This document shows positions 1 through 59,674 of a DNA stretch of 59,674 nt, in pieces; position 1 is the first letter of the stretch, and each line of letters opens with the position of its first letter. Origin of the DNA: Sulfoacidibacillus thermotolerans (GTDB lineage: Bacteria; Bacillota; Bacilli; Alicyclobacillales; SLC66); contig NZ_MPDK01000015.1 in assembly GCF_003144315.1 (NCBI RefSeq), positions 1 to 59,674 of the forward strand, in the 5' to 3' direction. Made by a program: the position numbers and the translations under genes. A model generated the notes under the pieces. The model searched no databases, was not told where the DNA came from, and worked only from the letters and a program-made list of their open reading frames with translations.

Positions 1-54
1 TTTAGTTTTCAAGGATCAACTCGCTACCTTCTTGCGCCGCCGCTCGCGGCGACA
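1..54 (-). other. Probable rRNA operon leader at the window edge
   Basis: Read on the minus strand, the last bases before the window edge contain GATCCTTGAAAACTAAA, which resembles the conserved leader or spacer sequence found just before 16S or 23S genes in Bacillus-type rRNA operons. A GC-rich hairpin (arms 35-40 and 46-51) lies within it. No mature rRNA sequence is inside the window, so the rRNA gene itself is inferred to begin to the left. Confidence 0.5.
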
Positions 55-60
55 TCGAGT

Positions 61-90
61 AATATAGCATATGCCCCTTTTACGAGTCAA
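61..90 (-). promoter_or_regulatory. Candidate strong (rRNA-type) promoter
   Basis: On the minus strand there is a -35 TTGACT (85-90), an 18-base spacer and an extended -10 TGC-TATATT (-10 hexamer at 61-66). It points toward the rRNA-like leader at 1-54 and lies downstream of the methyltransferase stop, so it probably drives an rRNA operon rather than a protein gene. Confidence 0.55.
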
Positions 91-127
91 CTAGTTTTGT
101 TGATCTTACTTTTTCGACTTTTTACAG

Positions 128-156
128 GCCGAGCACAATCTCTTTTTGTGCCCGGC
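128..156 (-). terminator. Hairpin after the methyltransferase gene
   Basis: Arms 128-138 and 146-156 pair over 11 positions, with one G-U wobble in the minus-strand RNA, around a 7-base loop. No T-run follows on the minus strand, so this is not a classical intrinsic terminator. Its place between the methyltransferase stop and the rRNA-type promoter suggests it separates the two transcripts. Confidence 0.35.
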
Positions 157-198
157 GGAGCCCAAATCCTCCTTTACGCAGATTGAGCAAAGTACCGT

Positions 199-1056
199 TT
201 ACGGTTTAACAGCAAACGCTGTCACCTGCCCATTCGTTTCAAAATGCCATTGTTGAGCGTCCATCTGGTATTGATCATAATACGCATCAAATTCTGCAGC
301 CGTAAGTAACCCAGCTGCCAATACACGGTCACGCACCTGCCGCAGACGACGTAAGACAAATTGTACTGCCTCGTCCCCAATTGTACTTTTAGAATACCCG
401 GATTGCACCTGTGCAACACTTTGAACGCCGACAAAGCCCGCATTTTGCAGATAGTGCGCAAGCTTTCGCCCAATCTTCCGATCACCACCTGCGCGCTCCT
501 GCAGTCCCATAAACGCCTTGTGTAACACTTGATAACCATTTGATTCAGGATAACTTAACGACAACCCTTCATCTACATCAATAACACACGCCACCCCGCC
601 GCTGCGCAATACGCGAAACAGCTCTTGCATTCCAATAACCGGATTTTCTAAATGTTGAAAAAGAAATCGTGAAATCACAAGATCAAACGACTGCTCTGCA
701 AACGGCAATTCGTACACATCACCGACCGTAAAGTTCGGAAGATGCCAATCGACCTTTCCTTGTTCCACAATATTTCGAACAAGTACGTTGGCGATTTCCA
801 GCTTTTTTTCATCTACATCTACAGCTGTCACCATAACAGGCGCAAAGAACGCTAATTCTGTCGCCAAAGCTCCAAATCCCGTCCCCACATCCAGAACACG
901 CGCTCCTTCACGCAAAGGCAAAAATGCATACAATCCACGCCGCTCTCGCGCAGTATGCACGGTCTGTTCAAGCAACCAAAGATCCTCTAGCTCCGGATGT
1001 TGTTCAATATACTGTGTGTACGCCTGATCTACCATCTGAAATCTCTCAATCGTCAA
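199..1056 (-). CDS. Class I SAM-dependent methyltransferase
   Basis: The 285-residue protein has a Rossmann methyltransferase core: motif I VLDVGTGFG at about residues 54-62, an acidic residue after the second strand (TAVDVDE, near 77-83), and the post-II segment FDLVISRFLFQHLENP (about 124-140), with LRSGGV at the usual position of the fifth strand. The family transfers a methyl group from S-adenosylmethionine, but the substrate cannot be read from the sequence. The start is TTG at 1056, with GAGGG six bases upstream. It lies downstream of prfB on the same strand with a gap of about 140 bases and may be transcribed separately. UbiE-like and antibiotic-type methyltransferases share this pattern, so only the superfamily is certain. 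Confidence 0.85.
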   Translation of the reverse strand: MTIERFQMVDQAYTQYIEQHPELEDLWLLEQTVHTARERRGLYAFLPLREGARVLDVGTGFGALATELAFFAPVMVTAVDVDEKKLEIANVLVRNIVEQGKVDWHLPNFTVGDVYELPFAEQSFDLVISRFLFQHLENPVIGMQELFRVLRSGGVACVIDVDEGLSLSYPESNGYQVLHKAFMGLQERAGGDRKIGRKLAHYLQNAGFVGVQSVAQVQSGYSKSTIGDEAVQFVLRRLRQVRDRVLAAGLLTAAEFDAYYDQYQMDAQQWHFETNGQVTAFAVKP

Positions 1057-1193
1057 ATCGAACCCTCATCTCCCGACAAACGCGATACACATAGAAACTG
1101 CGCCGCTGCAGCAATATCCAGCACACGGCGCAGAAATTTTACTACAGAACAGGAACGCGAGATTGACACCTCGTCCCCTTGACACTTGTGTGA

Positions 1194-2319
1194 TCAATCG
1201 GTCGACATGCGACGCCTTAATTGCCACCTCAGATACTCATTCACAAACTCATCCAGATCACCGTCAATCACCGCTTGAGCATTCCCTACTTCATAATTGG
1301 TGCGGTGATCTTTGACCAGAGAGTAGGGATGAAATACATAGGAGCGAATTTGGCTTCCCCATCCAATATCTTTTTGTTCCCCGCGCAGCGCAGCAAGCGC
1401 CTCCTCCTGCTCTTCACGCTTCTTTTCAGACAGGCGAGCTGCAAGCAACTTCATGGCCATCGCCCGATTTTGAATCTGTGAACGTTCACTCTGACAAGTG
1501 ACCACAATGTTTGTCGGAAGATGCGTAATCCGAACAGCTGAATCTGTCGTATTCACGTGCTGCCCTCCAGCACCCGTAGAACGATACGTATCAATCTTGA
1601 TTTCATCAGGACGAATGTCAATCTCTACGGTATCATCAAGTTCCGGTATTACATCAACTGAAGCAAAGGACGTATGGCGTCGTCCTGAACTATCAAAAGG
1701 AGAGATGCGCACGAGACGGTGAACCCCTTTTTCCGCTTTCAGATATCCGTACGCATTATGCCCGCTAAATAGTAACGTCACGCTTTTTAGGCCCGCTTCA
1801 TCCCCTGGGAGATAATCAAGCGTTTGCACTTTCCAACCGCGATGATCCGCCCAACGTGTATACATCCTCAATAAAATCTGTGCCCAATCTTGAGATTCCG
1901 TCCCGCCTGCTCCGGGATGCAGTTCCACAATTGCATTGTTGCGATCATAAGGGCCATTTAGCAACAATTCAAGTTCAAAGGTCTCAATATCATCCAATAA
2001 ATCAAAGCTTTGTTTGTCCGCTTCGCGAAACAACTCTTGATCGTTTTCATCTTGCGCTAGATCCACAATCACTCGCAGATCTTCGACCGATTCCCACAAC
2101 CGATCATAGGCCCCAAGAATCGATTTAAGGCCCCCTGCTTCCCCGAGCACCTTTCGCGCGAGGTTAGGATAATCCCAGAAGGTCGCTTCCATCATCTTAT
2201 CTTCAAGCAATTCCAACCGTTCGCGCTTTGACTCGATGTCAAAGAGACCTCCCAATATCCGCCAAACGCTGGGCCATAGTCTGAATTCCCTGTTTCAATT
2301 CTCCAAATGTCTCTGCCAT
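1194..2319 (-). CDS. prfB: Peptide chain release factor 2 (programmed frameshift)
   Basis: Release factor 2 recognises UGA and UAA stop codons and triggers peptide release on the ribosome. The stop-reading motif SPF (in RISPFDSSG) and the catalytic GGQ (in [10 protein letters not shown]) are both present. The true start is ATG 2319 with GGAGG upstream. After 26 codons an in-frame UGA (2239-2241) is met, and a +1 shift on CUU-U joins this short piece to the main frame, giving 374 residues. Starting translation at the internal TTG 2255 would miss the first 26 residues. It lies directly downstream of secA, as in Bacillus. The frameshift autoregulates RF2 levels: low RF2 favours the shift. Confidence 0.97.
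2239..2253 (-). promoter_or_regulatory. RF2 programmed +1 frameshift site
   Basis: On the minus strand the order is GGGAGG (2248-2253), a three-base gap, the slippery CTT (2242-2244) and the stop TGA (2239-2241) followed by C. This matches the known RF2 recoding signal: an internal Shine-Dalgarno-like element close to CUU UGA C. Confidence 0.95.
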
Positions 2320-2359
2320 AACATCCTCCAAGTCACATCAAGTCATCGATCCAGAAAAA

Positions 2360-4747
2360 TCACGAGGAAGTGAATAGCGGTTGCGGCGTCTCTGGCGGAG
2401 CCTCATAGGATAACTGCGCCTTAAAGACGTACATTGTCACTTCTTCACGAATGCTGTGCACCATACTCTCAAACATCTCATATCCTTCTTGTTGATAGGC
2501 CGTAAGTGGATCAATTTGTCCATAACCACGCAAATGAATTCCTTGACGCAACATTTCCATCGCGTCAATGTGATCCATCCATTTGCTATCCACGGTCCGC
2601 AGAAGCACCATACGCTCAAGATCGCGAATCACTTCGCCCATCTCAGCCTCACGTGCCTGATACTCAACTTCAACTTGTTCATATAAGAATTGACGCAATT
2701 CATCTCGATCCAAACGGCGTAGTTCTTCCTCCTTCAAACGCCCAGGAGTTAGAAAATGATTCTCTCCATAATCAATCAAACCCGGAATGTCCCAATCCTC
2801 TGGAATTTGATCCAAAAGACAATACGTATCCAGCATAAAATCAATCAAATCCCGAACCATCCCCGCAACAATCTCGCGCAGATGATCCTGCTGGATAATT
2901 TGCAACCGCTGCCGGTAAATCACTTCCCTCTGTTTATTCATCACATCATCATACTTTAACACATGTTTGCGAATATCATAGTTATTGGCCTCGACTTTGC
3001 GCTGTGCACGCTCAATCGCTTTTGTGACCATTTTATTTTCAATCGGCTGATCTTCTTCGATACCCAACTTATCCATCAGCCCCATAATATTCTCAGACCC
3101 AAACATACGCATCAGGTCATCTTCAAGCGACAAATAGAATTGTGAGGACCCAGGATCACCTTGACGCCCAGCCCGTCCGCGCAACTGATTGTCAATCCGC
3201 CGACTCTCGTGTCGCTCTGTGCCGATAATGTGCAGTCCACCCAGTTCCTGAACCCCTTCCCCGAGGATGATATCGGTACCACGACCAGCCATGTTCGTAG
3301 CTATGGTCACCATCCCAAGTTCCCCTGCGTGTGAAACAATCTCTGCCTCCCGTTCATGGTATTTCGCATTCAGAACTTGGTGCTTGATCCCTTTGCGCTT
3401 TAACATAGCAGAGAGAATCTCCGATTTTTCTACAGATGTTGTCCCGACAAGCACCGGTTGCCCCTTCTTATGTCGAGCCTCGATTTCATTGACCACTTGC
3501 GAAAATTTACCTTTTACTGTCTTGTAGACAACATCTGATAAATCTTTCCTCTGGTTCGGACGATTCGGCGGAATGGTCACTACATCCATTCCATAAATAT
3601 CGATAAATTCCTGCTCTTCCGTTTTTGCTGTACCCGTCATTCCGGAAAGTTTTTTATACATCCGAAAATAGTTTTGCAGCGTAATGGTCGCAAGCGTCTT
3701 TGATTCATTTTGTACTTTGACGCCCTCTTTCGCCTCTATCGCCTGATGCAATCCATCACTATATCGACGTCCCTGCATCATGCGACCTGTAAATTCATCG
3801 ACGATGACAACTTCTTCCCCTTGTAATACATAGTCCTTATCTCGTTTCATCAACGTGTGCGCTTTTAACGCCTGCATGATATGGTGATTAATGACCACAA
3901 ATTGAGGATCAAATAAATTATCAATGTTAAAATAACGTTCTGCCTTATGCACGCCAGACTCCGTGAGATTTGCAGTACGCGCCTTTTCATCTGTATGATA
4001 ATCCTCAGAATTCAAAGAACGCACAAACAAATCCGCCTTAAAATACAAGTCCGTAGATTTTTCTGCCGGCCCAGAAATAATCAACGGCGTACGCGCCTCA
4101 TCGATCAAAATGCTGTCAACCTCGTCAACAATCGCGTAAAATAGCGGCCGTTGTACCATTTCCTCAACCTGCATGACCATATTGTCACGTAAATAATCAA
4201 AACCAAACTCGTTGTTTGTTCCATACGTGATATCTGCACGATAAGCTTCTTGTTTTTCATAATGTGAAAGCCCATGTACATTCAATCCTACGGTCAAACC
4301 GAGAAAACGATGAACTTGCCCCATCCATTCACTATCGCGGCGAGCTAAGTAGTCATTGGCTGTAATCACGTGTACTCCTTGCCCTGCGATCGCATTCAGA
4401 TAGGCCGGAAGTGTAGCAACAAGCGTCTTGCCTTCACCTGTGCGCATTTCAGCAACCCGCCCATGATGTAAAACGATCCCGCCTAGCATCTGCACGTCAA
4501 AATGGCGCATGCCAATTACGCGCTTTGCAGCCTCACGCGTTACAGCATACGCTTCAGGTAACATGTGATCGAGCGACTCACCGTTTTGATACCTTTCTTT
4601 AAATAAGGCAGTCTGCCCTCGCAATTCATCGTCCGACATAGCTTCCATTTTAGGTTCAAGCTCTCGAATTCTTTCCACGATGCGGTATAAGCGCTTGACT
4701 TCGCGCTCATTCCCGCCTCCGATCATCTTTTTAATCAGCCCTATCAA
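2360..4747 (-). CDS. secA: Protein translocase ATPase SecA
   Basis: SecA is the motor of the Sec pathway; it binds preproteins and pushes them through SecYEG using ATP. The 795-residue protein shows Walker A (MRTGEGKTL), the DEAD-like [15 protein letters not shown], and the downstream motifs [10 protein letters not shown] and [10 protein letters not shown]. The start is TTG 4747 with GGGGAG upstream. The protein ends soon after the helical scaffold, and the usual C-terminal zinc-binding SEC-C tail (CxC...CH) is absent; some lineages lack it naturally. It lies between the small membrane protein and prfB in the order expected for Firmicutes. It is essential housekeeping, and no second SecA is visible here. 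Confidence 0.98.
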
Positions 4748-4877
4748 CAGGGTACACTCCCCTCACTCACACCAAAGATCTGCCGCGAGCTTCATTAAAA
4801 ATCATTTTACCTTTTTCTACTCCCTGACACAACAAAAGAGCGACAACGTCGCCCTTTGTATAAAAACGATCCTCTCA

Positions 4878-5138
4878 TTAACGCGTAAGTCCGCGATTGT
4901 ACTCGTATTCTCCATTTGCAACACCCAAAATTACGCTGACGCCGATTACAAAAAACCAACTTCCATAACCCACGTGCGCCAACAAGACAATCAACAACGC
5001 GATCACAAGCGTCACAAACATCGAAAACAACAACGAAGCAATGCCAAAGCCTCTACGGAGATTCCAAAACAGCAGGTGAACGACCTTCCACACCACAAGA
5101 GCAACGATCATCTGCAAAACCCATAAGAGTATGGCCAT
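4878..5138 (-). CDS. Small membrane protein of unknown function
   Basis: I do not recognise this 86-residue protein. It is strongly hydrophobic, with about three predicted membrane segments (roughly residues 2-22, 33-53 and 56-76) and a polar C-terminus ending NGEYEYNRGLTR. ATG 5138 is preferred over an upstream GTG because GGAGG lies eight bases before it. It sits between hpf and secA on the same strand, with gaps of about 100-130 bases, so it could share a transcript with either. There is no motif to suggest a role. Confidence 0.7.
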   Translation of the reverse strand: MAILLWVLQMIVALVVWKVVHLLFWNLRRGFGIASLLFSMFVTLVIALLIVLLAHVGYGSWFFVIGVSVILGVANGEYEYNRGLTR

Positions 5139-5239
5139 TGTCCCCACCTCCGCACCCGCGATTGCTATGAGTCGCTACAATAAGCGTATTCTTAGCGCCC
5201 GTCCAGGTTGCCTTATGAGGTCAATGTTTACATCTTGGA

Positions 5240-5800
5240 TCACTGAGGTTGAATCAGTCCATATTGTCCATCGCGCCGCCGATAGACAACGCTCGTTTGA
5301 TCCGTCTCCGCATTCGCAAACACAAAGAAATCATGTCCAAGTAAATCCATCTGCAAAATAGCCTCAGAAACATGCATAGGCTTCATATCAAACTGTTTCA
5401 CACGCACGAGCGGAAAATCCTCGTCCGCTTCCATAGGAGCCACACTTGAAGTGAGAACGGGTTGAACTTTTGCACGCCCGCCTTCCACCTTTAATCGATG
5501 CCCAATCTTTTGTCCAATCTTATGTTTATACTTATCTAATTGCTTTTCGAGCTTGTCCATGACCATGTCAATCGAAGCATACATATCCCCCGACCGTTCC
5601 TCTGCCCGTAACATGACATGACCGAGTGGAATCATCGCCTCTACTGCATGGATTCCCCTTGTCACAGACATCGTCACAGTCACTTCCTGTGAGGCAGGCG
5701 CATCAAAATAGCGATCAATGCGCGACAACTTTTTCTCTAAGTAGTCTTTTAAGGCAGGTGTCACATCAAGATGATTATCTCCACGAACGTGAATCTTCAT
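5240..5800 (-). CDS. hpf: Ribosome hibernation promoting factor, long form
   Basis: The long form of HPF dimerises 70S ribosomes into inactive 100S particles during slow growth. The 186-residue protein has an N-terminal S30AE domain (MKIHVRGDNHLDVTPALKDY) and a C-terminal dimerisation domain (about residues 125-186) with the typical VRVKQFDMKPM and VYRRRDGQYGLIQP segments, joined by a charged linker. ATG 5800 is chosen because GGGGAGGAA lies just upstream and family members begin MKI; the frame stays open 31 codons further but without family similarity. It stands next to secA and prfB and divergent from the sigma factor gene, like Bacillus yvyD. Confidence 0.95.
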   Translation of the reverse strand: MKIHVRGDNHLDVTPALKDYLEKKLSRIDRYFDAPASQEVTVTMSVTRGIHAVEAMIPLGHVMLRAEERSGDMYASIDMVMDKLEKQLDKYKHKIGQKIGHRLKVEGGRAKVQPVLTSSVAPMEADEDFPLVRVKQFDMKPMHVSEAILQMDLLGHDFFVFANAETDQTSVVYRRRDGQYGLIQPQ

Positions 5801-6044
5801 CTCTATATTCCTCCCCTCGGAAGTTAAAGGAATTATAACACCCGAACGGCCAATTGCAAAGCGCACCGAGACGTTCCGCTCTATCGTTATCATCTAGCTA
5901 CCAAGTTTTCATGATTCTTGGTACATCCTATGCTATAACAGGTAACATAGCGATATTCTAGATTCTGAGCGGTGAGCGAAGAGTTACACACTCCCCGTCA
6001 TCAATCTGTCGCCTCTCTCGAATCCCACAAGGAGTGACAACGTT

Positions 6045-6641
6045 TTGGAAGATGTGTCCTTTAGCGATTTAACCCCCGAACAAATGTTATACATAAAACG
6101 GTTGGCACATCGTCTGATTCAGTGGCGCAAGAGCGGGTCCGTTGATGTCGACGATCTCATTTCCGCCGCACGCACTCGCTGGTGGAAATATTGCTTGCGC
6201 CACCCAGAACTTGCCGATGGAGTAAAAGGCGATGAACCCTCGAAAGATTGGGTCATGATCGCTTTTCGACAACAAGTAAAGTATGCGATGCGCGACGTCT
6301 TGCGAGATTCATCCCCCGTAAAAGTGACTAGAACCTATCAAGCAAAAATAAAAGCTTACGAAACTCCCTACAGCGTCTCTTTAGAACATGCGATCAATAT
6401 TCGGGCAGGCGAAGAGGTTGCTGATCACGATCTATGGCTTGATGTCATCTCCAGTATTCGTCAATTGTCGCAAAGAGATCAGATCATTCTTTCTTTATAT
6501 GCTGAGCAAGGATACAGTTTCACGGAAATTGCGTATGCGCTCGACTTGTCCGTCTCAACCGTTTCAAGAGCTTATCAGCGTACGATCGAACTCATTAAAA
6601 AAAATGTCGAAGAAAATCGAACATCGCGCAAAAAAACGTAA
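6045..6641 (+). CDS. Short divergent sigma-70 family factor next to flgM
   Basis: The 198-residue protein carries region 2 (about residues 15-95, including VDVDDLISAARTRWW and YAMRDVLRDSSP) and region 4 (about 135-185, with LSQRDQIILSLYAEQGYSFT and a helix-turn-helix SVSTVSRAYQRTIELI). It begins at TTG 6045 with AAGGAG ten bases upstream. Length and layout resemble a shortened, strongly diverged FliA/SigD: most FliA proteins are about 240-255 residues, and region 3 is nearly missing here. It sits 36 bases upstream of flgM, the classic anti-sigma factor for FliA, so the pair may be a cognate flagellar sigma/anti-sigma switch. It could instead be an unrelated alternative sigma factor. An extended -10-like TGC-TATAAC lies at 5931-5939. 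Confidence 0.8.
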   Translation: MEDVSFSDLTPEQMLYIKRLAHRLIQWRKSGSVDVDDLISAARTRWWKYCLRHPELADGVKGDEPSKDWVMIAFRQQVKYAMRDVLRDSSPVKVTRTYQAKIKAYETPYSVSLEHAINIRAGEEVADHDLWLDVISSIRQLSQRDQIILSLYAEQGYSFTEIAYALDLSVSTVSRAYQRTIELIKKNVEENRTSRKKT

Positions 6642-6677
6642 AATTCGACTGTACATATAAATGAGGAGGTTACGAAG

Positions 6678-6914
6678 ATGAATCCGACTCCAATCGATCC
6701 AACACAAAAAATCACACCTACAACGAAATCTACTGCTGATCAAGCACAAAATACGACAAACTCATCTTCACGTGCATTCGTTGACCACGCAGACAGACAA
6801 CAAACGCGCGCACAAAAGTTAGAGCACATTCGTCAGCAAATTGCGCAAGGTGCATACCTCGTAGATGCTGAAGAACTCGCAAAAACGCTGATTGATGGTG
6901 GGTTTCTCGGTTAA
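6678..6914 (+). CDS. flgM: Anti-sigma-28 factor FlgM
   Basis: FlgM holds the flagellar sigma factor inactive until the hook-basal body is finished, and is then exported. The 78-residue protein has the typical disordered polar N-terminus and a conserved C-terminal helix pair, KLEHIRQQIAQGAYLVDAEE followed by LAKTLID. The start is ATG 6678, with GAGGAGG eight to nine bases upstream. It follows the sigma gene by 36 bases and precedes flgN, as in other Firmicute flgM-flgN-flgK-flgL operons. Confidence 0.9.
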   Translation: MNPTPIDPTQKITPTTKSTADQAQNTTNSSSRAFVDHADRQQTRAQKLEHIRQQIAQGAYLVDAEELAKTLIDGGFLG

Positions 6915-6994
6915 TACGTGCCCTGCACCACAAAGTGATTCAATCACAGACAGCTCTACAGAGATAAAATTTGTCAACCGATTAGGTGAGGGCT

Positions 6995-7288
6995 ATGACA
7001 GCGCAACGCGCACTAGAGTTGATGGCAATTTTAGAAAAAATAACAGATGAAGTGATTGAAAACTTGGTTTCACATCAACCGCAAAAACTCGAATCTCTGG
7101 TCATAGACCAATGTCGTTATCTGCGAGAATTACAGTCATTGCAGACTGAATCCCTCGATCGTGAGCGACTCAATCACTTACATCAACGCGTTTGTACACA
7201 GCAAACACTCATCGCTCAAGCACAACAAGTGACCGAATTCTTTTTGCAGCGCCTAAATGAAGGGGCGATGTTTCAAACTCTCGGTTAA
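6995..7288 (+). CDS. flgN: FlgN-like export chaperone for hook-filament junction proteins
   Basis: FlgN binds the C-termini of FlgK and FlgL and keeps them export-competent. This 97-residue protein is an almost entirely helical, Gln/Leu-rich sequence (ALELMAILEKITDEVIENLV and onward), which fits the FlgN fold, but primary similarity is low in this family and the call rests mainly on position between flgM and flgK. ATG 6995 is preferred over GTG 6986, because the AGGTGAGG that would serve as ribosome binding site overlaps the GTG. Confidence 0.7.
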   Translation: MTAQRALELMAILEKITDEVIENLVSHQPQKLESLVIDQCRYLRELQSLQTESLDRERLNHLHQRVCTQQTLIAQAQQVTEFFLQRLNEGAMFQTLG

Positions 7289-7375
7289 TCAAGGACTTCG
7301 TGTGACCCTTTAAGATTTACCTGACTTTAGGACAAGTAATTGACGTTTACAGAGCATCGTTCAGGAGGAATTCTC

Positions 7376-8968
7376 ATGTCTCTCTCTACTTTTTTTGGAC
7401 TTAATATCGGCGTCAGTGCACTCGATACCATGCAACAGGCGGAAGATGTAGTTGCAAACAATATTTCAAACGCCAATACGCCTGGGTATGTGCAAGAGGC
7501 TCCGCAATTACAAGAGACGACAGCATATCCTCCGATTCCGGCCCAAGATCAGCCCATCATGGGAGGTCAACTTGGTCAGGGTACCTATGTCAGTGAAGTC
7601 ACACGTGAAACAAACGCTTTTGTCAACGAACAAGATCGCACGAATCAATCCAACTATTCGATGTATCAAACATACCATACCAATTTAAGTCAGATTGAGT
7701 CTATTTTGAATGAACCTAGTTCGAACAGTATGCAAAACGCTGTGGATCAGTTTTTTTCTGCATGGCAAACTCTATCTACAGATCCTTCAAATACGGCCGC
7801 TAGAGAATCTGTAATTGCCGAGGCGCAAACACTGGGTCAAACTTTTCAGACCATCACAACGCAACTAGAGAGTCTTCAATCCAACTTGGTTGGGCAAATT
7901 CAAAATCAGGTTCAGGAATTAAATCAGTATGCGAGTGAAGTCGCCCAATTAAATAACCAGATCGTGCAAATTAACGCAATGAACCCCGGACAGACACAGG
8001 CGGGCCAAAATACCCAATCTGAAAGTCCGAACCAGTTGCTTGATCAGCGCGGATACATCCTTGACCAAATGTCAAAACTCGCCAACATTTCTTACGCGCA
8101 AGTCACGGGTGACGCTTTTGCCGTCAGCATTGGAGCAGGTCCTACACTTGTGACACTTGTGAATGGCTCATGGACATATACGCCACTTGCAACAGCTACC
8201 CTTTTGCCGTCGGCAACGAGTTTAGTCACTTCGACTGCAAACGCCACTTCACCACTCGGCGTAACACTTTCGGAGATTACATCTGGAAGCATTGCTGGTA
8301 ATGCACAAGGATTAAATTATACAGATCAGTTGCTTGCAAACCTCGATAGCTTCCTCTCGTCATTTGCAAGTCAAGTGAATACAGTACAAGGCCAAGGCTA
8401 CCCACTCAGTGGCTCTTCAACAACCGCACAAATTACTGCAACTGCGGGTGGTAATACATATAATTACGGGGATCTATTCACCTCAGCAACAACAGCATCT
8501 GGTAATTTAGTCTTATCTATAAATCCGCTCTTTCTTCAAACGAGCGGCACGAATTTTATTGCTGCATCTAACGCTCCTAACCAACCAGGGAACAATGCAA
8601 ACGCAATGCAGATGATCAACCTGCAAACAAACCCAATAACTGCCACTTATACCTCCTATTCGGGTTATACAATCTCATCAAATCCTAGCTATCAAAGTTC
8701 ATCCTATAGTCAAGCATCCACTGCAGATCAGTATATGGCGAGTCTCGTATCGAATCTAGGCGTTGAAACATCCGCAGTAAAATCCAGTGAAGCCACAGCA
8801 AATGCGCTTGCACAACAGTCATCAAACCTCAGGCAGTCCATTTCTGGGGTAGACACAAATGATCAAGCCGCGAAGATGGTTGAATATCAAAATAGCTATG
8901 ATGCTGCGGCAAAGTTTATCAGTGTTTACGATCAGATGCTTCAATCTTTAATCAATATGATTCCATAA
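7376..8968 (+). CDS. flgK: Flagellar hook-associated protein 1
   Basis: FlgK forms the first junction layer between hook and filament outside the cell. The 530-residue protein begins with the rod/hook-type helix (FFGLNIGVSALDTMQQAEDV) and the NNISNANTPGYVQE motif shared by flagellar axial proteins. It ends with the conserved coiled segment DQAAKMVEYQNSYDAAAKFI. The central part is Thr/Ser/Gly-rich, like an exposed domain. ATG 7376 is chosen because AGGAGGAA lies at 7363-7370; the frame is open 12 codons upstream but without a binding site. It is followed by flgL after 28 bases. Confidence 0.96.
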   Translation: MSLSTFFGLNIGVSALDTMQQAEDVVANNISNANTPGYVQEAPQLQETTAYPPIPAQDQPIMGGQLGQGTYVSEVTRETNAFVNEQDRTNQSNYSMYQTYHTNLSQIESILNEPSSNSMQNAVDQFFSAWQTLSTDPSNTAARESVIAEAQTLGQTFQTITTQLESLQSNLVGQIQNQVQELNQYASEVAQLNNQIVQINAMNPGQTQAGQNTQSESPNQLLDQRGYILDQMSKLANISYAQVTGDAFAVSIGAGPTLVTLVNGSWTYTPLATATLLPSATSLVTSTANATSPLGVTLSEITSGSIAGNAQGLNYTDQLLANLDSFLSSFASQVNTVQGQGYPLSGSSTTAQITATAGGNTYNYGDLFTSATTASGNLVLSINPLFLQTSGTNFIAASNAPNQPGNNANAMQMINLQTNPITATYTSYSGYTISSNPSYQSSSYSQASTADQYMASLVSNLGVETSAVKSSEATANALAQQSSNLRQSISGVDTNDQAAKMVEYQNSYDAAAKFISVYDQMLQSLINMIP

Positions 8969-8996
8969 CAACTTTCAATTAGGTGAGGTCCTGTTT

Positions 8997-10301
8997 ATGC
9001 GTATTACTCAAAACATGATGACAAACCAGTTTATTTACAACATTACAAACGAACAGCAAACAATGCAAACACTTGAAAACGAGTTGTCTACCGGCAAAAC
9101 TTTGACTCGTCCTTCTGACAATCCACTTGCCGTTTCTCAGGACATGTCAGTTCGTGCAACACTCAGTCAAACAGCCGCTTATCAATCAACCATTAACTCA
9201 GGTCTCAGTTGGATGAATGATACCAGTTCAGCAGTTCAACAGATTCTCTCTACTTTGCAAAGTTTGCAAGGTACCGTTCTTGAAGGGATCAATACGACAA
9301 GTAAAAGCCCGGCAACACTAGCTGCACTTTCACAAACAGCGCAAGAACTTGCTGCAAACATTGGTCAAACACTAGATGCAAAACAAGGTAATCGTTACTT
9401 GTTTGGCGGTGTGCAAATCGATACACAAGTTGCCTCTGTTACACAAGTTCCTTATAGTCCGACAGATATGGCTGTAGTGAACGGTACGACGACGTCAACC
9501 ACAGGCTATTATGATCTACCGGAAACTCCTGGGAATCCTATGGTTGCCTCAATTACAGGTTCCAATACTACGCTGAGTACAAATCAACCCTATGAATTGC
9601 AAGTTGCCGTGTCTACTTCTGGAACTACAACTTTCACTTTGTCAAATCCAATTAATCAGACAGTAATTGCCTCAACACAAGTGGCCAGCACGCCTGTTGC
9701 CGGTTCTAGTGTCACCTTAATCGGACCCGCATCGCCGAGTGGCTCCCCTTCAACTTATGCACTGACTTTATCAAATTCATATGCTGTAGCTGCTGGAACA
9801 ACACAGTCTGATCTTCTCATTCCGAGTACTCACTTAACGAATCCCTATAGTGTGGCGAGTTCTGCATCTGGAACGATCTCTTATGAAGTAGCACCAGGTG
9901 TCGAAATTCCAGTCAATGTGACAGCGCAACAAATCATGCGAACTTCTCCGGATGGATCTTCTCCCTCACTGCAAACAACATTGCAAAATATTGCTGTTGA
10001 CTTGCAGACAGGGAACTCATCCAATCTTCAATCAGATCTTGCCGCCCTTCAAGAAAACATCACAAACATCACAAATATCAACGCGGATTTAGGAGCTCGT
10101 ATTCAACGCTTAAATGCCTTGAAAAACCAAATGAGTAACTATCAAACGACGCTTACTTCTGAAAAGGGGGTGATAGAAGGCGCAAATATGGCGAAGGTCA
10201 TCAGTCAGTTTAATACCGATCAAACTGTCTTTACTGCCGCATTAAAGATGGGATCTGAAATTTTACTGCCTTCCCTCGTCAATTTTCTGCCAAATGGTTA
10301 A
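8997..10301 (+). CDS. flgL: Flagellar hook-associated protein 3
   Basis: FlgL is the second junction protein and connects FlgK to flagellin. The 434-residue protein starts with MRITQNMMTNQFIYNI, shows the flagellin-like LSTGKTLTRPSDNPLAVSQ near residue 32 and GNRYLFGGVQ near residue 130, and closes with a flagellin-like terminal helix. Between about residues 150 and 310 it carries a Thr/Ser-rich insert not found in the shortest FlgL proteins, probably an exposed domain. ATG 8997 has AGGTGAGG eight bases upstream. It belongs to the flgM-flgN-flgK-flgL operon. Confidence 0.94.
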   Translation: MRITQNMMTNQFIYNITNEQQTMQTLENELSTGKTLTRPSDNPLAVSQDMSVRATLSQTAAYQSTINSGLSWMNDTSSAVQQILSTLQSLQGTVLEGINTTSKSPATLAALSQTAQELAANIGQTLDAKQGNRYLFGGVQIDTQVASVTQVPYSPTDMAVVNGTTTSTTGYYDLPETPGNPMVASITGSNTTLSTNQPYELQVAVSTSGTTTFTLSNPINQTVIASTQVASTPVAGSSVTLIGPASPSGSPSTYALTLSNSYAVAAGTTQSDLLIPSTHLTNPYSVASSASGTISYEVAPGVEIPVNVTAQQIMRTSPDGSSPSLQTTLQNIAVDLQTGNSSNLQSDLAALQENITNITNINADLGARIQRLNALKNQMSNYQTTLTSEKGVIEGANMAKVISQFNTDQTVFTAALKMGSEILLPSLVNFLPNG

Positions 10302-10351
10302 TCGTCCTTAGACATCATCGTACTTAACTATAAGAAGGGAATGAACATACT

Positions 10352-11701
10352 ATGTCAAGTTTTTTTAGCGTGAATAACAACGCGCAAGCACAATCTATTC
10401 TTCAAAACCTAGACAATGTACAAAATAACATTAACAGTGAATATTCTGCGTTGTCGACAGGCAACAGCATTAATTCTGCAGCTGATAATCCTGCAGGTTA
10501 CTCTATTGCCCAACAAATGACTTCTCAAGTCAACGGTTTGAACCAAGCCACACAAAATGCACAAAATGGAATTAGCATGATTCAAACTGCTACAGGTGCA
10601 ATGAACCAAATTGAAACAATTATGCAGACAATGTCCAGTTTGGCAACTGAAGCATCTACCGCAGGGATGTCTTTCTCCGACCGAGCGAACCTACAGTTAG
10701 AAATGAACTCTTTAGCTCAACAAATTAACAGCACCACCAATCAAACGCAATATAATGGCATCAATCTGCTGTCAGGACAATTTGCGGCAAGCGGTGCATC
10801 CGGGACGCAAAATTTAACCGTGCAAGCAGGTGCCGATCAAAGTCAAACGCTCTCTTTTAACATCGCTGCAACAGATGTTGTAAGTTTAGGCGTTGCTGGA
10901 ACTTCCGCTGCTGGTGGATCCGTAGCCCAAGCTTCTTTGGCAAATGCTGGATCCTCCTCTACGAATGGTGCTGCGTTATCATCCGTCTCTTCACCCACTA
11001 CTCTACTTACAGGGTCAAATGCGGTTTATTTTGGGGCAAATACATTATTCCAAGCCGGCCAACAGTTCCAAATCGTCGTAACTGCCAATCTCAGTGGGAC
11101 AAGCACACTGGCAACAGTTACATCCGAAACTCTACAATTACAAACCTTAAGTGGAAATGATATTGGAGCCGCTTTCACAATAACTCCAGGTTCATCAGGT
11201 ACAGTTACGCTCGGCGATCCTTCCACTGGAGCAGAGCTCTCCGTAAATCTGTCTACTCAACCTACCACGGGTACGGTGAGTTCAACAGGAACTGGTACGT
11301 ATACTGGCATTATCTCATTTGCTGCACCAACATCAGGCACATCAGCGCCGGTTGCCGGAAATCAATACAATAATTGGACAGCATCTGCGAATGTCTTTGG
11401 GTTAAACATCATGAATCAAGCAAGTGCACAACAGGCGATTACCACACTACACAATGCGATTAACGAGCTTTCCAGCGAACAAGCTCAACTTGGCGCTGTA
11501 CAAGATCGTTTGAATTACACCGTATCAAATCTGCAAAATTCATCCGAAAATCTGCAAAACGCAAAGTCGACGATTACGAATACCAATATGGCGGCTGAGT
11601 ACACGCAGTTTTCGCAAAACCAAATTTTGGATCAGGTCGGTCAAAGTATGTTGGCACAAGCAGATCAACAACCGGCTTCCATCTTAAAGTTACTTCAATA
11701 G
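10352..11701 (+). CDS. hag: Flagellin
   Basis: This is the filament subunit. The 449-residue protein has the conserved N-terminal D0/D1 helices (LSTGNSINSAADNPAGYSIA near residue 36 and TQYNGINLLSG near 130) and the C-terminal D0 helix ending in ILKLLQ. The middle, about residues 180-345, is rich in Ser, Thr, Gly and Ala and is probably the exposed D2/D3-like domain, a likely target of the glycosyltransferases encoded downstream. The N-terminus MSSFFSVNNNAQAQ departs from the usual MRINHN start. The segment equivalent to the TLR5-recognised QRVREL stretch reads QTMSSLATEAS and lacks its arginine. ATG 10352 has AAGGGAA upstream. Confidence 0.95.
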   Translation: MSSFFSVNNNAQAQSILQNLDNVQNNINSEYSALSTGNSINSAADNPAGYSIAQQMTSQVNGLNQATQNAQNGISMIQTATGAMNQIETIMQTMSSLATEASTAGMSFSDRANLQLEMNSLAQQINSTTNQTQYNGINLLSGQFAASGASGTQNLTVQAGADQSQTLSFNIAATDVVSLGVAGTSAAGGSVAQASLANAGSSSTNGAALSSVSSPTTLLTGSNAVYFGANTLFQAGQQFQIVVTANLSGTSTLATVTSETLQLQTLSGNDIGAAFTITPGSSGTVTLGDPSTGAELSVNLSTQPTTGTVSSTGTGTYTGIISFAAPTSGTSAPVAGNQYNNWTASANVFGLNIMNQASAQQAITTLHNAINELSSEQAQLGAVQDRLNYTVSNLQNSSENLQNAKSTITNTNMAAEYTQFSQNQILDQVGQSMLAQADQQPASILKLLQ

Positions 11702-11721
11702 TTTCCTGTATTTCATGATCT

Positions 11722-11740
11722 AAAGGGTTGATTTCCCTTT
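11722..11740 (+). terminator. Weak hairpin after flagellin
   Basis: AAAGGG (11722-11727) and CCCTTT (11735-11740) form a six-pair stem with a seven-base loop, followed by one further T. It lies about 20 bases after the flagellin stop. It is too weak to be sure of termination. Confidence 0.3.
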
Positions 11741-11751
11741 TCATCAACGAG

Positions 11752-11775
11752 CCGCGCGCGATGTATAGCGCGCGG
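11752..11775 (+). other. GC-rich hairpin between flagellin and fliD
   Basis: CCGCGCGC (11752-11759) and GCGCGCGG (11768-11775) are perfect complements around an eight-base loop. No T-run follows. It may slow decay of flagellin mRNA or attenuate read-through into fliD, which would help keep flagellin far more abundant than its cap protein. It ends about 28 bases before the fliD start. Confidence 0.55.
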
Positions 11776-11803
11776 TATTCCCATCATTACAGGAGGAGAC
11801 GGC

Positions 11804-13369
11804 ATGTCCATAAACCTGTTGCAACAACTCAATTCAATCCCTAACTTGGGTGGCACTGGTCTTCCTGTTCAACAATACGCGTCCGAAATGCAACAAGTTT
11901 TAACAGCACAATTTGAGACGATCCCAAATTCCGAACTTTCCACACTCTCTACGACGCAAAATGCATTAAACAGTTTACAACCTGCATTGCAGCAACTTCA
12001 GTCTGCTACACAAACATTAGCTAGTTCACTCAGTTGGAATGCTGTTCATTTAACGACGACAGGGTCTGGTTTTACTGCCACAGCACAAGCTGGCGCGGAA
12101 CCTTCTTCTTACACGATTCAAGTAAACAATCTGGCCACTGCCCAGTGGAATACGGCATCTGTCAGTTTGGCGACGTCTACAGGCAGCTCCACATTGACCG
12201 CAGGAACTTTTGCCATCACCCCCTCTTCCACTTCTCAGTTGACGGGAACTGCGACGATCACCGTCACTAGCGGGGAGAGTTTAAGTGATATTGCGGCGGC
12301 AGTCAATCAAGATAGTGCAGCAACGGGAGTGGTCGCTTCCATCATCCAAAGTAATAATGGATATCAATTGACATTTCAAGATGTCAACCCCGGTGCGACA
12401 AATACCTTTAGCCTTACGGATGTCAGTGGCAATGTGATTTCCTCACAACTAAAAGTCACACAGACAGCAACGGCAACAGATGCTTCAATCACCCTGGATG
12501 GTTCAATGACGCTCACGTCATCCAGTGATACATTTGCGAATGCCATTCCAAACGTCACGATCAATGTCAATCAAGCTGGAGCATCAGGAACCATTCTTTT
12601 AGCTCAAGATTCTTCTGCAGCCCTATCAGCCGTGCAGAATTGGATGAATGCTTATAATTCGGTGATTTCAACTCTACACACAGATACTGCCTACACGCCA
12701 GCTTCTGCATCAAATCCGGCCGCTGGTGCACAGACAGGTCCACTCTTTACGGATCCAGCAGCCACTGGATTATTAGCGCAGCTTCCAAATTCAGTAAATT
12801 CCTTTATCGGCGCGAGTGGAGCAACTGGGTCCTCAAATTTCTATCATTCACTTTCTCAACTTGGCATTGTCGTTGATCCAAATACAGGGCAACTCGAGTT
12901 TCAATCAGCAAGTGGGTTCGCTGCGAACCCTGCATCTGGAACCGCTGGATTTTCTGGTACTTTACAGTCAGGACAAGCAATGTTTACGCATGCAGTGCAA
13001 AGTAATCTTGCAGCGGTACAACAACTTTTCGGTGTCGTACAAACTTCTTCGCTTTCATCTGAGGTCCCCACAAATGGTATATTAGGGAATCTAAATACAG
13101 TATTAAATGAATTTTTAGGGTCTGGTTCCTCGACAGGAGTCATTTCTGGTGAGTTGCAATCTATTTCACAACAACAAAAAGAGATCAATCAATATTTAAA
13201 ACAAGTAAATCAAATGATTACAAACAATGTGCAAAACTTTACTTCACAATTAAATAATTTAAATGCATCATTACAGCAATCAAGCGCACAAATGCAGCAA
13301 ATAAACGCCATGTTAAATGGTGCATCAAGTTCCAGCAGTAGTTCTAGTTCTAATTCCTCAGGTGGATAA
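11804..13369 (+). CDS. fliD: Flagellar filament cap protein
   Basis: FliD forms the cap under which flagellin subunits fold at the filament tip. The 521-residue protein has the FliD N-domain (residues about 18-115, starting GTGLPVQQYASEMQQVLTAQ), a Ser/Thr-rich middle, and the C-domain with a long terminal coiled coil rich in Gln and Asn (about 430-505). It ends in a run of about nine serines plus Gly, an unusual low-complexity tail. ATG 11804 has AGGAGGAG upstream. As in Bacillus it follows flagellin and precedes small chaperone genes. Confidence 0.93.
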   Translation: MSINLLQQLNSIPNLGGTGLPVQQYASEMQQVLTAQFETIPNSELSTLSTTQNALNSLQPALQQLQSATQTLASSLSWNAVHLTTTGSGFTATAQAGAEPSSYTIQVNNLATAQWNTASVSLATSTGSSTLTAGTFAITPSSTSQLTGTATITVTSGESLSDIAAAVNQDSAATGVVASIIQSNNGYQLTFQDVNPGATNTFSLTDVSGNVISSQLKVTQTATATDASITLDGSMTLTSSSDTFANAIPNVTINVNQAGASGTILLAQDSSAALSAVQNWMNAYNSVISTLHTDTAYTPASASNPAAGAQTGPLFTDPAATGLLAQLPNSVNSFIGASGATGSSNFYHSLSQLGIVVDPNTGQLEFQSASGFAANPASGTAGFSGTLQSGQAMFTHAVQSNLAAVQQLFGVVQTSSLSSEVPTNGILGNLNTVLNEFLGSGSSTGVISGELQSISQQQKEINQYLKQVNQMITNNVQNFTSQLNNLNASLQQSSAQMQQINAMLNGASSSSSSSSSNSSGG

Positions 13370-13436
13370 TCATATGAATTTGTTTGTCATGCATTCATAA
13401 TCATTCCGAGTATGCTACACTTCGCGAGGGATGAAG

Positions 13437-13754
13437 ATGAGAGACCGACTTTTAAGAGTAATAGAATTAGGAACCCTAGCGATGACTGCGATCGAACACA
13501 AGCAGTATTATCAAACGTATGTAGTGATGCGTGAGCGAACAGAAGCGATTCAAGCACTTCTTGAAGTACAGCAAGGTAACCAAGCATCTGTTTCGCTGGA
13601 CCTAGCAGAGTTGCATGAACTACAACAGCAAACGCTTGCTCTGCAGCAAGCGTTACAAACTGCAATACACCATGCACAACAGGCACTGCACAAAGAATTA
13701 CAATCTGCGAATGCAAGAAGAATCTACGCCAAACAGGAACATTTAAATCTCTAG
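13437..13754 (+). CDS. Putative flagellar chaperone (FliT-like)
   Basis: The 105-residue, wholly helical protein (RLLRVIELGTLAMTAIEHKQ, then Gln-rich helices) lies directly after fliD, where fliS and fliT usually sit. Because a clear fliS is found further on at 15770, this gene is the best candidate for FliT, the chaperone that holds FliD before export. FliT proteins share little sequence, so the call depends on size, helical content and place. ATG 13437 is favoured because GAGGG lies six bases upstream; ATG 13431 would overlap that site. Confidence 0.5.
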   Translation: MRDRLLRVIELGTLAMTAIEHKQYYQTYVVMRERTEAIQALLEVQQGNQASVSLDLAELHELQQQTLALQQALQTAIHHAQQALHKELQSANARRIYAKQEHLNL

Positions 13755-13850
13755 GAATACAAGGATATTTAACACATCATCTGTAGGAATGATCTGCAGT
13801 GACACTCTCTATGTAGAGAGCAACCAGTCTATTGAAAAGGCGCGAATGAA

Positions 13851-15773
13851 ATGCTTTTATCTGCATGTATGATTGTAAAAAATGAAGAACTGACGATTAG
13901 GCGCTGTCTAGAATCTTTACAAGGAATTGCCGATGAAATCATCGTCGTAGATACAGGGTCTACCGACAAAACAATGGAGATCGTGCAATCCTTTGGCTGC
14001 ACGATCATACAACACGAATGGCAAAATGATTTTTCAAGCGCCCGCAATGCTGGAATTACTCAGGCAAAGGGAGATTGGATTCTTGTCATCGATGCAGATG
14101 AATTTGTAGAAAGATTAGATCGGGAGAAGTTTTTCCAGTTTCTCAAAGCTACGGATGCAGAAGGGGTGTTTATTACAGTAAATAGTTTGATGGGCCCCCT
14201 CGCGCATCCGAGCAATATCTTTGCCATTCGTGTGATGCGTTTATTTCGCAAGGGACATTTGTACTCTGGAGCGATTCATGAACAAGTTGCAGATTCTGTT
14301 TTTCGCACCAAGCGTCCCATTGCAAAATACGATTTGATCCTCACGCATCTTGGCTATACAAATGAATTTGTTGCGATGCGCGCAAAAACGAAGCGCAACA
14401 CGCAGTTGATCGAACAAATGATTGAAGAGAATCCCAATGACCTGTTTCAAATCACGAATTTAATGGCTGAATACTCCATATCAGGACAACATACGCAGTG
14501 TGCAACGTTAAGTGAAAAAACGTGGAATCGCGTAAAAAAAATGCCAACTTCCGAATGGCCCAACTTTGCACCCCGTATGGTATCCATTTTAGTTGCTTCA
14601 CTCTGGGAACTTGGCAAACGCGAGGAAGCTCTCTCCTATATGCAAGAAGGGATTCGACTTTTCCCCTGGTTTACAGATTTTAAGAAACGTTATGCTGATA
14701 TGTTGATACTAAACAGTCAATTTCGTGCTGCAATTGAAACCCTGATGGAGTGTCGAAAACAAGGGGATACACAATTAGGACTCATTGAATTTCTTGAAGG
14801 CGCTGGTACTTATCTAGCAGCATACAGCTTAGGGGTAGCTTGGGCGCATGTTGGGGATGAAATGAACGCACGCAAGTGGTTCTTGCAATCTTTTTTTGAA
14901 AACCCAGCACAAGATAATACGTTATTACCCATAATAGGTCTGCTCCCTAAAGATCCGAAGCTATTAAGAGAATTCATCGAGCCACGTCTATACGATCCAA
15001 CAGCGTTTGCAACCTATGTTGAGATTTACTCCGGTTGGAATTATGAAGATGCTGATCGACTCATTGATCAACTTGAGAAAAAATACGGAGAATCAGAAGC
15101 TTCGCATCGTGCTCACATGTCTTTGTTGCGACTGGAGGGTACCGAAGCCCTTCACAAACGAGCACAAACTGTCAATTATGATATCGATTGGCTACTGCTC
15201 GGCATCCATTACCTTGAACTGGGAGATAAAGAACAAGCAAACTATGCGCTTTCACGTGCTAAAGTGCGTGGTGAATACCTGCTAAAGGTCATGACCTCTT
15301 TAGAAAATTCACCTGATTCTACATGGGGTTTACATGGGGTCATCCGCGATCTAATTGCTATGAACCCAACAACTTTATTGCAAAAATGGCTCCCACGCGC
15401 AATGGACATAGAAACATTTTGGATTACTCTTAAATGTTCACCACTGAAAAGTATGCTTGAAACAATCACATGGCCAGGTAAAACGGCGCATGAATGTGAG
15501 CAAAATGCGCTCAATCACTTCAATCAGAAAAACTATCGGGAAGCTTCGAAATGGTTAACCCGCGCACAACAGTTTGAAAAGACAGTAACACAATTTCTAC
15601 TTGAATGTGATTTAGCGTTAGCCGAAAATGACTTGCCAAAGGCTCGTAAAACGATCTTTGATGGAAAAAAACTGTATCCCGATTCTGAAATGCTAAAAAT
15701 TGCTTCAGATCAAATACATCCAAAACTCAATCCACTTGAAATCACACAGAAACTCGGGAGTGGTATGCAATGA
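13851..15773 (+). CDS. GT2 glycosyltransferase fused to TPR repeats, copy 1
   Basis: The 640-residue protein has an N-terminal GT-A glycosyltransferase family 2 domain (about residues 1-190): the opening LLSACMIVKNEELTIRRC, VVDTGSTDKT (D34) and the metal/nucleotide-binding DAD at residues 81-83. The remainder is helical and TPR-like (FPWFTDFKKRYADMLILN region, ARKWFLQSF and similar). Such GT2-TPR proteins transfer a sugar from a nucleotide donor to a protein or glycan. Here the location immediately after fliD and the 4-base overlap with fliS (ATGA) point to flagellin glycosylation. ATG 13851 has AAAAGG ten bases upstream. The sugar and acceptor residues cannot be deduced. Confidence 0.9.
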   Translation: MLLSACMIVKNEELTIRRCLESLQGIADEIIVVDTGSTDKTMEIVQSFGCTIIQHEWQNDFSSARNAGITQAKGDWILVIDADEFVERLDREKFFQFLKATDAEGVFITVNSLMGPLAHPSNIFAIRVMRLFRKGHLYSGAIHEQVADSVFRTKRPIAKYDLILTHLGYTNEFVAMRAKTKRNTQLIEQMIEENPNDLFQITNLMAEYSISGQHTQCATLSEKTWNRVKKMPTSEWPNFAPRMVSILVASLWELGKREEALSYMQEGIRLFPWFTDFKKRYADMLILNSQFRAAIETLMECRKQGDTQLGLIEFLEGAGTYLAAYSLGVAWAHVGDEMNARKWFLQSFFENPAQDNTLLPIIGLLPKDPKLLREFIEPRLYDPTAFATYVEIYSGWNYEDADRLIDQLEKKYGESEASHRAHMSLLRLEGTEALHKRAQTVNYDIDWLLLGIHYLELGDKEQANYALSRAKVRGEYLLKVMTSLENSPDSTWGLHGVIRDLIAMNPTTLLQKWLPRAMDIETFWITLKCSPLKSMLETITWPGKTAHECEQNALNHFNQKNYREASKWLTRAQQFEKTVTQFLLECDLALAENDLPKARKTIFDGKKLYPDSEMLKIASDQIHPKLNPLEITQKLGSGMQ

Positions 15774-16129
15774 ATCCTGCGGATGTGTATCGCCAACAAT
15801 CTGTACTGACAGCACCCTTACCAGTGAAACTCGCAAAACTGCACGAACGCGGCGCTTTATTAACTCGACAAGTACGTCATTTCACCGAGAACAACGAGAT
15901 CTTACGCGCACGCGACGCCATCACGCAAATTGAAGATATCATTACCTTTCTACGCAGTTCTTTAAACCCTGACTTAGAAGTTTCTTCTTATGTTGAAGCG
16001 ACATACATTTTCTATTACGATATGGCAGTTTCATGGTACATTGATCCAAATAAGGTATCTGAAGGCTATGATTCTATGTTAGAATTCTGGGAGAGTTGGG
16101 CACGCACATGGAGTCAAGTTCGCGATTAA
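15770..16129 (+). CDS. fliS: Flagellin export chaperone FliS
   Basis: FliS binds the C-terminal helix of flagellin, prevents premature polymerisation and delivers it to the export gate. The 119-residue protein matches the family layout: NPADVYRQQSVLTAPLPVKL at the start, then ARDAITQIEDIITFLRSSLN in the position of the conserved helix before the NxD(Y/L)E turn (NPDLEVSS), and a terminal helix with FWESWARTWSQV. The conserved N-terminal tyrosine is present. It overlaps the stop of the upstream glycosyltransferase by four bases and is followed 68 bases later by a second glycosyltransferase. FliS between two glycosyltransferase genes is unusual and suggests functional coupling. Confidence 0.85.
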   Translation: MNPADVYRQQSVLTAPLPVKLAKLHERGALLTRQVRHFTENNEILRARDAITQIEDIITFLRSSLNPDLEVSSYVEATYIFYYDMAVSWYIDPNKVSEGYDSMLEFWESWARTWSQVRD

Positions 16130-16197
16130 AATAACTATGCGAGACAGCGAGAATACTCGATTGTCGATCCGTATCGACTCAGTGAGGATGTGCTTCT

Positions 16198-18123
16198 GTG
16201 TTACTTTCAGCCTGTATGATCACAAAAAATGAAGCGTTGACTTTGCGTAAATGTCTAGAATCTCTGCAAGGGATCGCGGATGAAGTGGTCCTTGTCGATA
16301 CAGGATCTTCCGACGAAACAGTGGCTATTGCCCAAGAGTTTGGATGTAAAGTTTATACATATAAATGGAACCACGACTTTGCAGCAGCCCGTAACGAATC
16401 ATTACGTCATGCAACGGGAGACTTTATCTTAGTCATTGACGCAGATGAATATCTTGATGCAAGAGAAAAAGTAGGACTGCGCGATTTCTTAGCCAAAACG
16501 GATGCAGAGGGCATTTTTGTCATCTCAAAGAGTTATCTTGGATCACTTACACATTTAACAAGTGCAGTGCCCATTCGTGTCCTGCGCCTTTTTCGCAATG
16601 GGCACTTCTATACAGGCGCCATTCACGAACAGATTGCTGAGTCCATATTAAAAACTGGAAAGCCTGTTGTATCTTATGATCTGACCTTACACCATTTAGG
16701 ATATACGGATGAATTCTTAGCGCGACGCGCCAAAACAACGCGTAATACCGCATTGCTCGAAGCGGAGCTTCACCGCGATCCCCAAAATGTCTTTCAACGT
16801 TCCAATCTCATTGTCGAGTATATGCTACAAAAGGACTGGGTAAAGGCAGAGCGGCTCGCGGAAAAAACATGGCACGACATAAAAAGTACGCCCCCATCCT
16901 TATGGCCCAATTTTACTCCGCGAATCGCACTCAATTGGATGACAATTTTATGGGAACGCGGGAAAAAAGACGCTGCACTTCGAACTGGACAAGAAGCGAT
17001 ATACTTCTTTCCTTGGTATACGGATTTAAAGCGTCGATACGCCACGTTTTTAATGCTGCATCATCAAATCGCACGAGCCATTGATATTCTCATGGAATGC
17101 CGCGCACAGGGAGATGTAAAACCTGGACTCATCGAATCAATAGAAGGATCTGGAACTTATTTTGCCGCCTATGATCTTGGAGTAGCTTGGGCATTATTGG
17201 GGGACGATTTACAAGCACGGAGATGGTTTTTACAAGCGTTTCAAGAAAATACGGCTTTCGAAGCTGCCATCTCCCCGCTCATCATGCTTGCTCCAAATGA
17301 TCCCCAATTTTTATACGAGCATTTCGAAAAGCGAATTTGGGATACACATACCTACGGAAATTATGCTGAGGCATACGCAATCATCGGATTTGCACAAGCA
17401 AAAGAGGTCGTTTCACGTGCCGTACAAGCCTGTGGTGAGACCGAAACCACACATCGCGCGGCAATGGCACTTCTTGTAAACGAAGGAGAAGGACCACTTT
17501 CCAACTATGCGCAATTACATCCTGCAGATATCACATGGTTGCTTTTAGGAATCTATAAGTTAGAACAAGGAGATCAAGAGGGGGCACATATTGCCCTACA
17601 AAAAGCAGGTCCACGTGGTCATTACCTGCTCCATTTGCATCAATTGTTTCAATCAGATCAACAGGCTACATGGTCACTTTTGCCGATTGCCCGTGACCTA
17701 ATTGCAATGCGTGCAGAACGCTTCCTTCGCGCTCACTTGCACACAGCCCAAGACGTGGACAGCGCTTGGCTTTTACTTAAATATTCTCCTTTAAAACATC
17801 TCTTATTTGAAGTTGAGTGGCAGGGCCACTCTGTCTGGCAGTATGAGATGAATGCTTTGCGTGCCTTACAACAAAAACAATACGACCAAACCGCGATATG
17901 GCTAAAAAAAGCGCGCGCCGTTCAACCGACTGTCACTCAAACTGTGATGGAGTGCAATCTGCATTGGGCACAGCAAGATCAGCAAGCCGCGCGGAAATCC
18001 TTACTTGCTGGGAAAAAAATCTTTCCACATTCGGAGTTACTCAAACATCTTTCCGCCTTACTATACACAAAAACAGATCCCATCCAAGTTATGAAAAAAC
18101 TCAGGAACGGAACTTCAAGATAG
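16198..18123 (+). CDS. GT2 glycosyltransferase fused to TPR repeats, copy 2
   Basis: This 641-residue protein is a paralog of the one at 13851. It shares almost the same opening (LLSACMITKNEALTLRKCLE), VDTGSSDET (D34), the DAD motif at residues 81-83, the LHHLGYTDEF segment, and matching TPR-type blocks to the end, including MECRAQGDVKPGLIE. The two therefore arose by duplication, with fliS now lying between them. Start GTG 16198 has GAGG ten bases upstream. Having two full-length, apparently intact copies suggests that they add different sugars or act at successive steps on flagellin. It is followed 38 bases later by the large double-GT4 gene, so 13851-21356 is probably one transcription unit. 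Confidence 0.9.
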   Translation: MLLSACMITKNEALTLRKCLESLQGIADEVVLVDTGSSDETVAIAQEFGCKVYTYKWNHDFAAARNESLRHATGDFILVIDADEYLDAREKVGLRDFLAKTDAEGIFVISKSYLGSLTHLTSAVPIRVLRLFRNGHFYTGAIHEQIAESILKTGKPVVSYDLTLHHLGYTDEFLARRAKTTRNTALLEAELHRDPQNVFQRSNLIVEYMLQKDWVKAERLAEKTWHDIKSTPPSLWPNFTPRIALNWMTILWERGKKDAALRTGQEAIYFFPWYTDLKRRYATFLMLHHQIARAIDILMECRAQGDVKPGLIESIEGSGTYFAAYDLGVAWALLGDDLQARRWFLQAFQENTAFEAAISPLIMLAPNDPQFLYEHFEKRIWDTHTYGNYAEAYAIIGFAQAKEVVSRAVQACGETETTHRAAMALLVNEGEGPLSNYAQLHPADITWLLLGIYKLEQGDQEGAHIALQKAGPRGHYLLHLHQLFQSDQQATWSLLPIARDLIAMRAERFLRAHLHTAQDVDSAWLLLKYSPLKHLLFEVEWQGHSVWQYEMNALRALQQKQYDQTAIWLKKARAVQPTVTQTVMECNLHWAQQDQQAARKSLLAGKKIFPHSELLKHLSALLYTKTDPIQVMKKLRNGTSR

Positions 18124-18161
18124 TTTTCATGATAAAATTTGCATCTTGACGGAGGAACAGT

Positions 18162-21100
18162 ATGACATCGATCTATTGGGAAGGCCCAATGTATTCTTCA
18201 GGAAGTTTGGCCCATGTCAATCGTGAACTATGTGCAAGATTAGGCATGCACTCTGCCATCGAATTAGGTATTATCCCCGATAGCCCAGATCATCCCGAAA
18301 TGTTTAAAGAGAAGAATTTCAATCAATTAACTTCTTTCTATTACCGTAATCTATCCAAAGTAGATTACCACATTCGACAACAGTGGCCCCCAAATTTCTC
18401 CGCGCCTCGTCAAGGAAAATGGGTTCTTTTCCAACCATGGGAGTTCGGTTATATACCAAAAACCTGGGTATTTCACGCTTTATATCAAATAGATGAGATT
18501 TGGGTGAATAGTCAATATACAAAGAAAATGTATACAGATTCGGGAATCCCCGACGAAAAAATATTTTCCTTCCCTCTAGGAATAGATACAAATTTATATA
18601 CGCCTAGTGGAGAACACCTCCAATTAAAGACGGAAAAGAAGTTTAAATTCCTGTTTGTGGGTGGAACAATTTGGAGAAAGGGAATCGATATTCTATTACA
18701 AGCATACATCAATAGATTCACAAAAAATGATGATGTATGCTTAATTATCAAGGATTATGGCGTTCATTCATTTTATCAAGGACAGACGAGTCAAGAGACA
18801 ATCCAAAAAATTCAAATGACCCCGAATACACCTGAGATCATATACATAAAAGATGAATTATCCCCACAACAAATGGCGGCTTTATATAGAACTTGCGATG
18901 TCTTAGTTCATCCTTATCGCGGCGAAGGGTTTGGACTTCCGATTCTAGAAGCAATGTCTTGTGGGATTCCTGTCATAATCCCAGATCAGGGTCCAGCCGT
19001 TGAATTTACCAATAAAAATTGCGCATTGTTCGTACCATCAAAAATTCAAACAGGTACAGAACAAACAGACCTTGTGTCAAATCTAAAGTGGATTGAAGTA
19101 CAGCCCGAAGTCCTTAGCGAAACATTAAGTCTCGCTCTTAAATATCAAAACACGCTACATGAAATGGGTAGAAATGCGGCGCAGTTAGCACATTCACAGT
19201 TTACATGGGAACAATCAGCGGATCACATCCTAAAACACCTAGAAAGTGCGGATTACTCAGATATACCAACAAGATTTCAGCCCAAAGCATGGTATAGCAT
19301 CGGGCAACACCACTTTTTTAATCAGCAATGGGACGCTGCAGAAGCAGCCTTTGCGAAAGCAATAGAAATCGATGCTCATGATGTAAGATCTGCTATTGCA
19401 CATGCGAGTTGTCTCATTGAAATTGGGCAACTAGGTCGTGCAGTTACAGAACTACTGACTTTGCGCAAACAATTCGTCCCTGCACCATATCATCAAGAGA
19501 TTCTTCTCTTACTTGCAAAATCAATGACTAAGTTACAACGTCTTCAGGAAGCAAAAGAATACTGCATAGAAGCTCTTACACGATCTAATAACGAAGAAAT
19601 CTCATTGTTATTACGTGAAATAGATTCTAAATTAGCAGATCAAAAAAAATTGATTTCATCTGAAGTACACACCCTTGTCCACACAAACCATAGTCAACAA
19701 TGGATTGATTCACGAATCGAAAAATTAAATAGACAGTTTTTGGGTGTCTATCAAAAAGGAGAGAGAGTTCTTTATTTAAATAGAGAGGGCTTACCCGCGA
19801 ATCATAAAGTTATTTCATCAGAAGTAGAATATCACGTTTTCAATTTACCAAATTCTGCTTTAGATGAATTAAATAACGGTTCTATTTCGGCATTTTTGTC
19901 TTTGATAAGAGAACTTTTTCATCAATTTCAATATCAGGGGATCATTATGGATAAATTTATTGAAACCCTCCCCGTAAAACTAGCATCCCAAATTTTTAGC
20001 GCGATCAAGGAACTCGCAGCTCCTAATTTTCGGTTGATTATTACTTATTCTAACGTAAGTACACTTGAACTGTTTGGAGAGTTTTGGGATAAAGAATCCA
20101 ATGTTCGACCGTATACTGAAGCTCTTCTAAACAAATTACTTCTCCATGCTGGATTTAAAATTAAAGAAATGAGCGAAAGGAATCGTGAAAAAAAGGAGAA
20201 CTATATCATCGCTTCTCAATATGCAATACCCACATTATGGGAGGCGCCCGTGTTAAATACTTCAGGTTATGCTACGGGAAACCAAAAGTTACTAGAGGCA
20301 TTACGAGCATATCCTCTATCAATACAGTTAAATCTTAGAGAGAATGATTCTAAACCCGAAGTATATGACGCTGATTTCGTTCAATATATCAAAGCATTGC
20401 AGTCTAATAAAATCATACAACCCATCATCCATTACCAAAATGTACCTGCCTATGGTTTTGTGCCACCGAATGCCGTGATCTCCATAGGTCGTACAATGTT
20501 CGAGACAGACCGTATCCCAGAAGATTGGGTTTGGAAATGTAATCAACTTTCAGAAATTTGGGTTCCTAGTACGTTTAATGTTGAGACCTTCGCCAAGAGT
20601 GGGGTAGATGAAAAGCGAATTAAAGTAATCCCAGAACCTTTTGATTTTGATTTTTTCACTCCATCGAAACTACCACTAGACAAAAAAGCACTACTTCCTG
20701 GAATCAAGTCATTTATCTTTTTCTCTAATTTCACATGGTTATACAGAAAAGGGTGGGATGTTTTAATCCGCGCTTATGTCGAAGAGTTTTCAAAATACGA
20801 TGATGTCACATTATTAATTAAGACCTCAAAAATGCAAATGAATGAATCACCCGAGAACGAGCTAAATAAGTTCTTAAAATCATTAGGTTATACTCGAGAA
20901 TCAGCCCCTCATATTGCAATGATTGACGGTAATCTTACGGAAGAACAGATTCGCTTACTCTACAATCTTTCAGATGCGTTTGTACTTCCAACTCGCGGCG
21001 AAGGTTGGGGGCGCCCATTTATGGAAGCAATGGCAATGGAATTACCCGTTATCGGTACAAACTGGGGAGGAAATACTTCCTTTATGAACAAATCAAATAG

Positions 21101-21356
21101 TTATCTCATAGAAATTGAGGGTTTAGAGGAAATAGGCCCCGAAATGAGTATAAATTTTTACCAAGGGCATTACTGGGCCAATCCCAGCATAACTTCTACG
21201 CGCTCGGCAATGAGAGAAGTTTATTCAAATTACAATACAGCAAAGAATGTGGCAATAAATGCAAGAGAAGATTTAAAAAATAGATTTGACTCACATTCTG
21301 TTACTCGATTAATCGTGGATAGAATTCAAGAGTTAGTCAATAGCTATTATGCCTGA
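18162..21356 (+). CDS. Large protein with two GT4 glycosyltransferase domains and a TPR block
   Basis: The 1064-residue protein has an N-terminal GT-B, GT4-type domain (about 1-360), with FVGGTIWRKGID and the EX7E motif from E255 to E263. TPR-like repeats follow (about 375-485), then a middle region (about 490-690). A second GT4 domain (about 700-1060) has FFSNFTWLYRKGWD and a second EX7E from E947 to E955. The middle region has the outline of a class I methyltransferase (RVLYLNREGL where motif I would be, and a late LLHAGFKIKEM) but lacks the glycine-rich signature, so it may be a non-catalytic remnant. ATG 18162 has GGAGG nearby. The DNA looks visibly richer in A and T than the flanking genes, which suggests lateral acquisition. 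Probable role: extending the flagellin glycan. Confidence 0.85.
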   Translation: MTSIYWEGPMYSSGSLAHVNRELCARLGMHSAIELGIIPDSPDHPEMFKEKNFNQLTSFYYRNLSKVDYHIRQQWPPNFSAPRQGKWVLFQPWEFGYIPKTWVFHALYQIDEIWVNSQYTKKMYTDSGIPDEKIFSFPLGIDTNLYTPSGEHLQLKTEKKFKFLFVGGTIWRKGIDILLQAYINRFTKNDDVCLIIKDYGVHSFYQGQTSQETIQKIQMTPNTPEIIYIKDELSPQQMAALYRTCDVLVHPYRGEGFGLPILEAMSCGIPVIIPDQGPAVEFTNKNCALFVPSKIQTGTEQTDLVSNLKWIEVQPEVLSETLSLALKYQNTLHEMGRNAAQLAHSQFTWEQSADHILKHLESADYSDIPTRFQPKAWYSIGQHHFFNQQWDAAEAAFAKAIEIDAHDVRSAIAHASCLIEIGQLGRAVTELLTLRKQFVPAPYHQEILLLLAKSMTKLQRLQEAKEYCIEALTRSNNEEISLLLREIDSKLADQKKLISSEVHTLVHTNHSQQWIDSRIEKLNRQFLGVYQKGERVLYLNREGLPANHKVISSEVEYHVFNLPNSALDELNNGSISAFLSLIRELFHQFQYQGIIMDKFIETLPVKLASQIFSAIKELAAPNFRLIITYSNVSTLELFGEFWDKESNVRPYTEALLNKLLLHAGFKIKEMSERNREKKENYIIASQYAIPTLWEAPVLNTSGYATGNQKLLEALRAYPLSIQLNLRENDSKPEVYDADFVQYIKALQSNKIIQPIIHYQNVPAYGFVPPNAVISIGRTMFETDRIPEDWVWKCNQLSEIWVPSTFNVETFAKSGVDEKRIKVIPEPFDFDFFTPSKLPLDKKALLPGIKSFIFFSNFTWLYRKGWDVLIRAYVEEFSKYDDVTLLIKTSKMQMNESPENELNKFLKSLGYTRESAPHIAMIDGNLTEEQIRLLYNLSDAFVLPTRGEGWGRPFMEAMAMELPVIGTNWGGNTSFMNKSNSYLIEIEGLEEIGPEMSINFYQGHYWANPSITSTRSAMREVYSNYNTAKNVAINAREDLKNRFDSHSVTRLIVDRIQELVNSYYA

Positions 21357-21409
21357 GGATGTACTATTGGAGATAGACTGTTTATCTCAACCATTCAACT
21401 CAACTGATG

Positions 21410-21439
21410 AAAAAACTCACCGCTCGCACTTAACGAGCG
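21410..21439 (-). terminator. Terminator-like hairpin at the end of comFC
   Basis: CGCTCG (21421-21426) and CGAGCG (21434-21439) form a six-pair stem that overlaps the comFC stop codon. On the minus strand it is followed five bases later by a run of T (21410-21415). The gap before the T-run makes it a moderate candidate. Confidence 0.4.
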
Positions 21440-22305
21440 ACAGTCAGAACGTTCACGCTAACGGCACCCGCTTGATAGAGAACTTCGGCACAGGCATCAG
21501 CTGTCCCACCTGTCGTTAACACATCGTCAATGAGGAGGATCGATTGACCTCTAACTAGGCGCTCGGCAAGCGACTGCGTGCTGTAACGACGCATAGATAA
21601 CCCAGTGCGATGGCCTTTCGTGCGAGTGGCCATCGTCTTTGTCGCACACTCTTTGTACAAGCGAAGCGCACGGCGATTGTATGCCAGCTGATTTGAGTGC
21701 GAAAGCGCAAATGCGCCACGCAATGACGCGATCCTCTCCTCGCGAGAATGCACAGTCTGGCTCTCGCTTAACACAATTTTCTCTAAAACATGGGCGGTTG
21801 GTAAACGCAACTTATTCACAAGATAAGCACTAAGATCTTCTGCTTGATTGAATCCCCTGCGCGTCTGCTTGACGGGATGCATAGGGATCGGCACAATCAG
21901 GTGATCTCGTGCATGGCCAAAATGCCGAGTATAAGCTTCACTCAACCACTCTCCTAATATGCGAACGAAACGTCGATCCCCTTGGTACTTAAGCCCTTTA
22001 AGTGCCAGTTCTAGTGTTCCCGCATAGCGTCCAAAGGAACGCGCCTCTAAAAACAGGTGGGGAGTTCTTGCACATTCACCACATAAGCCCCCTTGCCCAG
22101 AACGGCCACAGGTTCGGCACACCCCATTGGTGTGTTCAACAATGCCTTGTTCACAGCGTTCGCATAATTTGGGTACAAAAAAACGCCCCTGCGGAGTATG
22201 CTTAAAGATGTATCCGCAAAGTGGGCATGTAGCCGGGGCAGGAAACAGTAGATCGAGCAGAGCATCACCAAACACCCGTGGTAGTCGACTCCAACTCTTA
22301 CGCAA
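21430..22305 (-). CDS. comFC: ComF family protein ComFC
   Basis: ComFC is a phosphoribosyltransferase-fold protein needed for DNA uptake in competent bacteria, acting with the ComFA helicase. The 291-residue protein has N-terminal cysteine pairs (CPLCGY, CERCEQ, CRTCGRSGQGG-CGEC) that probably bind zinc, the VPIPMHPVKQTRRGFNQAE segment, and the PRPP loop ILLIDDVLTTGGT (about 256-268). Between about residues 205 and 246, just before the PRPP loop, there is an extra basic stretch (ALRLYKECATKTMATRTKGH) not seen in typical ComFC. Start is TTG 22305 after GAGGCGG. ComFA, usually adjacent in Bacillus, is not in the window, while degV lies next to it as in Bacillus. Confidence 0.9.
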   Translation of the reverse strand: MRKSWSRLPRVFGDALLDLLFPAPATCPLCGYIFKHTPQGRFFVPKLCERCEQGIVEHTNGVCRTCGRSGQGGLCGECARTPHLFLEARSFGRYAGTLELALKGLKYQGDRRFVRILGEWLSEAYTRHFGHARDHLIVPIPMHPVKQTRRGFNQAEDLSAYLVNKLRLPTAHVLEKIVLSESQTVHSREERIASLRGAFALSHSNQLAYNRRALRLYKECATKTMATRTKGHRTGLSMRRYSTQSLAERLVRGQSILLIDDVLTTGGTADACAEVLYQAGAVSVNVLTVAR

Positions 22306-22379
22306 CGGCCATCCGCCTCATCACTCTGACATCCCTTACACGAACGCAATCCGTTCCCAACCTAAGATCAAAACCGTTG

Positions 22380-23219
22380 TCACTCTGCATAATAGATTAA
22401 GGCAAGCACGCCAGGACCTACGTGAACGCCAATCACAGGATCGAGTTCGATCACTCGCAGGTTTGCATCAGGAACTCTGGTTAAAACTTCATGCTGTAAC
22501 GCTATCGCCTGCTCAACTGCAGCACCGTGCACAACCGCGCCGTATACGGTTTGCTTCCCTTGCACATCTAGCACAAAACGCGATACGATTAAGTCCAGTG
22601 CTTTTTTGTGCGTTCGAACCTTCTCATAGACTTCGATGCGCTTATTACGAAGTAATAATACCGGTTTTATCTGCAAAAGTGTGCCTAAGGCTGCTGCTGC
22701 CCCTCCGACTCTTCCCCCACGACGCAAATATTCAAACGTATCCAATACGAAATAGGCACTCGTACGCTCCCTCACTTCCTGCAAGCGCGAGACGATCTCC
22801 TCAACTGTTGCCCCGACCTGCGCTCGCTTCGCCGCCTCTATCACTTGAATGCCAAGCGCATACGCAGTCATCCCTGAGTCAACAATGGCGATCTCCCCCG
22901 AAACGATCTCACGCGCCGTTTCTGCCGCACGCACAGTGCCACTTAACTCACTACTGATGAAAATGCCTACAATCGCATCATGACTTTCTAGTAGCTTTTG
23001 AAACGCTTCAACAAAATCGCCAACCGCAGGTTGCGAAGTCGTTGGAAGCACCTTATGATTTACAAGTTTTGCATAAAATTCGGCAGCCGTTAGGTCGATG
23101 CCGTCACGGTAAGCATGCTCCCCAAAGATGATTTGCAAGGGAACCACCGTAATCCCATACTCTGCTACTTCTTGCGGTGATAAATCAGCTGTGCTATCCG
23201 TGACAATCGCAATACGCAC
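22380..23219 (-). CDS. degV: DegV family fatty-acid-binding protein
   Basis: DegV (FakB-type) proteins bind a fatty acid and present it to the kinase FakA for phosphorylation and entry into phospholipid synthesis. The 279-residue protein opens with IAIVTDSTADLSPQEVAEYG, contains LPTTSQPAVGDFVEAF (the conserved TSQP fatty-acid-carboxylate-binding element) near residue 60, and has the C-terminal VIGVHVGPGVLAL segment. GTG 23219 is preferred because AAGGAG lies nine bases upstream; the frame continues ten codons further. It is 74 bases upstream of comFC on the same strand and about 175 bases after phoR. Confidence 0.93.
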   Translation of the reverse strand: MRIAIVTDSTADLSPQEVAEYGITVVPLQIIFGEHAYRDGIDLTAAEFYAKLVNHKVLPTTSQPAVGDFVEAFQKLLESHDAIVGIFISSELSGTVRAAETAREIVSGEIAIVDSGMTAYALGIQVIEAAKRAQVGATVEEIVSRLQEVRERTSAYFVLDTFEYLRRGGRVGGAAAALGTLLQIKPVLLLRNKRIEVYEKVRTHKKALDLIVSRFVLDVQGKQTVYGAVVHGAAVEQAIALQHEVLTRVPDANLRVIELDPVIGVHVGPGVLALIYYAE

Positions 23220-23394
23220 CTCTATCCACTCCTTTGCCCAACGACCCATCTTGGCCTTTTACAGCACCCGGACCGATTGGCCAAGAGCAAGCCACTCCTC
23301 TGTGCCATCTTCCTGCGCGCACCAAGTTTCGTCCATCATATCACAGGTGAACACTTCGTCAATGAGCCAAATGCACAGTTACAAAAAACGCATT

Positions 23395-24696
23395 CTATAC
23401 CTCTTCATTCTCTGCCTCTACACCTGCTACATCAAAGAAAAAACGACTGCCTTGCCCCACTTCCGAAAATACCCCGACATGCCCGCCATGTGCTTCCACA
23501 AGGTGTTTCACAATCGCAAGCCCTAGTCCTGTTCCGCCAGACTGACGACTGCGCGTCTTATCTACGCGATAAAACCGCTCAAATACGCGCTGTACATCTG
23601 CAGGTGGAATCCCAACACCAGAATCCTGTACCGCAAAAACAATGCGGTCTCCCTTACGCTCTGCCGAGAGTGTAATCCGCCCTCCGGCTGGTGTAAATTG
23701 TAGAGCATTATTGACAAGATTAATCAACACTTGCCGCAACCGATCACTATCTGCCAATGCGATGACAGGGGTACGCCCGATCACCTCTTGCGTCAACTCA
23801 ACCCCGGCATCTGCCGCTTGACCAGAAAATGTATCGACAACCCGCTGCATAATCCAGGCCGCGTCAACGGGCGCCAAATGCAGATCGATTTGTTTTGCCT
23901 CAATCCTCGACAAATCCAACAAGTCTTCGACAAGGCGTCCAATACGATCCGCCTCATCCTGCATAATTTGTACAAACTGTCGCGCCGTGGCCTGATCTTG
24001 CAGCGCCCCATCCAGCAAAGTCTCCGCAAACCCCTTCAAAGCGGTAATGGGCGTACGCAACTCATGGGAGACATTTGCCACAAAGTCACTGCGCATGCGT
24101 TCCAGACGACGCCATTCACTCACGTCGTGTAATAGGACCACGGCCCCTGCAATCGCTCCGTTTGACTGTTTAATCGGTGTTACGTGCGCTTCAAGCGTCA
24201 GTTCTTGCGGTTTGTGCAATTGCACTTCTCGCTTTTGTACAACCCCATATGCAATTGCCTCATCAACAAGTGAAGCAAGTCCATAGTGATGTCCTGCTTC
24301 CCAGTGCCAACGCCCAACCATATCGTCTTCGTTTAAACTGAGTAGGCGTTGAACGGCGGCATTGACAAGAACAATGCGTCCTGCCCGATCAATCACAATC
24401 ACACCACTCACCAGTGGCTCCATGATGCCTTCAAGTTTGCTTCGTTCTTGCATCGTCTCCTCACGCGCTTCACGCAACAGTTCAGCCAGATCATACACGC
24501 GTGACACAAGTAACCCTAAGCGCCCGTCTACCACAGCGCGCGCAGGCAATTCACGACCCTTTGTCGCCGCGTCAAGTACATCTACGAGCGCTTTTTGCAC
24601 CTGATTAACCCGTCGCTCGCGATACGCACCATAAGCGATCAACAAGAGACAAAACAGCCCAGCGAACAGCCATGGTTCAAGACTCGCCAAAGTCAA
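23395..24696 (-). CDS. phoR: PhoR-type sensor histidine kinase
   Basis: This is the kinase partner of the adjacent response regulator and probably responds to phosphate limitation. The 433-residue protein has a single N-terminal membrane segment (about 8-25), a PAS domain (about 88-195), HisKA with H211 in ANVSHELRTPITALKGF, and HATPase motifs NLVNNALQF, DSGVGIP and GGTGLGLAI. Unlike Bacillus PhoR it lacks a large extracytoplasmic loop, so sensing is probably intracellular, perhaps through PhoU. Start TTG 24696 lies just after GAGGGGAG, with only six bases between the phoP stop and this start, so the two are co-translated. WalK-like kinases share motifs, but phoU in the operon favours PhoR. 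Confidence 0.88.
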   Translation of the reverse strand: MTLASLEPWLFAGLFCLLLIAYGAYRERRVNQVQKALVDVLDAATKGRELPARAVVDGRLGLLVSRVYDLAELLREAREETMQERSKLEGIMEPLVSGVIVIDRAGRIVLVNAAVQRLLSLNEDDMVGRWHWEAGHHYGLASLVDEAIAYGVVQKREVQLHKPQELTLEAHVTPIKQSNGAIAGAVVLLHDVSEWRRLERMRSDFVANVSHELRTPITALKGFAETLLDGALQDQATARQFVQIMQDEADRIGRLVEDLLDLSRIEAKQIDLHLAPVDAAWIMQRVVDTFSGQAADAGVELTQEVIGRTPVIALADSDRLRQVLINLVNNALQFTPAGGRITLSAERKGDRIVFAVQDSGVGIPPADVQRVFERFYRVDKTRSRQSGGTGLGLAIVKHLVEAHGGHVGVFSEVGQGSRFFFDVAGVEAENEEV

Positions 24697-24702
24697 GTGC
24701 CG

Positions 24703-25407
24703 TTACTCCCCTCGCACAAACTTGTACCCCACCCCGCGCACTGTTTTAATATAGCGCGGATTTTTCGGATCATCTTCAATCTTGTCGCGCAAATGGCTGA
24801 TATGCACATCGACCAATCGCGTGTCTCCTGCATACTCATATCCCCACACACCATCAAGCAATTGGTCACGACTCACTACACGATCCAAGTTTTTTAGCAA
24901 ATAATGCAAAAGCTCAAATTCTCGCGGGGTTAGTTCAATCAACTCTCCTCGCACCGTCACTTCATAGCGACTAGCGTCCAAGTGCACATCGCCTATGGTA
25001 TAGCTGTCTGCCTCTACACTATTTGACGTAACGGGCTCATCTGCTTTGCGACGCAAGACCGCACGCACGCGCGCCACAAGTTCACGTGGGCTAAAGGGCT
25101 TTGTAACGTAGTCATCTGCCCCCATTTCTAACCCTAAAACGCGATCGATCTCCTCGCCTCGAGCCGTTAACATGATAATCGGAATTTTAGAGTTCGTTTG
25201 GCGCAATCGCTTGCATAACTCAAGTCCATCGACACCAGGAAGCATAAGATCCAACACAAGAAGATCATAGTCACCCTTTGCAATCAATTCTAGGGCCATG
25301 AATCCTTCCTCAGCAGTCTCCACCTCATACCCAGCCATCCGCAAATTGTACTCTACAAGCGTGCGAATCGCCTCTTCATCATCGACCACAAGCACTCGCT
25401 CAGCCAC
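24703..25407 (-). CDS. phoP: OmpR/PhoP family response regulator
   Basis: The 234-residue DNA-binding regulator has a receiver domain with the acidic pocket VVDDEE, phosphoacceptor D53 (LVLDLMLPGVD) and the conserved lysine in VTKPFSPREL. The C-terminal winged helix carries LTPREFELLHYLLKN and the terminal TVRGVGYKF. It is probably phosphorylated by the downstream kinase. GTG 25407 is the start, with AAGGG/AGGG upstream. The gene lies between recD2 and phoR, with gaps of 27 and 6 bases. The phoU at the head of the operon supports a phosphate-response role rather than WalR. Confidence 0.9.
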   Translation of the reverse strand: MAERVLVVDDEEAIRTLVEYNLRMAGYEVETAEEGFMALELIAKGDYDLLVLDLMLPGVDGLELCKRLRQTNSKIPIIMLTARGEEIDRVLGLEMGADDYVTKPFSPRELVARVRAVLRRKADEPVTSNSVEADSYTIGDVHLDASRYEVTVRGELIELTPREFELLHYLLKNLDRVVSRDQLLDGVWGYEYAGDTRLVDVHISHLRDKIEDDPKNPRYIKTVRGVGYKFVRGE

Positions 25408-25434
25408 AACATCGCCCTGCCCTTCTTTCCATTC

Positions 25435-27594
25435 TTATGACTCCGCCTGCAGTCGATCAACCAATCGCGTAAAGCGTTTAGCCGCATCCACCCGACGCAA
25501 TGCCAATTCAAAGGCCTGCAGCGATCCCACGATCACAAGGAGCAACTTTGCACGTGTCATCGCTGTATAAAGTAATTGTCGATATAACATGACAGCATGT
25601 TCACGCACGAGCGGCAGCACAACGCAAGGATATTCACTGCCTTGACTCTTATGCACTGAAACGGCATACGCATGAATCAATTGCCCACAATCCGCACGCG
25701 CAAGTTCAACTTCTCGCGCTTCTTCTGAAAAGCCTACGCGAAGGGTCAGCCCCTCCTCCTGAATACGAGTAACAAAGCCGATATCTCCGTTATAAATGTC
25801 ACGCTCGTAATCATTTTTTATATTCATTACTTTATCACCAACACGAAATACACGCGGTCCAACCTGCAAACCCCTGCTTGTTTCCGATAAAATACGCTTG
25901 CTAAGTGCTTCATTCAATCGCTCTGTCCCACAGTATCCCTTGCGCATCGGAGCAAGCACCTGTATACCGGTGCGAGCATCAAGCGCCAAGTAAGAGGGTA
26001 AACGGCGGGCTGCCAGATCTACAACCAGCGCAGCGACTTGCTTTGGATCTTCTTCCTGAATAAAATAATAGTCGCTCTCATTCGACTTTTCAAAATCAGG
26101 AAATTTCCCTTTTCGCACTTCATGTGCTGCTCGCGTAATCGCACTTTGCTCCGCTTGGCGAAACACAAGCTGTAACTCGTGAACCACTGCCATTCCAGAT
26201 GCAATCACATCACGCAACACTTGCCCCGGGCCAACAGATGGAAGTTGCCATGGATCACCGACCAGTAATAGCCGGGCGCCATCTGGCAGCGCGTCTAAGA
26301 GATGCGAAAAAAGCGGGGCGTCAACCATAGACGCTTCATCAATAATGAATACATCTCCCTCAACTCGGTTCCCCCGATTTCGCGCAAATCCATAGTGCCC
26401 GTTTCCCTGCTGTCCAACTTCTAGCAATCGATGGATCGTCAAAGCAACCTGTCCCGTACTGTCGGCCAATCGCTTTGCAGCCCGTCCAGTAGGTGCACAT
26501 AACACGACGCGCAATCCATACTGTTGTGCATCTTCTACAACTTTGCGCACCGTTGTAGTTTTCCCCGTTCCTGGTCCGCCTGTCAATACAACAAGCGGAT
26601 ACGTAAAGATCGCACGTGCAGCTTGTCTTTGCAGCGGTGTCAAAATCTCTCCCACAGCCTTTGGTGCAGGAGTTTCCAGATCATCCCACGCAGCCGCCGT
26701 TTGCACCAGTTCGCGCAAACGCAAAGCGATCTTCGTTTCTACACGGTACATGGAAAGCAAATACACAAATAATTCCCCGTTCATTTGTTCAAGTACCACG
26801 CGACCATTTGCAATCAAATGGCCCCCAGCAGCAGCCAATTCTTCTTTCGGCAAGGAAAGCAGTTTTTCTGTGCGAACAATCCACTCCGCATGCGGCAACC
26901 CCATATGTCCCTCATCGACTGCTTGAGAGAGTGTATAAAGCAGAGCTGCGCGGAGACGATCTGGATCATTTAGCTTCATGCCAAGCGCCCGTGCGATCCC
27001 ATCCGCCGTCTTAAATCCAATCCCCGTAATCTCTTCTATTAATTGGAATGGATGGTCCATGACCATATCAAGCGCTTGGCGCCCGCCGCCAAACTTTGCC
27101 GCCACTTTATCCGCCAAATGCAAAGGCAACCCGTGCGCCCGGAAAAAAGCTCCTAGTTTAGCTACGCCTTCTTGCTCAGCGAAAGCTGTCACAATCGCTT
27201 TCGCACGTTTTGCTGTCAGACCAGGAACTTTTGCAATCTCTTCAGGCTGTTCGCGAAGAATATCCAGCGTTTTTTCCGCAAAATGCTCGACAATTCGTTT
27301 TGCCGTCTTTGGACCAATCCCCTTAAAACGACCGCTAGCGAGAAACCGCTCGATGCCAAGTAGACTCGTGGGCACTTGCGCCCGATAGGATTCTACGTGA
27401 AATTCCCTCCCATATTCAGCGTGAAACTGATACCTTCCGACGAATTCACACTCTGAGCCAAGTGCAATGTCGGAAATCCGACCAACCGCCCGCACAGTCT
27501 CCCCGTTTGCCAAACGCACCCGCAAAACAGCATACCCGCGATCAGAAAGAACTAGAAACTGCTCCGCTGTTCCCCGCACCTGAACCGTTGCCAT
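25435..27594 (-). CDS. recD2: RecD2-type ATP-dependent DNA helicase
   Basis: RecD2 is a 5'-3' superfamily 1B helicase of bacteria that lack RecBC-bound RecD, and is implicated in repair and replication-fork stability. The 719-residue protein has the RecD2 N-terminal OB-like segment, helix-hairpin-helix motifs (FKGIGPKTAKRIVEHF near 90 and ITGIGFKTADGIARAL near 190), Walker A GGPGTGKT (339-346), IIDEASMVD (about 417-425), and the C-terminal AVSVHKSQGSEY and YTAMTRAK motifs. ATG 27594 starts two bases after the phoU stop; a reading frame continuing back into phoU is an artefact. The close spacing implies translational coupling to phoU. A helicase inside a pho operon is odd. Confidence 0.95.
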   Translation of the reverse strand: MATVQVRGTAEQFLVLSDRGYAVLRVRLANGETVRAVGRISDIALGSECEFVGRYQFHAEYGREFHVESYRAQVPTSLLGIERFLASGRFKGIGPKTAKRIVEHFAEKTLDILREQPEEIAKVPGLTAKRAKAIVTAFAEQEGVAKLGAFFRAHGLPLHLADKVAAKFGGGRQALDMVMDHPFQLIEEITGIGFKTADGIARALGMKLNDPDRLRAALLYTLSQAVDEGHMGLPHAEWIVRTEKLLSLPKEELAAAGGHLIANGRVVLEQMNGELFVYLLSMYRVETKIALRLRELVQTAAAWDDLETPAPKAVGEILTPLQRQAARAIFTYPLVVLTGGPGTGKTTTVRKVVEDAQQYGLRVVLCAPTGRAAKRLADSTGQVALTIHRLLEVGQQGNGHYGFARNRGNRVEGDVFIIDEASMVDAPLFSHLLDALPDGARLLLVGDPWQLPSVGPGQVLRDVIASGMAVVHELQLVFRQAEQSAITRAAHEVRKGKFPDFEKSNESDYYFIQEEDPKQVAALVVDLAARRLPSYLALDARTGIQVLAPMRKGYCGTERLNEALSKRILSETSRGLQVGPRVFRVGDKVMNIKNDYERDIYNGDIGFVTRIQEEGLTLRVGFSEEAREVELARADCGQLIHAYAVSVHKSQGSEYPCVVLPLVREHAVMLYRQLLYTAMTRAKLLLVIVGSLQAFELALRRVDAAKRFTRLVDRLQAES

Positions 27595-27596
27595 CG

Positions 27597-28262
27597 CTAC
27601 ATATTCAAATCCCGCCGCACGCCGTCGACCATATAGATGACCCATTCCCCAATATTGGTCGCATGATCGCCGATGCGCTCAAGATTTTGTGCAGCCATCA
27701 TCAGTTGCGTCGCTTGTTCAACAGAAGCAGGCGTCGAGATCATCAGACCGAGCAAGTCGCGGAAAATCTGTGCATACAAACCATCTACGACATCGTCACG
27801 TGTCGCCAAAGTTTCAGCAAGTTTGACATCCCGCCGGATAAATGCCGTAAGTCCGTCGCGCACCATTTTCTCAACTAAATCTCCCATACGCGGAATATCA
27901 ATCAGCGGTTTAATCCACGGTTGTCGATTCATGCGCAAAACAACCTTCGCGATGTCTACAGAATGATCTGCCATGCGCTCCAAATCTGTGACGGCTTTGA
28001 GCGTTGTCCCGAGTGTGCGCAAGTCCCGCGCCATCGGTTGTTGAAGAGCGATCAACTGCAAGGAACGCGTTTCGATGTCGATCTCCATTCGGTCAATCTG
28101 ATCATCACCTGCGAGAATTTCTTCTGCTAATGCCTGATCTTGATCCGTTAGTGCACGCACCGCCTTAAAAATTGACTCCTCAACAAGCGTGCCCATCTTC
28201 AACAAATCTTGTTGTAATGCTTCTAAATCTGCATGAAACTGGCGCCTAGGGTCCACGTTCAA
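27597..28262 (-). CDS. phoU: Phosphate signalling protein PhoU
   Basis: PhoU is a cytoplasmic helical-bundle protein that links the phosphate transporter to the PhoR kinase and represses the response when phosphate is ample. The 221-residue protein shows the two three-helix repeats and metal-binding E/D-rich segments (DRMEIDIETRSLQLI, LERMADHSVDIAK, LERIGDHATNIGEWV). Its start is ATG 28262 with GGAGG upstream. It heads the phoU-recD2-phoP-phoR run. No pstSCAB transporter genes are in the window. Confidence 0.96.
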   Translation of the reverse strand: MNVDPRRQFHADLEALQQDLLKMGTLVEESIFKAVRALTDQDQALAEEILAGDDQIDRMEIDIETRSLQLIALQQPMARDLRTLGTTLKAVTDLERMADHSVDIAKVVLRMNRQPWIKPLIDIPRMGDLVEKMVRDGLTAFIRRDVKLAETLATRDDVVDGLYAQIFRDLLGLMISTPASVEQATQLMMAAQNLERIGDHATNIGEWVIYMVDGVRRDLNM

Positions 28263-28305
28263 AGCCTCCTACAAGCTCGAAGCCATTTAAAGTTTATCTC
28301 AAAGA

Positions 28306-28333
28306 TATGAAGATCTCGTCAATTTATCGTAAA
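28306..28333 (-). promoter_or_regulatory. Candidate PhoP box upstream of phoU
   Basis: Read on the minus strand, three TT-starting hexamers recur at exactly 11-base intervals: TTTACG (28328-28333), TTGACG (28317-28322) and TTCATA (28306-28311). Bacillus PhoP binds direct repeats of TT(A/T)ACA with about 11-base periodicity, so this could be an autoregulatory Pho box. Individual matches are imperfect. Confidence 0.35.
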
Positions 28334-28405
28334 GACCGTCTAATGACCGATCGCATCCACATGTCGAATTTCAGTGTTGGACTATGCATATCTTCCATTA
28401 TGCAC

Positions 28406-28439
28406 GAAAAAAGAAGGGAAGCATAGCGTCATCCCTTCT
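28406..28439 (-). terminator. Intrinsic terminator after the small gene at 28505
   Basis: AGAAGGGA (28412-28419) and TCCCTTCT (28432-28439) form an eight-pair stem with a 12-base loop. In the minus direction the stem is followed by a T-run (28407-28412). It lies about 65 bases after the stop of the small gene. Confidence 0.7.
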
Positions 28440-28504
28440 GTAAACCGCTCCATTTACTCGATCTTCCCTTTTCTGCTGGATTGCGACATGAGAAGATCTA
28501 CATT

Positions 28505-28696
28505 TTAATGGTGAAAAACAGCGAACGCTTGAAATTCCTGCTTTTCCATGCGCCCTTGTCGAACTTGTTCACCCAGTTCCTGTTCGACTGCGCGCAATTC
28601 TTTTAAGATCAAAAAGCGCGCTTCTCCGTTCACTGCATCAAGCCACGCATGCAGTAAGCGCTGTTGCTGGAGCTGAAGCTCTTTCACTTCATCCAC
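28505..28696 (-). CDS. Small helical protein of unknown function
   Basis: I do not recognise this 63-residue protein. It is charged and helical (VKELQLQQQRLLHAWLDAVN, then LKELRAVEQELGEQVRQGRM) and ends QAFAVFHH. GTG 28696 is the likely start, because GGAGGG lies six bases upstream; a longer frame begins six codons earlier. It stands alone, is followed by a good terminator and is divergent from the XRE-TPR gene, all of which supports a real gene. It could be a small regulatory or sporulation-related protein, but nothing proves this. Confidence 0.6.
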   Translation of the reverse strand: MDEVKELQLQQQRLLHAWLDAVNGEARFLILKELRAVEQELGEQVRQGRMEKQEFQAFAVFHH

Positions 28697-28873
28697 GAAA
28701 ATCCCTCCGTACATTTAGTCAATCTCAGTGTACGCCAAGTAGGGGTAGAGAAGTATAAGAGAAAGTAAGTATTTTGTGAAGAAATACGCACGGTTCCTTC
28801 ATATTGCACAAAGCTATCTCTTCGCTTATGATAGATTTAATTCTAAAAAATAGAGTAGATGAGGTTAGCCAGA

Positions 28874-30136
28874 ATGTCATCTTTGATTGGTCAAAAAATT
28901 CGAGAATTAAGACTAGCGCGCGGACTTACACAGACACAATTAGCAGAAGGCATTGTCACGCCAAGCATGATCAGCCAGATCGAGGCAGGCAAGGCACAGC
29001 CCTCCGAATCCCTGCTCAAAAAATTAGCACAACGACTCGAAACACCGGAAGAAACGTTATCACTCACTCCGTCCAAAAGCGAAGCCGTGAGCAAACGCAT
29101 GGAAGTCATCGAAACATGCTTACTCTTTAAGCGCTTCGATGAAGCCGAACAGTTGATCAGCAACTCCTTTGATACCCCTGCTGGCCATGTGGAACTGCAC
29201 TATTTTCGAGCAAAGTTATATGCGGCGAAACGACAGTTTGCGCTTGCCTATCACACGGTTGACACTGCGCTGACACTGGCCATCGAACAAAGTCGCCACG
29301 ACCTGTTGCCAGAATTATTTTTACTTCAAGGAAATATCCTTTTCGAAACGGGCGACATCGAAATTGCCCTGCATCTCTTTGACCAAGCAAAGCGCGCATT
29401 TGACCGGCGGACGCAACGCAAAGGAATTCTACATGCCAACATCTGCATGCGCCTAGGAGAGTGCCATCGTTTACTCGGCCACGAGCAAAAAGCGCGTGCA
29501 TGCGCAGAAGAAGCGGCAACAAGTGTGGCCGTTGGCGAACATGCGCTATATCTGGCGCAAGATCACCTTTCACAAGCGTTGCAACTCCTGCAGCAAGGGA
29601 AAGAAAAAGAAGCGGGAAGACTCGCTGCAGAAGCGCGTACACTGCACCAAGTTGTACAATGGATTGAATCGTCGCTAGAAGCAGATCTCCTGCGCATCAT
29701 GCAAATGCTTGAACAAAGTGACTTACAAGGAGCAGATGCGCTGCTTTCTTCCTGTCTGACGCGCGGTTGCTTTGCAATGTCTGAAACACTACACACGCGG
29801 CTACAGTTTTTATTCGCTGAATCGCTCGTAGCACATGGTGATTTAGAGACAGCACTTGTGCAAATCGATTCCCTCATCGCTCAAGATCCGAACACACCAT
29901 CTGTCGAGCGCTTGCACGCATTGACTTTTACGATACGCGCAATCGTCTATCACGACAAACAAAAGTTGATCGCGCTCGCACAGACTGCGCTGCAAGATGC
30001 GCTCTACTATCATCGTTTATCACTTGCGGCGGAACTTTCTACTATTGTAGGACGCGCCCATTTACGCATTGGACAACCAGATCTCGCAAAACTCACCTTG
30101 GTCAATCTCGATCGACAAATTCACAGTGTCTCTTAG
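28874..30136 (+). CDS. XRE-family regulator with TPR domain
   Basis: The 420-residue protein begins with an XRE-type helix-turn-helix (residues about 5-60, IREL-LARGLTQTQLAEG, MISQIEAGKAQPSE), followed by about 350 residues of TPR-like helices (ALHLFDQAKRAFDRRTQRKG, KARACAEEAATSV). The layout is that of the RRNPP/PlcR-type or related cytoplasmic regulators that can sense peptides, but no short propeptide gene was found beside it, so ligand and targets are unknown. ATG 28874 has GAGG about nine bases upstream. It is convergent with the diguanylate cyclase gene. Confidence 0.85.
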   Translation: MSSLIGQKIRELRLARGLTQTQLAEGIVTPSMISQIEAGKAQPSESLLKKLAQRLETPEETLSLTPSKSEAVSKRMEVIETCLLFKRFDEAEQLISNSFDTPAGHVELHYFRAKLYAAKRQFALAYHTVDTALTLAIEQSRHDLLPELFLLQGNILFETGDIEIALHLFDQAKRAFDRRTQRKGILHANICMRLGECHRLLGHEQKARACAEEAATSVAVGEHALYLAQDHLSQALQLLQQGKEKEAGRLAAEARTLHQVVQWIESSLEADLLRIMQMLEQSDLQGADALLSSCLTRGCFAMSETLHTRLQFLFAESLVAHGDLETALVQIDSLIAQDPNTPSVERLHALTFTIRAIVYHDKQKLIALAQTALQDALYYHRLSLAAELSTIVGRAHLRIGQPDLAKLTLVNLDRQIHSVS

Positions 30137-30166
30137 TCCTCCCGCATAATCGCTCCACTTCTTTGC

Positions 30167-31885
30167 CTAGTGTTCATATGCTGCAACGCGATTGCGACCG
30201 CGTTGCTTTGACCCTACGTACATGGCGCGATCTGCGTTACGCACAAGCTCTACCGCAGACTGCGCCATGATCGGATAAACGGCCACGCCAATACTGACTG
30301 TCACGTGCAGCGGCAAAAAGGCCGTTTTGCCAATCTGCGCCACAGAAACCGGATGCTGTGCAATCATTTCACGCAACCGCTCAGCAATTGCAACGGCTGA
30401 ATCTACCGAAACTCCAGGTAAAATCACGGTAAACTCCTCCCCCCCATAGCGACAGACAACATCCTCCGCACGGACAAACTCCTTGATGAGTTGCGCAACC
30501 GCCTTTAAAACTTCATTCCCAGCCAAGTGACCGTAAACGTCGTTGATTTGCTTAAAATGATCCAAATCCATGATCAGCAATCCAAGCGTCGTGTCTAAAC
30601 AGTCCGCATTGTGACACATCCGTTCAAGAATCATATCAAAATAGCGAAAGTTATAAACCCCAGTCAGTTGATCAAGATAACTTTGCTCCTCAGTTCGGGC
30701 AAGGCGACGCGCATTCCACAGAGAAATCGCAACTTGGCTTGCCAAAATCTGTGCCATCTCCTGATCACGCCGAGAATACGCTCGATATTCTTTGTGGACA
30801 AGCGCTAGCACTCCAAGCGTGTCATCACGATAGATGAGCGGAATCGCAATCATCGAGCGGCCAAAGTCGATCGCGGCATTTGTCTCCTCAGATCGCACGA
30901 GAGGCTGGCGGCGCCCGTTTGAAAGCAGCGCCCGCCCATGCAAAAAAGCCGTACCCGCTACCCCTTCACCAGGTTGCAGACGCACAGCACGCATCTGTTC
31001 CTCCATTTCTAATGAACTGCCGCGAACGCCGCAAGGAATCAAAACCCCGTCGGCATCAGGACAAAACAAGTAACAGGAAGTCAAGCGAATAATGCGTGGT
31101 AGGCCATTGAGTAAAGCCGCGATTACCTGATCTTCACGCAATTCACTACTTAATTCCATCGTCACTTCACTAATGAGTGTAAGCTGACGATTTGCCAACA
31201 CGAGATTGGAATATAGCCGAAAGATATAAAGGAGCACAACAAACGGCAACCCCAAAAAAATGATCGCTTGTGCTCCATAGGCAACAGCAAAGAAGACAAA
31301 GAGTAAGGAAAGAGCGTATTCGACAGCAAATGAAGCGAAATCCCATTTGATCGCGAGAAAAAAATGATCATCGGGTTGTTCAAACATCGCATACAACCAA
31401 TTGACTGCGTAATTGGAGATAAAGTGTAGAACAGCAAAGACAGTAAGCGGAAAAAGCACCTGGAAAAATGTAGCCAAATGCGTCTGAGGAACAACACCGC
31501 CCACAAGCTTGTACCCTAAACTCGCAAACGTTGGCATGAGCATGAACATGCCAATATTTTTAATCGTCCGTTCTATATCCCACATTTTCCCGCGCACAAA
31601 ATCGCCAATCAACCAAGCTGCAATCAAACTCGCCGCAGTCACAATAGGACCAAACCATAAAAACATGGGAATCTCAATACTAAGAGATAAACTGATCATC
31701 TGATCCCCCAATTGGACGGGGGAAACATAGGTTAACGCCAGTAGTACAAACAGCACGCCAAAAAGCAGCCACATGAAAGGGGTGAGCACGGGGAATGGAA
31801 AAACAAGCAAACTACTAAACAGCGTGACTGCTGCGGCGGCGTAAAGTACACCTACACTCGCCCAGTAACGCGTTCTCACAATCAT
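30167..31885 (-). CDS. Membrane GAF-GGDEF diguanylate cyclase
   Basis: The enzyme makes the second messenger c-di-GMP from two GTP. In the 572-residue protein the first about 240 residues hold around six to eight membrane segments, followed by a GAF domain (about 260-400, LQPGEGVAGTAFLHGRALLS) and a C-terminal GGDEF domain (about 410-570). The active-site loop is GGEEF at about 481-485, preceded five residues earlier by the inhibitory I-site RAED, so it is probably active and subject to product feedback. ATG 31885 is chosen, with GGAGG and GGGAG just upstream; 18 extra codons precede it in frame without a good site. Input could be a membrane-soluble signal. Confidence 0.92.
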   Translation of the reverse strand: MIVRTRYWASVGVLYAAAAVTLFSSLLVFPFPVLTPFMWLLFGVLFVLLALTYVSPVQLGDQMISLSLSIEIPMFLWFGPIVTAASLIAAWLIGDFVRGKMWDIERTIKNIGMFMLMPTFASLGYKLVGGVVPQTHLATFFQVLFPLTVFAVLHFISNYAVNWLYAMFEQPDDHFFLAIKWDFASFAVEYALSLLFVFFAVAYGAQAIIFLGLPFVVLLYIFRLYSNLVLANRQLTLISEVTMELSSELREDQVIAALLNGLPRIIRLTSCYLFCPDADGVLIPCGVRGSSLEMEEQMRAVRLQPGEGVAGTAFLHGRALLSNGRRQPLVRSEETNAAIDFGRSMIAIPLIYRDDTLGVLALVHKEYRAYSRRDQEMAQILASQVAISLWNARRLARTEEQSYLDQLTGVYNFRYFDMILERMCHNADCLDTTLGLLIMDLDHFKQINDVYGHLAGNEVLKAVAQLIKEFVRAEDVVCRYGGEEFTVILPGVSVDSAVAIAERLREMIAQHPVSVAQIGKTAFLPLHVTVSIGVAVYPIMAQSAVELVRNADRAMYVGSKQRGRNRVAAYEH

Positions 31886-32046
31886 CGCTCCCGCTTCCTC
31901 CCAAGTAGCGTGGATACACGGGACTCCATCTCTACGCAAATATCTGTGATGTCAATGAGCCCACGAAAAGAAACACGCTTACGCTTTCTGACTTGGAAAT
32001 AATTCTTCACCCAATTTGAAATCTCCTGCTTTTTCTCCCGCTTTTT

Positions 32047-32484
32047 TCACACCTCAAAATGTGACAACATACGCAGAACTTGTCGCATGTCCCCCTCATC
32101 GTTGATTTTGACGACAAGCGTCTGATCCCTTTGGCTCGTTTCAAGTAAATTGGACACATCTGTCCAACACCGCGCAGTCGAACTTGGAATATAAGTAACA
32201 AACGGAAAACGGATCGATAACTTTGATATAATCATCGCCGTTTCATCTGAAGCACTCAAGTCAACAATAAATACATCCTGAACATCTTGCCCCTGGGTAT
32301 ACATCTGTAAAGAAAGTTGCCGAACAAACCACTCAATCCACTGACTGGCATGACCTACAATAACAATGAGATTTGGCAAAAGATTTGTCGTAGAATTGTG
32401 GAACTTGCGATTCAGTTGCCACAAAAAAATAATGAGCCCGTACACTGCGAGCAATACAATGACGAGTGAAAGCACATCCATCAC
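32047..32484 (-). CDS. Membrane-anchored protein with degenerate GT-A-like fold
   Basis: The 145-residue protein has one N-terminal membrane segment (about 4-24), then a soluble part with the pattern HASQWIEWFVRQL ... VFIVDLSASDETAMII. This resembles the first half of a GT-A nucleotide-sugar domain (E/Q-W-I-E ... VVDDGSTDET), but it ends before a DxD site, so it is unlikely to be an active glycosyltransferase. Small proteins of this design occur as uncharacterised genes in spore-formers, to my recollection. The start (GTG 32484 or ATG 32481) is uncertain because the binding site GAAGG is very close. It lies downstream of metK behind a terminator. Confidence 0.6.
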   Translation of the reverse strand: MMDVLSLVIVLLAVYGLIIFLWQLNRKFHNSTTNLLPNLIVIVGHASQWIEWFVRQLSLQMYTQGQDVQDVFIVDLSASDETAMIISKLSIRFPFVTYIPSSTARCWTDVSNLLETSQRDQTLVVKINDEGDMRQVLRMLSHFEV

Positions 32485-32593
32485 CTTCGTCAGTTTGTCT
32501 TCATGTTTTCTAGCTTTAGTGTATGCGAGACAGGAGAGAGCGGTGAGAAATGTAAGCGATGGGCAAAAAGCGCGTTTTCTTAGGAGGTCGAAT

Positions 32594-32618
32594 AAAAAAG
32601 AGCGCGGGGTACGCGCTC
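32594..32618 (-). terminator. Intrinsic terminator of metK
   Basis: GAGCGCG (32600-32606) pairs with CGCGCTC (32612-32618) around a five-base loop, and on the minus strand six T follow (32594-32599). It is a textbook terminator about 70 bases after the metK stop. Confidence 0.85.
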
Positions 32619-32686
32619 ATCCAGACAATTTCTTGGGATTTAGTTCACACCAATTGCAGGCTGTCTACACGTTTCGGAGAGACCGT

Positions 32687-33880
32687 TTATAGGCCAGCTT
32701 GTGCACGCAACGTCGCCGCACGATCCGTACGCTCCCACGGCAAGTCGAGATCTGGCCGACCAAAATGGCCATACACTGCAGTTTGTGCATAAATAGGGCG
32801 ACGCAAATCGAGCGTCTTAATAATGCCCGCTGGCCGCAAATCAAAATTAGCCTGAATCAACTCAACAATCTTATCATCTTCAACTTTTCCTGTGCCAAAC
32901 GTATCTACCATGATCGACACCGGATGTGCGACGCCAATCGCATAGGCGATTTGTACTTCGCACTTATCAGCAAGTCCTGCCGCAACAACATTCTTTGCGA
33001 CATAACGCGCTGCATAAGCGCCTGAACGATCCACTTTCGTGGGATCTTTGCCAGAAAAAGCACCGCCGCCATGACGCGCATAACCACCATATGTGTCAAC
33101 GATAATCTTGCGCCCGGTGAGACCCGCATCACCTTGCGGACCACCAATGACAAAACGGCCGGTTGGATTGATAAAGTACCGCGTCTGATCATCCAGTAAA
33201 TGGGCAGGAACAACTTCTTTAATCACTAACTCCCGCAAATCACGTTCAATCGTTTCTAAGTCCACTAGCGGATGATGCTGTGTCGAAATGACAATCGTAT
33301 CAACCCGAACAGGCCGATTGCCCTCGTACTCAACAGTCACTTGCGTCTTTCCGTCTGGGCGCAGATAGCTGACCAAACGGTCTTTGCGCACTTGTGCTAA
33401 ACGCCGTGCAAGACCATGAGCAAGTGAAATGGGAAGAGGCATGAGATCTTCCGTTTCATTGACGGCAAGCCCAAACATGAGACCTTGATCGCCAGCGCCA
33501 ATCGCATCGAGATCTTGATCGGTCTCTTCTCCTCGCCGCGCCTCAAGTGCCTTGTTAACTCCCATCGCGATATCTGGAGACTGTTCGTCAATCGAAGTGA
33601 TCACGGCGCAGGTATCTGCATCAAACCCAAACTTCGCCCGCGTATATCCGAGTTTGCGAATCGTGTCGCGAACAACATGCGGAATGTCCACATAGCCTTC
33701 TGTTGTCACTTCCCCGGCAACAAGGACAAGACCAGTTGTCACAGACGTCTCACAGGCGACACGAGAGTATGGATCTTGTTGTAAAAAAGCATCGAGTAAC
33801 GCATCAGATATCTGATCGCAAATTTTATCAGGATGACCCTCAGTTACTGATTCAGAGGTAAATAACTTCCGGTTGGTCAA
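32687..33880 (-). CDS. metK: S-adenosylmethionine synthetase
   Basis: The enzyme makes S-adenosylmethionine from methionine and ATP. The 397-residue protein has family signatures: [20 protein letters not shown] at the start, [10 protein letters not shown] near 127, [20 protein letters not shown] and [19 protein letters not shown] 33880 is the start, with GGGGGTG eight bases upstream. A promoter lies at 33935-33963 and a terminator at 32594-32618, so it is transcribed alone. No S-box or other SAM riboswitch is apparent in the short leader. Confidence 0.98.
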
Positions 33881-33934
33881 ATCGATTGCACCCCCATACC
33901 ATCGCGCTCGCCTCTCTTTGCAGAGACCACTGAT

Positions 33935-33963
33935 ACTGTATTACAGTCACGCCACGGTGTCAA
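33935..33963 (-). promoter_or_regulatory. metK promoter
   Basis: On the minus strand there is a perfect -35 TTGACA (33958-33963), a 17-base spacer and a -10 TACAGT (33935-33940). The transcript start would lie about 50 bases before the metK TTG, leaving no room for a full SAM riboswitch. Confidence 0.6.
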
Positions 33964-33965
33964 TG

Positions 33966-34015
33966 AAAAGGGGGGACAAGGATCTGCCGAACTCGTAAAT
34001 CTGCAGTTCCTTGTC
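33966..34015 (-). terminator. Terminator of the SASP gene
   Basis: Arms 33975-33987 and 34003-34015 pair over 13 positions with one mismatch, and on the minus strand are followed by a C-rich stretch and TTTT (33966-33969). It lies between the SASP stop and the metK promoter. Confidence 0.6.
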
Positions 34016-34041
34016 GCAGTCGTACAATTGACACTTACGAT

Positions 34042-34263
34042 TTAACTTTCTTGCGTCTTCTGCGTTAACGCCATTTCCCCAAATGCCACCAATTTGCGCG
34101 TCATGTGTCCACCGACTGTACCTGCGTCTTTAGTTAAAATATGCCCCCAATAATCTTCACTGCCTTTGTATACAGGCAAACCAAGCTCAGCTGCAATCTC
34201 ATATTTCATCTCATCAAGCGCCTTATGCGAGGCCTTTATGACCTGCGTAAATCCACTAGCCAT
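34042..34263 (-). CDS. Alpha/beta-type small acid-soluble spore protein
   Basis: SASPs coat and protect DNA in the dormant spore and are degraded at germination. The 73-residue protein has both family signatures: KYEIAAELGLP, including the GPR protease cleavage region, and DAGTVGGHMTRKLV near the C-terminus. ATG 34263 has a GGGAGG site upstream. It is probably transcribed alone in the forespore, and a terminator follows it. This gene is the clearest evidence that the organism forms endospores. Confidence 0.93.
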   Translation of the reverse strand: MASGFTQVIKASHKALDEMKYEIAAELGLPVYKGSEDYWGHILTKDAGTVGGHMTRKLVAFGEMALTQKTQES

Positions 34264-34433
34264 CGCTACTTCCCTCCCAGAAACAGATGATGTTCGCTTC
34301 CGGCGACATCCCTATCCTGTGCAGTTAGAAGGGAATTAGGACGTTAACTATTGGCATCCTCCCCAACTTCTCTCAAAGCGAACGATCTCGTCCATCGTCT
34401 ACATCCAATGCGCCAGTACGACTTTCCCATGCA

Positions 34434-35339
34434 CTAAAATGCGGGTTCCGCTAGATTCTTATGCAAAATGAGCGCAGCGATCACCGCCATTCCACGCTGG
34501 TCTGGGAGCCAATAACTGACTTCTTGACCCGTGCTAAAGTTACCAGGAACCGAATGCGCGTGATATTGTAATAAGGGGTGTACCATTTCATAGGAAAGAA
34601 AAATGTCACGCCCTGATAGTTGCGGATCAAGCGTCAGCATCACCCGTCGAAAGATTCCAAACGGGAGTCTTGACGCTAGTTGCACAGCGCTGCGCATAAA
34701 ACGCTCTTGTCGATGTACGCGCCCAATGTCACCAAGTGGTTCATGGCGAAAACGCACGACTGTCAACGCTTCAGTCGGGCTCAACACATGAGTTCCTGGG
34801 GCTAACGCCACATCCCCCTCAGGCGCTCTCATTGGACGGTCCACTTTAAACAAGATCCCTGGGACTAGATGCAAAGCCTGGCGAAAACGCGCAAAATCAA
34901 GCACGAGCACATCGTCAACATGAATCCCTGTCAAATTGCTCACTGCTTCAGCTAATCCTGTGCGATGACGCAACAAGTACATACCGTTGATTTTTGTATA
35001 CCCAGAATGCGGAATATAGATTCGTGTATCCCGAGGAATGTGCAGTGCATCGACAACGCCACTACCTAGCTGTGAACTCAAAAGGATTAGCGCATCTGCA
35101 TGCGCATCAGTTTGACGATTGGGATCATGGCTCGTCGCATCGCGATCAAGTCCCGCAATTAACAGTGTATATCGCGCAGAAGAGAGAGACGTGTGTGCAT
35201 CCACCGGCGCATGTAATATACAAGTGACGAACAGCATCGCCAAAAGGGACAGCAACTTTGCTCTTCGCGATGCACATGCCAAACTCGATACAACTCCTTT
35301 ATCGATCGTCCTAGCCAATCTCCTTACTCTTTCCTTCAC
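34434..35339 (-). CDS. LytR-CpsA-Psr family cell-wall polymer ligase, copy 2
   Basis: LCP proteins transfer lipid-linked anionic polymers onto peptidoglycan on the outer face of the membrane. The 301-residue protein has a membrane anchor (about 28-48) and LCP motifs: the DADALIL segment, IPRDTRIYIP (about 100-109), TKINGMY and RFRHEPLGDIGRVHRQERF. GTG 35339 overlaps the tagA stop by four bases (GTGA), so its translation is coupled to tagA. Together with tagA and the upstream LCP gene it forms a wall-polymer group. Polymer identity is unknown. Confidence 0.9.
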   Translation of the reverse strand: MKERVRRLARTIDKGVVSSLACASRRAKLLSLLAMLFVTCILHAPVDAHTSLSSARYTLLIAGLDRDATSHDPNRQTDAHADALILLSSQLGSGVVDALHIPRDTRIYIPHSGYTKINGMYLLRHRTGLAEAVSNLTGIHVDDVLVLDFARFRQALHLVPGILFKVDRPMRAPEGDVALAPGTHVLSPTEALTVVRFRHEPLGDIGRVHRQERFMRSAVQLASRLPFGIFRRVMLTLDPQLSGRDIFLSYEMVHPLLQYHAHSVPGNFSTGQEVSYWLPDQRGMAVIAALILHKNLAEPAF

Positions 35340-36067
35340 CTTCGCCGTTCACGTGCATCGCGCCACGAAGCAAAAGCGAACTGCGGCAACACCAACTGAC
35401 GGCGCCAACGACTGGGTTCGCGCAGTAAACGATAAAACCATTCTAAATGGAGTTGTTGCAACAAAACAGGTGCGCGTTTGACCGTCCCCCCGAGGACATC
35501 AATTACGCCCCCTATGCCCATTGCGAGTGGAACGCCCAACCGTTCTTTGTAATCTGCGATAAATTGCTCCTGACGCGGTTGCCCTAACCCGACAAATAAG
35601 ACATCTGGTTTTACCTCAAGAATATCAGCAAGCACAGTTTCAATTTGATCAGGAGTAAAATACCCGTTTCTCCCGAAAATATTCAATCCAGGATAACGCG
35701 CGCGCAAAACCTGTAATGCCCGTTGCAATGACGTTTCAGAAGCCCCCAGAAAATATACACACAACTGTTGATCATAAGCATAAGAAAGTAAACGTTCAGT
35801 AAGCCAAATTCCGGTCACACGATCTGCTAACGGTTGCCCATACCATCTTGAGGCAAGCACAATCCCGATTCCGTCTGGCGTGATGAGGTCTGCCGCCGAA
35901 ACGAGTGCGCGTAAAGCAGGCTCACTTTTTAAACGCATGACAAATTCTGGTCCTGCCGTAATCACCATATGCGGTTTGTGAGCGCCAATAAACTCTATAC
36001 AGCGAGCAAATACTTGCTCATCGGTCAGGCGCGAAAAAGGCACGTCGAGAATTTCGATCTGTTCCAC
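35336..36067 (-). CDS. tagA: WecG/TagA/CpsF family glycosyltransferase
   Basis: TagA adds N-acetylmannosamine to undecaprenyl-linked GlcNAc in teichoic-acid linkage-unit synthesis. The 243-residue protein shows the family motifs TPDGIGIVLASRW, RVTGIWLTERLL, the NGYFTPD segment and GLGQPRQEQFI. GTG 36067 is the start, with AAGGAG about 12 bases upstream. It sits between two LCP genes, an arrangement that ties the polymer made from this linkage unit to its attachment to peptidoglycan. Family members in exopolysaccharide pathways share the motifs, so the exact product is open. Confidence 0.92.
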   Translation of the reverse strand: MEQIEILDVPFSRLTDEQVFARCIEFIGAHKPHMVITAGPEFVMRLKSEPALRALVSAADLITPDGIGIVLASRWYGQPLADRVTGIWLTERLLSYAYDQQLCVYFLGASETSLQRALQVLRARYPGLNIFGRNGYFTPDQIETVLADILEVKPDVLFVGLGQPRQEQFIADYKERLGVPLAMGIGGVIDVLGGTVKRAPVLLQQLHLEWFYRLLREPSRWRRQLVLPQFAFASWRDARERRR

Positions 36068-36105
36068 GTCACATCAAAACTCCTTGCTCTACCTCACACC
36101 CTGCT

Positions 36106-37179
36106 TTATCGCTCGCGCGACGACTGCTCCGATGCCTTGGCATTTTCCTTAGATGGAACAACAGCTGTGTCAAAAGCCATCCATTCACGACGCCATTGCT
36201 TCAATCCATCATCATCGAGGTAAAAATACCACAGACCATCTGTAGGGTCTACTTTATTCTTACCACGTAATCCTTCAGTCGTAACGGTCCACTTCGAAGT
36301 CAGTGCAATTTTTGCCACTTCACTAAGTAATGCAAATTCGGACAAATCGCTGCGAATATGGCGGCTTAGTCGCGGCAACGCCATACCAAGCGCCCACCAG
36401 CGTTCAATCGGAATGGGTGTGCTTGCAATCGCATGTAATAAATTGCGTTGTCTTTGCATACGCCCCGTATCTGCAAATGCATCATGGCGAAAGCGGACAT
36501 AATCAAGCGCCTCTTTCCCATCAAGACGCTGTTGCCCAGGCCTTAAGTGGATATGCGTCCCATCTGTTGCATCATCATAATCGAGAGCTTTCTCCAGATG
36601 GACTTGAACACCACCAAGTACATCAATTAATTCAATAAACCCTGCAAAATCGACAACCACTGCGTGGTCGATCGGCACGCCAAAGACACGCTCAACCGTA
36701 TGTTTTAAAAGCGGTAGATCGCCAAATGCCAAGGCGTGGTTAATTTTCGTATATCCATACCTCGGAATATAGACTCTCGTATCACGCGGGAGAGAGACAA
36801 CGAGTGCCCTTTTTTGCGCAAAATGAATGCGCGTCAACAGCATGGCATCAGAGCGTGCAGCCTCCCCATGACGGGAATCCGTCCCGATTAACAGAACCGT
36901 AGATGGATCGCGCACTTGATTCCCTTGTGCCAAATCTTCAAGCGCCTGCCGCAGACGATTCTCTAAAAGTTGCTCTGGATCTGGCGGAACGGTCTTTACA
37001 AACCCCTGCAATTGACGTTGTGTAGTCACTGTATTCCCGCTTCTTCCGGTAAACTGCACATGTACGGCAGGATTGTAGACGCGTGCGGAGACGAGTATGC
37101 CACCTATCGCAACCACAAAAACGACAAAAATCGCCCATACACCGTTTCGCCCATGCACATCAACGCCCTCCGGTCCCAT
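36106..37179 (-). CDS. LytR-CpsA-Psr family cell-wall polymer ligase, copy 1
   Basis: The 357-residue protein has a short cytoplasmic start, one membrane segment (about 13-32), an extracytoplasmic linker and an LCP domain: STVLLIGTDSRHGE (about 92-105), RSDAMLLTRI, LPRDTRVYIPRYGYTKINHA and VRFRHDAFADTGRMQRQRN. It is expected to ligate a wall polymer to peptidoglycan. ATG 37179 is the start, with a weak GGTGAG close to it. A 38-base gap separates it from tagA. The C-terminal tail beyond the domain is charged (KENAKASEQSSRER). Confidence 0.92.
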   Translation of the reverse strand: MGPEGVDVHGRNGVWAIFVVFVVAIGGILVSARVYNPAVHVQFTGRSGNTVTTQRQLQGFVKTVPPDPEQLLENRLRQALEDLAQGNQVRDPSTVLLIGTDSRHGEAARSDAMLLTRIHFAQKRALVVSLPRDTRVYIPRYGYTKINHALAFGDLPLLKHTVERVFGVPIDHAVVVDFAGFIELIDVLGGVQVHLEKALDYDDATDGTHIHLRPGQQRLDGKEALDYVRFRHDAFADTGRMQRQRNLLHAIASTPIPIERWWALGMALPRLSRHIRSDLSEFALLSEVAKIALTSKWTVTTEGLRGKNKVDPTDGLWYFYLDDDGLKQWRREWMAFDTAVVPSKENAKASEQSSRER

Positions 37180-37224
37180 GTACTCACCATGTAGAGTAAC
37201 CAGGAGAAAAGCAGATCATCCAAG

Positions 37225-37251
37225 AAAAAAAAAAGCCACCAAATGGTGGCT
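37225..37251 (-). terminator. Intrinsic terminator after the stalk-domain genes
   Basis: AGCCACC (37234-37240) and GGTGGCT (37245-37251) pair around a four-base loop, and on the minus strand ten T follow (37225-37234). It lies about 220 bases after the stop at 37473, in a 293-base gap that otherwise shows only A/T-rich sequence. Confidence 0.85.
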
Positions 37252-37472
37252 GTAGAACGGGAAATATAAGTCAATTATAAGCGGACAAGCGATAATCGAA
37301 ACTATACGATACAATAAATAATTGCACACAACAAAAGCCTGGATCTGTGCTTCACGCATTTCTGAATAAGACCACAAGCTCTTGTTAAACCTATCTTACT
37401 CAATTCGACAGAAAGTGACAAGCCCTTGACACAAATTTTATTTCAGCTTAGGATTTATTATTCGCGATTCGA

Positions 37473-38468
37473 CTACATGTGGCCAACTCCAGTTAGCGTA
37501 GGTTGTAACAAATCCGTAAAGACGATCGGACCCTTTACCCCATCTACGTTGACACTCGGTGCTTGGTACGTCTGCCCTGAGGTATAGATCGTACCACCAG
37601 GTCCGCGCAATTCATACTCAATCTGTAGAGTGGAGACTCCAGATACTGAGATTGAAAACGATGCAGGGGCACTCCCACCTTGTACCCATCCTGTCGAACC
37701 AATAGTTTTGCCATCGCCTACAAAAACAAGCTCTGCCGCCCCATTAAAATTTCTGGTCAAATCATCCACGGCAAACATTCCAGACAGGGTTTGTGCTTGT
37801 CCATTGAGTGGATACGTAAGTTCTGGTATCACGGCGGACTCAGAACTGTTCACACCCCACTCAATCGTCGAATTTCCTGAATACACCTTGCCAAGCACGG
37901 TCGGCGCATAGTATCCACTGAGTTTTTCATCTGGATATAAACTTGGATTGCTAAAATCACCACTTACAGCACTCGGTGTTAGTGAAGTGAGCAGAGTCCC
38001 TGAGGACGCTTGCGAGGAAGCTTGTGAAAAGTCGACATTCCCCGCTGCATCGACCGTAGGAATCAAGCCACTCGCAGTTTCATATGCTGCATCTGCGGCA
38101 GGAACACCAAGCACCCCGGTGCTCGTCACCACACCATTTGGCATCTGCTGACCATTGATCACCACCGTGAGCGGGGTAAGATGAGCGCCTGTATCCGCAG
38201 AATTTCTTGTTACGACTACTTTTGGCGTGCTGTTTACCCAATTCACTGCAGCTCCTAGCCCGTGCCCCACGGTCGAAATAGGAACGTATACGTTTTTGTT
38301 GTATATGAACGGCTCTGCACTTGTCTCAATCGTCTTCCCGTCAACAATGAGCTGAATATTGTGAAAAGATGCTTGAATTTGCTCAATCCCCACACTCGCA
38401 TAGGACACGCTGCCAAATAGAAGAGCACTCGTCAAAACTCCTAATACCACACTGACCCGCTGTTTCAC
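37473..38468 (-). CDS. Exported stalk-domain protein, paralog 1
   Basis: The 331-residue protein begins with a signal peptide (MKQRVSVVLGVLTSALLFGS, cleavage likely after SYA). It has a copper-amine-oxidase N-terminal-like stalk domain (about residues 30-95: LIVDGKTIETSAEPFIYNKN, VYVPISTVGHGLGAAVNW), and then a Ser/Thr/Gly-rich part with probable beta-sandwich segments. Stalk domains act as surface interaction or anchoring modules; enzymatic activity is not implied. GTG 38468 is chosen because GGTGGAGG lies just upstream; an in-frame TTG seven codons earlier lacks a site. The neighbour at 38577 is a paralog with a matching N-terminus. Confidence 0.8.
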   Translation of the reverse strand: MKQRVSVVLGVLTSALLFGSVSYASVGIEQIQASFHNIQLIVDGKTIETSAEPFIYNKNVYVPISTVGHGLGAAVNWVNSTPKVVVTRNSADTGAHLTPLTVVINGQQMPNGVVTSTGVLGVPAADAAYETASGLIPTVDAAGNVDFSQASSQASSGTLLTSLTPSAVSGDFSNPSLYPDEKLSGYYAPTVLGKVYSGNSTIEWGVNSSESAVIPELTYPLNGQAQTLSGMFAVDDLTRNFNGAAELVFVGDGKTIGSTGWVQGGSAPASFSISVSGVSTLQIEYELRGPGGTIYTSGQTYQAPSVNVDGVKGPIVFTDLLQPTLTGVGHM

Positions 38469-38576
38469 TAGGACCTCCACCTGGTTCAAAAATCCCGCAG
38501 TCTAGCTAAATCCAACCGCGAAACCAGGTTCCCTCCCTTCTCTAGTAAGATCATTTCAGTTTGTTTTACGTTCACG

Positions 38577-39545
38577 CTATTCGCTATGAACACGGACGTC
38601 AAGAAAATCCGCATTTGCTATAGTTCCTGCCGGAACCGCCTGTCCCATCGTGTAAACTGTCCCATTTGCCGTCTTTACAGCAAGAGCGGCAGTCAATAAG
38701 TGAATTCCTGTCACATTAACAGCGACCGGCGTAGCGGCCTCATTGGATGTCATCCAAGGCGATTGATATAACTGCTGTCCATCCCCTAATAGTGTCAATT
38801 GTACAGCATCCGGACTAGATACCATACTATCCATCCCAAAGACTCCATCTAGCGCACGATACCGACCGCGCAAATTGTATGTAATCCCGGGAACGAGCGA
38901 TGGAGAAAGCGTCGGAGCCCAAACAATAGACTGTCCACTCGCACCTGGAAAGAGCTGTTTCCCAATTTGTGCGAATCCATCTGACCATCCCGTTGCTGGT
39001 CCAAAATTGCCTTGCGCCCACATCGCAAAATCACCGTAATCGCGAACAACCGGAAAATTCACTAGAGGTAAGCCCGTCCCATCTCCCTGTCCAATATAAA
39101 AGGTATGTGTCTGTGCATCATAGTCATATGGTTCACCCATGAGATTCGCCAAGGCAACCGGCGATTCATAGACTTGTCCATCATTCGATGTCAGATGAGT
39201 GTTCCCATACCAAAGAACGGGAGAATCATCATAAGAAAGCACGCCTTCAGTAATTTTCGTTTGCGTGGGATCTGTTACGACTACATCATCTTTCCCCTCA
39301 ACCCACTGCACACGTGCACCCAAGCCCTGCCCTACTGTACTGATAGGTACATAGACATTTTTCTGATAAATAAATGGCTGCGCAAGCGTAGGAATCACCT
39401 TGCCATTTACCTCAATCTGAATATTTGCATACCGCACACGGATCGCCTGTACTCCCGTACTCGCAAACGTGATCCCGCCAAACACCATGCTTCCGATCAG
39501 TAATCCTGTGCCGTAACCGGAAAATAAACGCACCACTCGCTTCAC
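38577..39545 (-). CDS. Exported stalk-domain protein, paralog 2
   Basis: The 322-residue protein has a signal peptide (about residues 1-29, ending FAST), followed by the same stalk module as its neighbour (IEVNGKVIPTLAQPFIYQKN, VYVPISTVGQGLGARVQWVE). The C-terminal two thirds differ from the paralog in sequence but again look like extracellular beta-rich domains (LRGRYRALDGVFGMDSMVS, with a partner LSGMFAVDDLTRNF in the other protein). GTG 39545 has AGTGAGG eight bases upstream. The two genes are tandem, about 110 bases apart, and were probably duplicated. Their function is unknown; a cell-surface role is likely. Confidence 0.8.
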   Translation of the reverse strand: MKRVVRLFSGYGTGLLIGSMVFGGITFASTGVQAIRVRYANIQIEVNGKVIPTLAQPFIYQKNVYVPISTVGQGLGARVQWVEGKDDVVVTDPTQTKITEGVLSYDDSPVLWYGNTHLTSNDGQVYESPVALANLMGEPYDYDAQTHTFYIGQGDGTGLPLVNFPVVRDYGDFAMWAQGNFGPATGWSDGFAQIGKQLFPGASGQSIVWAPTLSPSLVPGITYNLRGRYRALDGVFGMDSMVSSPDAVQLTLLGDGQQLYQSPWMTSNEAATPVAVNVTGIHLLTAALAVKTANGTVYTMGQAVPAGTIANADFLDVRVHSE

Positions 39546-39806
39546 AGTTTCAGCCTCACTTCAAGTTCTATTTCGCTCAACCCAGATATTTTCCCAAGGT
39601 TCTCTCGCTATTCTCATCATACTTGATCTATCATAGAGCGACAATGTGGTTTTGACTCAACCTTTTTCAAAACGAAAAGAGAGCCGATCATTGAGATCGA
39701 TTCAGACTTATAGTTCGACAAAACAAGTCGATTTTTGGGGGTTACACGGAATCGTCGTCGAGATTTTCAGAAACGTGCTACGAGTATAACAATAAAGTAG
39801 AAATCG
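39546..39806. other. Divergent intergenic region
   Basis: Together with the cold-shock leader, this forms a gap of about 350 bases between the stalk-domain gene and the cold-shock gene. It is A/T-rich in places and should hold the promoter of the stalk genes on the minus strand, but no convincing pair of hexamers with normal spacing was found. No open frame worth calling is present. Confidence 0.5.
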
Positions 39807-39807
39807 T

Positions 39808-39836
39808 TTGACATTTTAAGACGTCAATGCTATGCT
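39808..39836 (+). promoter_or_regulatory. Cold-shock gene promoter
   Basis: TTGACA (39808-39813), a 17-base spacer and TATGCT (39831-39836) form a good sigma-A-type promoter. The transcript would carry a leader of about 50 bases before the ATG at 39894, shorter than the long leaders of classic cold-induced csp mRNAs. Confidence 0.65.
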
Positions 39837-39893
39837 AAGTTCGCAAGTAAATTATGCAAGTACGTAAGTGTACTTCTGTAGGGGGCTTCTCCA

Positions 39894-40091
39894 ATGCAAG
39901 GAACAGTGAAATGGTTTAACAGCGAGAAAGGCTACGGGTTTATCCGTGTCGAAGGCGGCAATGACGTGTTTGTTCATTATACCGCAATTAACGGAGATGG
40001 CTATCGTACGCTTGAAGAAGGTCAACAAGTGGAGTTTGACATCGTCGAAGGACAACGTGGACCACAGGCTGCTAATGTGAGTAAGCTGTAA
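39894..40091 (+). CDS. csp: Cold-shock protein, CspA family
   Basis: The 65-residue protein is a single cold-shock domain that binds single-stranded RNA and DNA and prevents RNA structure. Both RNP motifs are present: KGYGFIRV and VFVHYTAI. Start ATG 39894 has GTAGGGGG upstream. It is flanked by its own promoter and by a strong terminator, so it is monocistronic. The paralog letter (B, C, D) cannot be assigned. Confidence 0.96.
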
Positions 40092-40125
40092 GGTAAACCC
40101 TTAAGCGATACTTTCTATAACTTAA

Positions 40126-40151
40126 AACACCTCCGGATAGGAGGTGTTTTT
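40126..40151 (+). terminator. Strong terminator after the cold-shock gene
   Basis: AACACCTCC (40126-40134) and GGAGGTGTT (40140-40148) form a perfect nine-pair stem with a five-base loop, followed by T to 40151. A-rich sequence on the other side means it may also stop the convergent kinase transcript. Confidence 0.9.
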
Positions 40152-40177
40152 CTTCTCTAATCCATTCTTTCAAGAAA

Positions 40178-42697
40178 CTACGAGAATTTAGTGGCGTATA
40201 AGCCACCCATCGATGCATACACCGAACGCTCTCCATGCTCAATAGGAATGACCAATTCTACAATTGTGCCAGTACCCTCTATGCTTTTTATCTGCAAGGT
40301 ACCATGATGAAGTTCAATAATTTTTTGACTCACTGTTAAGCCAAGCCCTGTTCCATTTTGCTTCGTCGTATAAAACGGAGTGCCAAGATTCTTTACTTGT
40401 TGTTCAGGAATTCCACACCCATCATCCGCGATCTGTACATGCACACTTCGTCCATCCCAGACATTTGCCTCAATGGTCAAATGCCCCCCAAGCGGCATTG
40501 CCTCAATTGCATTTTTCAAAATATTCATAAACGCTTGGCGCAACTGCATCTCTTCACACTGAACAAGCGGCAACGGACTCGCAATTCGCAATTCTACGGT
40601 GACGTTATTTTGTAAAATGAACGGTTGCAGTGGAGTCAATGCGTCCATCAACAACTTCCCTACATCGTACCAGCGCAGATTCATCGCTTGCGGTTTCGCG
40701 AGAATCAAGAATTCCTGAATAATCGTCTCGATCCGCTCTATTTCCTTATCCATGATCGAAATGTACTCTGATTTAAAATTCCCATTCTCGGAGAATCGCA
40801 AAAATCCCTTGAGGACAGTAAGCGGATTGCGAATTTCATGCACAATCCCTGCAGCCAGTTGCCCCACCACCGCGAGCTTTTCTGATTGCATCAACAACTG
40901 TTCAGCATGCTTACGCTCTGTGACATCATTGAATAGGCAAACGGCGCCCACAATGACCCCCTCATCAATCATCGGCGACATGATGTAATCGACATAAAAT
41001 TTCGAGCCGTCTTTACGCCAAAACAAGGCATTCTCACAGCGTTTTACGCCTTCAAAGTCTGCCCCCAATTCCTCTTTTGCAAACAGCGAAACAATGCAGT
41101 TCTTTTCTCCAGATGCCATATTGCCATCTTGTAAATAATAAAACACTTCATGTGTATAACGACCGATGACTTCTTCTTCTGTATATCCTGTCATAGCAAG
41201 TGCTGACGCATTGCAAAACGTAATGCGGCCATCGAGATCAAGTCCATAAATACCTTCCCCAGCCGACTGCAAAATGGCATGTTGTTTGCGCGAAAGGTCT
41301 TCCAGTTCCATCCTCGTTCGCCGTTCCTCTGTAATATCACGAAAAATGCCAAAGACACCCACTTGATCTTCGCGCATCACCAAGGGTGACAAACGCAAAT
41401 ACACATCAATGAAATGTCCGTCTGCATGATACACTTGATAAATTCCTTCTTGCAATTCTCCGCGACAAGCGCGTGCATATGCAGCTAAGACACATCGGAC
41501 ATCTTGTTCTGCTACAAAATCACCAATGGTTGAACCAATAAACGCAAGGTTCTGACCGAGAATCGCATAACTTGCCGGATTCGCATCTAGCACAGTGCCC
41601 ATTAAATCAAACCAGATGACTCCGTCGTGTAATTGTTCGATAAAGGAACGGTTGCGCGACTCGCTCTCCATCAGTTGCTTTTGCATATCGCGTTGTACGG
41701 AGATATCTCGTGCAATTGACAGGATGCCAATGGGTTGCGCACGGTCATCAAAAACTGGAAGTTTGCGAACTTCAAAAAGTTTCTTTGTGTGTGCCCCAGT
41801 CGGCAGTTCAATTTCAAATGCAATGAGCTCGCCAGAGTCAATTGCACGCTGATCAGTCACGCTAAATAGGGCGAGTTTTTCGTGATAGAGAGGGGAGATT
41901 TCTGCTAACTCAGCGTTTGTCTTCCCGCGATACGTTACATTGTGCAACCCGAAAAGATCGAGTGCAGCTTGATTGGCTTCCAGCCAATGCTGCTGTAAGC
42001 TTTTAAAGACAACCATGTCAGGCATCGCACACAAAAGTGCCCGCAAACGCCCCTCACTCTCCGCACGCGCGCGCTCCTGTCGATCGCGTTCACTGACATT
42101 GCGAACAATCCCTCGAAACCCCGTCTTTTCCCCGTACTTGTCACGCATCAATGTGATCGACACTTCAAGTGAAATCACTTGACCTTGCGCCCGGACATAG
42201 CTGATCGGAAGCGCCCGATTCGATCGTTCTTTACGATAAACACGAGATGCCGCTCGCATAATTTGAAAGGCGACATCAGAGGTGACAAGATCCGCCACAA
42301 GGCGCCCTCTTAAACAATCCCCGTCCACATTTAAAATGTCTGTCAGCGAGGTGTTAAATGCCTGGATACGACCAGACAAATCCACTTCATAATACCCTTC
42401 ATACAACGCTTCAATCACTGAGTCTAGCGCTTGTGCATCGATGCCAAGCCGCCTGCGCAATTCTTTCGAATGACGATTGCGCGAAGCAAAGAGATAAAAA
42501 AATAGTCCATTTAACACCGCATAGGCAACGCTCACGCCTAAATCTAAAAAATGACCGGTACGTCCTCGCACATAAAATACAGAAAAACCCATCACAACGA
42601 GAAAAAACAATGCGTTTAGCACATAGAGAGAATAGACCGCGTCAGAGCTACGACCAATCGACTTTCTTCTTTGCTGATTGGTTTGCTGCAAACCCAT
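40178..42697 (-). CDS. Multi-PAS sporulation-type sensor histidine kinase
   Basis: The 839-residue kinase has two membrane segments near the N-terminus (about 25-65), four PAS domains in tandem (about 80-200, 210-330, 335-455 and 460-590), then HisKA and HATPase. The phosphoacceptor helix AAGIVHEIRNPLTVLKGFL is characteristic of the KinA-KinE group that feeds the Spo0F/Spo0A phosphorelay; HATPase motifs ILKNAIEAMP, DDGCGIP and GTGLGLTV are intact. ATG 42697 is chosen because GGGAGAGAGTGGG lies immediately before it; the frame is open for 70 more codons but that stretch holds a palindrome and promoter-like DNA. It is convergent with csp and has no partner regulator, as expected for a phosphorelay kinase. 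Confidence 0.88.
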   Translation of the reverse strand: MGLQQTNQQRRKSIGRSSDAVYSLYVLNALFFLVVMGFSVFYVRGRTGHFLDLGVSVAYAVLNGLFFYLFASRNRHSKELRRRLGIDAQALDSVIEALYEGYYEVDLSGRIQAFNTSLTDILNVDGDCLRGRLVADLVTSDVAFQIMRAASRVYRKERSNRALPISYVRAQGQVISLEVSITLMRDKYGEKTGFRGIVRNVSERDRQERARAESEGRLRALLCAMPDMVVFKSLQQHWLEANQAALDLFGLHNVTYRGKTNAELAEISPLYHEKLALFSVTDQRAIDSGELIAFEIELPTGAHTKKLFEVRKLPVFDDRAQPIGILSIARDISVQRDMQKQLMESESRNRSFIEQLHDGVIWFDLMGTVLDANPASYAILGQNLAFIGSTIGDFVAEQDVRCVLAAYARACRGELQEGIYQVYHADGHFIDVYLRLSPLVMREDQVGVFGIFRDITEERRTRMELEDLSRKQHAILQSAGEGIYGLDLDGRITFCNASALAMTGYTEEEVIGRYTHEVFYYLQDGNMASGEKNCIVSLFAKEELGADFEGVKRCENALFWRKDGSKFYVDYIMSPMIDEGVIVGAVCLFNDVTERKHAEQLLMQSEKLAVVGQLAAGIVHEIRNPLTVLKGFLRFSENGNFKSEYISIMDKEIERIETIIQEFLILAKPQAMNLRWYDVGKLLMDALTPLQPFILQNNVTVELRIASPLPLVQCEEMQLRQAFMNILKNAIEAMPLGGHLTIEANVWDGRSVHVQIADDGCGIPEQQVKNLGTPFYTTKQNGTGLGLTVSQKIIELHHGTLQIKSIEGTGTIVELVIPIEHGERSVYASMGGLYATKFS

Positions 42698-42781
42698 CCC
42701 ACTCTCTCCCTCAACCTCATCTGATCGACCTTGGAAAAAATAGAAATGACCATCTCCAAACGAATAGACAATCTCAACAAC

Positions 42782-42811
42782 CTTACACCACGTCTGTGTA
42801 TTTGGTGTAAG
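42782..42811. promoter_or_regulatory. Perfect inverted repeat upstream of the kinase gene
   Basis: CTTACACCA (42782-42790) and TGGTGTAAG (42803-42811) are perfect complements separated by 12 bases, so the half-sites start 21 bases apart, two helical turns. It lies about 85 bases before the kinase start. It may be an operator. Just beyond it, CGTCGAA (42820-42826, minus strand) matches six of seven bases of a Spo0A box. Confidence 0.5.
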
Positions 42812-43119
42812 AACTAACATTCGACGAAAAGCGACCAATTTCCTTTGTATTTTTTGTAGAAAAAAGCCCCAGTCCGGAGACAGAGAGCAACGATTACGTT
42901 TATACATACACTTTGTGGAAACGTTTCTATAAAGATAACAAAAAACTCGAGTAGAATGGAAGGATTGGCCATCGTTGCGTCGAATATGTCTTCCAACGAG
43001 ACTTCACGGAGACTTTTTACATTCTTTTATACAAAAAGGGAATCAAAAAAGATTGCCACCGCGTTCTCAGCAAAGTCTCAAACAAACGATTTCCTATCAT
43101 AAAATAAGGGAGGGTTCAA

Positions 43120-45051
43120 ATGAAACATCGCATGCGATTTTACAAGAAACCACTTTCGATTCGCGCTGCCAGTGTATTGACGATCACGCCACTGCTTTTT
43201 AGCATGCCGCTCGCTTTGGCCAATGCGAACACATCTGTAGCTGTCCCCCAAGGCGTCGGGCCACAAGTATTGAATGGTGCGACTGTCTTTGGCAACACCC
43301 CTGCCGACACACCTGTGACTGTGAGTATCATTTTGAAGACCGTCCATACACCTGAACTAGAACAATACATACAGCAGACGGTTACCCCAGGAAATCCACA
43401 GTACCGCCACTATCTTTCTGTGTCACAGTTTGCCGCACAATTCGGACAACCCGCACCGGTCATCCAGGCAATCACAAACTATTTGCACCAATTCGGCATT
43501 CAGACCAGCGTTTATTCCGACAATCTAAATATCACAGCAAATGGTACAGCCGGTCAGTTTGACCAAGCATTTTCTGTACAACTCCAAAACATGAAGTTCC
43601 AAGGAGTAAATTTTCACGGGACTGCCGCACCTCCGCACATGCCAGTTGCGCTCGCAGATCCCATACTCGCGGTGCTTGGCCTTACAAATTACGGAAACTT
43701 CAGCACACATTTAGTAAAGCCTCTGCCGCAGGAAAAATTTCTACCTACAAGTACCGACGGCCCTCCAGCAGGATCACAGACACCAGCCGATCTTGCCGCC
43801 AATTACAACGTGGACCCTCTCTATAAAGAAGGAGATTTCGGTCAAGGACAAACCGTTGGCATCGTCACACTCGCAAGTGTCAATCCTTCTGATGCCTATA
43901 CTTTCTGGAAGTTAAATCAAATCCCTGTAGCACCCAATCGAATTCAACTCGTCAACGTCGATGGCGGAGCCGGACCAGTATCTGCTATGAGTGGTTCAGT
44001 TGAAACAACCATCGATGTCGAACAAGCTGGCGCACTTGCTCCACAAGCAAACCTCATTGTCTATCAAGCACCAAACACAGACTACGGTTTTGCCGACGCC
44101 TTTTTCAATGCGGTCACGGCCAATCAAGCAGATGCGATCTCAACCAGTTGGGGAGAGAGTGAGACCGCAGTGAACTACACCATCGCGCAAGGTCAAGAAT
44201 CACCAAACTACGCCCAAGTCTTCAACGAAATCTTTATGGAGGGGGCTAGTCAAGGCATCTCAATGTTTGCCGCCGCAGGCGATGCAGGCGCCTACGATGC
44301 AGCTAGCGATCTTGGGACAACCAACCTGTCAGTGGATAATCCTGCAGATAGTCCGTACATTACCGCTGCAGGCGGAACGACACTTCCGGGCATCCAAAAT
44401 TATGGGGCCTTTACGATTGATATCCCGCAACAACGCACCTGGGGATGGAATTATCTATGGCCATATTGGCAACAATTTGGCGCAAGCAGCGAGGCGAGTT
44501 TTGCAGAAGCACTCGTAGTGGGAAGTGGTGGAGGATACAGCGCGCTTTTCCCCACACCTTGGTACCAGCAACACGTACCAGGCGTCAACCAGTATTTTGC
44601 CGTTCCAAACTTAGTCCCGATTGACCATAATACCGCATGGAATTTTAACCCTGATCCACAGGTGATTCGAGGGGCCAATCAAGGACGAAATGTCCCTGAT
44701 CTTGCGCTGAACGCAGACCCTGCAACGGGTTACGGCGTGTATAGCAGCACACTATTTGGCAATACAGAATGGGCCGTCTATGGGGGAACCAGTTTCGTCG
44801 CCCCACAATTAGCTGGCCTTACCGCCTTAATCAACCAGCAGGCAGAAGGGCGCGTCGGATTTTGGAATGGGCAAATCTACCGCTTTGCCACCCGTCCGCA
44901 ATCCCCCTTTCAGCCGCTCGACACGACAGGAGCCAGTAACGACAATCTTTATTACACGGGCGCGCAAGGCGCGATCTACAATCCAGGAAGCGGACTTGGT
45001 GTTCCGAACATCGCCGCGCTTGCGACAGATTTCAGCCAACATCAAGAGTAG
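43120..45051 (+). CDS. Secreted S53 family acid serine-carboxyl protease (kumamolisin-like)
   Basis: The 643-residue preproprotein has a signal peptide (about residues 1-37), a pro-kumamolisin activation domain (about 45-200) and a sedolisin catalytic domain. The expected catalytic residues are visible: E295 and D299 (VETTIDVE), the oxyanion aspartate D388 (FAAAGDAG) and the serine S558 (GGTSFVAPQ). A calcium-site-like C-terminus follows (YNPGSGLGVPN). Enzymes of this family are active at pH about 2-5 and digest proteins outside the cell, which fits an acidophile. ATG 43120 has GGGAGGG upstream. The gene is free-standing and convergent with a two-component system. Confidence 0.95.
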   Translation: MKHRMRFYKKPLSIRAASVLTITPLLFSMPLALANANTSVAVPQGVGPQVLNGATVFGNTPADTPVTVSIILKTVHTPELEQYIQQTVTPGNPQYRHYLSVSQFAAQFGQPAPVIQAITNYLHQFGIQTSVYSDNLNITANGTAGQFDQAFSVQLQNMKFQGVNFHGTAAPPHMPVALADPILAVLGLTNYGNFSTHLVKPLPQEKFLPTSTDGPPAGSQTPADLAANYNVDPLYKEGDFGQGQTVGIVTLASVNPSDAYTFWKLNQIPVAPNRIQLVNVDGGAGPVSAMSGSVETTIDVEQAGALAPQANLIVYQAPNTDYGFADAFFNAVTANQADAISTSWGESETAVNYTIAQGQESPNYAQVFNEIFMEGASQGISMFAAAGDAGAYDAASDLGTTNLSVDNPADSPYITAAGGTTLPGIQNYGAFTIDIPQQRTWGWNYLWPYWQQFGASSEASFAEALVVGSGGGYSALFPTPWYQQHVPGVNQYFAVPNLVPIDHNTAWNFNPDPQVIRGANQGRNVPDLALNADPATGYGVYSSTLFGNTEWAVYGGTSFVAPQLAGLTALINQQAEGRVGFWNGQIYRFATRPQSPFQPLDTTGASNDNLYYTGAQGAIYNPGSGLGVPNIAALATDFSQHQE

Positions 45052-45071
45052 CCTGAGAAACTTCCCTCACC

Positions 45072-45117
45072 AACAGCCCACGACGCTCTGTACACTGCAG
45101 GCGTCCTGTGGGCTGTT
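45072..45117. terminator. Long hairpin between convergent genes
   Basis: AACAGCCCAC (45072-45081) pairs with GTGGGCTGTT (45108-45117), and GACGC (45082-45086) with GCGTC (45101-45105), giving 15 pairs with a two-base bulge. No T-run follows on either strand. Its place between the protease and the histidine kinase genes suggests a bidirectional terminator. Confidence 0.55.
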
Positions 45118-45184
45118 GCCACAATCGCGAAGAACAGTAGTATTTATATAGCTCTAGCCTGAAGCAAACACAAAACTTTCCGCG

Positions 45185-46462
45185 TTAACTTTTGCCGCGC
45201 GGGAAAAAAACTCGACACATCGTGCCTCGATGTACCTCACTTTGCACGATCATCTTGCCATGATGCGCATCAACAATCCACTTGCCAATCGCGAGTCCAA
45301 GTCCTGTGCCACCCGTAGCACGAGACTTGTCCCCTCGATAAAAGCGGTCAAAAATATGGGGCAAGTCTTGCTTTGCAATCCCCATGCCCGTATCCGAAAC
45401 AGATAGTTCAACATGCCCTTCATCTGCGTGACATTCCACGAGTACGCTACCACCCTTTGGCGTGTATTTCAATGCGTTGTCCAGTAAAATCCAGATGAGT
45501 TGAAGCAAGCGTTTTTCATCCGCTTGCAACACGATCTCGGGCTCGACCACAAAACTTACCTTCAGCCCCTTTTGTTCACACAGCAGCTGATATAAATCCG
45601 CAATGCGTTGCAATAACTCTGAGCACCGAACAGATTGCAGCGACAGTTCCAACTGTTTCGAGTCTGCCCGCGCCAATGTCAAAAGGTCATCCACCAGTTG
45701 GTTCATCCGTCGAGCTTCATTATCAATCGCAGAGATGCTTCCCGCTTCTTGTTCTACTGTATGAGTGGGATGCCGAAGCAATAGCTGCGCTTGCGCCTGA
45801 ACGACTGCAAGGGGCGTACGCAACTCATGAGAAGCGTCAGAGACAAACTGTTGTTGCTTTTCCCACGATCTCCGAATCGGAATCAGCGCACGTGAAGCCA
45901 AGAACCAGCCAGCAACAACCGCTGCAAACAGTCCCGCGAGTAGATCAAATAAAATGAGAAACAAAAGGTTTTGCAACTCATGTACCTGATCGTCAATGTT
46001 GCGAATGACCTGCATCGTTCCACCACTAGGCAAAGCTCCTGCTGACATGGGGACCGGGAGATTTAAAACCCGAAAAGTGTGGTTTTGAATGGTGAGCGTA
46101 ACCGGTCGTTTCGCCTCTAAAGCTGCCGCTAGCAATTTGAGATCACTTGTAGAAAAAGTATTTTCCGGTTCCTGTGACCAGATTTGGTGGCCTCGTGTCC
46201 ATACGAGAAAGAGCGTTGGAACTTGACCAAAATGTGCGTGATCGACCGGAAGCCGCACAGTTGCAGACGGTTCGTGCCGATGCCGATTGGCCTGCTCCGC
46301 TCTATGTAAAACGATCTGGGCTGTCGTTCGCAAGGCGTGATCGACGCCTGCGTACAGTCGTTCTTTTGTAAACAAATATAATGTTCCTGCAATCACAAAG
46401 AGGATACAGGCAAAAACAACTGCATTTAAAATGGCTAACCGCAACCCGACCCGCTGAAACAT
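45185..46462 (-). CDS. Sensor histidine kinase of a two-component system
   Basis: The 425-residue kinase has two membrane segments (about 10-30 and 165-188) that flank an extracytoplasmic domain of about 130 residues, a short HAMP-like linker (LIPIRRSWEKQQQF), HisKA with SDASHELRTPLAVVQAQAQ, and HATPase motifs LLDNALKYTP, DTGMGIA and GGTGLGLAI. It resembles CiaH/BaeS-type kinases that sense envelope stress, though the signal is unknown. It begins two bases after the stop of the response regulator (ATG 46462), so the pair is co-translated. The divergent exported protein at 47379 is a plausible target. Confidence 0.93.
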   Translation of the reverse strand: MFQRVGLRLAILNAVVFACILFVIAGTLYLFTKERLYAGVDHALRTTAQIVLHRAEQANRHRHEPSATVRLPVDHAHFGQVPTLFLVWTRGHQIWSQEPENTFSTSDLKLLAAALEAKRPVTLTIQNHTFRVLNLPVPMSAGALPSGGTMQVIRNIDDQVHELQNLLFLILFDLLAGLFAAVVAGWFLASRALIPIRRSWEKQQQFVSDASHELRTPLAVVQAQAQLLLRHPTHTVEQEAGSISAIDNEARRMNQLVDDLLTLARADSKQLELSLQSVRCSELLQRIADLYQLLCEQKGLKVSFVVEPEIVLQADEKRLLQLIWILLDNALKYTPKGGSVLVECHADEGHVELSVSDTGMGIAKQDLPHIFDRFYRGDKSRATGGTGLGLAIGKWIVDAHHGKMIVQSEVHRGTMCRVFFPRGKS

Positions 46463-46464
46463 GC

Positions 46465-47139
46465 CTAGGACTCCTTCAACATGAACCCGACTCCACGCAC
46501 CGTGCGCACATACTCATCACAATGGAAGGGAGCTAATTTTTTACGCAGATAATGAACATACACATCGACCACCGTCGACCCGGAATCCGAATTAAACCCC
46601 CATACGCGATAAAAAATTTGCTGGCGAGTTAAAATTTGTTCCGCATTGATTAAGAAATACTCTAGCAGCTCATATTCCTTCACCGTAAGGTGCAATGGTT
46701 TATTGTCCACAAATCCGTCGTGCGCCTGCGGACGAATCTGAATGCGCCCATACGCAATGTGATCTTCGTGATAAATGCTGCCTTTGCGCCGTGCAAGCGC
46801 ACGCACGCGCGCCAGCAATTCTGCCACGTCAAAAGGTTTTGTCAAATAGTCATCGGCACCATAATCAAGACCGATCACGCGGTCTTCCACACGATCACGT
46901 GCAGTGAGAAACAAAACGGGTGTCGTAAAAGATACCTTGCGAATCTCTTGCAACACGCGATGGCCGTCCAAGTCAGGCAGCATAATGTCTAAAATGATCA
47001 CATCGCAAGGCTCTTGCAACGCTTTTTCTAATCCTTGGCGACCATCATGAGCCACATCTGTTTCCCATTTTTCCTCCTGCAGCGCCGATTCAATGACAGA
47101 CGCAACTTCAACATTGTCTTCGATTACAAGCACTCGCAT
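46465..47139 (-). CDS. OmpR-family response regulator
   Basis: The 224-residue regulator has a receiver domain (VLVIEDN acidic pair, the phosphorylated aspartate in VIILDIMLPDLDG, and the lysine in LTKPFDVAELL) and a C-terminal winged helix with LTVKEYELLEYFLINAEQIL and TVRGVGFML. ATG 47139 is preferred over the adjacent TTG because family members start MRVLVIED. It is the first gene of the pair with the histidine kinase and lies divergent to 47379. The 236-base region between them should hold both promoters, but no clear operator repeats were seen there. Confidence 0.93.
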   Translation of the reverse strand: MRVLVIEDNVEVASVIESALQEEKWETDVAHDGRQGLEKALQEPCDVIILDIMLPDLDGHRVLQEIRKVSFTTPVLFLTARDRVEDRVIGLDYGADDYLTKPFDVAELLARVRALARRKGSIYHEDHIAYGRIQIRPQAHDGFVDNKPLHLTVKEYELLEYFLINAEQILTRQQIFYRVWGFNSDSGSTVVDVYVHYLRKKLAPFHCDEYVRTVRGVGFMLKES

Positions 47140-47378
47140 CAATAACCATCCTCACTTTTACGATCGTTCTCCCCCGATTCCCACATCCCTATCTAGTATG
47201 AGCGAGTTCTTTTAGATTTCCCTTAAATAAAACATGCAACGTTCATTCGAGCGCGAAAAAAAAAAAACGAAAGCGACCACGGATCATAAAAATGACATGG
47301 TTTTCTAAGAAAAATTAAAAACAAGCTTGTTATAACTACGTTGTCTCAAAAAAACTACTTCAAGGAGCGCGGTACCAC

Positions 47379-48104
47379 ATGAAAAAACCGAAGACACTTG
47401 TAGTAAACTCAGTCGCCATTCTTGGACTAACAGGCATAATCGGAGGCCTCGGAGGACTGACAGCCTTTGCCGCAACCCCTTCCACAGTCTCTGCGGGCAG
47501 TCCCACCTCCCACATCGAACATCATGGCAAACACCATCCAGATCAACAGTGGAAAGAACTTGCAAGCATCTTGAAGATTAGCCCAAAAACACTACACGCC
47601 GACTTAAAGGCAAAGGAAACCATCGCCGAGATTGCGCAAAAACAAGGCATATCAACCCAGACACTAACGGCAGAACTTGAAGCAAACTTCCAGTCACATC
47701 TGAATCGCGCCGTAGCAAATGGAAAGATCACCGCTGCACAAGAACAACGTCTGATCACCCAGTTTGACGCCCATGTTGGACAAATGATCAACCGCCCTGG
47801 CTTCATGCTCGACAAACGTCCTTTGGGAACACGTCCACATGGACAAATCGCCAAGCTTGCAAAACTTCTACATCTCAGCCCAAAAACACTGCGCGCCGAC
47901 TTAAAGGCAAAGGAAACCATCGCTGAGATTGCGCAAAAACAAGGCATATCAACCCAAACACTAACGGCAGAACTTGAAGCCCCCGCCAAGACACATTTGG
48001 TGAAAGCTGTAGCAAATGGAAAGATGACCATCGCACGCGAGCAAGCCATTTTGGCGAAAATGAATACTCGCATAAGCAACATGCTAACACGCACGTGGCG
48101 ATAG
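47379..48104 (+). CDS. Secreted protein with duplicated DUF2680-like repeat
   Basis: The 241-residue protein has a signal peptide (about residues 1-30, with a GLGGLTAFAA end) and two repeats of about 65 residues, each with ISPKTL-ADLKAKET, IAEIAQKQGISTQTLTAELE, and then AVANGK(I/M)T and a helical end. The pattern resembles the DUF2680/YckD type of small exported proteins. The two repeats are almost identical at DNA level over 104 bases, so the duplication is recent or kept uniform by gene conversion. The protein is His/Lys/Arg-rich and basic. ATG 47379 has AAGGAG upstream. It is divergent from a two-component system that may control it, and a terminator follows. Confidence 0.8.
   Translation: MKKPKTLVVNSVAILGLTGIIGGLGGLTAFAATPSTVSAGSPTSHIEHHGKHHPDQQWKELASILKISPKTLHADLKAKETIAEIAQKQGISTQTLTAELEANFQSHLNRAVANGKITAAQEQRLITQFDAHVGQMINRPGFMLDKRPLGTRPHGQIAKLAKLLHLSPKTLRADLKAKETIAEIAQKQGISTQTLTAELEAPAKTHLVKAVANGKMTIAREQAILAKMNTRISNMLTRTWR
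47580..47683 (+). repeat. Intragenic direct repeat, copy A (104 bases)
   Basis: This 104-base segment matches 47877-47980 with only four substitutions by direct comparison. It encodes the first conserved repeat of the secreted protein. Confidence 0.95.
47877..47980 (+). repeat. Intragenic direct repeat, copy B (104 bases)
   Basis: Second copy, 297 bases downstream of copy A in the same reading frame. Recombination between copies would remove exactly 99 codons and leave an in-frame protein with one repeat. Confidence 0.95.
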
Positions 48105-48130
48105 ACTGTACATGATAACCCCCTTACACG

Positions 48131-48159
48131 ACAGGAGCCCTTTTCTCGGGGGCTCCTGT
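48131..48159 (+). terminator. Terminator of the secreted repeat protein gene
   Basis: ACAGGAGCCC (48131-48140) and GGGCTCCTGT (48150-48159) form a perfect ten-pair stem with a nine-base loop, followed by TCTTT. Confidence 0.8.
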
Positions 48160-48218
48160 TCTTTATCCGACAACCCTTGACAATCTCTCACGAATCTCGC
48201 ACTATTACTACGTATGCA

Positions 48219-48238
48219 TTATAACGGTTTCGTTATAA
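48219..48238. promoter_or_regulatory. MarR-type palindromic operator
   Basis: TTATAACG (48219-48226) and CGTTATAA (48231-48238) are perfect inverted repeats with a four-base centre, giving a 20-base palindrome typical of sites bound by MarR dimers. It lies 33 bases before the start of the regulator gene and downstream of a TTGACA (48177-48182), so it is well placed for autorepression and control of the efflux genes. Confidence 0.75.
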
Positions 48239-48270
48239 ATGGCTGGATCTACAAGAAAGGACTGTCTTCT

Positions 48271-48762
48271 ATGGACGAAGGAATGGAACTAGATCAACTC
48301 TTGCCGATGAGTATCGAACGCATAAAACGACTCATTCGCATGACGATTCGACAGGAGATTGTCCGCAAAGTGGGGGCTCCGGATCTGCGCATCATCGATT
48401 TTATCGCCTTGCGCATGATCAGCCGTCGCCCTGGACTAACCATCAAGGAACTCAGTACACACCTAGGTACCTCGCACAGCACAACTTCTGGCATGGTCGA
48501 ACGTTATGAACGGATGCAACTCATCCAAAAAGTAGTCAATGAAACCGACCATCGTTCCTATCGACTCTATCTCTCTCCTAATTCCGAGGAAATCATGAGA
48601 AATGAAATTCGCGGCGTCACCGATGACTTGTTCGCTACACTGCTTCAGCAGTTAAGCAAAAAAGAACGCGAGGGATTGCAAATCGGCCTCAGTGGATTGT
48701 TGCGAGTGGTTGACGAACAGCTACAGCATTTTGCGAGCGATCATCCAACATGTGAATCATGA
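48271..48762 (+). CDS. MarR-family transcriptional regulator
   Basis: The 163-residue protein is a MarR-type winged-helix repressor: helices for dimerisation at both ends, the recognition region LTIKELSTHLGTSHSTTSGM (about 72-91) and the wing with QKVVNETDHRSYRLYLSP. Such proteins leave DNA when they bind small aromatic or hydrophobic compounds. ATG 48271 is chosen, with AAAGGA nine bases upstream; a longer in-frame start at 48214 would place the operator palindrome inside the coding region. It is followed 64 bases later by efflux genes and probably controls them. Confidence 0.93.
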   Translation: MDEGMELDQLLPMSIERIKRLIRMTIRQEIVRKVGAPDLRIIDFIALRMISRRPGLTIKELSTHLGTSHSTTSGMVERYERMQLIQKVVNETDHRSYRLYLSPNSEEIMRNEIRGVTDDLFATLLQQLSKKEREGLQIGLSGLLRVVDEQLQHFASDHPTCES

Positions 48763-48826
48763 TCTCTCGAAAATTGATCTCTAGTAAAAATCAAGCAGAT
48801 TCAACAAACAGGGGAGTCTATTGCAC

Positions 48827-50725
48827 ATGAAAGAGCACATCTATGTCAAAAAGCTAATCCCCACCCTCGTCCTCACAACGATGGTCGGGTCCTTACTAGC
48901 CGGTTGTGGAACGGTAAGAAATTCACAAAACACCGCACTGCCTCCTTTACCTGTCAGTGTTGAAACAGTAGGCCTATCTCCTCTCTCTTCACAAAATACG
49001 TACTTAGGACAAGTTACTCCTTATATTCAAACGAGTGTATCCCCAGCCCTCGCTGGTGTATTGTCAACTGTCGACGTACGTCCTGGTCAAGTCGTTACGC
49101 GAGGTCAAGTCCTTGCTACTGTCAACACAAGCGAACTTCAAGCACAACTCGCACAAGCAGAGGCAAATGCAGGCGTCTCACAGGCCGAACTCACCTCTGC
49201 GATGGAATCAAACAGCCATTCCCTCGCACAAGCAGCAGCCTCGATCAAGACGGCGCAAGCCAATTTGGCGCAAGTGCAGACATCAGTGCAAAATGCCATC
49301 ACGCAAAATCTCCAAGCCGTAAACACACAGACCACCCAATACCAAGACGCTGTCCAACAGATGCAAAGCACTCTCGCAGCTGATGCAAAGGCCGTCGCAC
49401 TCGCACAGCAACAATTGCAAAGTGCACAAGTCAATCAACAAAATGTCATCGCACAAGCACAAAGTCAGTATCAGACGGCGATCGCGAACTTGAACGCGGT
49501 AAAAACCCAGCTAGCGAGCGCGCTCGCAACCGATCAAGCCAATGTCGCCACAGCCACACAACAAGTACAAATCGCCAGTACAACACTAAATCAAGCAGAA
49601 GAGACCAATCACCTGCTGACAGACCCTGCCGTCTTACAAGCGCAAAGTCAGTACGATCAAGCAGAAACTGCCCTGCAAAATGCAGAAAATGCGCTGCAAC
49701 AAGAAGAAGCCAGTAGCGCACTGCAACAAGCGCAGGCAAGCTATGACGCAGCAAAAGCAAACTTACAAGCCGCCCAAGACAATCAACCGATCGCAATCGC
49801 GCAAGCGCAATTAGCACAAGCAAAACAAGCGCTCACATCAGCAGAGCAAAGCAAGTCCCTAAGCGTCGCAAAATCACAACTCGCACAGGCAAAAGCCGCA
49901 CTGCAGGCAGCACAAGCTTCTGCAGCAAGCAGTATCGCCGCTTCCCAGGCACAACTGCAACAAGCCAAAGTGTCCTATGCAACCTTATTGGATAACCCAC
50001 AACTCCAAGTCAATCAAGCACAACTCCAAGCATCTGAAGCAGGGGTTCAAGTAATTCAAGCACAAATTCAAAATGGCCAGATCCTCTCCCCACTCAGCGG
50101 CTACGTACAAGCTGTCAACGCGCAAGTAGGACAAGGCGTAGGTCCGACATCAAATTTCGTGACCATTGCTTCAATGAACCCTGAAATGGTCACGGTAGAC
50201 GTCCCGGAATTTGATATTCATAAACTTCAGGTAGGAACCCCCATGCTCGTGACAGTGCCTTCGTTCAATGAGGTGTTACACGGTCATGTGCTAGCCATAC
50301 ACCCCGAGTTGTCAACAAACACACTTGCCTATCCAGTGGACATAACAGTGAGCGGAGGAAAAGCGCCTTTGCTGCCAGGCCTTGAGGTACAAGCGATCGA
50401 AGCGTCAAGCACCGCACACCTTGGCATCATGGTGCCAGCAGATGCTGTCCTCAGTCTACAAAGCGGTGCAAATGAAGTGTTCACTGTTGATCACGGGATC
50501 GCTCACGCACAAATCGTGCAAATCGGCGCAATGACGCAAAATGAATACCAAATTACAAGCGGCTTACGCCTTGGGCAAGAACTCGTCGTACAGGGGCAAA
50601 ATCTACTTTCGCCAGGCAATCGCGTCACGGTCGTTTCCATAAATGGCAAATCCGTCAATCCTCTCTTGCAGCAAAGTGCTGCTGACAGTAAGCGCCATGC
50701 GCACAAAAAGGGGTCTTCTTCGTGA
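48827..50725 (+). CDS. RND efflux adaptor (membrane-fusion) lipoprotein
   Basis: The 632-residue protein has a lipoprotein signal with lipobox LLAGC, a biotinyl-lipoyl-like half motif (VDVRPGQVVTRGQVLATVNT), a very long alanine/glutamine-rich coiled coil of about 320 residues (about 105-420), the returning half motif (GQILSPLSGYVQAVNAQVGQ), and C-terminal beta-barrel domains. It bridges the inner pump and the envelope. The coiled coil is much longer than in common HlyD/AcrA adaptors, which may suit a thick Gram-positive wall or an S-layer. ATG 48827 has GGGGAG ten bases upstream. It overlaps the pump gene by four bases. Confidence 0.9.
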   Translation: MKEHIYVKKLIPTLVLTTMVGSLLAGCGTVRNSQNTALPPLPVSVETVGLSPLSSQNTYLGQVTPYIQTSVSPALAGVLSTVDVRPGQVVTRGQVLATVNTSELQAQLAQAEANAGVSQAELTSAMESNSHSLAQAAASIKTAQANLAQVQTSVQNAITQNLQAVNTQTTQYQDAVQQMQSTLAADAKAVALAQQQLQSAQVNQQNVIAQAQSQYQTAIANLNAVKTQLASALATDQANVATATQQVQIASTTLNQAEETNHLLTDPAVLQAQSQYDQAETALQNAENALQQEEASSALQQAQASYDAAKANLQAAQDNQPIAIAQAQLAQAKQALTSAEQSKSLSVAKSQLAQAKAALQAAQASAASSIAASQAQLQQAKVSYATLLDNPQLQVNQAQLQASEAGVQVIQAQIQNGQILSPLSGYVQAVNAQVGQGVGPTSNFVTIASMNPEMVTVDVPEFDIHKLQVGTPMLVTVPSFNEVLHGHVLAIHPELSTNTLAYPVDITVSGGKAPLLPGLEVQAIEASSTAHLGIMVPADAVLSLQSGANEVFTVDHGIAHAQIVQIGAMTQNEYQITSGLRLGQELVVQGQNLLSPGNRVTVVSINGKSVNPLLQQSAADSKRHAHKKGSSS

Positions 50726-53700
50726 AAATCGCGGACTTTTCAATTCGTCGCTCCGTGACCATCACGATGATCATGGCAGCCGTTTTATTGATTGGCACCT
50801 TCTCTATTTTCCAGCTTCCGATCGAACTTGAACCTGCTCTCGATATCCCAGTCGCATCTGTTGCCACCTCGTGGCCTGGCGCCTCACCTGCGGAAGTAGA
50901 GCAACAAGTGACACAGCCGATCGAAAATGCTCTGCAAAGTCTGCCTGGCGTATCCGAGATCGACTCAACCTCATCACTTGGCAACAGCCAAGTCGTCGTC
51001 CAATTTAACTATGGCGTCAACATTTATCAAGAGGTAGACGATATGCGCAGCATTGTCAATCGCGTGCAATCCAAGCTGCCAAGTGATGCGACAACACCGA
51101 TTGTGCAACAATTTAATCCCACCAATAAACCGATCATCACGATCGCACTCTCAGGAAATGAACCGTTGTCAGCCATCACGGACCTTGCGACAAACGTCGT
51201 TGAACCAGCCTTTGAGCATTTAAACGGCGTCGGGTCCGTCAACGTGATTGGCGGTTTGACACGTCAGATTAATGTTCTTGTCAATCCATCACGCCTCATG
51301 CTATATCATCTTTCCATTGGACAAGTAGTCTCCGCAATCTCCGCAGGCAATCTGACTGTCGACGCAGGTCAAGTCAACAAAGGCGATCAATTGATTCCTC
51401 TGCGCGTAAAAGGACAGATCACAGCACCTCAACAGATTGCTCAAATTCCGATCACAAGTGGTCAGGAAACCCTTAGCGTGGGTGACGTCGCCACCATCCA
51501 AGATGGCTATGCCAATGTTTCCTTTATCTCCACACTCAATGGGCAGCCAGCGGTCAGCTTTACGATCACCCAGGCGACGAACGCCAATACAGTACAAGTT
51601 TCACAAGAGACAAAGCAGGCCTTACGCCAATTGCAAAAACAATTGCCACCCAGCGTAAAACTCACGCTGATTAGCGACTCTGCAAATACGATTCAGGGGA
51701 CGATCGATACCGTCGTCGAACACACCATTTTAGGTTTTCTAATCGGCATGCTTGTCATGCTGTTCATCTTGCGCAGCGTTCGCACAACCCTGATTATTGG
51801 CGTGGCGATCCCAATTGCCATGATCTCCACCTTTATCTTGATGAATGCAGCTGGACTCACAATCAATTCAGCCACACTAGGAAGCCTTGCCGTTGGCCTT
51901 GGTTCCCTCGTCGACTTCTCGATCGTGGTGCTTGAGAGCATTTTTCGCGCGCGACAGCGCGGGCTCAGTCCCGTTGAAGCGGCGAAACAAGGGACAGCAG
52001 AAGTTGGATTGGCCGTTGTCGTCGCTGCGATGGCGCAGATTTCTGTATTTGCGCCCTCCATCTTTGTACCTGGCGTTGCCGGACAGTTTTTTGGCCCCAT
52101 CGCCATGACAGTAAGTTTCTCCCACCTTGCAGCGCTCTTTGTCGCAATCACGTTTACACCGATGCTCGCTTCGAAATTTCTAAAAGGGAGACGATTTGAA
52201 TTAGAAGAGACGATACCCGGGAAAACCGCTCCCTTTCGCCCCTTGTCCCCCTTTGATTGGTCTGGCCGCGCCATGCACGACCTGACACAAGGGTATCGCA
52301 AGCTGCTCACGTGGAGTTTGCGGCACCGCGGGACTGTCATCGGGGGGGCTGTCCTCATGGTAATCGTCAGCTTTGCCCTCGTCCCGCTGATCGGATTTGA
52401 ACTCATTCCAACCGTCAACACAAACCAGATCAGCATCACGACCACGCTTGCAAACGGGACCAATCTTGCTACAACGACGAAGTTCACACAAAGACTTGAA
52501 CAACTCGCACAAGCGCATATGCCCGATGTCAAGTCGATGTTTGCACAAATCGGCAGCACCGCGTCTGACAGTTTTGGCGCGACCAATGCGTCGACCATCA
52601 CGGTGACACTTGGCGCAAAAGCCCGTAACCTAGACGCCATCGCGCATCAGTTTCACCAATATGTCGCTGCCATACCCGGTGCGCAAATCGTTGTCGAGCC
52701 CGTCTCTGCGGCAAGCAATGGACCTGCCTCCGCAGGCGTACAAGTCGATGTGCAAGGGCCTGATTTACAGACACTCGCGATCTTGAGCAACGAAGTCGCA
52801 CAAATCATGGAGCGCACGAAGGGGTTAGAATATGTAGATAACACACTCTCAACAGGGATGCCGGATGATCAACTGAACATCAACCAAGCCGCACTCCAAC
52901 AGTACGGGCTCACTGAACAGCAAGTAGAGTCCACACTGCATGATGCCTTCCAAGGCGTGAATGCCTCCACGTACTTTGTCGGGGACAATCAGTACAACAT
53001 CAACGTGCAGTTGCCAGAGAGCTTCTCACGCAATATTTCGAATCTCTCACAAATCTTTATTATGAACAACGCGGGGGACATGATTCCACTCGAGCAAATT
53101 GCGACACTCACGACATCGCAGGAACCCCCAGTGATTGATCATACAAATGGCGTGCGTTCAGTAACCATCAAAGCGAGTGTCTATGGAATTTCTGCAGGGC
53201 GCGCACAAAATCAAATCGCTGCGCAGATCCGACATTTGCGCATTCCGGCAGGTTACTCGATCAACTTTGGCCAAGAGGGGAAATTTATCGCGCAAGCGTT
53301 TGCTGATCTTGGAATCGCCGTCATCTTTTCAATCGTACTGCTTTACATGGTGATGGCAAGTCTTTTTGAATCGTTTATCACGCCCTTTGTCATCATGTTT
53401 TCCCTGCCCCCCACCTTTATCGGAGGCGCTCTAGGGCTTTTTCTCACTCATCGGTCACTGAATATCGATTCTTTTATTGGAGTGATCATGGTGATGGGCC
53501 TGATTGCGAACAATGCAATTGTGCTCGTCGATTATACAAACCAACTGCGTGCGCGCGGTCTTTCACTCACAAAAGCGCTTGAAGAAGCCGGGCCCATTCG
53601 CCTGCGGCCGATCCTCATGTCAACGCTCACCACCGTCCTTGCCATGCTTCCACTCGTTTTAGGATTTGGTACAGGCGGCGCAACACTAGCTTCAATGGCG

Positions 53701-53853
53701 ACAGTCATCGCTTTTGGCTTGCTCTTTTCAACACTCGTCACCCTGATTCTCGTGCCTGTAGTCTATGTCACAACTGACAACAATCTCACGCGTATCAAGC
53801 GACTTTTCCACCGTACATCCCCCATGGATCCGACAATCCCCCAAGGGATGTAG
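50722..53853 (+). CDS. RND family efflux transporter (AcrB/SwrC-like)
   Basis: The 1043-residue permease has the RND layout: TM1, a large external loop, TM2-6, a second loop and TM8-12 (SIRRSVTITMIMAAVLLIG at the start, GFELIPTVNTNQISI opening the second half). It exports drugs, surfactants or metals using the proton gradient. In TM4 the usual Asp-Asp pair reads VDFS (D398, F399), so one of the two proton-relay aspartates is missing, and the TM10 lysine position reads LIANNAIV (Asn). This differs from AcrB but fits part of the Firmicute SwrC-like group. GTG 50722 overlaps the adaptor stop (GTGA), so the two are translated together. Confidence 0.94.
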   Translation: MKIADFSIRRSVTITMIMAAVLLIGTFSIFQLPIELEPALDIPVASVATSWPGASPAEVEQQVTQPIENALQSLPGVSEIDSTSSLGNSQVVVQFNYGVNIYQEVDDMRSIVNRVQSKLPSDATTPIVQQFNPTNKPIITIALSGNEPLSAITDLATNVVEPAFEHLNGVGSVNVIGGLTRQINVLVNPSRLMLYHLSIGQVVSAISAGNLTVDAGQVNKGDQLIPLRVKGQITAPQQIAQIPITSGQETLSVGDVATIQDGYANVSFISTLNGQPAVSFTITQATNANTVQVSQETKQALRQLQKQLPPSVKLTLISDSANTIQGTIDTVVEHTILGFLIGMLVMLFILRSVRTTLIIGVAIPIAMISTFILMNAAGLTINSATLGSLAVGLGSLVDFSIVVLESIFRARQRGLSPVEAAKQGTAEVGLAVVVAAMAQISVFAPSIFVPGVAGQFFGPIAMTVSFSHLAALFVAITFTPMLASKFLKGRRFELEETIPGKTAPFRPLSPFDWSGRAMHDLTQGYRKLLTWSLRHRGTVIGGAVLMVIVSFALVPLIGFELIPTVNTNQISITTTLANGTNLATTTKFTQRLEQLAQAHMPDVKSMFAQIGSTASDSFGATNASTITVTLGAKARNLDAIAHQFHQYVAAIPGAQIVVEPVSAASNGPASAGVQVDVQGPDLQTLAILSNEVAQIMERTKGLEYVDNTLSTGMPDDQLNINQAALQQYGLTEQQVESTLHDAFQGVNASTYFVGDNQYNINVQLPESFSRNISNLSQIFIMNNAGDMIPLEQIATLTTSQEPPVIDHTNGVRSVTIKASVYGISAGRAQNQIAAQIRHLRIPAGYSINFGQEGKFIAQAFADLGIAVIFSIVLLYMVMASLFESFITPFVIMFSLPPTFIGGALGLFLTHRSLNIDSFIGVIMVMGLIANNAIVLVDYTNQLRARGLSLTKALEEAGPIRLRPILMSTLTTVLAMLPLVLGFGTGGATLASMATVIAFGLLFSTLVTLILVPVVYVTTDNNLTRIKRLFHRTSPMDPTIPQGM

Positions 53854-53879
53854 GTCAAATAGAGACACCCATTTCATTT

Positions 53880-53925
53880 GGCAGGCCCGCCTCTTGCCCA
53901 AACACGAAAAGAGGCGGGCCATGCC
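53880..53925. terminator. Strong hairpin between convergent efflux and EAL genes
   Basis: GGCCCGCCTCTT (53884-53895) pairs perfectly with AAGAGGCGGGCC (53909-53920), and GGCA/TGCC extend the stem by four pairs after a one-base bulge. There is no T-run. It lies between two convergent genes and probably ends both transcripts. Confidence 0.6.
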
Positions 53926-53972
53926 AGCCCCGCCTCCCCGCTTCCTCACAGATCCCCGCCGTTTACACACGC

Positions 53973-54755
53973 TCACTCGATGCGCGCGGGGCGATGAAAA
54001 AAGTATCCTTGCGCATAAACCGCGCCCTCTTTGGCAAAAAAGTCTGCCTCTTCTTTTCGCTCAATGCCTTCTGCAATGACGGCCACACCTTCCTGACGCC
54101 AATAGGCAAGCAACGCTTTCATCATATACATGCGATACGCATCTTTTTCGATATAAGAGACCAGCTGACGGTCAATTTTCACATATTCCGGATGAACCAT
54201 CGCAAGTGTATAAAGTCCCGAGTATGCGATGCCGACATCATCTACAGCAATTTGAAACCCCTGCTGCCGCAAAGCATGTATCTTCTGTAGCACTTCTTCC
54301 TGCGTGTAGGCAGCAAGCCCTTCGCGCTCAGACAACTCCAAAACCACCGCATGCGGATCCAGTGGAAAATGCGCAAGCAACTCTGTCCACGGTTCTGAGA
54401 ACAGCGTAGAAAGATGAACATTCACAAACACACGCGCCGTATCAGCTACTTCCTGCAGTTCAGAACGATGAGCCAACAAACGTTGCAATCCCAAGCGGAT
54501 CGTATACACATCCACCTCTTGGCTGCGGCCATGGGATGCGACAAAGGAATAGAAATGTTCCGAACTCGCAAAAGCTTCATGCGGCTCAGGGCGATTGAGC
54601 AGCTCAATTGCAAACGTTTGTCGCTGGTCATCACTACCTGGCATAAGCGTAACAATCGATTGATAGTAAGTAGAAAACAAATGGCTCTGTAAGGTAAGAT
54701 CCACTTGTTTCATCTTTACTTCACAAGGAGTCAAGGTTTTCCGGCGTCGAAACAT
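53973..54755 (-). CDS. EAL-domain c-di-GMP phosphodiesterase
   Basis: EAL enzymes cleave c-di-GMP to pGpG. The 260-residue protein is a stand-alone EAL domain with no sensor. The signature reads ELL (E51), but the other metal and catalytic positions are present: N112 (FVNVHL), E140 (VLELSERE), D172-D173 (VDDVGIAYSGL), K193 (YVKID), E229 (IAEGIE) and Q249 (AQGYFF). It is therefore probably active, although VDDVG replaces the usual DDFGTG. ATG 54755 has GGGGGAG upstream, and both lie in a long hairpin (54747-54792), suggesting translational control. It lies downstream of the GH18 gene, 74 bases away. Confidence 0.9.
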   Translation of the reverse strand: MFRRRKTLTPCEVKMKQVDLTLQSHLFSTYYQSIVTLMPGSDDQRQTFAIELLNRPEPHEAFASSEHFYSFVASHGRSQEVDVYTIRLGLQRLLAHRSELQEVADTARVFVNVHLSTLFSEPWTELLAHFPLDPHAVVLELSEREGLAAYTQEEVLQKIHALRQQGFQIAVDDVGIAYSGLYTLAMVHPEYVKIDRQLVSYIEKDAYRMYMMKALLAYWRQEGVAVIAEGIERKEEADFFAKEGAVYAQGYFFHRPARIE

Positions 54756-54792
54756 GCGATTCTCCCCCTAAAGCGAGAATAGCATGTTTCGA
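54747..54792 (-). promoter_or_regulatory. Hairpin enclosing the EAL start codon
   Basis: In the minus-strand RNA, TCGAAACATGC (54782-54792) pairs perfectly with GCATGTTTCGA (54747-54757), and an inner TATTCTC/GAGAATC block adds six pairs after one mismatch. The loop GCTTTAGGGG contains most of the ribosome binding site, and the AUG (54753-54755) is inside the 3' arm. No T-run follows, which argues against a terminator. Candidate translational switch or RNA thermometer. Confidence 0.6.
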
Positions 54793-54829
54793 ACAACCTG
54801 AAAAGGCCAGGCACCCACACGCATACGCT

Positions 54830-56446
54830 TTACTGCGCATTGCCTGCACTTGGCAAAAGAGCAGGCCACTGCGTAACATTCTCGTCGCCAAGTTGCCAAT
54901 ACCCCACTCCTGCCAAATGATCCTGCACCGCAAGTGCGCCCATTGCCTGGAGATGATTTACGCCATCTTGCCAAAATTCCCACTGCACACCATTTGCGTC
55001 TCGGTATCGATCGACCCACTGATTCGCTGCCGCATCAAAAGAGAACTGCGTTGCCTGTCCGTCTGCCAGCATCGCATCCATTGTAGAGAGTGGCACGCTG
55101 TGCATCTGCGTCGGATCGTTCGTCTGCCAGGCACGCGTGTAAAGAGGTAACCCTAAGATCACACGAGAAGCTGGCACCCCATCTTGCAACACAGTCTGCA
55201 AGTTGTCTTGTACCCACTGCTGCGTTGCGACTGGTCCTGGTGTCGTGTCACCACTCCAGTGCTCATCATACGCCATAAGAAACAGATCATCGACAGTGTT
55301 GCCAAGTTGCCCATAGTCATAGGCTTCTGACCATGAACCGGCAGATGGCACAGCCACGTCAATCGACGTCACAAGTCCTTGTGCGTGTAAAGTGGATGTA
55401 AGCTGCTGCATAAAAGCTGTCAAATCTGAACGCAAATTTCCAGGTACATTCTCAAAATCAATATTTGCACCATCTAAATGAGCCGTCTCACACGTAGTCG
55501 CGATGCTCTGTACGAGTGCCGTGCGCTGCGTTTGGCTGGAGAGCGCAGCAGTGAGCAGGTCTGGCTGTTCAGAGCCAAACAGTCCCCACACTTTTTTCCC
55601 ATAGCTGTGCAGCGTATCCGCAAAAGACGCAGGCAAAGTACCCGTAAATTGCAAGGTGCTGTCTAAATGAAATCCATCATAGACAACCGTATTCACAGCG
55701 GTATCCTGCTCATCCTCCGCAAGGTCATTCGCAAGTGATTCCCCATAGTTAAACCCAAGTACAATCGGCGATCCACCTGCAACCACGGCCCCCGCAGTCG
55801 GAGCGACAGGAACTGCCTGTACAATGCCAAGCGGTTCATGCAAGGCAGCCTGCTGGCAGATCGCAAGCATATTTTCAAGTACCACAGCCGCGTCAGCACG
55901 CGTCAGATACACAGGGTCAGCGGATGCTGGCAAACCTGAAAAGACGCCAAGTTTCGTAACCGCAGCAAGTGGAGACACCCCTGCAGGCAAAGTATAGTGT
56001 AGCCGCGAATGCTCCAGCGCCGCGACAAAAAAGGAGGCAGCATCACCCCGCGAGGCCGCATAATTCTCATGGAAGCCCGTGCGCAAATCGATCCAATAGG
56101 GGTTTAGCCACCCCGCAAGTTCTGCACTTCCCACCACTTCATACGCCCAATTGCCAGCTGGAACGTCAGAAAAGAAAATGCCCTTAGATGCAGGTTGCAC
56201 GTCCGTATACGGAGTGAGCGCATTCATTAAATACGCTAAAAACTGCCCGCGCGTAACCCAGGCATTCGGCATAAAGGTTCCATTTGCATAGCCGTGAAGA
56301 ACTCCCGTTTCAGTGAGTTGAACAATCGCTTGACGCGCGAAACTATTTGCAATATCAGAATACGGATAGACTGCGGCAAATGCGATCGTAAATACACTCC
56401 CTGTTATCGCAGCAGCAGCAAATACACTCCCCATCTTCTTTCGCAT
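54830..56446 (-). CDS. SLH-domain GH18 glycoside hydrolase
   Basis: The 538-residue exported protein has a signal peptide (about 1-25), SLH-type modules (about 27-75, 90-135 and 160-200) that would attach it to the cell wall, and a GH18 TIM-barrel from about residue 226. The catalytic motif is LDGANIDFEN, with D330 and proton donor E332. The pattern is close to spore and wall lytic enzymes of the YaaH/SleL type that act on N-acetylglucosamine-containing glycans. ATG 56446 has GGAGACGG upstream. It is the first gene of a pair with the EAL gene and divergent from the TPR lipoprotein. Confidence 0.92.
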   Translation of the reverse strand: MRKKMGSVFAAAAITGSVFTIAFAAVYPYSDIANSFARQAIVQLTETGVLHGYANGTFMPNAWVTRGQFLAYLMNALTPYTDVQPASKGIFFSDVPAGNWAYEVVGSAELAGWLNPYWIDLRTGFHENYAASRGDAASFFVAALEHSRLHYTLPAGVSPLAAVTKLGVFSGLPASADPVYLTRADAAVVLENMLAICQQAALHEPLGIVQAVPVAPTAGAVVAGGSPIVLGFNYGESLANDLAEDEQDTAVNTVVYDGFHLDSTLQFTGTLPASFADTLHSYGKKVWGLFGSEQPDLLTAALSSQTQRTALVQSIATTCETAHLDGANIDFENVPGNLRSDLTAFMQQLTSTLHAQGLVTSIDVAVPSAGSWSEAYDYGQLGNTVDDLFLMAYDEHWSGDTTPGPVATQQWVQDNLQTVLQDGVPASRVILGLPLYTRAWQTNDPTQMHSVPLSTMDAMLADGQATQFSFDAAANQWVDRYRDANGVQWEFWQDGVNHLQAMGALAVQDHLAGVGYWQLGDENVTQWPALLPSAGNAQ

Positions 56447-56533
56447 GACCGTCTCCTTTATTTAGACTCGTAAATCTAGTATATCGGACATGTCGCCATG
56501 CGGCGCGCGGTATTATCTAACTGTATCGGTGTG

Positions 56534-56628
56534 TTTTACAAAATGCGACGTAAAGCCCCGCACTTCATCCCTGAAAATAGGAAAGCGCCTCTCAGATATA
56601 CCTTCCTTTTGACAAAAATGCGACGCAA
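56534..56628. repeat. Pair of short direct repeats in a divergent promoter region
   Basis: TTTTACAAAATGCGACG (56534-56550) recurs as TTTTGACAAAAATGCGACG (56607-56625), about 75 bases downstream, both followed by (T/C)AA. The 293-base gap lies between the divergent GH18 and TPR lipoprotein genes, so these could be binding sites of a shared regulator. Nothing else was recognised in the gap. Confidence 0.35.
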
Positions 56629-56739
56629 GAGCCGAAAAACTTGCTCTAGCAAATGAATTTATGATAGCTTTAAAAACGGTCCACCCCTGCGTGGGATGAT
56701 GTAGGGCAAGTCATGAGAAACGATGGGATGGTGTAAGCA

Positions 56740-57348
56740 ATGCCAGGAGTAAAACAGCGCATCATAGGAATCGGAGCCGTCGGCTTGATCACTGCCTTGA
56801 CACTTAGCGGTTGCGGGACAAGCCCTAGTACGACCGCGGCATCGGCCCCCGCAAAACAGCAAAACAACGTGGTCGTCCACAACTCAACCGGTGGCGAATC
56901 CCTTGTAGAAGGCGGAGCACCCTATTCTGGAGCGGCGAAACTCAAACAATTTGAAACGACAGCAAAGAATCAGCCGCAAAATGAACAAGCTCAAATCAAT
57001 GCAGCCATCAGTGCAAACATCAACGGTAAACCTCAACTTGCGATCCAATACTATCAAAAGGCCATTCAAATCGCGCCAAAAGATGCGATCCCGTATAATA
57101 ATATAGGGAATATCTATTATCGAACACTAAACCAACCGCAAAAAGCACTCCCTTACTATGTGAAAGCTACACAAGTCAATCCCAGCTATGCCTATGGTTG
57201 GTGGAATCTAGCCTTGTGTCAAGGCCAACTCAAAGACGTGAATGCGGAAAAACAAACCCTCACACAAGCTCTCAAAGTCATTCCGCCATCAAACTCGCTG
57301 TACTCTGTACTCAAACAATTGCAAGCAACGGTGAACGGTACGAAATAG
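56740..57348 (+). CDS. TPR-repeat lipoprotein
   Basis: The 202-residue protein has a lipoprotein signal peptide with lipobox LTLSGC (Cys near residue 25), a Ser/Ala/Gln-rich linker, and about three TPR repeats from residue 75 on (GKPQLAIQYYQKAIQIAPKD, AIPYNNIGNIYY, KALPYYVKATQVNPSYAYGW). TPR lipoproteins scaffold envelope complexes; the partner is unknown. ATG 56740 has only a weak site (GGGATGG). It is divergent from the SLH-GH18 gene and followed by a long hairpin. Confidence 0.85.
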   Translation: MPGVKQRIIGIGAVGLITALTLSGCGTSPSTTAASAPAKQQNNVVVHNSTGGESLVEGGAPYSGAAKLKQFETTAKNQPQNEQAQINAAISANINGKPQLAIQYYQKAIQIAPKDAIPYNNIGNIYYRTLNQPQKALPYYVKATQVNPSYAYGWWNLALCQGQLKDVNAEKQTLTQALKVIPPSNSLYSVLKQLQATVNGTK

Positions 57349-57364
57349 CGAAAAATAAAACCTC

Positions 57365-57420
57365 CTAAGCACCAATGGGTCGTCCATTGTCACGGAAAAG
57401 GATGACCCATTGGTGCCTAG
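57365..57420. terminator. Long hairpin after the TPR lipoprotein
   Basis: GCACCAATGGGTCGTCC (57369-57385) pairs with GGATGACCCATTGGTGC (57400-57416), 17 pairs with one G-U, and three outer pairs (57365-57367 with 57418-57420) follow a mismatch. No T-run is present on either strand. It could end the lipoprotein transcript or be an end structure of the decayed mobile DNA that begins here. Confidence 0.45.
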
Positions 57421-58164
57421 ATCGCAGACGTTCACGCCATCGAACGCACAGAAAGCGAGATAATGAATGGACAACCTGGCTATGGTGTACGAACAGTCTA
57501 CAAAATTCAGGATGGGTGTGGTGTCGTAATGAGAGACATGAAGAGGGTTGGATTCCCATCACCAACGTGATCGCTGACGAGTAGATTGTCGAGTTTAAAA
57601 ACAATAATGATTGAGAACAGAGCCTTAAAAAATTGCAAAATGATATGCGAACAGATAGCACTATTGGGCGGTAAACACACAATACTAACAAAAAAGCATC
57701 CCAGTGATTATAGACATCCGTCTCACAAGGCCCATTCCATTAAGGGTAACTGATATGAGGCAAAAATCTGTTCTTCTTCTAAGGCAGTGTGGCTCAACAC
57801 AACATAACCTCCATTTCATTTTCTCAACACACAGGAGCAGCGGAAGTATTTTTAAGTGTTCTTGATCACTTTTTGAAGCCCACCAAACTGCCACCGCCCC
57901 ATCTGAATTCCCGATTGGAAATAGCATGAAGGAATTCAAGACAGTCACCACAAGAAACCAGCCCCAAAACACAGGATCAAGTTTTCAATCCCCGAAAGCA
58001 AAACAAACACGCCCACAACCACTTGAGCAAGTACGCCTGCCAGCGCAACGGCAACCCCATGGAAGCCACTTGAAATCCCTTCGCTTTCCACAAATCCATT
58101 AAGTAATACAAGCCGTAATTGAAAGACGCCTGCACGGAAAAGACAAGGTCCGATTCCCACTTGA
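57421..58164. other. Region without recognisable intact genes
   Basis: No reading frame here has a family I recognise, a proper binding site or a convincing start. It lies between the lipoprotein hairpin and the tnpB remnant and may include the decayed 3' end of that IS200/IS605-type element. A short frame on the plus strand near 57460-57570 (MNGQPGYGVRTVYKIQDGCG) could be a gene scrap but has no upstream binding site. Confidence 0.5.
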
Positions 58165-58349
58165 ATACGTTTCTCCGCATTCAGAGGAGCACGTCCACTT
58201 TCGGACGTTGAGTGGCATCATTGGCATGATGTAACCGCAATCATAGCAACGCTTACTGGAAGGGTAGAACTTGTCGATCTTGATGATTGTTCTCCCATAC
58301 CACGCCGCTTTGTATTCGAGTTGCCTGACAAGTCCCCCCAGCCGACATC
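58165..58349 (-). pseudogene. TnpB (IS200/IS605 OrfB) fragment
   Basis: The minus strand encodes a scrap of a TnpB-type RNA-guided nuclease: DVGWG, then after a frameshift at a run of six G, LVRQLEYKAAWYGRTIIKID, and the zinc-finger region FYPSSKRCYDCGY ... RKWTCSSECGET. The second cysteine pair has an extra residue (CSSEC rather than CxxC), and the DRDxNAA motif with its catalytic aspartate is lost. The 5' side is cut off exactly at the end of the IS1182-like element, so the insertion, or a deletion with it, removed the N-terminus. Certainly non-functional. Confidence 0.85.
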
Positions 58350-58366
58350 GAGGCCACTGGAAAACT
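58349..58366 (+). repeat. Left terminal inverted repeat
   Basis: Agrees with the complement of 59243-59260 at 16 of 18 positions by direct alignment. Confidence 0.7.
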
Positions 58367-58479
58367 TGTGGTTTCACCGGAACAGCTAAAAAGGCGTGAC
58401 AAAAGACAACCCCATTCCAGTTTTCTGGAGTACGGGTCGTCGTTTCGATGACTAAGTAGGTAGGTAAGAATGATTTCTG

Positions 58480-59172
58480 ACCTGACCAGTTTCAATATTC
58501 GCTTTAAATTTACGGTGAATATGGACATGGCGCCTTGTAACTCCATGCCAACAAGACCCAAAGATGCCGCTACCTCATACCCGCGATTCGCCATAGGTTC
58601 TGCTTAGCACACATACATGCCCGCATCTTTATTGAATTGAAATTCCTCTTCTTTCTTGCGGCTCCCGTGTGTGATAGATTGATTCAATTGGCAGCCAATT
58701 CAATATCATTGTCGCTACTATACTTTATATTTTCCTTTTCCGAATAGGTAGTATCTCCGATGACCATCTTGACTTCCACGCCGGCTATCTTGTTTTTTTC
58801 AATCAGTGTTTGTAGCTGCTCCAAGTCATCCACAACCGTTTCTTTCAACAGATTAAGCATTTCTTGAACTTTCGGAAGCTGGCAGACGCCCCCTTCCGAT
58901 TCGAGCACGGCGATGAGTTTTTGACAGTAGGCAATTTCGTCCTCCAACACATCGGTGGTATTCTTCGCTGAGAACTTGGTTTTTAGGGATTCATCGACCT
59001 TACAGTAGTGCTCCTTCAGCTCATCGTAAACGAATGAGAAGTCAACCAGTTCATTGACCTGACGCAACATATTATCCTTGGGAATAATTAAGTGATAGAG
59101 TTCGATGTATGGACATAAAGTCATGGATTGTTGTTGTCGAATCAGTGGACTCACCTGCTTCTCTGGATGCAT
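58480..59172 (-). pseudogene. IS1182-family transposase remnant
   Basis: The N-terminus is well preserved (RQQQSMTLCPYIELYHLIIP, DNMLRQVNELVDFSFVYDEL) but jumps directly from KEHYC to KVDESLKTKFSAKN, skipping most of the region before and including the first catalytic aspartate. A second in-frame jump after DDLEQLQ leads to EVKMVIGDTTYSEKENI. A stop follows at 58684-58686, then GSRKKEEEFQFNKDAGMYVC and another stop, then a C-terminal piece GAMSIFTVNLKRILKLV. Several in-frame deletions and stops make it inactive. Confidence 0.85.
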
Positions 59173-59242
59173 TAATTATTTAGAAAAAAGACATATTCCC
59201 CGCAATTTATTGGGAGATTGTACCTTTTATGCAACCAGGGGG

Positions 59243-59260
59243 ACTTTTTCAGTGGCCTCG
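59243..59260 (-). repeat. Right terminal inverted repeat
   Basis: Complement reads CGAGGCCACTGAAAAAGT, partner of 58349-58366. Confidence 0.7.
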
Positions 59261-59352
59261 TTCATATGGGGCGGGGTAAGAAATGTATGCGTTTTGAAAC
59301 CAAATCCCATGAGATTTCGTCTACACTGCGTAGTTAAGAGGAGGGTGTTTTC

Positions 59353-59674
59353 GTGAAAAAAGTGTTTGTTTTTCTCGCAAGCCTACTGAGTGTGGCGATG
59401 TTTCTTACAGGGTGCGGTATCAAAAACAAAAACAATTTTGAAGATACTTCAAAAGATGTTTCTATAAATTATAATGCTTATAAAAAGTCAACCCCCACTT
59501 TTTCTCAAATAACTTATTTTAAAATAATAAACAGCAGCGCGTGGTTAATGAATAGAAATGGGATATGGCATGCGACTACAATTCAAGGCACATGGCACAA
59601 AGTATTTCATTTACAACATCCGTCGCTAAGCCCATCCGTACAATTTGACCCTGTTACTGAAAATATAGGCTGGC
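59353..59674 (+). CDS. Lipoprotein, 3' end outside the window
   Basis: The visible 107 residues start with a lipoprotein signal peptide (VKKVFVFLASLLSVAMFLTG, lipobox LTGC near residue 21), then a polar linker. A segment with ITYFKIINSSAWLM ... GTWHKVF follows, which resembles one blade of a BNR/YCF48-type beta-propeller (the AW and TW positions). GTG 59353 has GAGGAGGG upstream. It starts about 90 bases beyond the IS1182-like element and reads away from it. The function cannot be judged from this part. Confidence 0.75.
   Translation, partial: MKKVFVFLASLLSVAMFLTGCGIKNKNNFEDTSKDVSINYNAYKKSTPTFSQITYFKIINSSAWLMNRNGIWHATTIQGTWHKVFHLQHPSLSPSVQFDPVTENIGW

Follow-up and report, generated by a model that had tools for sequence, protein, structure and literature searches.

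A glycosyltransferase paired with the flagellin chaperone FliS in the flagellar locus of Sulfoacidibacillus thermotolerans and fused to it in relatives

A GT2-TPR glycosyltransferase carries the flagellin export chaperone FliS as an in-frame C-terminal fusion in 20 of 51 fliS loci across the order of Sulfoacidibacillus thermotolerans (20 of the 50 FliS-positive genomes among the 59 searched). In the window, by which we mean the whole stretch of 59,674 nucleotides analysed, the two genes are separate and overlap by 4 bases, as they also do in G001, G002, G024 and G048. The link between FliS and the GT2-TPR enzymes that had been predicted from the window is thereby supported, and because the two form one polypeptide in 20 relatives and overlap in five genomes we regard them as a pair; on these genome comparisons, their physical coupling is well supported. 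We consider it likely, by a clear margin over its denial, that the first enzyme of the window, GT2a, is a GmaR-type flagellin O-glycosyltransferase to which FliS is a dedicated partner in a handover, and that the fused gene of relatives gives two products. Such a fusion bears on how cells ensure that flagellin is glycosylated ahead of export, and a chaperone-glycosyltransferase fusion, together with the series from overlapping genes to a single gene, would make the handover testable in one protein.

The flagellar locus and its proteins

GT2a and GT2b flank fliS and the double-GT4 gene comes next, the four ORFs called in this block all lying on the + strand (Table 1). The original prediction had described two GT2-TPR genes around fliS, a 4-base overlap with the first and a 1064-residue double-GT4 protein following GT2b on the same strand, all of which is borne out; the block does not, as had been stated, come right after fliD, because a 107-aa ORF intervenes. 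An iterative profile of this ORF finds matches in 28 of 31 GT-linked loci. It has no Pfam or NCBIfam match at 1e-3, and a FliT match was seen in only one of six homologues (E 0.46); by its position it is at most a putative FliT. The promoter and terminator consensus scan that listed the stem in Table 1 was overall not above shuffles, and the sigma-D type promoter pattern gave no signal (46 matches versus 49 expected).

Table 1. Features of the flagellar locus in the window
Feature	Position	Strand	Basis
hag, flagellin, 449 aa, presumed acceptor	10352..11701	+	Pfam Flagellin_N/C
fliD, filament cap	11804..13369	+	Pfam FliD_N/FliD_C
Small 107-aa ORF at fliT position, between fliD and GT2a	13431..13754	+	Iterative profile
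GT2a, GT2 plus TPR solenoid, 640 aa, proposed flagellin glycosyltransferase	13851..15773	+	Pfam, PDB, model
GGGAG, Shine-Dalgarno-like site of fliS, within GT2a 3' end	15756..15760	+	Sequence
ATGA, fliS start overlapping GT2a stop (4 bases)	15770..15773	+	Sequence
fliS, 119 aa, divergent export chaperone for flagellin	15770..16129	+	PF02561, alignments, motif count, tree
GT2b, GT2a paralogue, 641 aa, GTG start	16198..18123	+	Pairwise comparison, best PDB match
Double-GT4 protein, 1064 aa, TPR stretch between GT4 domains	18162..21356	+	Pfam
Terminator-like stem between operon and converging gene 21430-22305	21418..21442	listed for -	Consensus scan

Both GT2a and GT2b carry a GT2 domain (PF00535) at the N terminus and share 47% identity over GT2a residues 2-638; at E up to 1e-3, Pfam finds TPRs in GT2a but not in GT2b. 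In the AlphaFold model of GT2a alone (pLDDT 90.3, pTM 0.87), the predicted GT-A-like domain leads into a TPR-type helical part of ∼450 residues (helices 171-638). For both proteins the best PDB sequence match is the GT domain of GmaR (22ao; phmmer 8.8e-33 for GT2a and 3.2e-34 for GT2b), and the GmaR structure 7x9r is matched at 5.3e-9 over residues 140-378. The IDADE and HEQ motifs of GmaR are aligned and kept in the GT2 proteins, the residues D81, D83, E84 and HEQ 143-145 (L132 numbering) being invariant in 22 aligned proteins. GmaR is a flagellin GlcNAc transferase that also serves as antirepressor of MogR. In structural comparison SunS and ThuS are the best matches (Z 25.2 and 24.4 for GT2a), a likeness that extends over the N-terminal ∼290 residues (Z 23.6-25.2 in GT2a and 24.8-27.0 in a fusion). 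GmaR 7x9r is among the Foldseek matches of both GT2a (E 1e-8, 479 columns, TMq 0.43, rmsd 9.5) and the fusion, and is absent from the best 50 rows of the Z-score comparison for either. SunS and ThuS, which modify a secreted bacteriocin peptide, are shorter (417-421 residues in the structures), and the SunS equivalog model TIGR04195 is not reached (92.2 bits for GT2a and 58.0 for GT2b, against a cut-off of 350). GmaR of Listeria monocytogenes, as far as its description was available (PMC9638930), resembles GT2a in its N-terminal GT2 domain, similar length (637 aa), TPR-type helices and both motifs; the word FliS has 0 occurrences in the text of that paper. By this likeness GT2a would be a GmaR-type protein O-glycosyltransferase acting on flagellin, and the sugar transferred may, by analogy with GmaR only, be GlcNAc.

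The original prediction had instead looked to FlmG of Caulobacter crescentus, which like GT2a combines TPR and glycosyltransferase in one protein and acts on flagellin in the cytoplasm (PMC7591256, in the part available). In FlmG, however, it is the flagellin-binding part that is N-terminal, whereas in GT2a it is the GT domain, so the domain order is reversed and FlmG is ruled out as the closest relative; that place falls to GmaR and SunS/ThuS, with the GT domain N-terminal and helices after it. The chaperone of the FlmG system, FlaF, is a separate protein. The flagellin glycosylation islands of Geobacillus are similar in that GT2 and GT4 genes lie in the flagellar locus of Gram-positive thermophiles, but they are placed between flaA2 and flaG and reach 30.4 kb, whereas the glycosyltransferase genes of the window lie after fliD and around fliS; in the available part of that paper neither TPR nor tetratricopeptide is mentioned and the passages on fliS name no fusion (PMC5109656).

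The FliS of the window is the sole FliS match in its own assembly and passes the cut-off of PF02561 (35.6 bits versus 26.7). Its weak match to TIGR00208 (26.9 bits, below the cut-off of 53.75) places it in a divergent subfamily; alignments and motif counts show it to be without the L[YF]DG of canonical FliS, and it has a C-terminal FWxSWxxTW. Given this divergence and the missing motif, binding of the flagellin C terminus by this FliS is assumed. In an own-genome search hag is the only filament flagellin, the other of two PF00669 matches being FlgL. An Asn near the flagellin C terminus is absent in 26 of 27 GT-linked filament flagellins and kept in 15 of 15 others, a pattern which suggests that the flagellin C terminus changed together with FliS. 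Flagellin would be the acceptor of GT2a, with FliS presenting it to the GT2-TPR enzyme.

Fusion of FliS to GT2-TPR proteins across the order

The fusion proteins are 751-811 aa long, and their FliS-bearing open frames (756-819 aa) each start with GT2; in all 20 genomes the single FliS match lies within the fusion. The FliS part passes the Pfam cut-off in 19 of them, G057 falling just below (25.8 versus 26.7). When five fusions were scanned as whole proteins, GT2 and FliS both exceeded their Pfam cut-offs in four, and in the fifth, L143, which lies outside the 20, FliS is visible in the alignment only. None of four fusions scanned matched the NCBIfam FliS model at E up to 1e-3, and fusion genomes may for this reason look as if they had no fliS. 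Assembly or sequencing error was considered and rejected as the source of the fusions, since 20 genomes agree and some are in few contigs (four in G019, one in G020 and two in G058); named isolates with the fusion include Alicyclobacillus sacchari, A. hesperidum and A. montanus.

The comparison of gene order among relatives, proposed before this work, found the order fliD-GT2-TPR-fliS to be recurrent: flgK-flgL-hag-fliD-small ORF-GT2-TPR-fliS returns, with variations, in two families, and the arrangement in the window is thus not due to chance. Relatives in which the glycosyltransferases sit apart from flagellar genes had been named as evidence that would speak against the prediction. The full-length GT2-TPR type paired with fliS was always in the flagellar locus, and the genomes bear such evidence only in part: G038, G041 and G052 have the GT2-TPR gene within the flagellar cluster, not adjoining fliS, and the genome of the window has other, shorter GT2 genes (366-492 aa) away from the flagellar genes. 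In four genomes of the order the place between fliD and fliS is taken by a PF01973 protein (635-665 aa) that we regard as a Maf, a member of a distinct glycosyltransferase family that is unfused where seen.

A phylum-wide profile search (398 genomes, 145 with a match) found no fusion outside the order, using a FliS profile (A2) tuned to divergent FliS that misses canonical FliS; the longest FliS open frame, 498 aa in G395, is a stand-alone FliS, and frames of 275 aa (G530) and 255 aa (G409) are far too short for GT2-TPR-FliS. A search of the class (FliS in 210 of 299 genomes) covers the strong FliS matches listed. We did not find a described FliS-glycosyltransferase fusion in our literature searches.

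All fusions are close kin, and their co-occurrences are therefore not independent. In the joint tree they form one clade (support 97/94), and 98% of 200 bootstrap trees need only one change. The genes of the window are unfused and overlap. The tree warns of long branches for G004, G008, G012 and G045, and the outgroup is distant. The GT tree also gives one clade and one change, with weak support (72/99), whereas the FliS tree alone mixes split and fused rows (four changes, and one change in 0% of 200 bootstrap trees). Fission of an ancestral fusion is the less favored reading of these trees, though it may have occurred. We followed the joint tree over the single-gene trees, and on that basis favor one fusion clade.

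A probable internal start within the fused genes

At the position of the old fliS start all 20 fusions have a start-type codon (15 ATG, 4 GTG and 1 TTG), and of the 749 alignment columns that contain 12 rows or more, just two, the gene start and the fliS start, hold such a codon in 14 of 14 lineages. The duplex with the anti-Shine-Dalgarno sequence has a mean energy of -11.6 at the internal start versus -3.1 for the 1074 remaining in-frame start-type codons, is the strongest of its own gene in 17 of the 20 fusions, and compares with the real starts of the same loci (hag -11.3, fliD -12.3, flgK -11.3, the fusion's own start -10.2). It is also stronger than in synonymously recoded sequences (14 lineages, combined p 3.4e-6); taken singly, p is below 0.05 in seven of 20 fusions and there is no excess in six (p 0.39-0.66). 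A matched structural Met ∼14 codons downstream, present in 19 of the 20 genes, served as control and had a mean of -2.1 (combined p 0.99). The internal start of L143 reaches -14.8, with 0 of 52 others equally strong. In the window the energies are -9.5 for fliS and -4.1 for GT2a.

Given that the fliS start and its strong Shine-Dalgarno site are kept while the matched controls show nothing, one fused gene probably makes both the glycosyltransferase-FliS fusion and free FliS, and the internal start would be in use. Start codon and site are unlikely to be mere relics of the unfused state, since the fusions form one clade with end branches of up to 1.7 changes per column. This would be a case of a fused gene retaining an internal start for one partner alone. 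In the model of a fused relative the FliS part has four helices (663-686, 690-709, 716-737 and 739-761; block mean pLDDT 70-93), preceded by a stretch of pLDDT < 50 at 638-661, and the linker between GT2-TPR and FliS is thus probably flexible in this prediction. No FliS structure is among the fold-search matches listed for the fusion, the GT and TPR parts filling the list.

A proposed handover and alternatives

In the mechanism that we propose GT2a would modify flagellin in the cytoplasm with FliS as its dedicated partner, FliS gripping the flagellin C terminus while the GT2-TPR part glycosylates the remainder, such that flagellin is modified and passed on to the export gate in a single handover in place of two competing binding events. 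The pair would come in the window from overlapping genes, with a ribosome site stronger for FliS than for the enzyme, and in related lineages as one chain with a probably flexible linker, where the internal start codon and strong ribosome site would still yield free FliS; one gene would thus supply few enzyme-chaperone molecules and much free chaperone. We infer both this protein ratio and the handover. A bolder version, to which we give slightly less than an even chance, is that an export chaperone has been built into a glycosyltransferase whose substrate is chaperone-bound flagellin, the reverse of Aeromonas, that one mRNA of a two-product gene fixes how much FliS serves modification and how much serves export, and that the fusion arose from the overlapping-gene state seen in the window. 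The available accounts report that the chaperone prefers glycosylated flagellin in Aeromonas and Campylobacter (PMC4065374; PMC5466977), that glycosylation comes before chaperone binding in A. caviae (PMC4065374), and that Caulobacter flagellin is modified without FlaF, possible competition of FlmG and FlaF for flagellin being discussed (PMC7591256).

These precedents, in which glycosylation needs no chaperone first, fit with a coupling of expression only: overlap and, later, fusion would hold the amounts of enzyme and chaperone in step, while the GT2-TPR enzyme would recognise flagellin by its TPR region and FliS would act afterwards on its own. The TPR region could bind flagellin by itself, in which case FliS need not present it, and the fusion would be tolerated since the internal start continues to supply free FliS. 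Retention of that start and its Shine-Dalgarno site in every fusion, the low-confidence junction of the model, as for a disordered linker, and the unfused Maf-like genes in the fliD-fliS slot all agree with this. We nevertheless think it unlikely, because the lineages have diverged deeply yet retain the fusion and an intact FliS domain, and FliS and the flagellin C terminus both differ in the GT-linked group. Far less probable is a chiefly regulatory role for the GT2-TPR protein, like that of Listeria GmaR towards MogR, with the attached FliS sensing the amount of unexported flagellin. Homology to GmaR extends over the GT and TPR parts, and FliS reportedly interacts with the anti-sigma factor FlgM, but the invariant GT motifs argue against this role. 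MogR (PF12181) was found in 0 of 59 genomes of the order, the control genomes likewise giving 0, so that MogR may yet be present. The fold matches to peptide S-glycosyltransferases, the closest obtained, might point to another acceptor (FliD, FlgL, an S-layer protein or a SunS-like small peptide), with the FliS link serving some other end; we rate this as equally remote, given the recurrent place in the hag-fliD-fliS locus, a partner that is a flagellin chaperone, and a best sequence match, GmaR, that modifies flagellin (PMC9638930, in the part available).

GT2b occurs in three of three genomes of the genus examined, and G008 adds a related gene; in the GT tree GT2b groups with the third gene of G008 (support 95/91). 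The double-GT4 protein has two GT4 stretches with TPR matches in between (Pfam); its gene was not recognised beside fliS in two sister genomes, and a full-length relative is present in one other of 18 family genomes (G011, 41%). The earlier suggestion that the GT2 copies work one after the other, with the GT4 protein lengthening the chain, found no evidence for or against it, and we propose that GT2b and the double-GT4 protein are accessory transferases.

Glycosyltransferases in the fliD-fliS slot

We searched 59 genomes of the order, the window's included, with the FliS family; 50 gave a match, and a 51st fliS locus (genome G003) came to light in that genome's fetched flagellar neighbourhood. 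Neighbourhoods of up to 20 kb around each locus except the window's own were mapped with ten profiles grown from window genes, the coverage being these and the enzymes specifically sought. In-frame fusions of FliS to the C-terminus of a GT2-TPR protein occupy 20 of the 51 loci, and at five, the window among them, the GT2-TPR gene overlaps fliS by 4 bases, ATGA being common in the window to the end of GT2a and the start of fliS. GT2-TPR lies 1 to 44 bases upstream of fliS at three loci (one of them G003), a TPR piece stands upstream of fliS at a contig edge at one (G016), GT2-TPR plus one GT4 and one sulfotransferase-like gene precede fliS at two, a Maf-like PF01973 gene lies between fliD and fliS at four, and the GT2-TPR gene is at another place in the cluster at three. 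With the ten profiles and the sought enzymes, none of these arrangements was seen ahead of fliS at 13 of the 51 loci. These arrangements make the fliD-fliS slot a recurrent home of transferases, and the fused and overlapping loci give the core of the original prediction, a linkage of glycosyltransferase and chaperone, more support than the window's sequence by itself; the observation is real.

Coordinates of features in the window and in fetched loci (L numbers)
Feature	Sequence	Position	Strand
Small ORF between fliD and GT2a	window	13431-13754	
GT2a	window	13851-15773	+
fliS	window	15770-16129	+
GT2b	window	16198-18123	+
Double-GT4 gene	window	18162-21356	+
Maf-like PF01973 gene, fliD-fliS slot	L108	7992-9899	
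Maf-like PF01973 gene, fliD-fliS slot	L113	10188-12095	
Maf-like PF01973 gene, fliD-fliS slot	L125	10123-12120	
Maf-like PF01973 gene, fliD-fliS slot	L127	1087-2997	
Sulfotransferase-like gene (PF13469, below its cut-off), between GT4 gene and fliS	L107	10299-11630	
Sulfotransferase-like gene (PF13469, below its cut-off), between GT4 gene and fliS	L109	8511-9848	
GT2-TPR gene in two frames	L091 (G003)	7885-10130	
Second GT2 group, window's genome	L130 (G000:C114:90000-109000)	8106-13858	
Double-GT4 relative	L230	G011:C9:26001-29195	opposite to flagellar locus

The window is contig C43, complete, of a 2.87-Mb assembly (135 contigs, completeness 99.86%) that holds a single FliS match, the fliS of the window, and a single filament flagellin, hag. 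The gene order is flgK, flgL, hag, fliD, a 107-aa ORF, GT2a, fliS, GT2b and the double-GT4 gene (1064 aa); the coordinates and gene calls first given for the glycosyltransferase/fliS block were right, although the block does not directly follow fliD as had been stated, the 107-aa ORF separating fliD from GT2a. Of the 31 loci where GT2-TPR accompanies fliS (GT-linked), 28 have a conserved small ORF of ~100 aa separating fliD from GT2-TPR; it sits at the fliT position and has no convincing family match. The Maf-like ORF runs into the called fliS ORF in all four genomes. The sulfotransferase-like genes possibly point to a sulfated flagellin glycan. In G003 the GT2-TPR gene is broken across two frames and very divergent fliS and hag genes lie downstream of it, possibly a decay of the system. 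The second GT2 group lies on a different contig from the window; two of its four genes (366-492 aa) carry a TPR-type part, and no flagellar genes were recognised in the stretch seen.

Anatomy of the enzymes and of the fusions

Among sequences of solved structures, GmaR is the best match of both GT2 proteins (8.8e-33 for GT2a, 3.2e-34 for GT2b), with ThuS and SunS next. AlphaFold models GT2a (pLDDT 90.3, pTM 0.87) as an alpha/beta domain of ~170 residues and then a long helical part; its match to the SunS/ThuS structures covers the first 290 residues at Z 23.6-25.2, and that to the GmaR structure 7x9r covers 479 columns (E 1e-8, TMq 0.43, rmsd 9.5). The GT2 motifs are invariant in 22 aligned proteins. 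Taken together, the anatomy is that of GmaR-type protein glycosyltransferases; both sugar and acceptor we infer. GmaR has 637 residues in GT, TPR, linker and antirepressor domains and transfers GlcNAc to flagellin (PMC9638930).

The fusions are 751-811 aa long with mechanically assigned starts, and their FliS part scores above the Pfam cut-off in 19 of 20, that of G057 falling narrowly below. Of five scanned whole, four have both GT2 and FliS above cut-off, the FliS part of the fifth (L143) being visible by alignment only. Each of the 20 fusion-bearing genomes, some incomplete (G011, 73%; G057, 82%), has one FliS match. Among the carriers are Alicyclobacillus sacchari, A. hesperidum, A. tengchongensis, A. 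sendaiensis, A. mali, A. montanus, Alicyclobacillus sp. SP_1, Ferroacidibacillus organovorans SLC66 and Alicyclobacillaceae bacterium I2511; A. fastidiosus has the split form, and no fusion was seen in 398 genomes sampled across the phylum. A model of the L132 fusion (769 aa, pLDDT 87.9, pTM 0.74) has the same two GT2-TPR parts as GT2a. Because residues 638-661, which take in the first FliS residues, have pLDDT below 50 and are followed by four helices at 663-761 (block means 70-93), FliS looks tethered rather than an integral part of the solenoid in this prediction.

The GmaR-type flagellin glycosyltransferase is the closest known kind; the fused form, in which FliS keeps an internal start, appears to be a variation on it that is new. 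Among the open-access papers listed, judged on title and opening of the abstract and with subscription journals mostly outside, none deals with a FliS-glycosyltransferase fusion, a fliS gene that has an internal start or the glycosylation of flagellin in Alicyclobacillus.

Probable internal fliS start and possible handover of flagellin

In all 20 fusions a start-type codon (ATG 15, GTG 4, TTG 1) stands where separate fliS genes begin in the alignment. Across 749 columns filled in 12 or more of 14 representative fusions, just two hold such a codon in 14/14, the gene's own start and the internal fliS start; the next-best column (13/14) is a structural Met. When the 17 bases ahead of the codon were paired with the anti-Shine-Dalgarno sequence, the internal start averaged -11.6 kcal/mol, whereas the mean for 1074 other start-type codons in frame was -3.1; the internal start was the strongest site of the gene in 17 of 20 fusions. 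First start codons of separate fliS genes average -9.3 (31 loci); real starts in the fusion loci, their scoring tilted toward the controls, give -11.3 for hag (19 loci), -12.3 for fliD (20), -11.3 for flgK (19), -8.1 for the small ORF (18) and -10.2 for the fusion's own start (20). Compared with synonymous recodings, the pairing exceeds what the amino acids account for (combined p 1.1e-6 over the 20 genes, 3.4e-6 over 14 lineages), seven of 20 genes falling under 0.05 individually and six having no excess (p 0.39-0.66). At a conserved structural Met ~14 codons further on, taken as the matched negative control, the energy is -2.1 and the combined p 0.99 (19 of 20 genes having it). In L143, a fusion beyond the 20 and akin to A. 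montanus in the stretch concerned, the ATG follows GGAGGTG at -14.8, with 0 of 52 other codons equally strong. The conserved codon, its Shine-Dalgarno strength and the controls suggest that fusion genes very probably also yield free FliS.

A filament consists of many flagellins and calls for much free chaperone and little enzyme. The simplest reading would be few enzyme-FliS molecules with an excess of free FliS: in the window the ribosome site of fliS is better than that of GT2a (-9.5 versus -4.1), and the mean strength of the internal site in the fusions equals or exceeds that of the site at the gene's own start. The tethered FliS may present flagellin to the enzyme, or the tether may do no more than keep expression in step. 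Chaperone binding comes after glycosylation in A. caviae (PMC4065374), C. jejuni FliS prefers glycosylated flagellin (PMC5466977), and flagellin is a possible object of competition between FlmG and the chaperone FlaF in Caulobacter (PMC7591256), a competition that a fused enzyme-chaperone would do away with. The Geobacillus islands (PMC5109656) are the nearest published Gram-positive setting.

Descent of the fusion and divergence of its partners

Trees were built from the GT part, the FliS part and both joined (29 rows). On the joint tree, whose branches are long and whose outgroup is distant, all 20 fusions fall into a single clade (97/94; a single change in 98% of the 200 bootstrap trees), and both the window's genus and the G024/G048 pair lie beyond it. 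The FliS tree by itself gives four changes and no single fusion clade, and the GT tree recovers one weakly (72/99), so the direction of change rests on the joint tree; on it the fusion appears as one old event and the window as the unfused arrangement.

In the FliS tree the 31 rows of GT-linked FliS make up a single clade set on a long branch (100/99). The L[YF]DG motif is found in 0/31 of them compared with 17/20 other FliS, and FWxSWxxTW in 26/31 compared with 0/20, the alignments beside these counts having 20 rows and 9 rows. At the extreme C-terminus of flagellin, all 15 other filament flagellins (23 rows less eight FlgL-like ones) keep an Asn where 26 of 27 GT-linked flagellins carry Gln or Asp, four of the 31 loci having no counted flagellin. 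These sequences fit a FliS that would still bind the flagellin end and have co-evolved with it, within a single clade offering no independent cases.

The proposal that the two GT2 copies act in sequence and the GT4 protein extends the chain found no support. In the GT tree GT2b pairs with a G008 gene (95/91), and it was seen in the window's genus and G008 alone. Among 18 genomes of the family, G011 alone has a full-length relative of the double-GT4 gene (41%), which shares a contig with that genome's flagellar locus but lies on the opposite strand.
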